Of a DNA stretch of 27,097 nucleotides, positions 1-27,097 are shown in pieces; the first letter of the stretch is position 1; each line of letters starts with the position of its first letter. The stretch comes from a virus. A program made the translations under genes and the position numbers. Under the pieces are notes generated by a model. It did not search any database. It saw only the letters and a program-made list of their open reading frames with translations, and was not told where the DNA came from. The stretch covers positions 1-27,097 of the IMG/VR virus record IMGVR_UViG_3300029319_000397, one strand, 5' to 3'.

Positions 1-602
1 TGTGCATATTTTAAAAAACCACCAACGATTTTATTCTTATCATCAAACACTGCAATATTTAAATCTTCTAACTCTCTTCTAGTAACATTGTTTGTTATAT
101 CTGCATATCCAGGTGTGGGTATACGTAACGTATTCATTTTACTTTCATTCTTAAAAGCATTAACCCATTCTTTTGCTTTTAATAATTTATTTGTAGGATA
201 CAAAGCTACATAGTCATATAATGCTGAGCCCATATGTAAATTAAACCCAGTCTTTTGTAAACCTTCTTTAAAAGCAGGACTTTGTCCACCAAATGTCAAT
301 GGGTTCTTTTTGACATTTTTCATAATCTCCTGTAACTCTTCTTCTTCTTTTGCTGTAATTTTTTTTATCTTATCTAATGCTTTGGTAGGAGCTACAGTCA
401 ACTGTTGTGATGGTGCTGTCTCTATAGCTTCTTCTACATTCATTAATTTAGGAGAAGGTTCTGGCTTCTTGAACAGTGATGAGACTGCCTTGATTCCTCT
501 TTTCCTTAATCCTGGTACAAGGAGGCCAGCAACACCTAGTCCAACTCCTGTAGCGATCGTGCCTATACCAGTAGAATCTGTTTGTGTTTCGTTCTCTTCC
601 AT
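1..602 (-). CDS. Unknown phage protein, probable virion protein, C-terminus cut by window edge
   Basis: An open frame of 200 codons starts at an ATG at 602 and is still open at base 1, so the protein is partial at its C-terminus. The start lies 7 nt after the terL stop, behind a weak AGGGA-like ribosome binding site. The N-terminus (MEENETQTDSTGIGTIATG) is followed by a glycine-rich hydrophobic stretch at about residues 13-31 and then by KRGIKAV, which fits a membrane-interacting segment with a positive-inside flank. A charged, probably helical region follows (residues 68-95, KIKKITAKEEEELQEIMKN). The later part (about 155-200) contains RIPTPGYADITNNVTRREL and then VGGFLKYA. I do not recognise the family. 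Its place directly downstream of terL and the hydrophobic N-terminus suggest a structural or ejection protein, but this is inference. Confidence 0.75.
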   Translation of the reverse strand, partial: MEENETQTDSTGIGTIATGVGLGVAGLLVPGLRKRGIKAVSSLFKKPEPSPKLMNVEEAIETAPSQQLTVAPTKALDKIKKITAKEEEELQEIMKNVKKNPLTFGGQSPAFKEGLQKTGFNLHMGSALYDYVALYPTNKLLKAKEWVNAFKNESKMNTLRIPTPGYADITNNVTRRELEDLNIAVFDDKNKIVGGFLKYA

Positions 603-609
603 CTAATCC

Positions 610-2082
610 CTAATAATAATTATACTCTTTAGGTGGTAGATCCTCATTATCCACATAATCAGAATATAAAGAAACAAAATTACCTTGTCTATATCTTAAC
701 ACTGCTTGTGTGGTGCTGTCTACATAGTCATCATTTGCACCATTAGGAAAAGCTGCACATTCGTCAATCACATCTTCAGCAAACTTTTCACCATAAGGAT
801 AAAACACTTGACCACTTTCAAATACAGGTGCACAAGCATTTACTCTTGTGTGTTTATCATTACCCTTGGTTGGCACAAATGGCACTACAGGTATACCCAT
901 TCTTCTGAACTCTTGTGTCAATGGCTCACCACTTGCTTTTTGTTCTATGATAATTGTCTCAGGTTCCCAATATTTATTTGCATCTAACGCTACAGCTTTG
1001 AGTTCTGGAAAATCATATTTACCTCGTAACGCATCTAATAATATCATAGCAGGAGCTCCACCCTCTTCTGGATAAAATATACCCCAAGTTGTAATAGCAG
1101 AATAGTCAGCTGTTTCTTTTTTACTAAACGCTGTATCATAACTTTGTATCACATGCATTAGATTAGGGATATGACCCTTCCACGGAATCCACCATTCTCT
1201 TTTTAAAATAGCGCCTTCTTCAGATGTTGGGTTTTGCATATACTGAGCAGACCAGTTTCTAATTGGTAAAGATGCTTTTATTTTTTCTAATTCTTCTAAA
1301 CTCCAATACTCAGGCCATACTGGGTTCCCTGATTCGAGAATCGCTGAGAATGAAATCTGTCTCCACGTATCAGCTTTCGGTTCTGTTTGAGCCTTCAATA
1401 ATCTGCCAGTCAAGTCATCCTCTGCCCATCTTGTCATTACTAAAAGTATCGAGCCTCCCGGTTGCAATCTTTGTCTTGGTCCAGCTGTGTACCACTCATA
1501 CGCACGTTCCATAGCAATATCAGACATAGCATCTTGTTCCGTGTGTGGGTCATCAATAATCAATAAGTCTGCACCACGACCCGTGATACTTGCGCCAACG
1601 CCAGCTGCATAATATTCTCCACCATGATTTGTTTCCCATCTACCTTTTGCTTTGGAGTCCTCACGCAGTTTCACATCTCCAAATATTTGTTTGTATTCTG
1701 GTGAACCCACAATATTACGAACTTTACTACCGAACCTAACTGCAAGTTCTGTGTTGTGTGACACTTGCATAATTTTCATTTTTGGAAACTTCCCTATGAT
1801 CCAAGCTGGAAAATAAATTGATGCAAATTCAGATTTCGTATGCCTAGGAGGCATATTTATTATGAGCCTCCCTTTTTTTTCTTTAGCAATATTTGTAAAC
1901 TCATTTGCTATTATTTGATGATGTCCCCATTTGTCTTTATCAGGTGTATTACGATAGATGAAGTCTGGCCACATCTCTTTTACAAAGAATAAAAAATTAT
2001 CCTGAGCCAGCTGAATGCTTTTTATCATAAGCCTCTCTACTTCGAGCCTTAGTTTATCAGTGGGTAGGTTTTGTAGTGTCAT
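610..2082 (-). CDS. terL: Terminase large subunit (packaging ATPase and headful nuclease)
   Basis: This 490-aa protein is the motor that pumps DNA into the prohead and cuts concatemers. The ATPase half has a Walker A-like loop MPPRHTKSE (about 77-85), a Walker B LLIIDDP (173-179) and the coupling segment LLVMTRW (213-219). The C-terminal RNase H-like nuclease has Asp316 in SYDTAFS, Glu380 in IIIEQKASGEP and Asp452 in the DDYVDS segment, which is the usual acidic triad. The length is normal for the family. The ATG at 2082 has no clear Shine-Dalgarno sequence, and a hairpin-rich leader precedes it. It is separated from terS (5498-6022) by about 3.4 kb of cassette-like genes and repeats, whereas the two subunits are often neighbours. 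The functional call is secure. Confidence 0.97.
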   Translation of the reverse strand: MTLQNLPTDKLRLEVERLMIKSIQLAQDNFLFFVKEMWPDFIYRNTPDKDKWGHHQIIANEFTNIAKEKKGRLIINMPPRHTKSEFASIYFPAWIIGKFPKMKIMQVSHNTELAVRFGSKVRNIVGSPEYKQIFGDVKLREDSKAKGRWETNHGGEYYAAGVGASITGRGADLLIIDDPHTEQDAMSDIAMERAYEWYTAGPRQRLQPGGSILLVMTRWAEDDLTGRLLKAQTEPKADTWRQISFSAILESGNPVWPEYWSLEELEKIKASLPIRNWSAQYMQNPTSEEGAILKREWWIPWKGHIPNLMHVIQSYDTAFSKKETADYSAITTWGIFYPEEGGAPAMILLDALRGKYDFPELKAVALDANKYWEPETIIIEQKASGEPLTQEFRRMGIPVVPFVPTKGNDKHTRVNACAPVFESGQVFYPYGEKFAEDVIDECAAFPNGANDDYVDSTTQAVLRYRQGNFVSLYSDYVDNEDLPPKEYNYY

Positions 2083-2097
2083 AATCGCATACTACAA

Positions 2098-2180
2098 TAG
2101 CCGTAAGAAAAGAGCAAGAAGTACACGTATATCTCTTGTCTAACGCTTGCGTTCGTGTAAGAACCTAGTAGCCGTAGGTT
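2098..2180 (-). other. Hairpin-rich leader upstream of terL
   Basis: Three inverted repeats sit in the gap before terL: AACG/CGTT around a 4-nt loop (2142-2153), TACACG/CGTGTA enclosing it (2122-2127 and 2154-2159), and AACCTA/TAGGTT (2162-2167 and 2175-2180). The 8-mer TAGCCGTA is repeated at 2098-2105 and 2169-2176. No convincing sigma70 promoter was found between the upstream terminator and terL. These structures could be a leader, an operator or a DNA recognition site. The role is unknown. Confidence 0.4.
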
Positions 2181-2245
2181 GGGAAAATCTACGTTTTTAA
2201 TTATCGATTTTAGAATAGATAATGAGCCTTTTTTTTAGATGGGAA

Positions 2246-2283
2246 ACAAAAAAAATGCCTAGTTAAATTAATAACTAGGCATT
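2246..2283 (-). terminator. Intrinsic terminator ending the 2305-3132 transcription unit
   Basis: A perfect 12-bp inverted repeat (AATGCCTAGTTA at 2254-2265 and its complement at 2272-2283) encloses a 6-nt loop. Read on the minus strand, it is followed at once by a T-run (TTTTTTTTG). It lies about 20 nt after the stop of the gene at 2305-2493, so it should stop that unit before terL. Confidence 0.85.
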
Positions 2284-2304
2284 AAAAGAATTAACTATGT
2301 AAAC

Positions 2305-2493
2305 TTATTCTTTTAATTCTTTAGGATAGTGATTAGGAACATTTCCAAAGTCTTCTAAATACTTTGCAATTCCTTCCCTATCTAATATTTTTATGCCTTC
2401 ACTTGTTAACTTTATAAAGCCCATTTTTTCAAAGTCTTTAATCGCTTGTATAAAGTGTTTATCTTTTTTAAGTATATCTGTAAAAATATCCAT
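2305..2493 (-). CDS. Small unknown protein, last gene of cassette 1
   Basis: A 62-aa protein starting at an ATG preceded by AAAGGTTAAGG. It is charged and probably helical, and the middle segment MGFIKLTSEGIKILDREGI resembles the recognition-helix-and-wing region of small winged-helix proteins. That resemblance is weak and should not be read as a function. It starts 4 nt after the stop of the gene at 2498-2752 and is followed by a strong terminator. It is therefore the promoter-distal member of a three-gene unit that runs 3132, 2752, 2493. No family was recognised. Confidence 0.75.
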   Translation of the reverse strand: MDIFTDILKKDKHFIQAIKDFEKMGFIKLTSEGIKILDREGIAKYLEDFGNVPNHYPKELKE

Positions 2494-2497
2494 AACC

Positions 2498-2752
2498 TTA
2501 ACCTTTCAATATATATAATCTAACTTGATTTAATGCATTACTTACTTCACTCATTAACTCATTAGATTGTTGATTATTAAATTTACTACAATGTTCTACA
2601 ATAATATCTTCTAAAACTTTTGCTACTAATGCATTATTAAGTTTTATTTGTGGATTAGTATTATTAGTAGGTTGTGTAAAATCCCTATTGTTAATCTCAC
2701 TACTAGATATAGTAGTGAGATTAGTGTTTCTAATGTTGTCTAGTAAACTCAT
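2498..2752 (-). CDS. Small unknown protein, middle gene of cassette 1
   Basis: An 84-aa protein whose ATG overlaps the stop of the preceding gene in a TAATG arrangement, which implies translational coupling. The first half is polar and rich in Asn, Thr and Ser (for example SSSEINNRDFTQPTNNTN) and is probably disordered. The second half (about residues 40-84) looks like two amphipathic helices. There is no recognisable domain, signal peptide or membrane segment. Its place inside a unit with its own promoter and terminator suggests an accessory rather than a structural role. Confidence 0.75.
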   Translation of the reverse strand: MSLLDNIRNTNLTTISSSEINNRDFTQPTNNTNPQIKLNNALVAKVLEDIIVEHCSKFNNQQSNELMSEVSNALNQVRLYILKG

Positions 2753-3132
2753 TAGTCATTAACCTTAATGTCTAATTTAATTTCTTTAGACTTACTAGGG
2801 ACTAAACACTCTTTCCATATATTAGGATATTTTTCTTTTAAGAGTTTACTATCGATACGACCATTTAATAAATTGCCGTTTTCATCTCTTTTACTTTCCC
2901 TAATAATTAAGGTTGCAACACTTCCCATATATTTATCTGAAGTAAAAAATATAGTATTTGATTTTTTATCTTCAAATAATTTCAAGACTTGTGGTTTTAG
3001 ATAACCTTCAACCTTCTCTTCGTCTAATCTTTTTTGTTTAGTAGTTGCATAATCAAGAAAGAGTTTTTCTTGCTCTTCACTTAACTCTCTATGAAAGTTA
3101 AGGTCTTTTATAGTTAGTTTTTTTAGTGTCAT
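2752..3132 (-). CDS. Unknown phage protein, first gene of cassette 1
   Basis: A 126-aa protein. I chose the ATG at 3132 because AAGGAAAGG stands at a good distance upstream. An in-frame GTG at 3165 would give 11 more residues but lies inside the conserved TGTGTTAAAC leader and would have no ribosome binding site. The protein is basic. The N-terminal half is helical (ELSEEQEKLFLDYATTKQKRLDEEKVEG). The C-terminal half contains NGRIDSKLLKEKYPNIWKEC, a type of sequence (an Asp/Lys-rich helix before YPxIxKE) that I associate with conserved phage proteins of unknown function. The first gene of a three-gene operon ending at a terminator at 2246-2283. Confidence 0.8.
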   Translation of the reverse strand: MTLKKLTIKDLNFHRELSEEQEKLFLDYATTKQKRLDEEKVEGYLKPQVLKLFEDKKSNTIFFTSDKYMGSVATLIIRESKRDENGNLLNGRIDSKLLKEKYPNIWKECLVPSKSKEIKLDIKVND

Positions 3133-3156
3133 AATTTTTTCCTTTCCTTGTAAAAT

Positions 3157-3200
3157 GTTTAACACAAGTAAATTATATAAAATTTTTTAACAAATTAAAA
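3157..3200 (-). promoter_or_regulatory. Cassette 1 promoter with TGTGTTAAAC start
   Basis: On the minus strand a consensus TATAAT (3177-3172) is followed by 5 nt (TTACT) and then TGTGTTAAAC (3166-3157). The same -10, 5 nt, 10-mer spacing occurs at the two other cassettes. The -35 region is poor (TTTTAA at a 17-nt spacer), but upstream DNA is a run of A and T. The predicted transcript begins in the 10-mer, about 30 nt before the start codon. Confidence 0.65.
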
Positions 3201-3302
3201 GCATTAATTTATATTTTTTTATATTTTTTTATATGGTTGTTCCTGGTGTTGCTGCTTTTTGCTTTCCCTGGTACAGCTGCTGCTGGCGCTTTTCTATAGG
3301 AA

Positions 3303-3351
3303 GGGAAATGGGAAATGTGGGAAACTATGGGAAATGGGAAAATGGCAAACG
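3303..3351 (+). repeat. Cluster of five GGGAAA motifs
   Basis: GGGAAA occurs at 3303, 3310, 3319, 3329 and 3336, followed by GGCAAACG at 3344. Spacings are 7 to 10 nt. The block lies in the gene-free stretch 3201-3470 between the cassette 1 promoter and the cassette 2 terminator. The same hexamer occurs in the paired motifs of the other junction repeats. It may be a set of protein binding sites or a slippage-expanded repeat. Confidence 0.7.
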
Positions 3352-3373
3352 CACACCTCCGTGTTGTCCCCGA

Positions 3374-3448
3374 GGCGCGCGCCCGTGCCAGCTTCTTAAC
3401 TAACTATAATAAAGAAGTTCTTTTTGCTTAAAAACGGCAAACGGCAAA
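3374..3448. repeat. Junction repeat A
   Basis: The copy consists of a 10-bp GC palindrome GGCGCGCGCC (3374-3383), then GTGCCAGC, then TAACTATAAT, and about 40 nt further on the pair ACGGCAAACGGCAA (3434-3447). The same order of parts is found in repeats B, C and D. The GC block stands out in an AT-rich genome. It lies between cassette 1 and cassette 2 and contains no supportable gene. Confidence 0.65.
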
Positions 3449-3467
3449 TTAATTAAATAGAAATACA

Positions 3468-3502
3468 ATTAAAAGAGTTGCTCCTAAATATAAGAGCAAC
3501 TC
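3468..3502 (-). terminator. Terminator of cassette 2
   Basis: A perfect 9-bp stem (GAGTTGCTC at 3475-3483, GAGCAACTC at 3494-3502) with a 10-nt loop is followed, on the minus strand, by TTTTAATTGTATTT. It begins 18 nt after the stop of the gene at 3520-4116. The U-tract is interrupted, so efficiency is uncertain, but position and stem fit an intrinsic terminator. Confidence 0.75.
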
Positions 3503-3519
3503 CATAAACTCAACTAGAA

Positions 3520-4116
3520 CTAACATATCTTAAAACCACCACTAGCTCTACAGAAACGCATAAAGTCTACTACGTTCTCCTCTGAAAAAGGATAGCTTGC
3601 CATATGGTCTAGCATTTTATAAATATCGTCCCATTGGCTTTTGAATGGTTCTGGATAACTGACAGGTGCAATATTTTCATCACCTGTCTTATCTATAACT
3701 ATCTGATGAAGTTCTTTCATTTTTATTCTTAACTTATTATTATGTTCAATCGCTTTTTTATTAACTTCATCATAATGCTTTTGAATTTGTCTAACTCTTG
3801 ACGTCTTGAGTTCTTGCTCCAACCTATCAGCAATTTTCAAGGCAATATCTTCTTCAACTCTATATCCGTCATTGTGATGCCAAGCACTATGGTCTTCTTT
3901 TGGTATAATGCCTCCCATTAAATTTAATACATAATCTGCTAATGGTCTCCACCACCAAACATTATTTCTAAAATAATGCCCAACATTTTCCTTTAAAAAT
4001 TTTTCTCTATCTTTAAAGTATTGTCTTTTTTCTTTGTCTGAAGGTTTGTCCTCCCAATTAATAGAAGGTTCTTTGCTTTTTAATTTTGGATTTAATCCGT
4101 ATAAATCGAATCCCAT
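3520..4116 (-). CDS. Conserved unknown phage/bacterial protein, single gene of cassette 2
   Basis: A 198-aa protein with ATG at 4116 behind a clean AAGGAG. The N-terminus MGFDLYGLNP, the aromatic core RNNVWWWRPLADYV (about 51-64) and the C-terminus YPFSEENVVDFMRFCRASGG are, from memory, hallmarks of a protein found scattered in phages and bacteria with no assigned function. A Trp/His-rich middle (EDHSAWHHNDGY, residues 76-87) could bind metal, but this is speculation. A long charged helix covers about residues 89-135. The gene stands alone between its own promoter (4143-4176) and terminator (3468-3502), which is the classical moron arrangement. Confidence 0.85.
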   Translation of the reverse strand: MGFDLYGLNPKLKSKEPSINWEDKPSDKEKRQYFKDREKFLKENVGHYFRNNVWWWRPLADYVLNLMGGIIPKEDHSAWHHNDGYRVEEDIALKIADRLEQELKTSRVRQIQKHYDEVNKKAIEHNNKLRIKMKELHQIVIDKTGDENIAPVSYPEPFKSQWDDIYKMLDHMASYPFSEENVVDFMRFCRASGGFKIC

Positions 4117-4133
4117 TTTATTCTCCTTTTTAA

Positions 4134-4176
4134 GTTTAACACAATATTATTCTACACTATTATATATACAATGCAA
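4134..4176 (-). promoter_or_regulatory. Cassette 2 promoter with TGTGTTAAAC start
   Basis: Minus-strand TTGCAT (4176-4171), a 16-nt spacer and TAGAAT (4154-4149) are followed by 5 nt (AATAT) and TGTGTTAAAC (4143-4134). A Shine-Dalgarno AAGGAG and the ATG at 4116 follow within 25 nt. Spacing from -10 to 10-mer is identical to that of cassettes 1 and 3. Confidence 0.7.
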
Positions 4177-4205
4177 GAAAAAAATTAATAAGCTCCCGGT
4201 TGTCA

Positions 4206-4284
4206 GCTGGCGACGCGCTGCCAGCCCATTAGACTAAAGTCAGTAACTCCAGCTTTTCCGTAAAAAACGGCAAACGGCAAATTA
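4206..4284. repeat. Junction repeat B
   Basis: The copy contains GCTGGC/GCCAGC arms (4206-4211 and 4220-4225) around GACGCGCT, then CCATTAGACTAAAGTC, then the hairpin TTTTCCGT/ACGG and the pair ACGGCAAACGGCAAATTA (4267-4284). The order of parts matches repeats A, C and D. It sits directly upstream of the cassette 2 promoter. A 61-codon frame starting at a GTG crosses B and part of C, but it looks like a by-product of the repeat and is not called as a gene. Confidence 0.65.
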
Positions 4285-4323
4285 GATCCCGGGGATCGGC
4301 CAGGCAGCCAGATCCAGGACCTG

Positions 4324-4468
4324 AAAAAGATGGGGACCAAAACCCTTAGAAAACGGGGGTTTGGGAAGTGCCATTCCGTGATTTCCACTCGCCACGCGGC
4401 GCGCGCCAGCTCATTAGACTATAATTATAAAAGTGTGGGTTTCCGTAAAAAACGGGAAACGGGAATTA
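4324..4468. repeat. Junction repeat C (about 145-bp full-length copy)
   Basis: From left to right: AAAAAGATGGGGACCAAAA (4324-4342), the 10-bp palindrome GGCGCGCGCC (4398-4407) leading into GCCAGCTCATTAGACTATAAT, then TTTCCGT/ACGGGAAA hairpin sequence and the pair ACGGGAAACGGGAATTA (4452-4468). Repeat D2 has the same three blocks in the same order over nearly the same length. The remainder of this gene-free stretch, 4469-4550, is A/C-rich, and I see no gene or further structure in it. Confidence 0.65.
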
Positions 4469-4550
4469 GAAGACCATAGAAACCACCACACACAAAAGCA
4501 CCACCCCCAACCACACAAGCAATCGAGGGCAGAACAAAACGATGAACGCT

Positions 4551-4589
4551 AAAAAAATATAAAATCCCATATCTACCTACATTTTATAT
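4551..4589 (-). terminator. Probable terminator of cassette 3
   Basis: A 9-bp inverted repeat (ATATAAAAT at 4557-4565, ATTTTATAT at 4581-4589) is followed on the minus strand by a run of seven T. One arm lies in the last codons of the gene at 4573-4896. The stem is entirely A/T, so it is weaker than the other two terminators, but position and T-run are right. Confidence 0.55.
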
Positions 4590-4896
4590 TATACCATAGT
4601 TCCTCGTAATAGTCATCTAGACCTTGAGCGTCATTTCTGTAGTCACAGGTAGCACGATCATTCCACCAGTACCCCTCCACCTGTTGAGTCTTGGTATTGA
4701 TCCAAATGCCTGGACCTCCTGTTGCTACGCACAGACGTGCTCCAAGATAATCTCCTTTATAATCTACTATGTAATTAACATCTAAGATGCGTTCTAATAG
4801 TTCTTCCCAGGTAGAGCCCCCGGCTTCAACCCACGCTGCCTCCTGCTGGCAGATCTCCAGCAACAACTGCTGCCCTGTTTTCTTTGTTTTCTCCAT
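4573..4896 (-). CDS. Conserved unknown protein, single gene of cassette 3
   Basis: A 107-aa acidic protein with ATG at 4896 behind AAGGAG. The N-terminal helix (QQLLLEICQQEAAWVEAGG) is followed by a compact core with GARLCVATGGPGIWINT (about 52-68) and VEGYWW (73-78), and then a C-terminal GLDDYYEELW. I remember this core (RxCVxxGGPxIW, VxGYW, GLDD) from small proteins in phages and bacterial mobile elements without known function. Its DNA is visibly richer in G and C than most neighbours, which suggests arrival from another replicon. It has its own promoter (TTGACA/TATCCT) and a terminator-like hairpin, so it is an independent transcription unit. Confidence 0.85.
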   Translation of the reverse strand: MEKTKKTGQQLLLEICQQEAAWVEAGGSTWEELLERILDVNYIVDYKGDYLGARLCVATGGPGIWINTKTQQVEGYWWNDRATCDYRNDAQGLDDYYEELWYNIKCR

Positions 4897-4912
4897 GTTT
4901 TCTCTCCTTTTT

Positions 4913-4956
4913 GTTTAACACAGGTTCAGGATAACGGCAGCACGCGCAGCTGTCAA
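4913..4956 (-). promoter_or_regulatory. Cassette 3 promoter, near-consensus sigma70
   Basis: Minus-strand TTGACA (4956-4951), a 17-nt spacer and TATCCT (4933-4928) are followed by 5 nt (GAACC) and TGTGTTAAAC (4922-4913), then AAGGAG and the ATG at 4896. This is the best sigma70-like promoter of the three cassettes and anchors the interpretation that the 10-mer marks the transcription start. Confidence 0.8.
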
Positions 4957-4959
4957 CAA

Positions 4960-5104
4960 AAAAAGATGGGGACCAAAAAACACGGAAATCAAGGCTTTGC
5001 GACAATTTGCCCGGGGAAAATTTCCCGCACGCGCCTGGCCCATCCTGTCTAAAGACTTTTAAAAAAACCAGAAATATAAGGTAAAACGGGAAACGGGAAA
5101 CTGG
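4960..5104. repeat. Junction repeat D2 (about 145-bp full-length copy)
   Basis: From left to right: AAAAAGATGGGGACCAAAA (4960-4978, identical to 4324-4342), a perfect GGGAAA-A-TTTCCC palindrome (5014-5026), the GC block GCACGCGCCTGGCCCAT followed by TCTAAAGAC, and the pair ACGGGAAACGGGAAACTGGAAA (5086-5107). Its left end abuts the -35 element of the cassette 3 promoter. No gene is supportable here. Confidence 0.65.
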
Positions 5105-5108
5105 AAAA

Positions 5109-5501
5109 TCAGGTTTCCGTGCAGCGCGCGCCAGCCAGGATCAGGATCTCTTTAACTATAGAGGCCATAGAGCCATTAATCTTTAAACGGGAAACGGGAA
5201 TTACGGAATTTGGCTCACGGATCACGAGAAGTTTGAGCTCTCTCTGCTTAGGTGCCAGATGCAGAATAAAACTTTTGCCACCAGCTTTATGTCTTTTAAG
5301 ATGCCAATTAATTTGGAACTTTGATAAGCCATAATTCTTAGCATCATTACATTTTAATTCTAACCAAAATTCTATGCCGTGCATAACACAGTTAACATCA
5401 GGGATTCCGTTGACTGTAGCAGATTCAATCCTAATGAAATGCCAATGTTTTTCTTTCTTTTGAACTTGGTTAAGGTAAGACCACAATTGTGATTCTTTCA
5501 T
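5109..5501 (-). CDS. VRR-NUC / PD-(D/E)XK endonuclease, possible Holliday-junction resolvase
   Basis: A 130-aa nuclease of the size of phage endonucleases that process branched DNA before packaging. The catalytic signature is visible: NGIPDVN with Asp35 and, after a short hairpin, WLELKC with Glu48 and Lys50. FQINWHLK follows, with the Gln63 typical of VRR-NUC proteins. The ATG at 5501 overlaps the terS stop (ATGA), so the two are coupled, which fits a packaging or recombination role. From about residue 95 onward the codons are those of junction repeat D (5122-5209), including the GCGCGCGCC block next to the stop. The tail from about EPNSVIPVSR to the end may therefore be a repeat-derived extension and not part of the ancestral fold. 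Confidence 0.85.
   Translation of the reverse strand: MKESQLWSYLNQVQKKEKHWHFIRIESATVNGIPDVNCVMHGIEFWLELKCNDAKNYGLSKFQINWHLKRHKAGGKSFILHLAPKQRELKLLVIREPNSVIPVSRLKINGSMASIVKEILILAGARCTET
5122..5209. repeat. Junction repeat D, overlapping the 3' end of the nuclease gene
   Basis: The 12-mer GCGCGCGCCAGC (5124-5135) is identical to 4399-4410 in repeat C. TTTAACTATAG follows, and then the pair ACGGGAAACGGGAATTA (5187-5203). The order of parts is the same as in A, B and C. Unlike them it is translated, forming the last third of the nuclease at 5109-5501. Confidence 0.65.
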
Positions 5502-6022
5502 TCTACTTTTTCTGGTGTAATGTCTATTATATTTTTTGAATCATTGATTTTATTTTCAAGTTCTTTTAGTCTTTGTTCTAATTTTTCTCTGCTCATTCCC
5601 TCTAATGTTGTATGAGCTATCTCTTTTTTGTCAACAAATTGTCCTGCTAACTGACCTGATCTAAATTCTGCATTTATAGCTCCTGTATATTGTCCTTTTT
5701 GTTCAGCTCCATCACGCAACCTATCAAATATTTTATATCTTCTTAGTTTATCTTTTTCGTACTTTGCTGTCTCCTCTGCAAGTTTTATTTCTAGATATCT
5801 AGCAACATGTGGATTCTTATTTGGGTTCAATAATTTACTTGCCATAACCATAGTGGCATCTTTTTTTTCTTCTGAGCCATAACCTGCTTTTATTGCAGCT
5901 TCCACTTGTGATATTTGACCCCATTGACTGACAAGTATTTCAACAAACTTTTTTTGCTTATATGTCAAGTCATCAATTGTCTTTAATATATTTTTTTTCG
6001 CTGGCATATCATTATTATACAC
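5498..6022 (-). CDS. terS: Terminase small subunit
   Basis: A 174-aa protein that should recognise the packaging site and load TerL. The N-terminal LTYKQKKFVEILVSQ and SQVEAAIKAGYGSEEKKDATMVMASKLLN form the helix-turn-helix region typical of Terminase_2 family small subunits. LNPNKNPHVARYLEIKLAE and a charged, probably coiled C-terminal helix (MSREKLEQRLKELENKI) for oligomerisation follow. I keep the GTG at 6022 because GAGG stands 5 nt upstream. The ATG at 6007 gives a protein five residues shorter. It is followed by the nuclease with a 4-nt overlap. About 300 nt of leader separate it from a promoter-like site at 6310-6359. Confidence 0.9.
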   Translation of the reverse strand: MYNNDMPAKKNILKTIDDLTYKQKKFVEILVSQWGQISQVEAAIKAGYGSEEKKDATMVMASKLLNPNKNPHVARYLEIKLAEETAKYEKDKLRRYKIFDRLRDGAEQKGQYTGAINAEFRSGQLAGQFVDKKEIAHTTLEGMSREKLEQRLKELENKINDSKNIIDITPEKVE

Positions 6023-6101
6023 ACATACCTCTTACTTAGAACTTTTTTTTTAAAAAAAAATTGTATTTTTTGCCCATAAGGACTAAGGTCTATTGTTATT
6101 T

Positions 6102-6189
6102 TTCCTACTTTTTGGGAAAAATTCCTAGTTTTTTCCTAAAACTTTTTCTCTGTAATACTATGTTTTCTGCTACTTTTCCTAGTTTCCTA
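6102..6189. repeat. AT-rich leader with five TTCCTA repeats upstream of terS
   Basis: TTCCTA occurs at 6102, 6122, 6133, 6176 and 6184. Two of the neighbourhoods form an imperfect direct repeat (TTCCTAGTTT, CCTAAAACTTTT, CTATGTT). GGAA-AAA-TTCC is palindromic at 6115-6125. The whole stretch 6023-6309 has long A and T runs and no gene I can support. It could be an operator array, an origin-like iteron region or a packaging-site candidate because it precedes terS. Confidence 0.5.
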
Positions 6190-6309
6190 AAACTTTTGCT
6201 ATGTTCTGTGTATTTTTAAAAAAAAGTTGTAAGGGCTGGGTATATGAAAATTTTGGGAAAATGGAAAAAAGATGTTGTATTATGACAGTTTTTAGGATAC
6301 AAGTGTTGT

Positions 6310-6359
6310 GTAGGGTAAAGTTGTTTAACACACCATTCTACCTTTCCCCTTTACCCTAC
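6310..6359 (-). promoter_or_regulatory. Promoter-like site framed by an 11-bp inverted repeat
   Basis: A perfect inverted repeat (GTAGGGTAAAG at 6310-6320, its complement at 6349-6359) encloses, on the minus strand, TAGAAT (6340-6335), 2 nt and TGTGTTAAAC (6332-6323). This is the fourth copy of the 10-mer that marks the cassette starts, but with 2 nt instead of 5 nt after the -10 and no good -35. The arrangement could be a repressor operator over the terS promoter or an RNA hairpin at the end of the upstream gene, whose stop codon lies in the right arm. Confidence 0.5.
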
Positions 6360-6832
6360 TATACAATTTTCGATAAAGCCTGAGTAAACAAAGTGGTTAT
6401 AAAATCTGTAGAACTTTGAACCACAGCAGGTCTCATTTTATTAAGTTCTATTCTATATAATTTTCTTTTTGTTCTTTCACTAGCTAACATTTTTTTGTAC
6501 AGTCTATCATATTTGTACCAGGCAATTTGTTTCATAGAAAATTTAACTACTCTATTTTTTACAGCTTCTATATAACAACTTCTCATTGTATCGCAATCTA
6601 ATTTACCATAATCACAAACTGTTTCAAAAGCATCGTGATCCATAATCCAGTTGTGTGATCTACATTTTATTAAACTAGATTTTCTATCAGAATGCACAAT
6701 AAGACAATCTTCAACTGCATTAACTAATACTGCTCTCCATAATTTTTCTTCTGGTTGTAAATTGTCGTAACTTAAAACAGCTCTTGCAAACTTATAACCC
6801 ATTTTTTTTAAAAATTCTGGAGAGATACTCAT
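6359..6832 (-). CDS. Conserved unknown phage protein
   Basis: A 157-aa basic protein. The segment LQPEEKLWRAVLVNAVEDCL, followed by RSHNWIMDHDAFETVCDYGKLDCDTMRS, matches a pattern I know from small phage proteins in which a helix LWxAVxxxAxxD is followed by a WIxxxD-FxxVC-Y block and one more helix. They have no firm function, though regulation has been suggested for some. The C-terminal third is rich in Lys and Arg (KMLASERTKRKLYRIELNKM) and could contact nucleic acid. It starts directly at the stop of the preceding gene (TAG then ATG). Confidence 0.8.
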   Translation of the reverse strand: MSISPEFLKKMGYKFARAVLSYDNLQPEEKLWRAVLVNAVEDCLIVHSDRKSSLIKCRSHNWIMDHDAFETVCDYGKLDCDTMRSCYIEAVKNRVVKFSMKQIAWYKYDRLYKKMLASERTKRKLYRIELNKMRPAVVQSSTDFITTLFTQALSKIV

Positions 6833-7078
6833 CTAATGACCAAATTTTTTAATCAACCCCGATAATAACTGACCATATTTTTTTGAGAAGTTAGACATCT
6901 GAGGTATATCGTGAGCTTTTTCAAATACTTTGTAATCTTCATATATACCCTCAATAAACTCATTTCTTTCTTCGTGAGTCATTTTTGCTGGGTCTATAAT
7001 TTCAACATCCTCATCATCAAAAAAATCATCCCAAAATCTTTTATCATTTGTCATTCTATTATCATATGTTTTCGACAT
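6833..7078 (-). CDS. Small acidic unknown protein
   Basis: An 81-aa protein with ATG at 7078 behind AAGG, one nucleotide after the preceding stop. It is acidic in the first half (RFWDDFFDDEDVEIIDP) and helical in the second (EFIEGIYEDYKVFEKAH, then a basic LLSGLIKKFGH). No family was recognised. The zero-gap arrangement with genes on both sides places it in the small-gene operon running 9620 to 6359. Confidence 0.7.
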   Translation of the reverse strand: MSKTYDNRMTNDKRFWDDFFDDEDVEIIDPAKMTHEERNEFIEGIYEDYKVFEKAHDIPQMSNFSKKYGQLLSGLIKKFGH

Positions 7079-7079
7079 T

Positions 7080-7337
7080 TTATTTTCTACCTTTTATTAC
7101 ATTAAATTTATAAATATTATTTTTAGTATTGACATCGTCACTTGATACCCTAGCTCTATCTTTTGTGCCCATTCTGTACCAAACATCAATCATTTTTTTA
7201 TGTAGCGTACCATCTTCGTTAAAATTTACACCATTCGACATAGCATATATATAATCCATTACGATTTTATAATCTTTTTTGTTTAAATTATTTGATAAAA
7301 TTTTTAATATTTTATCTGTTTCTGTATGTTCTGACAT
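7080..7337 (-). CDS. Small unknown protein
   Basis: An 85-aa protein with ATG at 7337 behind AGGGG. It overlaps the last 26 nt of the HNH gene. Features are a helical N-terminal part (ETDKILKILSNNLNKKDYKIVMDYIYAM) and a basic C-terminus ending KFNVIKGRK. I recognise no domain. Confidence 0.65.
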   Translation of the reverse strand: MSEHTETDKILKILSNNLNKKDYKIVMDYIYAMSNGVNFNEDGTLHKKMIDVWYRMGTKDRARVSSDDVNTKNNIYKFNVIKGRK

Positions 7338-7740
7338 ATACGACCCCTATTTTAATTGTTAAACTACCTGGCCGTGCTTCGTGTTTCGTGTTTCGTTTGT
7401 TCTTCATTCTTCTATGCCCTAAACTAAAAGTTTTTGTTTGTGAATTACAGTTAGGACATAAGAATCGTAAGTTCTGTAATCTATTATCGTTATTTACACC
7501 ATTAATATGGTCTAGGACTAAAGTCAAGGATTTACTTTGCCAGTATGGTTTCAACCCACACACAGCACATACGTAAGGAAGCAACCCTTCCATAAGTATA
7601 CGTTCTTTGACTCTATGTCTAGGGTGCGATGAGTTAGATACAAAAACCTTTCGATTGTGTATCTTTCGCATACGGATCTTGGTAGCCAGAGACATTTTTA
7701 TCCCTTTGTTCCACGCTTTTACCAACGTTTGTTTCTCCAA
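7312..7740 (-). CDS. HNH homing-type endonuclease
   Basis: A 142-aa HNH protein. The zinc-bound core is complete: YVCAVCGL (about 56-63), LVLDHINGVNNDNRLQNLRFLCPNCNSQT (about 74-102) with the DH pair, the central Asn of NDNRLQNL and a second CxxC. The N-terminal WNKGIKMS resembles the NUMOD3-type DNA-contact motif of homing enzymes, which supports the long form starting at a TTG at 7740. A shorter form starts at ATG 7695 behind AAAGGGAT. The gene overlaps its upstream neighbour by 107 nt (62 nt in the short form) and its downstream neighbour by 26 nt, as expected of a mobile gene inserted into a compact operon. Confidence 0.85.
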   Translation of the reverse strand: MEKQTLVKAWNKGIKMSLATKIRMRKIHNRKVFVSNSSHPRHRVKERILMEGLLPYVCAVCGLKPYWQSKSLTLVLDHINGVNNDNRLQNLRFLCPNCNSQTKTFSLGHRRMKNKRNTKHEARPGSLTIKIGVVYVRTYRNR

Positions 7741-7840
7741 TATGACCTGATGAATTACACTCGCAGCATTGAATAATTTTACGAGCTATAACAACATACC
7801 CATTCCCTTTACATACTTCACACACAATATATTTTTTCAC
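7634..7840 (-). CDS. Small zinc-finger protein with DnaJ-like cysteine motif
   Basis: A 68-aa protein starting with GTG at 7840, overlapping the stop of the preceding gene (GTGA) behind AAAGGAAT. Residues 7-33 carry CEVCKGNGYV and then QCCECNSSG, which is half of a DnaJ-type zinc finger (two CxxC knuckles with the following Gly residues). Such free-standing modules are common as small phage proteins, and their partners are unknown. The C-terminal half is polar and runs into the HNH gene in another frame, so its original C-terminus may have been replaced when the HNH gene arrived. Confidence 0.7.
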   Translation of the reverse strand: MKKYIVCEVCKGNGYVVIARKIIQCCECNSSGHIGETNVGKSVEQRDKNVSGYQDPYAKDTQSKGFCI

Positions 7841-8037
7841 GATATTCCTTTCAATAAATTATTTTTATATTTTTCAAACGACACATTTTCTTTTTCTGCT
7901 CTAAATCTCATATGATCTATGATTAATTTTTCAACAAAAGCTCCTGGTTTTCTAAAATTCTGCATACATAAAGCTTTCAACAGTTGATGTGTTTCTTCGT
8001 TGACAGCTATATTTTTTTTGCTAGAAAGTTGGCTCAT
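7837..8037 (-). CDS. Small ribbon-helix-helix-like protein
   Basis: A 66-aa basic protein with ATG at 8037 behind AAGGAG. NIAVNEETHQLLKALCMQNFRKPGAFVEKLIIDHM has the layout of a ribbon-helix-helix DNA-binding domain: a short strand, helix A (ETHQLLKALCMQ), a turn, and helix B (GAFVEKLIIDHM). It may be a small transcriptional regulator. No toxin partner is next to it. The start lies inside the last codons of the upstream gene. Confidence 0.65.
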   Translation of the reverse strand: MSQLSSKKNIAVNEETHQLLKALCMQNFRKPGAFVEKLIIDHMRFRAEKENVSFEKYKNNLLKGIS

Positions 8038-8200
8038 ACATTTCTCCTTTCTTTATTAAATCCTCATAATGTTTTATTTGTTTTAAAATAGGCATAATGT
8101 TATCAACATTACCCTCCCACTCTGCATCAGATAGTTTTCTATACCATCTTTTGAGTTCTTTTTCACAACTTACAAGTCGTACATCCATTAAACTACACAT
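8021..8200 (-). CDS. Small unknown protein
   Basis: A 59-aa protein. I chose the ATG at 8200 because AGGAGG stands just upstream. The in-frame ATG at 8230 would lie inside the preceding gene without a ribosome binding site. The sequence is mostly two charged helices (SCEKELKRWYRKLSDAEWEG and IMPILKQIKHYEDLIKKGE), a likely helical hairpin or coiled coil. No family was recognised. Confidence 0.7.
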   Translation of the reverse strand: MCSLMDVRLVSCEKELKRWYRKLSDAEWEGNVDNIMPILKQIKHYEDLIKKGEMYEPTF

Positions 8201-8211
8201 ATTACCCTCCT

Positions 8212-9060
8212 TTAATCGTGACAAAAACAAGCATCATCAGCTTGATCATATTCAAACAAATCCATTTGTCGTTGTGTTATTTCACGCAAAACCTCGTAAC
8301 TTGGTCTATCTTTTCTAAAGTATGCAGCTCTATCATTTCCTGTACCAAGTTTTTTACTTTCCATATTTATCCACCAATCTGCCAACTTAGGATCTGATTT
8401 TATAATATTAAGTAACGTATTTTTACCCTTCAAAAAGCATAAGTCACAGTTACCTTGAGGTGTTTTACCACCGATGTTTGGTAATCGTAAATCAAAATTA
8501 TTGTTTGTCCAATATTTAAAAACATCTCTTACACTTTTTTTTGCTTCATACAATGGTGCTTTCGTTTCCCATCTTTCTTTTTTATTTCTATTGTGTATTC
8601 TAGCTACTCGGTGTGACTCATCGTAGCGTAAACCGACATAACTGTTCCAATGTTCAAAACCTTTGTACCCCATACAATAACCACGCATTGCTTTTATTTT
8701 TAAATATGAAGTGCAGTATCGTGTGACAGGATTGGGTAGAAATCTTTTTTCATTAATAAGTTTTTCGTAAGGTTCCCCGTTCCGTGATGCGCTGTTATGG
8801 TTTACAATATGTATTTTATGTTCAGCGTCTTTATCATATTCAACCCACACGATTGGTACTGACCATTGCTGGCTACACTCTTCAACAAAATCTAAAGTCT
8901 GAGGCATTTCTTTTCCTGTGTTTGCAAACACTACAGGTAGATCATCTGGTAATTTATTATCATAAGCATCTAATATCTTACGTAACATATAACCAGATGT
9001 TCTCCCTCCAGAAAAGTTAATCACTCCTGGTGTTTCTAATCTAAATATTTCCTTCGTCAT
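8212..9060 (-). CDS. PAPS reductase-like ATP pyrophosphatase (PP-loop family)
   Basis: A 282-aa protein with ATG at 9060 chosen for the GGAGG 8 nt upstream. A longer form from 9081 lacks a site. The PP-loop is NFSGGRTSGYM (residues 15-25), followed by VFANTGKEMPQTLDFVE (44-60) as in CysH/DndC-type enzymes. GLRYDE (143-148) is also a family motif. Cysteines at RYCTSYLK (116), NCDLCFLKGK (205, 208) and the C-terminal CFC (278, 280) could hold an iron-sulfur cluster. The family adenylates substrates in sulfur or base chemistry. In phages these proteins are common but mostly unassigned. No Dnd partner genes are near, so sulfur assimilation, nucleic acid modification or a host-metabolism role all remain open. 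Confidence 0.85.
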   Translation of the reverse strand: MTKEIFRLETPGVINFSGGRTSGYMLRKILDAYDNKLPDDLPVVFANTGKEMPQTLDFVEECSQQWSVPIVWVEYDKDAEHKIHIVNHNSASRNGEPYEKLINEKRFLPNPVTRYCTSYLKIKAMRGYCMGYKGFEHWNSYVGLRYDESHRVARIHNRNKKERWETKAPLYEAKKSVRDVFKYWTNNNFDLRLPNIGGKTPQGNCDLCFLKGKNTLLNIIKSDPKLADWWINMESKKLGTGNDRAAYFRKDRPSYEVLREITQRQMDLFEYDQADDACFCHD

Positions 9061-9316
9061 CTGTGACCTCCATCTTTGCATCTATCTCTTGAAATACTAA
9101 AGCTCTTGCTGTATTCATACCAAACAAAGGATTTATTAAACCATTTGAAGGATCAACAATTTCTATCTTTTTTAACTCATCCATTTTTTCCTCCAGGTCC
9201 AGGTCACTTGTCGGTTGACCACCATAATCATAATGATGTGTTTCGTGTAAAATATCATCTATTCTTTTTACTATATTATGAAAGTGTTTACTTTTACTTC
9301 TAAATTTATATTGCAT
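9041..9316 (-). CDS. Small acidic unknown protein
   Basis: A 91-aa protein whose ATG lies within the last codons of the upstream gene (11-nt overlap) and whose 3' end overlaps the next gene by 20 nt. The N-terminus is basic and His-rich (YKFRSKSKHFHNIVKRIDDILHETHHYDYGG). The rest is acidic (SDLDLEEKMDELKK, EVTDDEGNI). The block INPLFGMNTARALVFQEID is the most conserved-looking part. I do not recognise a family. Confidence 0.7.
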   Translation of the reverse strand: MQYKFRSKSKHFHNIVKRIDDILHETHHYDYGGQPTSDLDLEEKMDELKKIEIVDPSNGLINPLFGMNTARALVFQEIDAKMEVTDDEGNI

Positions 9317-9620
9317 ACTTTGCTCCTTGTGCTGTCGTTAAATTTTTTTCGTTAGTTTCATAATATACTATATCATTACGTTTGTAATTCTCGACTAGCA
9401 CAGGTTCGTTTACTAATACACCCATACCTTTTTTCTGGTTTCCCTGAAGTATCTTCACCCACATTTTTTCTTTGGCTATTTTATTTTTACCTTGCTCTTC
9501 AATAAAATAACAATACACGTGATATTTGTCATACTTTTCTTGCTCTTTAATTTTAAAATACAACTCTTCTCCGTGTTCTTCACAGGTAAATACTACATTT
9601 TCTTTTGGTTCTTTCATCAT
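9306..9620 (-). CDS. DUF2314-like phage protein
   Basis: A 104-aa protein starting at ATG 9620 behind AAAGGATGG. The segment EKMWVKILQGNQKKGMGVLVNEPVLVENYKRNDIVYYE matches the DUF2314 pattern as I remember it: a MWV strand, a Gly-hydrophobic-Asn-Glu-Pro turn, then a hydrophobic stretch ending in an xGD/ND-V motif. The domain is a small beta-rich fold of unknown function. It is the first gene of the minus-strand small-gene operon and has a promoter-like TTGACT/CATAAT upstream. Confidence 0.75.
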   Translation of the reverse strand: MMKEPKENVVFTCEEHGEELYFKIKEQEKYDKYHVYCYFIEEQGKNKIAKEKMWVKILQGNQKKGMGVLVNEPVLVENYKRNDIVYYETNEKNLTTAQGAKYAI

Positions 9621-9643
9621 TCCATCCTTTCTCTGTATATATT

Positions 9644-9712
9644 ATTATGTATAAATATATATTAAAGTCAAGGGTTATTGACAAAACATATATTATTTTA
9701 TATGAATATAAT
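9644..9712. promoter_or_regulatory. Divergent promoter region between 9620 and 9724
   Basis: For the minus strand, TTGACT (9671-9666), a 16-nt spacer and CATAAT (9649-9644) precede the gene at 9306-9620. For the plus strand, TTGACA (9678-9683), a 17-nt spacer and TATGAA (9701-9706) precede the gene at 9724-9894. The two -35 elements are 6 nt apart, so RNA polymerase could probably occupy only one at a time. Confidence 0.65.
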
Positions 9713-9723
9713 AAGGAGTTTAT

Positions 9724-9894
9724 ATGCAAGAATTACTTGATAAAAAAACTGCTCTTGAAAAAAAATGGACTGATACATACGCAGAAAAAGGTGTATATTC
9801 TACTGATATGATAGCTATAGATAAAGAAATAAATAAGGTAAGACAACTTATTATTATAGAAGATATCAGAAGAGCAAAAAAAGATATTAAGTAG
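9724..9894 (+). CDS. Small plus-strand unknown protein
   Basis: A 56-aa open frame on the plus strand: MQELLDKKTALEKKWTDTY at the N-terminus, then STDMIAIDKEINKVRQLIIIED, ending RRAKKDIK. It has a textbook AAGGAG 5-6 nt before the ATG and a TTGACA-type promoter just upstream, so it is likely to be real despite its size. It is almost entirely charged helix, consistent with a helical hairpin. The last 8 nt overlap the 3' end of the polymerase gene, convergent. Transcription past the stop would be antisense to DNA polymerase. No family was recognised. Confidence 0.75.
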   Translation: MQELLDKKTALEKKWTDTYAEKGVYSTDMIAIDKEINKVRQLIIIEDIRRAKKDIK

Positions 9895-11758
9895 CTTCTC
9901 CGAAGTCTTTTCCGAGAGCTACATCTACCACACTTGGAACCTTCAGTTCCACGCAAGACTCCATCTCTCTCTTTATTTTAGCCACATCATTTTTATCTTG
10001 GATATTAAAACATAATTCATCGTGTATTTGTAGTAAGGGTAGATAGCCAGCTTCATAACAACTCACAATAGCTTGCTTAGTTTGATCCGCAGCAGATCCT
10101 TGAATTAGTCTGTTTAATGCTTTGTATGTGAAAGCACGTTTGATGTTAGCTTGTCCATATTTAGCACTAGCGTTTTCAAACCTCTCAGGAGTATGTACTC
10201 CAAAATCTTTAGGCTCCCACATATCAAAACGACATTTACGACCTAGCTTTGTTCTAATAATACCTTCATTGTTTGCTTTTGCCATACAACGATCTGATAA
10301 TAATTTTACAAACGGAGCTTTTGTATTATATTTACTTATTAAATTTTGAGCTTCATCATAAGATACACCAAGCATATTTGACAATTTATTTTTACCCATA
10401 CCATACATCAAACCCAAACCAATAGTCTTTGCCTGCTTTCTATCTATACCAACTAAGTCAGCTACAGTCTGATGAAAATCAGCACTTGCATTTGTATAAG
10501 CGTCTACTAACTCACGAGAACCTTCATATCCTTCTCCAATACTTGCAGCATAATGTACTACCAGTCTAGGTTCTTGTTGACTATAATCAAAACTTCCCCA
10601 TTGACATCCTTCCTCGGGTAAAAACAAACCTCTTATCAAAGGACCATAATCTTTGTTTCTGGCAGGAAGTTGCTGTAAGTTAGGATTTGACATCGACAAC
10701 CTACCAGAAACTGTACCACCTGTGTCACTTCTTAACTGTTGTATCTCAGCATGAATTCTACCAGCGTGTTCGTACTTCATAATAGAATTTAAGAAAGTGT
10801 TGTGGAATTTGTTTATTTCTCTAGCTTGTACTATGAGTTTTGATATTTCGTGATTAGAATTAAGTAACCAATTTTGTGTAAACGAAGGCTCGCCACTTTT
10901 CTGTGTTTTTGGATACTCGATATTTAATTTATCAAATGCGTAACCTATTTGTCTTGCAGCCCATATATCAATATCTTTTCCTACTAACTTTTTAATATTA
11001 TGTAATAGTTTTTTTTCTTTATTTACAAAATCTACTTTCAGTAGTTCTGCTTTTTCTTTGTTGACTCTAATACCACGTTCTCTCATCTTTATTAAGATAG
11101 GTAAAAGTTTTTTTTCTAATTCCCAAATTGTATCTAAATTTTGTTTGTAAATTTCGTGTTTAAATCTTTGCCACAAAAGATACGTGAGCCGTGCATCTTG
11201 CTCAGCGTAATATCCAACGTGCTCAGCTGGCAACATCCACATCTCAGCTTTTGGATCAACGCCGTGCGCTTTTGCCGCTTCAACTAAATCTGTTTCTGCT
11301 TTTAATTCACCGATATAATCTTTTGCTAAAGAATTTAATTTATAAGAATATCTGTTTTCGTCAATCAATGCTCCTGCTATCATCGTATCAACTATTTCAC
11401 CTTTAATCTCAATACCATATGCTTTCAACCAACCTACATCGTATTGAGCATTGTGAAATATTTTTCTACAAGGTAAGGCGCAAACATCTTGCATATATTT
11501 TAAGACTTGTTCTTTAATTAAATTACCACCACCAAAATGTTCCATTGGATAATATCCTTCCCAACCTTCGGTAGCTACAGCAAAACCTATTATTTTACCT
11601 TGTCCTGTAGCCCATCCAGCACCAAGACCCTTGTTGATACCTTCATCTTTTGTTTCTAGGTCTATAGCTATTTCTTTAGCATCACTTAAATCTTTATATT
11701 CATTCGGTGTTGACCAAATATGCTTCTTAAAACTAAAATTTAACTGCATGCTAGGCAT
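9887..11758 (-). CDS. polA: DNA polymerase, family A, with 3'-5' exonuclease
   Basis: A 623-aa replicative polymerase. The N-terminal proofreading domain has IDLETKDEG (Asp33, Glu35), FHNAQYD (Asp107) and YYAEQDARLTY (Asp188). Polymerase motif A is DYSQQEPRL (Asp391), motif B is RKQAKTIGLGLMYG (Arg440, Lys444, Tyr452), and motif C is IHDEL (Asp580, Glu581). There is no 5'-nuclease domain, as usual in phages. The residue equivalent to E. coli Phe762 is Leu448. The ATG at 11758 follows AGGGGG. A second ATG is three codons downstream. It sits in one run with DUF3310, helicase, primase and SSB genes. Confidence 0.97.
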   Translation of the reverse strand: MPSMQLNFSFKKHIWSTPNEYKDLSDAKEIAIDLETKDEGINKGLGAGWATGQGKIIGFAVATEGWEGYYPMEHFGGGNLIKEQVLKYMQDVCALPCRKIFHNAQYDVGWLKAYGIEIKGEIVDTMIAGALIDENRYSYKLNSLAKDYIGELKAETDLVEAAKAHGVDPKAEMWMLPAEHVGYYAEQDARLTYLLWQRFKHEIYKQNLDTIWELEKKLLPILIKMRERGIRVNKEKAELLKVDFVNKEKKLLHNIKKLVGKDIDIWAARQIGYAFDKLNIEYPKTQKSGEPSFTQNWLLNSNHEISKLIVQAREINKFHNTFLNSIMKYEHAGRIHAEIQQLRSDTGGTVSGRLSMSNPNLQQLPARNKDYGPLIRGLFLPEEGCQWGSFDYSQQEPRLVVHYAASIGEGYEGSRELVDAYTNASADFHQTVADLVGIDRKQAKTIGLGLMYGMGKNKLSNMLGVSYDEAQNLISKYNTKAPFVKLLSDRCMAKANNEGIIRTKLGRKCRFDMWEPKDFGVHTPERFENASAKYGQANIKRAFTYKALNRLIQGSAADQTKQAIVSCYEAGYLPLLQIHDELCFNIQDKNDVAKIKREMESCVELKVPSVVDVALGKDFGEAT

Positions 11759-11861
11759 AAAACCCCCTGTCAGCTTGAGTTTGAGATAAAAATCCGTTTA
11801 AATGGCCGCTGAGTGCCTGTAAAAATGTTTTGCTTATGATTCTACCTTGTTTTTTACTCAT
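11751..11861 (-). CDS. Possible 36-aa small protein between DUF3310 gene and polA
   Basis: A short frame starts with ATG at 11861, overlapping the DUF3310 stop in an ATGAGTAA arrangement, and ends 8 nt inside polA. The peptide begins MSKKQGRIISKTFLQALSG and is basic. It fills the only gap between the two genes with reciprocal overlaps, the pattern of a coupled gene. No Shine-Dalgarno was found, so it could be fortuitous. Confidence 0.4.
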   Translation of the reverse strand: MSKKQGRIISKTFLQALSGHLNGFLSQTQADRGFYA

Positions 11862-12066
11862 AATCACGTTCTAATATCATTTCACAATAGTGTATGGCTT
11901 TTTTTATATCTTCTGCTTTTCCTTTTGCTTTATGACGACATATATACTTTATTACGTTACCTTCTGCAAACAATAATTTGTTTTTATTAATAAATTGTGA
12001 CGGCTGTATGTCAAGCGTCTGGTAATGCTTGCTGCCCTTTTCCCACAAGTTGTTTTTCTTTTTCAT
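11854..12066 (-). CDS. DUF3310 family protein
   Basis: A 70-aa protein with ATG at 12066 behind AAAGGAGG. KHYQTLDIQPSQFI and then FAEGNVIKYICRHKAKGKAEDIKKAIHYCEMILE match DUF3310, a small phage domain often annotated as nucleotide kinase-like without proof. The domain almost fills the protein. The gene begins inside the 3' end of the 57-codon gene at 12011-12184 (56-nt overlap). Confidence 0.85.
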   Translation of the reverse strand: MKKKNNLWEKGSKHYQTLDIQPSQFINKNKLLFAEGNVIKYICRHKAKGKAEDIKKAIHYCEMILERDYE

Positions 12067-12184
12067 GTTCCTCCTTTGTTTTTAATACAAAACCATCTCT
12101 AAGTAAATCAAATAATTTATGTTCTACGTCAGCTTTTGTTGGTCTTGTTTTAAATTCCATTGTGTAATTAATTTTATAAGTCAT
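12011..12184 (-). CDS. Small 57-aa protein in the replication operon
   Basis: A short frame with ATG at 12184, sharing ATGA with the helicase stop, behind AGGAG five nucleotides upstream. The peptide begins MTYKINYTMEFKTRPTKAD, continues VEHKLFDLLRDGFVLKTKEE and ends QQALPDA. The charged helical middle and good translation signals make it likely real. The last 56 nt are shared, in another frame, with the start of the DUF3310 gene. No family was recognised. Confidence 0.65.
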   Translation of the reverse strand: MTYKINYTMEFKTRPTKADVEHKLFDLLRDGFVLKTKEEHEKEKQLVGKGQQALPDA

Positions 12185-13806
12185 TTTTTCTCCTGTAAAT
12201 ATACAAAATAATCTTCACCTATAGGATAGTTATACTTGTAATCACTAGACAAAATATGTAAAGAACTTTTAGCTCGTGTTACACCAGTATAATATACTCT
12301 TTTTTCATCAGATTTCTCTTCTGTATTTTTATTAGAAAAAGATGAAGGATAATTACCTTTACTATATATTAGTACATTATCTGCTTCACCACCTTTAACA
12401 CTATGTATGGTATCAATAATAATTTGTGGGTCAGCATTTAATTGTTTTTGTCCGTATCGTTTCAATAATCTAATAAAATATGTAACTTGTTCTGGCTTGA
12501 AATTTCTTTGTAGTATTTCCCACCAAGGTTGATTGTGTTGATCATCTTCTAAATCTAAGCCACACCATTGTTTTAGTTCTTGAAAGTTATACTCTTGATA
12601 GTCTGGTAGACTTAACCAAAATTTATCTCTTCTATAAGATAAATCTTTTAATTCTCGTATATATTTAAACATATTCTCAGCTTCTTTTTTAGATATTCTT
12701 TTACCCTTTGATACCTTTGTCCAGCTCTTGATTGCCTGCCATTGTTTTTGATCAAAAGATTTATTACCTCTATTATCTCCGTAATATAAGCCAGCATCTT
12801 TTGCAGCGATGCGTAGTTCATTAACAGTATTGTTTACCCTGCCTAATATATACCAAGTTCCTGGTAAATCACCCACAGGGACTTCTCTAAAACTAAGATA
12901 TCTTTTAACAACACCTTTTTTATCTAAAGCTTTATATTCTTTTTCTACACTATCTAATATACCTCTTCTTATAATCTGACTAAAATGATGTATAGCCTCA
13001 CCAAACCTTCTGGTCTTTCTTAATATAACTGTTCTTCCGGGAAAGTATTTAGTAAAATATGCTGGATCAGCTCCATTCCATTTGTAAATACCTTGGTCAT
13101 CATCGCCAGCCAAATATATTCTTTTTACATTCATAGACATTTTATATATCACACTCCATTGTAATGGAGTAAAGTCTTGTGCTTCATCTAAAATTAAAAC
13201 TTCTAACTCAGGAAAGTCTACCTCATTAATTGTTCTTTCAATCATATCTGTAAAATCAATAAAACTATCCTTCTTGTAATGTTCATAAGTATCTATCTTT
13301 CTTAAAAAAACATCTAAGCTATCTTTTTTGTAAGTCTCTTTTTTATATATTAAAACAGGATCTTCAAGCATATTTCTAGCTTTGTCGTAAATACCAAGTG
13401 ACCAGTCTTTATATGTGAAATTATCATCAGCAAGACGTGAATCACTATTTTTTAATATTTTAGCTTGTAAAGCATAGTCCAACATACAAGCTTTAGGATC
13501 AAATACCTCTTCCTCAAAGTATCTTCTACAATACTTGTGAAGTGTTTTAAATCTTTGAAAGTCATCATCATTATATTTAGGAAATGCTTCTATAGCACGT
13601 TCTCTTGCTGTATCAACAGCTTTGTTTGTAAAAGAAATAAAAGCAATGTCTATAGGCTTTATGCCTTTGTTTAAATGACCTTTTAAAACTCTTTCTATCA
13701 GAGTATGTGTTTTACCTGTGCCTGGAGGACCAAAGATTTTTATTGTTTTTTTAAAAATCCTCTTGTGCTTCAGGAGTTCTAAATTTGTCTGTGTGGTATT
13801 GTTCAT
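12181..13806 (-). CDS. UvrD/Rep-like superfamily 1 DNA helicase
   Basis: A 541-aa 3'-5' type SF1A helicase, probably for unwinding at the fork. Motif I is GPPGTGKTHT (26-35), Ia FISFTNKAVD, II LILDEAQDF (204-212), III AGDDDQGIYKWNGAD (233-247), IV LRKTRR (262-267), V DTIHSVKGGEADNV and VI YYTGVTRAKSSLHIL near the C-terminus. It is shorter than bacterial UvrD, with a reduced 2B region, as in phage versions. I chose ATG 13806. A GTG at 13815 is possible. It overlaps the primase gene by 56 nt, so the two are coupled and probably act together. Confidence 0.93.
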   Translation of the reverse strand: MNNTTQTNLELLKHKRIFKKTIKIFGPPGTGKTHTLIERVLKGHLNKGIKPIDIAFISFTNKAVDTARERAIEAFPKYNDDDFQRFKTLHKYCRRYFEEEVFDPKACMLDYALQAKILKNSDSRLADDNFTYKDWSLGIYDKARNMLEDPVLIYKKETYKKDSLDVFLRKIDTYEHYKKDSFIDFTDMIERTINEVDFPELEVLILDEAQDFTPLQWSVIYKMSMNVKRIYLAGDDDQGIYKWNGADPAYFTKYFPGRTVILRKTRRFGEAIHHFSQIIRRGILDSVEKEYKALDKKGVVKRYLSFREVPVGDLPGTWYILGRVNNTVNELRIAAKDAGLYYGDNRGNKSFDQKQWQAIKSWTKVSKGKRISKKEAENMFKYIRELKDLSYRRDKFWLSLPDYQEYNFQELKQWCGLDLEDDQHNQPWWEILQRNFKPEQVTYFIRLLKRYGQKQLNADPQIIIDTIHSVKGGEADNVLIYSKGNYPSSFSNKNTEEKSDEKRVYYTGVTRAKSSLHILSSDYKYNYPIGEDYFVYLQEKK

Positions 13807-15325
13807 CCATCTCACTCACTTGTTTATCATTTACTTTTTTCTTTATTGCTTGATGATTTACAAAGTCTGGCATCTCTACATACCAAACATTTTTTTCACC
13901 TTCGTGATAATCTTTTCTTTTACAGTTTAGCATACGTAATGCATCAGCTGTAGTGTTAAAAACCCCATTCGCTTTTTTCTTTAAAAAACGATCTAATGTT
14001 AATTTTTTAAAATGACATAAATTTGACTTGGAATCTAATACTACATATCCGTCTTTTAATTTATCATACTTATCTTGCTCTATGTGTGACTCAAAAAAAT
14101 CTTTTAAAACTGTGTATCTCTCCTCTTCCAAAGTATCTTCATAAGTATGTTCTTTACTTTCTTCTGCTTTCTCCACTATACCTTTCATCAATAACTCAAA
14201 TGGGCTCGGTCCTTTTCTAGGTTTTGGAAGTGTAAGCCAATAAACGCGATGTTTAAGTAGTTTAACTCTAAATGATTTCTCATCTTTCATATCCTCTGGA
14301 GTCATCGTAATATCCTGGTCTTTATATTGAAATTGATACCATATATTTTTAGTGTCCTGAATATACTTTATGTTGTTAAAATTTTCTATAATATCAGGTA
14401 CAGCATCTCCAATTCCTAGAGCTCTTGATTTGCATAAATCCTTATTACATATTGATTGATACTCAGGATGTTTGGGTGGACATTGAAATGTATAACCACC
14501 TTTCATAACTGACCTTGCTAAAGATGACACTTCATTTTGAGGTAATGGTGTAACAAATATTTGTCTATTTCTATCCTGTGCTATATCTTCTAAATTTTGC
14601 ACAGTAAGAGCTGCATTCTTTTTCATCTCTAAAACTAACACATTAAACAAAAAATTATTTCTATTGTTGCCAGACCAACCCTCTTGTATAAGTTTTTGCA
14701 CGCAAGGTGGATATTTATTCCATTGTGATTCTGCTTCATACTCTTCTAATTTAAAATTAAAAAAAACCTCACCATCAATCATTTTATCTTTAGCTAACTC
14801 AATAAATTTACCTGCCATAATTGGTGTATTGTTATCATCAAAAGCAAATTCCATAGATGCATTTACATTATGGTAAGGCATATTCAAAGCTTTGTTGCAA
14901 GGAAAAATTTCTTGCGCTAAAAAATATTCTTGATTGATCTCTGCAAGTTTTTCTACAACCTTTTTACTTGATACAAAATCATTAAAAAAAACAAATATGT
15001 GTAACCCACCAGACTTTGATTTAACAGGCACAAAAGGTAATTTGTACTTTCTAATAATTTCTACATATTTTTTTTCTGAGTAATCTTTGTAATTAGCAGG
15101 ATCTACGTCAATACAAGCCCACTTACATTTACCATCTACTTCTGGTCTTAGGCCTAAACGTAATGTGCCCTGTAAGTGTTGCTCCCACAGATCGCTGGTC
15201 ACTGGTTCGTGCATCGTGATATATTTAGCAGACTTCTTTCCTCTCTCATCGTCCTCTCCTGTAAGAGAGGACTTGATGTATTGAGAGGTATCGCCACTAA
15301 ATAGTGCGAAAAGTTCTTTGTGCAT
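13751..15325 (-). CDS. Archaeo-eukaryotic-type primase (AEP / PrimPol-like)
   Basis: A 524-aa protein. The catalytic core has WACIDVDPANY with the metal-binding Asp73 and Asp75, and VKSKSGGLHIFVFF (101-114) with His109 of the S-x-H motif. LNMPYHN with AGKFIELA at about 147-178 is typical of phage AEPs. NNRNNFLFNV and a Cys cluster (QCPPKHP, SICNKDLCKSR, about 281-301) that may bind zinc or iron-sulfur follow. The C-terminal 200 residues are unassigned. The start codon overlaps the stop of the SSB-like gene (TAATG). AEPs make primers and can also extend DNA, so this replaces the TOPRIM-type primase of T7-like phages. Confidence 0.88.
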   Translation of the reverse strand: MHKELFALFSGDTSQYIKSSLTGEDDERGKKSAKYITMHEPVTSDLWEQHLQGTLRLGLRPEVDGKCKWACIDVDPANYKDYSEKKYVEIIRKYKLPFVPVKSKSGGLHIFVFFNDFVSSKKVVEKLAEINQEYFLAQEIFPCNKALNMPYHNVNASMEFAFDDNNTPIMAGKFIELAKDKMIDGEVFFNFKLEEYEAESQWNKYPPCVQKLIQEGWSGNNRNNFLFNVLVLEMKKNAALTVQNLEDIAQDRNRQIFVTPLPQNEVSSLARSVMKGGYTFQCPPKHPEYQSICNKDLCKSRALGIGDAVPDIIENFNNIKYIQDTKNIWYQFQYKDQDITMTPEDMKDEKSFRVKLLKHRVYWLTLPKPRKGPSPFELLMKGIVEKAEESKEHTYEDTLEEERYTVLKDFFESHIEQDKYDKLKDGYVVLDSKSNLCHFKKLTLDRFLKKKANGVFNTTADALRMLNCKRKDYHEGEKNVWYVEMPDFVNHQAIKKKVNDKQVSEMDEQYHTDKFRTPEAQEDF

Positions 15326-16155
15326 TAGAAAGGAACGTCTTCAGACTGTGTCTTTTCTCTTGCTACTGGCTCACTAGGATTCTCATTTTTTTCTTCTTCG
15401 TGATCTACTTTAGAGAAAATGTCAGAATCTTTAGCTTGTTTATAAAACTCTGCACACACATCAAAGGTATCTTGTTCTTTGATGTAGTCTACAAAATCTA
15501 TAGACCATCCGTGCCAAGAGCCTTTAGAATTAGATTCTGGTATAGTTTTAAGCCTATAGATTGTACCGAAAGCAGGTGGTTGAAAAAAAGTTCCGTCTTT
15601 TTTTTTCATTCTTCTAGTTTGCATCATAGAATTCCAAAGTCTAGACTTCTTTTTTTGTGTTGATTTCATAGTTATCAAAACCTGTTCTAATGGTTTCATA
15701 TTGTCATCAAGTAAATAACAAAAATGATTTCCTGTGTCCTCAACATACCTTCTTGGTTTATCAACACCTCTGACCCAATCCTTATTATCTTGACCTCTTT
15801 CGGTGTTTTTCATAATCGAAGAGTCCGTGTGTATAGCATAAGGTCTACCTTGTCCTTGTCCACGCTCCTCCCACTCATTGTAAGTGTTTATGTAATAACA
15901 AGGCACAGCTAAAACACCTTTATCACCTGCATATATAGATCCTGAAACAGAATTATAAATATCACCCACTTTTAGTTTTTCATTGTATGATGGACTTTGA
16001 GGTTTTATAAAATCACTCATTGTTCCAACTACTTTTAAAATTGGTAATTTAACATCAGACGCTGTAATGTTTTCATTACCTTGACCAGCATACTCCTCCA
16101 TTGAACTCATAGGATTCGTTACTTCATTCTTCTTAGTTTTTTGCACTTGTTGCAT
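15325..16155 (-). CDS. Single-stranded DNA-binding-like protein
   Basis: A 276-aa protein with ATG at 16155 behind AAGGAG. The last residues, SEDVPF, resemble the acidic, aromatic-ended tip by which SSBs recruit partners, and an acidic linker (EEEKNENPSEP) precedes it. The central part is rich in aromatic and basic residues (GVLAVPCYYINTYNEWEE, SRLWNSMM, FGTIYRLKT). Its place right before the primase and near polA supports an SSB role. I see no direct OB-fold signature, so the call rests on tail, size and neighbourhood. Confidence 0.7.
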   Translation of the reverse strand: MQQVQKTKKNEVTNPMSSMEEYAGQGNENITASDVKLPILKVVGTMSDFIKPQSPSYNEKLKVGDIYNSVSGSIYAGDKGVLAVPCYYINTYNEWEERGQGQGRPYAIHTDSSIMKNTERGQDNKDWVRGVDKPRRYVEDTGNHFCYLLDDNMKPLEQVLITMKSTQKKKSRLWNSMMQTRRMKKKDGTFFQPPAFGTIYRLKTIPESNSKGSWHGWSIDFVDYIKEQDTFDVCAEFYKQAKDSDIFSKVDHEEEKNENPSEPVAREKTQSEDVPF

Positions 16156-16164
16156 GTTTACTCC

Positions 16165-16701
16165 TTATTTTATTTTTGTTTCATTATGAACATAAACACC
16201 AAAAAGTTCCATAGGCACATTGTTTCCTTTATTAATCTCTTCTTTAACAAAAGATTTTAAAGTTTGTGGCTCTATTTTAGTTTTGGCAATAACATTATGT
16301 CCCTTACCTTTTAAGTCTTCTAACAATGACACAGCTTCATTATCTTTATATCTACCAAATGAAACTACAACATCGTTTTTTATAATGTGGTCAAAATTAT
16401 TGTCTCTCAACCATTGATACGCTTCATCTTTTTTAGACACAGGTATCTTAGCTGCATAGTTTACTTTAACTTCGACCGATGATCCATCTGGCAACTTAAT
16501 ACCAGACACACCAGCTTTTCGCATAAGATCAGGAACTTCATGTTCAGATATTCTTCTTTCTTGTTCTTCTAAGCTTTTAAGTTTTTCTTTTTGCTCTTTG
16601 ATCTGCTCACGAAGTTCTAATAATCTATTGCAAGTTGTTGCGATATCAGATGTAGCTTCTGTATCCACTTCAATCTTCATCGCTTCTTTTTCTAGATCCA
16701 T
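16165..16701 (-). CDS. Conserved phage protein of the replication module, function unknown
   Basis: A 178-aa protein with ATG at 16701 behind AAAGGAGG. An upstream in-frame start at 16755 would lie inside the promoter region. It has an N-terminal coiled coil (residues about 22-58, LLELREQIKEQKEKLKSLEE), then VPDLMRKAGVSGIKLPDGSSVEVK and a long alpha/beta part with VVSFGRYKDN and KIEPQTLKSFVKEEINKG. I know this combination from many podo- and siphoviruses next to SSB or nuclease genes. No biochemical role is established to my knowledge. It heads the replication operon on the minus strand. Confidence 0.8.
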   Translation of the reverse strand: MDLEKEAMKIEVDTEATSDIATTCNRLLELREQIKEQKEKLKSLEEQERRISEHEVPDLMRKAGVSGIKLPDGSSVEVKVNYAAKIPVSKKDEAYQWLRDNNFDHIIKNDVVVSFGRYKDNEAVSLLEDLKGKGHNVIAKTKIEPQTLKSFVKEEINKGNNVPMELFGVYVHNETKIK

Positions 16702-16721
16702 AAGACCTCCTTTCCGTATTA

Positions 16722-16776
16722 TGTTGTAATCGTTTTTATTTGACTTGTCAAACATTTTTTTGTATGTCTATATATA
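16722..16776. promoter_or_regulatory. Bidirectional promoter centred on the palindrome TTTGAC-TT-GTCAAA
   Basis: The palindrome at 16739-16752 supplies a -35 for both strands: TTGACA for the minus strand (16751-16746, 17 nt to TACAAC at 16728-16723), and TTGACT or TTGTCA for the plus strand (18 nt from TTGTCA to TATATA at 16769-16774). The minus promoter drives the replication operon and the plus one the SNF2 helicase. A dimeric regulator bound here would control both at once. Confidence 0.65.
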
Positions 16777-16797
16777 AGAATGTAAAAGGAGAATGGT

Positions 16798-18201
16798 ATG
16801 GCTTACGAATATAAAACAAAACCCTACGAACATCAAAGACAAGCGCTTATCAAAGGTGCAGAAAAAAAAGACTTTGCATACTTTATGGAGATGGGTACTG
16901 GTAAAACCAAAGTTGCAATAGATAATGCAGCATACTTATATACACAGAATAAAGTCACAGCAGTTTTAGTTATTGCACCCAATTCTGTTTATAGAAACTG
17001 GGCTAACGAAATTGATATACACTGCCCAGTAGAACACGATGTAAAAATACATAAAAAAAATAAAATTTTTGATTGGAATAATTCTAAGTTAAATTTTTAT
17101 CTTATGAATGTAGAGGCTTTTTCTACAACTAAAGCTTATAAAATAATTGAAAAAATAATAATAAAAAATTATAAAGAAATGATGGTCATTGTTGATGAGT
17201 CAACTACTATCAAAAATAGAACAGCAAAAAGAACAAAAAACCTTACAACGATTTGTAGAATTATAAATTACAAAAGAATATTGACTGGCTCACCTGTAAC
17301 AAAATCACCACTAGATTTATTTAGTCAATGTGAATTTTTAGATCCTAACCTTTTAGGATATTCAAACTTCTATGTTTTTAGAGCAAAATATTGTGTTATG
17401 AGAAATATAACAGTAGGGGGTAGTAGACAAGTCCCTCTTCCTATGTATTACACAAATTTAGAAGACCTAGAGGCAAAACTTAAAAATTTTTCATATAGGG
17501 TAAGAAAAGATGAATGCCTGGACCTGCCAGAGAAGGTTTATGTGAAAAGATTTGTACAGCTCAAAGGTCAACAGCTAGAGGTGTATAGTGATCTAAAAAA
17601 ATACGCTAGAGCACTTCTTGAAAATGAAGAGGCATCTTATGCCAATAAACTAACTGAAATATTAAAATTACACCAAGTGTGTTGTGGATATTTTGTATCT
17701 GATGAGGGTATAAAGAAAAATATTGATAACCCAAAACTTGATGAACTACTAAACATAATTGATGAGAATGAAGGTAAAATAATTATATGGGCTAACTACA
17801 TACATAGTTTAGAAATCATAATTGAAAAATTAGAAAAAAAGTTTGGCAAAGAATCTACTGTAGCTATTTATGGAGCTATTAGTGTTGAGCAAAGACAAGA
17901 GGCAGTAAAACAATTTCAAGAAAATGAGAAGACTAGATTTTTTGTTGGTAATCCCGTAACAGGTGGTTATGGTTTAAATTTAACTAAAGCGCATACAGTC
18001 ATATATTTTAGCAATAGTTATGATCTTGAAGTAAGACAACAATCAGAAGATAGAGCTCATAGGATAGGCCAAACAAGCAAAGTAACTTACATAGATATTA
18101 TTGCTCAAGGCACTATTGATGAGTTCATAATAAAAGCACTTAACAACAAAATAAAAATAAGCGCTCAAACTTTGGGTGAAGACGTGTTGACTTTTTTATA
18201 A
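16798..18201 (+). CDS. SNF2-family superfamily 2 helicase/translocase
   Basis: A 467-aa protein on the plus strand with ATG at 16798 behind AAAGGAG. It has EMGTGKTKVA (31-40) as motif I, VLVIAPNSVYRNW (Ia), VIVDESTTIKN (130-140) as motif II with DEST instead of the usual DEAH, LTGSPV (162-167) as motif III, and near the end VRQQSEDRAHRIGQTSKV (motif VI with the RxHRIGQ signature of SNF2 proteins). No extra DNA-binding or nuclease domain is present. It may remodel protein-DNA complexes or move on duplex DNA during replication or takeover. It converges with the exonuclease gene and overlaps its last 37 nt. Confidence 0.92.
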   Translation: MAYEYKTKPYEHQRQALIKGAEKKDFAYFMEMGTGKTKVAIDNAAYLYTQNKVTAVLVIAPNSVYRNWANEIDIHCPVEHDVKIHKKNKIFDWNNSKLNFYLMNVEAFSTTKAYKIIEKIIIKNYKEMMVIVDESTTIKNRTAKRTKNLTTICRIINYKRILTGSPVTKSPLDLFSQCEFLDPNLLGYSNFYVFRAKYCVMRNITVGGSRQVPLPMYYTNLEDLEAKLKNFSYRVRKDECLDLPEKVYVKRFVQLKGQQLEVYSDLKKYARALLENEEASYANKLTEILKLHQVCCGYFVSDEGIKKNIDNPKLDELLNIIDENEGKIIIWANYIHSLEIIIEKLEKKFGKESTVAIYGAISVEQRQEAVKQFQENEKTRFFVGNPVTGGYGLNLTKAHTVIYFSNSYDLEVRQQSEDRAHRIGQTSKVTYIDIIAQGTIDEFIIKALNNKIKISAQTLGEDVLTFL

Positions 18202-18932
18202 TATTTATATGTTCTTTCAAACCATTTGTGCTCATATTCTAGTATCATATCTTCTGACATTTTAAATTCTTGATATACTAAATCTTTAGTGCACACACAA
18301 ATAAGACCTTGTGTAATTGGTCCGTGATTATGTTTATGAGCTATTGCATATGCTGCTATTTGATAGTAGTAATCTTCAATCCATTCCTCTCGCTTTGGTT
18401 TGTTTGCTTGTTTAAAATCAATGATGGTCGGTTGATCGTCGTACAAACCAACTAGATCAGTACACCCTGCCCAAGCTATTTTTTTTGGATTAGGATATAA
18501 TGAAGGGCAATAATCACTATATTGCAAGTTAACTTCACTACCCCATACTTCTGATAGTTTGTCTAAATTATCTACAACTGTATGAGCCATCATTCTAGGT
18601 AATGATCCCTTTTCTGATAAATTAAGATAACCTTTACCTCTACAATACTGTTCTAAAACGTAATGCATCTCTGTGCCCCTGCTGGCTGCCTGATTCGTGA
18701 TCCGTGCAGCTTCCTGGTATCCTACTTTATCTCTCCATCTATCTAATGATTCTATCTTTTCTTGACTCTGTGTTTTTGATAAAATGGTTGTTACAGAGGG
18801 TATCTTTTCTTCACCAACATTATAAGTTCTTCCTGTGTCTTCATCATTTCTAGAATACTCTGTGTACTTGTATTTATCTACAATACTAAAGTCGGTAATG
18901 GTAAATGATTTATTTTTTTTTATTATCTTCAT
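18165..18932 (-). CDS. PD-(D/E)XK exonuclease (RecB/Cas4-like)
   Basis: A 255-aa nuclease. The start is placed at ATG 18932. Longer forms from up to 19031 overlap the upstream gene and add an unlike, hydrophobic stretch. Motifs in order: IPSVTTIL (44-51), RGTEMHYVLEQ (85-95, motif I His90), AGCTDLVG (155-162, Asp159), IIDFKQ (170-175, Asp172 and Lys174) and YYYQIAAYA (188-196, the QxxxY motif). This is the set of RecB-family nucleases. In phages such enzymes recycle host DNA or act in recombination. It overlaps the upstream gene by 23 nt and converges with the SNF2 gene. Confidence 0.9.
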   Translation of the reverse strand: MKIIKKNKSFTITDFSIVDKYKYTEYSRNDEDTGRTYNVGEEKIPSVTTILSKTQSQEKIESLDRWRDKVGYQEAARITNQAASRGTEMHYVLEQYCRGKGYLNLSEKGSLPRMMAHTVVDNLDKLSEVWGSEVNLQYSDYCPSLYPNPKKIAWAGCTDLVGLYDDQPTIIDFKQANKPKREEWIEDYYYQIAAYAIAHKHNHGPITQGLICVCTKDLVYQEFKMSEDMILEYEHKWFERTYKYYKKVNTSSPKV

Positions 18933-19614
18933 CTGGAGCGTACAAGTTATTAAATGTATACTCAGGGTCAAGATATGATTCGTCATCTTCAGATGAAAAA
19001 ACGTATTGAGATGGTCTAAAATCTGGGGCACCTTTCCCTGTAACCCACAAAGCAGGATTTGTAGTTCTTATTCTATTATTTGGTTGAGCCACTATCTGTC
19101 CTTTAAATTTACCACTTGTTAATCGTAAAATGTGTGACTGTTTATGTTGAGCTGGATCATCTCCTAAAGATGTTAACTCATCACCATTAGTATAATCAAT
19201 AGTAAAATAATATTGCGCATTGTAAAATTCACCATCTATTTTAACAATCCAAGGACTAGAGCTAGTTCTATCATATTTAATTATACCAAAATGTCTTGAA
19301 GAACAATCCCAAGGCTGAACAAAATGGTTTGGTAGTCTAGGAGGAAAACCATCCATAATTTCATCAGCAACAAGGGATTGTATTGGCATTCTTGCCCACA
19401 TAGCTCCACCATGAACGTTGGCTTCTGTTAATCTATTGTCTTCATCTTCACATCCAGTAAATACCACTTGAAAACTTAAACTTCTGTCTGGTATTGCAGT
19501 AACTGCTATGGCGTAAGCATGTATGAATTCACCATGATATAGGGAGTGATTGTGTGTGAATTCTCTTCTAACCCAAACTGGAAAGTGAGGTATGTTTGCA
19601 GTTAAATATGCCAT
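18910..19614 (-). CDS. Conserved marine-phage protein of unknown function
   Basis: A 234-aa protein with ATG at 19614 behind GAGGG. The N-terminus MAYLTANIPHFPVWVRREFTHNH, the segment VQPWDCSSRHFGI (about 98-110), YYFTIDYTNGD (134-144) and VAQPNNRIRT (175-184) are, from memory, typical of a family frequent in marine podoviruses and cyanophages. It is predicted to be beta-rich, with no membrane segment or catalytic motif that I can name. It stands at the border between the virion genes and the replication genes, so either a structural or an accessory role is possible. Confidence 0.8.
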   Translation of the reverse strand: MAYLTANIPHFPVWVRREFTHNHSLYHGEFIHAYAIAVTAIPDRSLSFQVVFTGCEDEDNRLTEANVHGGAMWARMPIQSLVADEIMDGFPPRLPNHFVQPWDCSSRHFGIIKYDRTSSSPWIVKIDGEFYNAQYYFTIDYTNGDELTSLGDDPAQHKQSHILRLTSGKFKGQIVAQPNNRIRTTNPALWVTGKGAPDFRPSQYVFSSEDDESYLDPEYTFNNLYAPDEDNKKK

Positions 19615-19644
19615 ACCCTCACTATAACTAAAGTAAGTTATTAA

Positions 19645-19971
19645 TCAACTATCTTTTTTATTTTTAGTTAATGTAAATCCCATTTTTTTTGCAGCTGTTC
19701 TTAACTTAGACAAAGTCATATTACCTGGTGCACCAGATAATGCTTTTCTTCTTTCAATAAAAGCTGAGTCTTTTGCTTTTATCATTTTACCAGCTTTAGC
19801 GTAGCTTTTGGTTCCCATCATTTTACCAGCTTTAGCATAACTCTTAGTACCCATCATTTTACCAGCTTTAGCATAACTCTTAGTTCCCATCATTTTACCA
19901 GCTTTAGCGTAGCTTTTGGTTCCCATACCACCTACTTTTTTCTTTATAGGTTTTTTCATAGGTTTCTTCAT
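19645..19971 (-). CDS. Lysine-rich basic protein with four 12-aa repeats
   Basis: A 108-aa protein, ATG at 19971 behind AAGGAG. It begins MKKPMKKPIKKKVGG, then four exact copies of MGTKSYAKAGKM (residues 16-63), then KAKDSAFIERRKALSG and a helical LSKLRTAAKKMGFTLTKNKK. There are almost no acidic residues in the first 65 positions. The composition resembles histone-H1-like or DNA-condensing proteins, so a role as internal DNA-binding head protein or in host nucleoid binding is plausible but inferred. It lies 2 nt after a strongly acidic protein, and its ribosome binding site includes that gene's stop codon. Confidence 0.85.
   Translation of the reverse strand: MKKPMKKPIKKKVGGMGTKSYAKAGKMMGTKSYAKAGKMMGTKSYAKAGKMMGTKSYAKAGKMIKAKDSAFIERRKALSGAPGNMTLSKLRTAAKKMGFTLTKNKKDS
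19783..19926 (-). repeat. Four tandem 36-bp repeats within the basic protein gene
   Basis: Units are at 19783-19818, 19819-19854, 19855-19890 and 19891-19926. The two outer units are identical at DNA level. The two inner units differ from each other by one base and from the outer units by four synonymous bases. All encode the same 12 residues. The A-B-B'-A order suggests repeat expansion by unequal exchange under protein-level selection. Confidence 0.95.
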
Positions 19972-19973
19972 AA

Positions 19974-20231
19974 TTACTCCTTATCACTTGTTTTAACATC
20001 TTCATCTTCATCTTCGTCTTCATCTTCATCTTCATCTTCGTATTCTTCTTCATCTCTGTCAACAGATAATTTTAATTCGTTAAATTCAATCATATCAGCA
20101 ACAACATTTTTAACTTTTTTTTCTATGATATCATCTACTTTTTCTTCAACTATTTCTGTTACTTTGTCTTCAACTACCTCTTCAACAACTTCTTCAATTA
20201 CTTCTCTTTGATCTTCATCATGCATAGCCAT
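19974..20231 (-). CDS. Strongly acidic coiled-coil protein
   Basis: An 85-aa protein with ATG at 20231 behind AGGAGG. Residues 8-45 have a heptad-like V/I pattern (EVIEEVVEEVVEDKVTEIVE), which looks like a coiled coil. Residues 59-78 are a run of Glu and Asp with alternating ED units. Overall charge is extremely negative. It is translated directly before the lysine-rich protein, which makes a charge-complementary pair plausible: for example an acidic chaperone for a basic DNA-binding protein. This pairing is inference. No family was recognised. Confidence 0.8.
   Translation of the reverse strand: MAMHDEDQREVIEEVVEEVVEDKVTEIVEEKVDDIIEKKVKNVVADMIEFNELKLSVDRDEEEYEDEDEDEDEDEDEDVKTSDKE
19997..20038 (+). 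repeat. Hexanucleotide microsatellite encoding the Glu-Asp run
   Basis: Seven consecutive 6-bp units (CATCTT, with one CGTCTT) lie in the acidic protein gene. Because the unit is two codons long, slippage changes the length of the acidic tail without shifting the frame. Confidence 0.9.
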
Positions 20232-20302
20232 AGTTTCCTCCTATTTAATTTTTTATAAAGTATCTGATCTTTTTTAAAATACCATAAAGCCATTTTACTC
20301 AT
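20198..20302 (-). CDS. Possible 34-aa small basic protein upstream of the acidic gene
   Basis: A short frame with ATG at 20302 behind a full AAGGAGG, 8 nt upstream. The peptide MSKMALWYFKKDQILYKKLN continues with a basic, Met-rich tail and ends 34 nt inside the acidic protein gene. It could be a true small protein or a leader peptide coupling translation of the next gene, whose own AGGAGG lies within it. The rest of the gap, 20303-20391, has a short GACTC/GAGTT hairpin near 20353-20366 and nothing else clear. Confidence 0.5.
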   Translation of the reverse strand: MSKMALWYFKKDQILYKKLNRRKLWLCMMKIKEK

Positions 20303-20391
20303 ACACATCACCTCCTTAAAAGTAATGCGTTTCTTCGGTTTACCCTACTTCCGACTCAAAAGAGTTAAACGAATTTATCATAAATATTTTA

Positions 20392-21051
20392 CTACTTATC
20401 ATCTTCTATTTCAATCCAGTTTCCACGACTTTTTTTGTAATCTAAAAATAACTCAGTATCTGCCCATTCACGTCCTTCATTCATACATATGTAAAAATAT
20501 TTAGGCTCATAAATCATACAGCTATTGTCATCTTGATGAGTATTGTGAGCCATTATGGGTTGCCCTATACTTACAAAAAATTTAAAAGTTACACCCACTG
20601 CTACTGCTATAAAAATAATAACTGCTATTGTTGTAAAACCAATTTTAACCATTTCCTCTATCTCCTGTCTTTTTTTTAATCTTCTAGCTTTTTCTTCTTT
20701 AATTGCTCGTTTTTTAGCATCTATGCGTTTTTTTCGTTCTGCAAGAATAAACTCCCAGGTACCCGGCCCGAAGCGGAGATTTACAAGATTTTTTAACTCC
20801 ATTAATTGCTCTCTAGCCAGCTTAGCCTCAATAATCTCGCGTGCAACATTTTCAGTTGCAAAATGGTCAACATTTGCTTTATCTCTTGCTTTAATGACCT
20901 GTTGCTCACCCATCATAGCTTTATCAATGTGACCCATTATATCGCCAATGTCATTACAGGTTTGTATTTGTTCTTTTACAAAATTGACACTTTGTTTAAC
21001 TAATTTTATGCCTGAGAGTACGGCGGCTCCAGCTGTAACAGGATCAACCAT
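20392..21051 (-). CDS. Phage membrane protein with one transmembrane helix
   Basis: A 219-aa protein. I chose the ATG at 21051, which overlaps the preceding stop (ATGGTTGA). A TTG at 21063 would add four residues. The N-terminal part (VDPVTAGAAVLSGIKLVKQSV) is followed by a long charged region, very basic at about 102-130 (ERKKRIDAKKRAIKEEKARR). Residues 137-160 (IGFTTIAVIIFIAVAVGVTF) form one clear membrane helix. A C-terminal domain with three Cys residues follows. The basic flank before the helix implies an N-in topology. It may be a lysis, ejection-channel or membrane-anchoring protein. No specific family is assigned. Confidence 0.8.
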   Translation of the reverse strand: MVDPVTAGAAVLSGIKLVKQSVNFVKEQIQTCNDIGDIMGHIDKAMMGEQQVIKARDKANVDHFATENVAREIIEAKLAREQLMELKNLVNLRFGPGTWEFILAERKKRIDAKKRAIKEEKARRLKKRQEIEEMVKIGFTTIAVIIFIAVAVGVTFKFFVSIGQPIMAHNTHQDDNSCMIYEPKYFYICMNEGREWADTELFLDYKKSRGNWIEIEDDK

Positions 21052-21274
21052 TTTGACGCTCAATAAACCTATCTAGCTTTTCTTCTAATCTGCGAAGTTG
21101 TTCTAGTATTTGAGCAGTCTGTGACTGTGCATCATCACGAGGCAGGTACTCTTCCCTGGTTTTATTGAGTAATATTTGTAGTCTTTTAACTTCAGAAAAC
21201 ATTTTACTAAATGCCCAACCGAATGCTGATATAAGCACTGTGAGTAAAATATTCCAAAGCATCATGTTATCCAC
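21044..21274 (-). CDS. Small membrane-anchored coiled-coil protein
   Basis: A 76-aa protein starting with GTG at 21274, 8 nt after GAGG, directly downstream of the giant protein gene. Residues 5-25 (MLWNILLTVLISAFGWAFSKM) are a membrane helix. The rest is a charged coiled coil (VKRLQILLNKTREE, QILEQLRRLEEKLDRFIERQ). Small proteins of this build are common near phage lysis and virion genes and are sometimes called holin-like, but one helix plus coiled coil also fits a spanin-like or scaffold role. The exact function is not determined. Confidence 0.75.
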   Translation of the reverse strand: MDNMMLWNILLTVLISAFGWAFSKMFSEVKRLQILLNKTREEYLPRDDAQSQTAQILEQLRRLEEKLDRFIERQNG

Positions 21275-21275
21275 G

Positions 21276-24200
21276 TTATGTTCCTCTAATTTCTAATAAC
21301 TCTCCTATATCATCGTCTGGAAATAAAGCTTTGTAAACCCCCTGCCGATTAATTTTTGGATCAAACATAGCTGTTTGCATAGAGGATTGTGGTTGATTTT
21401 GTGCTACTTTTGTAATTGGTTCAACATCTTGTTGCGTCTCTTTCTGCATTTCAGTATCTATTGCATTATCAAAATTCATTTGATCTATTTCATCAGCGTT
21501 TTGTATATCTATATTTTTTGCACTAGCTACATTAGTGCCTTTAAGTATCTCATCATATTTAGCTTTGTCTTCAGCGTTGGCATTTTGATAGAGATAAACA
21601 TCAGGAAACATTCTTTTCAAATTTGCTTCTGGTAGATATTTTGTTCTAAAAGTAGTGTCAGGAATTTTAGTTTTTTTACTATTTAAATAATCCATTAGTT
21701 GTTGTGCTGATATTTTATCTACATCAATTTTTACTTCATCATCTTCATCAGCAAAGTAATTTAAAAGAATACCTAGCGATCTTCTTTTTTTAGGAGATAA
21801 ATATTTTCCAAAGGGTTGTGTTAAAGATATGAAAGGAAAGTCTTGTAGACCACCTTTTCCTAATTGTTGTAATCGCTCTTCTGGCGAATACAAATCTAAT
21901 AAAGCTTTTCCGTATTTAGGATTTGATAGTAAACCACCAAAACCTCTTAATAACATAGGCATTATAACTAAACCAGCGATACCCATACCTACCATTGGTG
22001 CTCCCATAAATCCAGCTACAGCACCAGCACCTAAAGTTATACCTGTTAATTGAATTCTTCTATTAGCATATTTTGATGAATCACCAATAGCTTGAGAATA
22101 GTATCGGTCTACTACATTTAAAAAGTTATTTAAATTAGAAACTACTTCCTCACCTTTCTTACCACCACCAAATATTTTTGCTAATCTTTGTTCACCATAA
22201 GGATTAACATTTCCATTTCTATCTATTAAACCAAGATTTTGTTTTACTTGATCAACTCCTTTAAATGAACCTAACTCCGCGGGATCTAATTGTTTTATAA
22301 TCTCATCTCCCTTAAGTACACCTACATTACCCTCTAAACTTTTTTGCCCTTTCAAAGCTCTTTGACTCAACAAATCTTCCGTGCCTGTTTTTTGTAATAT
22401 CTCATCAGCAAAAACAGTTCTCAACATACCTTGATCCTGTAGTTGTTTTAACTGTGAAAGGCTTATAGCTGAACCTTCTTTTGGCTGATAATCAAAGGCT
22501 CTGTAAAAAGCATCATACATAAAACGTGAACCAAGTCTATCCATAAAAGCTCTTCCTGTTTTTTGAGCTACTCCTTTATCTGTAGCACCAACTAAAAATG
22601 CTAATTCATCTATAGCCTCAATAGAACCATCTTTAAGTATCGCTGTAATTGTTTTGTCAAACATAGTTGAAGGGTAAAAATCTTTACCTTTAGCAGTTCC
22701 TGGGATACCTAATGTAGATTTAGCAGTAAATAAGTAGTCACCAAACTTCTGCAATTCTTTAGCTGTCATACTGTTAAATGGATCTGTCAAAGCTGAGAAA
22801 GAATGAAACTGAGCTCTAAGATTATCTCCAAACATTTTTAATTTTTCAGTTTTTTCTTTTAATTCTTTTCTACCTAAACCTGCAAACGATGGACTGTCTT
22901 TTATTATATTAGCTTGTATTCCAGCATCTCCAACACTAGCAAAATCTTTATCCATAGCTAATCGCATATCCGTTGCGGCTTTTAATATTTTTTTGCTATT
23001 AGGAGAGTTTCTTACAGCCTCATTGAGTTGTTCTTTTAAACCCATATATTGTAAAGGTGTTAAAAAATCTTTGTCTGTAAAAACACCTGCGTCTGCAAAC
23101 TTTAGTAATAAAGCGTTTGTAGGTGTCATATTAAATTGACTTTTTTTCAATACTTCATCATCTGCTAAATTTAATTTTGAAATTTGAAATAAATCCATAT
23201 TTTCTTGTAGGTTTGTAGCTGCTGCTCTTAAGTTACTTACTGGTATCATTTCAGGATTACCAAATAATTCAGCTTCATTTTTTAAAGTTTTAAAACCTTC
23301 ATCTATCATATTTTGAAATTGTCTGTAGTTATTGTTTAATACATCCATAGCTTGATACCCTAAAACTTGTGATGTTGTAATTGGAGATAAATTTTGTGCA
23401 AATTTGTACATACCAGATACAAGAGCTTTTTCAGATTCTATTCTATCTTTTTTAGCTTGTTTTGCAACACCTGGAAAAATACCAATGGTCGTATAAAAGT
23501 CTTTTGTTTGTCCTCCAGCTACACCCTTTCCTCTTTCTGACAATTGTCCTATATTTAGGTTGACACCATATTCAATAGCTGCATCACCAATCTCTTTTGC
23601 ATTTGTGTTTTTTCCTGTACCAGTCAAACCTTTAGCAAAAGCTTTAGCTAATACTGATGCAGATTGAATTAATGCTGAGGCACCTCCAGCAAATGTAAGC
23701 GAAAGTCTTGCTGCATCTATAGCGTGTATCGTGCTTCTTGTTAAAGGGTCTTGCTGATCTATTTCTTTTTCAGACAAGTCTGCTAAGTCATAAGTTGCTT
23801 GAGCTGCGAAATCTTTATCAAAATTATTTACAACATCAAAAGCTAAAGAACCACCAGCTGCACCTAAACTACCTGCTGCTACTGATTTTAATTCTGTTTT
23901 TGCTACTTGTGTCAAACCCAATTTACTTGCATCAATAGTTTTATTAGCAGCATTTTCTAGCACTCCTACTGTTCTTGCAAATAATCTTCCTGGCAAACCA
24001 AATCTTTTAACCAAAGGTGCCTTCTCTAAAAATTTACTTAACTTTGCTACTGTGGGAGAGAAGCCAGCTCTGTAATTAGGAGCAAAAGTTTGTTTACCAC
24101 CTGACTGCACAAAAGCATCTATCAATTTTTGTCTGTCTACAGCGTACATAGAAAAAGAACCAACTACATCAGCAAGTGTTTCATAACTACCTCTGGTAGT

Positions 24201-24443
24201 AAGAACCTCACCTAATCCTGGTAAATTTACACCGGGCACAGTTTCTTCTGCTGTTTCTATTTTAGAAGCTAATTCAGACTTACCTCTTTGTCTATACCTT
24301 ATAAGATCATTAACACCATCAAATCCTGTAAGCACTCCACTTTTAAAACCTTTATCTAAAGCTTGTAGTTGCTCTTGATTTAAAGTATCTGTATCCAAAG
24401 CATTATTATTTATCTGCTCTTGTATTTCTTTTATCTTGCTCAT
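21276..24443 (-). CDS. Giant virion-type protein, likely internal/ejection protein
   Basis: A 1055-aa protein, ATG at 24443 overlapping the stop of the preceding gene (ATGA), with AGAGGA upstream. It is mostly helical and rich in Ala, Lys, Leu and Gln, with Gly/Ala-rich hydrophobic stretches near residues 190-205 (SLGAAGGSLAFDV) and about 795-835 (GAVAGFMGAPMVGMGIAGLV, then IMPMLLRGFGGLL) that could insert in membrane. There is no enzymatic motif that I can identify. Size, composition and pairing with an 884-aa protein resemble the internal core or ejection proteins of podoviruses, which leave the capsid to form a channel through the host envelope. This call is by analogy. Confidence 0.75.
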   Translation of the reverse strand: MSKIKEIQEQINNNALDTDTLNQEQLQALDKGFKSGVLTGFDGVNDLIRYRQRGKSELASKIETAEETVPGVNLPGLGEVLTTRGSYETLADVVGSFSMYAVDRQKLIDAFVQSGGKQTFAPNYRAGFSPTVAKLSKFLEKAPLVKRFGLPGRLFARTVGVLENAANKTIDASKLGLTQVAKTELKSVAAGSLGAAGGSLAFDVVNNFDKDFAAQATYDLADLSEKEIDQQDPLTRSTIHAIDAARLSLTFAGGASALIQSASVLAKAFAKGLTGTGKNTNAKEIGDAAIEYGVNLNIGQLSERGKGVAGGQTKDFYTTIGIFPGVAKQAKKDRIESEKALVSGMYKFAQNLSPITTSQVLGYQAMDVLNNNYRQFQNMIDEGFKTLKNEAELFGNPEMIPVSNLRAAATNLQENMDLFQISKLNLADDEVLKKSQFNMTPTNALLLKFADAGVFTDKDFLTPLQYMGLKEQLNEAVRNSPNSKKILKAATDMRLAMDKDFASVGDAGIQANIIKDSPSFAGLGRKELKEKTEKLKMFGDNLRAQFHSFSALTDPFNSMTAKELQKFGDYLFTAKSTLGIPGTAKGKDFYPSTMFDKTITAILKDGSIEAIDELAFLVGATDKGVAQKTGRAFMDRLGSRFMYDAFYRAFDYQPKEGSAISLSQLKQLQDQGMLRTVFADEILQKTGTEDLLSQRALKGQKSLEGNVGVLKGDEIIKQLDPAELGSFKGVDQVKQNLGLIDRNGNVNPYGEQRLAKIFGGGKKGEEVVSNLNNFLNVVDRYYSQAIGDSSKYANRRIQLTGITLGAGAVAGFMGAPMVGMGIAGLVIMPMLLRGFGGLLSNPKYGKALLDLYSPEERLQQLGKGGLQDFPFISLTQPFGKYLSPKKRRSLGILLNYFADEDDEVKIDVDKISAQQLMDYLNSKKTKIPDTTFRTKYLPEANLKRMFPDVYLYQNANAEDKAKYDEILKGTNVASAKNIDIQNADEIDQMNFDNAIDTEMQKETQQDVEPITKVAQNQPQSSMQTAMFDPKINRQGVYKALFPDDDIGELLEIRGT

Positions 24444-27094
24444 TTAAATGCTTCCTCTATACTTTTTTGTGCATCTAAGGCAAAAGTTTGTGTCTGAGAT
24501 AAATCTTGATCTGTAGCAAAAGTTTTACCCATTTGTGTTAGCCCTTGTATGATGTAAGGATTATTAGGAAACATTTTTGCCAAAGCTCTAGGATCACCTC
24601 CAACTCTCATATATTCTCTTGATACACCTTGCATAATGTCTAGTGTTTCATTGTAGATTTGACCATAGTTTTTTCTAATAATGTCTTTAGAGCCAATAGT
24701 TTTGATAATTGTAGTTCTTTTACCTGATTGTTTTAAATCCTCATTAGAAATCCTGTCTCTTGTTTTATTCATACGTGCGAGTAAATATCTTGCTCTTGAC
24801 TCGATAATAAGCATAGTAGATAAAGCTTTGATCTCTTCGTCTGAAGCATTTCTGCCAGCCGTTCTTCTTAGATAATTCATATCCTTAGACCTTTCAACTG
24901 CTTTATCATAATTCTTTTTGTATTCATTAAAAACTTCTTCTTTCATTTCATTGGCAGTTCCTGCACCTCTAACGTTTGCTAAAAAATCTGCGTGAGAGGC
25001 ATCACTAACATCAAATATAGTGTTGGCTTCTGGATTGCTTGTAAAAAAATCAGACACAGTTTTATATGCTGAACCTAAAACAGGTCCTGCTACAGGAATA
25101 TCCTCAGCTGTTGATTGAATTATTTGATTTAGTAATTTTAATGAACCAGATAAACCGATTACTTTACCACCAGTAGCTTTATCTGTTTGTGCAAATAAAG
25201 TAGCTAATTTAGTCAACTGATTAGCAGCTGTCATTCTATCTTTCAAATCAGCTTGTCTTCCTAAATCATACTGCCCTTCTTCAAATTGAGCTGGATCAAA
25301 GTCTGTTGGTATGGGTTTAAGTTGACCTCCCACTTCAATAAATTTTAAATTAGCATTTTCTTTATTTCTATATATTTTTAACAAGGATTCACCAGCCCAA
25401 GTAGGTTGTAAACCTAACTGTGGGTTTGCCCTTATATAATCATTAGATACAATTCTGTATTCTGGTTTACCAACATTATATAATTTAGATGCAAATGTGT
25501 TTTTAGCTTTTATATTTGCAACATCTAATGCATTTTGAGCTTTCATTCTTGCAACATAAATACTACTCGCTCTTCGTAGCTGTTCATCTATTGTTTTTGC
25601 TTCTGTTTGTAATTCAGAATTAATAATACCTATCTGTTGTGTAAAGACATCTTTCATCCCTTTATTGTATTCTTGATCTAAATTTTGTATAAAGCTCATA
25701 TAGCTATCTGCTAAAGCTTTTGACTTTGCTTTTTCGTGCATATCTATAGCCATTATGTCTTGTGCTAAGCCCTCAGTTGACTGACCAAGCACATCTAAAA
25801 ACCCACTAAACCCAGTTTGAGAAGTCTTACCAGACATCATACGACTTGCCCATTTTAACAAAGCATAATTTCTATAATTATTTCCTGTATCACCTGTCAT
25901 ATCTTGATACATTTTTTTGTATTGCTCAAAAGTTTTTCTTTTTTCTTTATCTCTTGCTTCTATTTTTGATTCATAGTTTTCTACTGCTTTAGTTGCTTTG
26001 TCAAAATCAATTTTTGTTTGTGTAAGTAGTACAGACAAATCACCTGAGTTCAATGCACCAATTAAATCTGTTGCACCAGCATTGTTTATATTACCAGTAG
26101 GATTAGATCCATCAGAAATCATACCTTTAGCATTGTAACTACTATACCTAGCATCTGCAATATCTTGATCCTCTTTTGCTACTGGTCCTTGCCCACCTGA
26201 TTTTACTTCTTTATATAAAGCAGGGTCTTCTTTGTCAACCACCTCAAGATTACCCTCTTGGTTAACGTTAACAATAGGTTGTTTATCATCTTGTATCTCT
26301 TCATTAACTTGATTATTTACCTGCATTGTTTTGTTAATTTTTTCATTGGTCACTTTGTTGGCCTCATCTACAGCTGATACTATGTCTGTTTGATTTACAT
26401 CATCATCAAGAAAAGGAACCTCTAAACCTAATTCGCTTGCAGTCAAAGGTCTTCCTAATATTTTTGCTTTCTCTGCATTTTTTTGTTTTGTTGTTAAGTT
26501 TTGATTAGCATCTATTTTTGAAATTTGGTCTTGTTGATCTTCAGCAAAAAGCATACCTGGCGCCATTGTCAGTGCACCTATACCTAACGCAGACTTGATA
26601 GGGTTTTTCCTCAAAATTCTAGGTGTTATTCTTATAGCTTCTTTTGCTAACCTTCCTCTAGGTTTTACCATTTGAGCTCCTTGTGCCATAAACGGATAGG
26701 CTATACCTGCTGTACCAAAATCTTCTATAGCCTGCTCGTAATCACCTTGCATAAAGTTCACAGCACCACTACCTGCATAGTATGGTGTTGCACCAAGTTC
26801 TAAAGCTCCAAGACCTTTTTTACCCATTCTATACAATCTATTATCTTTTAAAATATTTGGTGTTATTTGAGATATTTGACCAGCAACATTAGAAGCACCA
26901 GATTTGATCTTACTTGCTACGGGAGCAACAGCACGCCCAAACCCAGATCGCATAGCACCAGCTCCTAGTCCAGTTAAATAAGGCAAACCAAGAGCTCCTA
27001 TAGTTTGAAAACCCCCAAAGTAATGCTTAGGTACTTTTTTATGTTTTACTTGTGCTTTATGCCTAAATAACTTTCTATTTAATACGTTACCCAT
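24440..27094 (-). CDS. Giant virion-type protein, likely internal/ejection protein
   Basis: An 884-aa protein. The ATG at 27094 is three bases from the window edge, so the true start cannot be verified. The N-terminus is basic (NRKLFRHKAQVKHKKVPKH) and followed by Gly/Ala-rich stretches (IGALGLPYLTGLGAGAM, about 32-48, and SALGIGALTMAPGMLFA, about 168-184) that look membrane-active. A low-complexity polar region at about 225-300 and long helical segments (about 355-410 and 470-530) follow. No catalytic signature was seen. It is coupled to the 1055-aa protein by a 4-nt overlap and probably acts with it inside the virion or during DNA ejection. Confidence 0.75.
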   Translation of the reverse strand: MGNVLNRKLFRHKAQVKHKKVPKHYFGGFQTIGALGLPYLTGLGAGAMRSGFGRAVAPVASKIKSGASNVAGQISQITPNILKDNRLYRMGKKGLGALELGATPYYAGSGAVNFMQGDYEQAIEDFGTAGIAYPFMAQGAQMVKPRGRLAKEAIRITPRILRKNPIKSALGIGALTMAPGMLFAEDQQDQISKIDANQNLTTKQKNAEKAKILGRPLTASELGLEVPFLDDDVNQTDIVSAVDEANKVTNEKINKTMQVNNQVNEEIQDDKQPIVNVNQEGNLEVVDKEDPALYKEVKSGGQGPVAKEDQDIADARYSSYNAKGMISDGSNPTGNINNAGATDLIGALNSGDLSVLLTQTKIDFDKATKAVENYESKIEARDKEKRKTFEQYKKMYQDMTGDTGNNYRNYALLKWASRMMSGKTSQTGFSGFLDVLGQSTEGLAQDIMAIDMHEKAKSKALADSYMSFIQNLDQEYNKGMKDVFTQQIGIINSELQTEAKTIDEQLRRASSIYVARMKAQNALDVANIKAKNTFASKLYNVGKPEYRIVSNDYIRANPQLGLQPTWAGESLLKIYRNKENANLKFIEVGGQLKPIPTDFDPAQFEEGQYDLGRQADLKDRMTAANQLTKLATLFAQTDKATGGKVIGLSGSLKLLNQIIQSTAEDIPVAGPVLGSAYKTVSDFFTSNPEANTIFDVSDASHADFLANVRGAGTANEMKEEVFNEYKKNYDKAVERSKDMNYLRRTAGRNASDEEIKALSTMLIIESRARYLLARMNKTRDRISNEDLKQSGKRTTIIKTIGSKDIIRKNYGQIYNETLDIMQGVSREYMRVGGDPRALAKMFPNNPYIIQGLTQMGKTFATDQDLSQTQTFALDAQKSIEEAFK

Positions 27095-27097
27095 TAT

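Follow-up and report, generated by a model that had tools for sequence, protein, structure and literature searches.

A terS-terL cassette array separated by repeats of a resolvase-like gene 3' end in an HTVC023P-type pelagiphage

Organisation of the terS-terL interval

The analysed DNA (27,097 nucleotides, hereafter the window) corresponds to a 27 kb record from SAR11 phages (pelagiphages) of the HTVC023P group. Its TerL shares 74% amino acid identity with HTVC023P TerL, and the terS-array-terL layout is common to the window and the HTVC023P-type phages, to which the window belongs. This type is reportedly the most abundant known group of SAR11-infecting phages (PMC12753301). The array is bordered on the left by terS (5498..6007, minus strand; PHROG terS E=3e-5) and on the right, in transcription order, by terL (610..2082, minus strand; PHROG terL E=3e-115). 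Between them lie three minus-strand units with GC-rich repeats in the junctions, where the GC content is 0.45-0.55 compared with about 0.33 genome-wide.

All cassette genes are encoded on the minus strand. Cassette A contains A1 (2752..3132; 126 aa, family f4, 16 array members), A2 (2498..2752; 84 aa, family f2) and the conserved ORF A3 (2305..2493; 62 aa, family f7). A2 is the most widespread cargo, with 32 array members, and has no database family. A3 follows A2 in the window and stands in another cassette, ahead of B, in L047-type phages. Cassette B consists of one gene (3520..4116; 198 aa, family f3) with a confident predicted fold (AF2 pLDDT 92.5), for which a PDB search returned no match. 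Cassette C also consists of one gene (4573..4896; 107 aa, family f54), which has a higher GC content. Among the terL relatives it was present only in the closest kin of the window, and partial matches of 42-54% were found in Vibrio and roseobacter phages. The differences between the window and its relative L087 at codon positions 1/2/3 were 3/0/15 in C, 10/6/21 in B and 2/0/9 in A1, and this excess at third positions indicates that all three are real genes.

An earlier note on this DNA had described three consecutive units, each with a -10-like element and a shared start sequence, and this description was borne out. All three cassettes begin with a -10-like element and the common TGTGTTAAAC. 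The start motif GTGTTAAAC occurs exactly four times in the 27 kb (3157, 4134, 4913 and 6323; 0.44 expected), and none of 100 shuffles reached four copies. Three of the four copies are located at cassette starts, about 6 nt after the -10 elements TATAAT (3172-3177), TAGAAT (4149-4154) and TATCCT (4928-4933). From this spacing, the transcript start (+1) probably coincides with the beginning of the motif or lies close to it. The leader of cassette A (3157..3177, minus strand) combines TATAAT with GTGTTAAAC at 3157-3165, that of B (4134..4176, minus strand) TTGCAT-N16-TAGAAT (4149-4176) with the motif at 4134-4142, and that of C (4913..4956, minus strand) TTGACA-N17-TATCCT (4928-4956) with the motif at 4913-4921. 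The fourth start-associated copy (6323..6331, minus strand) lies upstream of terS and was absent from the list in the earlier note.

Terminators, also on the minus strand, were strong for two of the three cassettes. After A, a 12-pair hairpin with a T-run (2254..2283, -16.5 kcal/mol) is convincing, as is a 13-pair hairpin after B (3474..3503, -19.3 kcal/mol). The hairpin formerly assigned to C (4551-4589) is weak and composed of A/T only (-4.5), and the best terminator-like hairpin after this cassette is found at 4501..4532 (-20.8 kcal/mol). Thus, two of the three proposed terminators stood, and the third is either weak or replaced by an alternative.

The resolvase-like gene and the junction repeats

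The head of the array is occupied by a PD-(D/E)XK gene of 130 aa (5109..5501, minus strand), here called VRR. By its predicted fold and catalytic residues it is Holliday-junction-resolvase-like. The fold is of the Hjc/RecU/VRR-NUC type (Foldseek match to Hjc, E=4e-5; profile match to 4qbo, E=0.005), and the catalytic E/D/ExK residues E3, D35, E48 and K50 are conserved. Hjc/VRR-NUC enzymes are structure-specific, not sequence-specific.

GC-rich repeat copies between the units had been proposed and were confirmed at numbers far above expectation. AAACGGSAAACGGSAA has five copies without mismatch and one with one mismatch (0.6 expected within three mismatches), and GGCGCGCGCCAGC with its near matches has six copies (0.23 expected). 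The last 110 nt of VRR (5113-5222, twin 5185-5200) are of the same repeat type, and this gene extends at its 3' coding end into the first junction, a point that the earlier note had missed. The following units were located, all on the minus strand. The J3 unit (5026..5105, twin 5084-5099; nhmmer E=2.8e-5) and the first J2 unit (4389..4475, twin 4450-4465; E=1.1e-6, model positions 13-108) are homologous to the VRR 3' end. The second J2 unit (4265..4281), left of B, carries the twin TTTGCCGTTTGCCGTTT. The J1 unit (3372..3448) carries an exact copy of this twin at 3432-3448 and matches the VRR 3'-end model weakly (E=0.11). A degenerate repeat TTTCCCATTTCCCATAGTTTCCC (3319..3341) lies ahead of cassette A.

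The 19-mer at the second J2 unit was found in only four close relatives among 2.9 million viral contigs, twice in each. Although B is bounded exactly by GCCGTTT twins in five close genomes, a matched repeat pair for each cassette is not claimed, since the remainder of those units shows greater similarity across J2 than across B.

The homology between junction repeats and the VRR 3' end extends over 80-100 bp, always on the same strand. In nhmmer searches with the VRR 3' end, junction units were matched over nearly their full length and all on the VRR strand (E=1e-7 in L005, 1e-6 and 3e-5 in the window, 1.5e-5 in L010). Five other dialect lineages behaved likewise, with 49/49 matches on one strand, a count that includes a few matches that are the VRR tails themselves. 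The repeat dialect is lineage-specific and common to the resolvase tail and the junctions of a lineage. Neither the homology nor the dialects had been noticed in the earlier note.

In 27/31 genomes, 9-mers of the VRR tail recurred at other places in the array, compared with 1/31 for TerL, 3/27 for TerS, 1/17 for B, 0/9 for f4 and 20/201 for all other genes. Among held-out loci, strong tail recurrence was observed in 16/60 VRR genes versus 14/578 control ORFs. Roughly half of the VRR genes at held-out loci had no remote tail copies, and none were found in L017, L025, L045, L069, L078 and L081; both results count against the explanation preferred below.

Some units match the VRR 3' end of another phage better than their own. 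With the L011 VRR 3' end, the unit at 1403 of L005 reaches a score of 40, compared with 14 for its own VRR and a maximum of 22 for shuffles. In HTVC023P, VRR has moved inside the array and the units follow it. The HTVC027P repeats have the same orientation as VRR, opposite to that of the genes gp33 and gp34 which they flank.

Two further readings were rejected. Judged by gene neighbourhood, the VRR-array link is not a general trait of the nuclease family, because the homologues in Stenotrophomonas and Achromobacter phages adjoin genes of nucleotide metabolism and lie outside any terS-terL array. The units were also not supported as structured RNAs: Rfam gave no match, and the folds of most units were no better than those of shuffled sequences (z near -1).

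Variation among relatives and cargo

The comparison from terS to terL that the earlier note had proposed showed differences in cassette number, genes and order, as its modular platform predicted. The interval ranges from 2.6 to 7.9 kb among relatives with conserved flanks, and B stands before VRR in L053 and HTVC023P. Clean large indels numbered 62 in 162 kb of aligned array and 14 in 304 kb outside, that is, 8.3 times denser in the array, with genome pairs and loci, here as in the tail counts, not independent of each other. In the TerL tree the window grouped with L002-L014 (98/99), whereas in the B tree it grouped with L047/L071/L074 (96/93; AU p=0.017). Judged from these trees, cassette B has been exchanged between lineages. 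A variable slot adjoining VRR was considered as a polarity rule and rejected, as it fits the lineage of the window and not that of L047.

The breakpoints agreed in part with the claim that repeats permit cassette swapping. In its favour, unit copy number differs between L003 and L010/L011 with a 42-45 bp overlap, and in L061/L132 two copies of a terminator repeat bracket the gain or loss of one gene. However, many clean gene indels break outside the GC-rich units, at start/stop overlaps or in leader regions (as in L009/L010), with 2-15 bp homology. Comparison of near-identical genomes revealed no gain or loss of a whole cassette with breakpoints inside VRR-tail units, and the two deletions of 54-67 bp of unit DNA (L004, L084) have ends without a clear long repeat.

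The cargo in the window gave nothing above chance against Pfam and PHROGs and nothing in NCBIfam or PADLOC. The cargo of sister arrays includes the ArdC and Mom anti-restriction families, which supports a counter-defence reading, so the earlier guess of anti-defence cargo gained ground from the relatives and not from the window's own genes. In published RNA-seq of the related isolate HTVC027P, gp30, gp33 and gp34 of the terS-terL interval fall into extra temporal clusters outside early, middle and late (PMC12753301), as expected for self-contained units.

Proposed mechanism and comparison with known systems

We propose, with a probability of roughly 0.6, that the island is a T4-PeSL-like shuffling platform anchored on the resolvase-like gene and serves as a counter-defence island of HTVC023P-type pelagiphages. 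Each cassette would be an autonomous transcription unit with a host-sigma-type promoter, a start sequence, an RBS, one to three genes and usually a terminator. The start-associated sequence at or near +1 would be lineage-specific, TGTTAAACA in the window. Between cassettes, one or two units of about 80-100 bp would represent partial copies of the resolvase-like gene 3' end. During co-infection, homologous or annealing recombination by the phage, acting on leaders, terminators or resolvase-tail units that occur in several copies, may add, remove or swap cassettes. The resolvase 3' end would be the anchor: incoming DNA may replace it, and the old 3' ends would be displaced downstream as junction repeats.

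A stronger version, in which the gene heads a previously undescribed phage cassette-capture system, appears unlikely. There, the 3' end would act as an attachment site, each cassette would bring a replacement 3' end and push the old one downstream, the nuclease together with phage recombination would resolve the exchange, and nuclease and repeat dialects would co-evolve.

Several known systems resemble the island in part. At the rlmH 3' end (SCC) and at tRNA 3' ends (islands), insertion leaves copies of the gene end as direct repeats between modules. The island likewise has copies of a gene's 3' end between modules, but its cassettes showed no gene for an integrase or recombinase and the target gene itself encodes a DNA-junction nuclease. 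In integrons, too, cassettes that can be exchanged stand in a linear array, with similar DNA recurring at their boundaries. In contrast, the island cassettes carry their own predicted promoters, most units lack a stable fold, and no IntI or other integrase was found among the array ORFs.

Morons (Hendrix; PMC6316719) are autonomous transcription units that phage genomes have acquired and that vary between relatives. The island agrees with this in the predicted promoter of each unit and in variable presence between conserved flanks, and differs in its tandem array, common leaders and junction DNA, and link to a resolvase gene. The SAS/ESAS of cluster K mycobacteriophages are a short motif just upstream of many genes in one orientation, and the ESAS consensus varies between subclusters (PMC3203893). 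The motif of the island is different, follows the -10 at the presumed transcript start, and accompanies the cassette starts as well as terS. In T4 PeSLs, as cited in PMC4503421 (Arbiol 2010, Comeau 2014), small genes of a hyperplastic region lie between repeated promoter and terminator motifs, to which recombinational shuffling has been ascribed. The island shares with this description the repeated motifs around small genes, including a repeated leader, and presumed gene shuffling. It differs from it in that its unit is a partial resolvase gene 3' end with lineage dialects in a single terS-terL slot, mostly without a stem-loop. Breakpoints lie at a duplicated terminator in L061/L132, at the leader in L009/L010 and at gene ends in others.

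An ordinary moron hotspot is possible, although we consider it the minority view. Illegitimate or short-homology recombination would then bring cassettes in and out of a terS-terL interval that tolerates insertions, the repeats would be homogenised regulatory DNA with precedent in T4 PeSLs (as cited in PMC4503421), and the VRR 3' end would have been overwritten as a junction border. Since the breakpoints of several gene indels fall at start/stop overlaps of 2-15 bp, micro-homology recombination alone may suffice, and some units form terminators (L047, L072). However, the junction-bordering genes B, C and A have retained ends and terminators of their own, without shared repeats (B 1/17, f4 0/9), and the VRR tail belongs to the confident part of the predicted fold (strand 99-107, helix 112-128). 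RNA folding is absent from most units, and the HTVC027P repeats follow VRR and not gp33 and gp34.

The dialect common to nuclease gene and repeats, the near confinement of the repeats to the array and their fixed orientation would also suit a selfish system like RAYT/REP, in which a VRR-like nuclease propagates cognate repeats and the cassettes are passengers. This is improbable: Hjc/VRR-NUC enzymes do not recognise sequence (PMC9635880), and the repeats do not extend over the remaining genome. If the repeats were replication origins or packaging sites (pac/cos) at which terminase binds, this would account for their position between terS and terL and for the several GC-rich direct repeats. Such a function appears very improbable, as repeat copy number tracks cassette number, the homology is to the VRR 3' end and not to terS, units can vanish between near-identical genomes (L084, L004), and units accompany VRR when it is relocated within the array (HTVC023P).

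The proposed shuffling platform links a DNA-junction resolvase-like gene directly to cassette-separating repeats. The swapping of small self-contained genes at one terS-terL spot suggests a specialised route for collecting counter-defence genes. Most accessory genes of HTVC023P-type phages have no known function, and the repeat-bounded slot points to where counter-defence genes may be located. The island further offers a mechanism, open to experiment, by which virulent phages that lack integrases could exchange genes rapidly.

The terS-terL slot and its leaders

The window, a viral record of 27,097 bases, is an HTVC023P-type pelagiphage judged by its TerL, which shares 74% identity with the TerL of Pelagibacter phage HTVC023P and about 61% with the TerL proteins of 023Pt_psg01 and HTVC027P. 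In transcription order on the minus strand, a start-associated motif (6323-6331) is followed by terS (5498-6007), a PD-(D/E)XK nuclease gene resembling Holliday-junction resolvases (VRR, 5109-5501), cassette C (4573-4896), cassette B (3520-4116), cassette A (genes A1 to A3; 2752-3132, 2498-2752 and 2305-2493) and terL (610-2082).

Relatives were fetched by TerL (80), cassette C (7) and the resolvase (80). Their terS-terL interval ranged from 2.6 to 7.9 kb, with unlike gene content and order. A3 is the final gene before terL in the window and lies ahead of B in relatives L046, L047 and L074, and B is upstream of VRR in L053 and HTVC023P and downstream elsewhere. Across 142 genome pairs with both borders, which are not independent, clean large indels were 8.3-fold denser in the array (62 in 162 kb aligned) than outside (14 in 304 kb). 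The TerL tree grouped the window with L002-L014 (support 98/99), whereas the B tree grouped it with L047/L071/L074 (96/93); imposing the TerL grouping on B was rejected (p=0.017). These conflicting trees indicate that B was exchanged between lineages. The DNA around the window's B carries the leader and 7-nt repeat dialect (lineage-specific repeat version) of the window lineage rather than the 6-nt dialect seen in L047. In L001, L085 and L087, the nearest relatives, conservation of the noncoding junctions is similar to that of the genes. The variable content and order, the indel density and the exchange of B largely uphold the modular platform proposed in the earlier note.

That note also described a shared cassette start, GC-rich repeats between cassettes and a terminator-like hairpin for each. 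The first two were confirmed: GTGTTAAAC occurs four times in the window against 0.44 expected, with three copies at cassette starts, each about 6 nt downstream of a -10 hexamer, and the repeats far exceed chance. Two of the terminators were convincing; the third was weak, with a better hairpin nearby at 4501-4532. The fourth GTGTTAAAC opens a leader of about 300 nt ahead of terS (6023-6331) without a clear ORF.

Different genes of a lineage share a leader, and this leader changes with the lineage: GTGTTAAACA marks the window lineage, TATATAATAGAGGTGTTAACAATTTGTATATTAACCTTTATATAGGAG L003/L010, a AACAAAACGGAG-like sequence L047 and ACTAACAAA HTVC023P. Between L009 and L010, the genes of one cassette are swapped exactly from the leader/ATG onward. 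In HTVC027P, gp30, gp33 and gp34 fall into two extra temporal clusters outside the early, middle and late classes (PMC12753301). These genes map to the interval from terS (gp29) to terL (gp40), and this position, together with their unusual timing, fits the predicted autonomous units in the slot.

Cargo genes

Differences between the cargo genes of the window and L087 are mostly at third codon positions, so purifying selection acts on these genes. Database searches gave no match for the window's cargo. Sister arrays encode an ArdC-family anti-restriction protein (L061), a Mom-family DNA-modification protein (L025), GP88-family proteins (L024, HTVC023P, HTVC027P gp33) and DUF2314 (L009). Because ArdC and Mom are known counter-restriction families, this supports a predicted counter-defence content of the island. 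The terminator of the ArdC gene (L061 3241-4119) is flanked on either side by CCATAA repeats in tandem. Just upstream of terL in L019, L020, L025 and L029, a Mom-family gene (PF25680) differs cleanly in presence among close relatives (463 bp, 3 bp overlap).

B encodes a 198-aa protein with a confident predicted fold, for which a structure search found no PDB neighbour. C has a higher GC content and partial homologues in roseobacter and Vibrio phages. An early-region gene (9306-9620, minus strand) shares 41-46% identity with family f17 (DUF2314), found as cargo behind B in L003, L009, L010 and L037; this resemblance suggests that genes pass from the array to the remaining genome or back. An ORF at 19645-19971 (minus strand) contains four tandem repeats of KMMGTKSYAKAG.

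Recombination traces

Two junction units follow VRR in L003 against one in L010 and L011, with a 42-45 bp overlap at the breakpoint, and L008 carries about 82 bp more than L005 immediately after VRR. In L061, a gene (4356-4706) lies between two copies of a terminator of about 35 bp; in L132 the gene is absent and a single terminator remains (L061 4290-4830 vs L132 9640-9760). In contrast to L003 and L061/L132, gains and losses of families f24 and f17 and of a Mom-family gene have breakpoints at start or stop codons with 3-7 bp overlap, and no clear repeat was seen at the ends of two unit deletions (L004, L084). The repeats are thus supported as sites of recombination, but as one route among others, and the cassette swapping suggested earlier is upheld in part. 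L084 is 99.4% identical to the window; its deletion (near position 694; window 4343-4409) takes out 67 bp, the half of a junction unit that is rich in GC, and so amounts to a natural knock-out of a single copy. The array works like T4 PeSL-mediated shuffling, although it matches the T4 PeSL definition only partly.

Junction units and the resolvase 3' end

The VRR protein was modelled by AlphaFold with a pLDDT of 92.6. Foldseek matched the model to Hjc, RecU and VRR-NUC structures (best E=4e-5), and a profile search found phage VRR-NUC 4qbo (E=0.005). The catalytic pattern E3, D35, E48 and K50 is conserved; activity is predicted. The repeats overlap the 3' coding end of VRR, and the repeat-coded segment forms a strand and the C-terminal helix in the model.

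Recurrence of 9-mers was scored when above all 30 second-order Markov nulls. Those from the last 140 nt of VRR recurred remotely in the array in 27 of 31 genomes of the first set, against 1/31 for TerL, 3/27 for TerS, 1/17 for B, 2/17 for A2 and 20/201 for all other genes. Among loci outside those that formed the idea, recurrence was strong in 16 of 60 VRR genes compared to 14 of 578 control ORFs, and about half of these 60 had no remote recurrence.

When the VRR 3' end of the window lineage was made into a nucleotide profile, it matched junction units over nearly its whole length, in the window (4389-4475, E=1.1e-6; 5026-5105, E=2.8e-5) and in relatives (L005, E=1.3e-7; L010, E=1.5e-5), always on the VRR strand. 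Five further lineages (dialects CCCGTT, CTCGTT, CCATAA, TCTCTACC and GTCCCG) gave 49 matches, including a few VRR tails themselves, all on the VRR strand. In HTVC027P (GCTTGAA), the repeats follow the VRR direction though the flanked genes are on the opposite strand. Several units are closer to another phage's VRR 3' end than to their own (L005 1403 matches that of L011 at 23/25 bases with a score of 40, while its own gives 14), a pattern that displacement of old 3' ends into the junctions would be expected to leave. A folding test found no stable RNA fold in most units.

No description of the resolvase-tail link turned up in the literature searched, which left out most subscription papers, so this absence is weak evidence. 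The sequence comparisons add one finding to the modular-platform reading: the platform's junction DNA shares homology with the 3' end of the resolvase-like gene that the array itself carries, each lineage in a dialect of its own.
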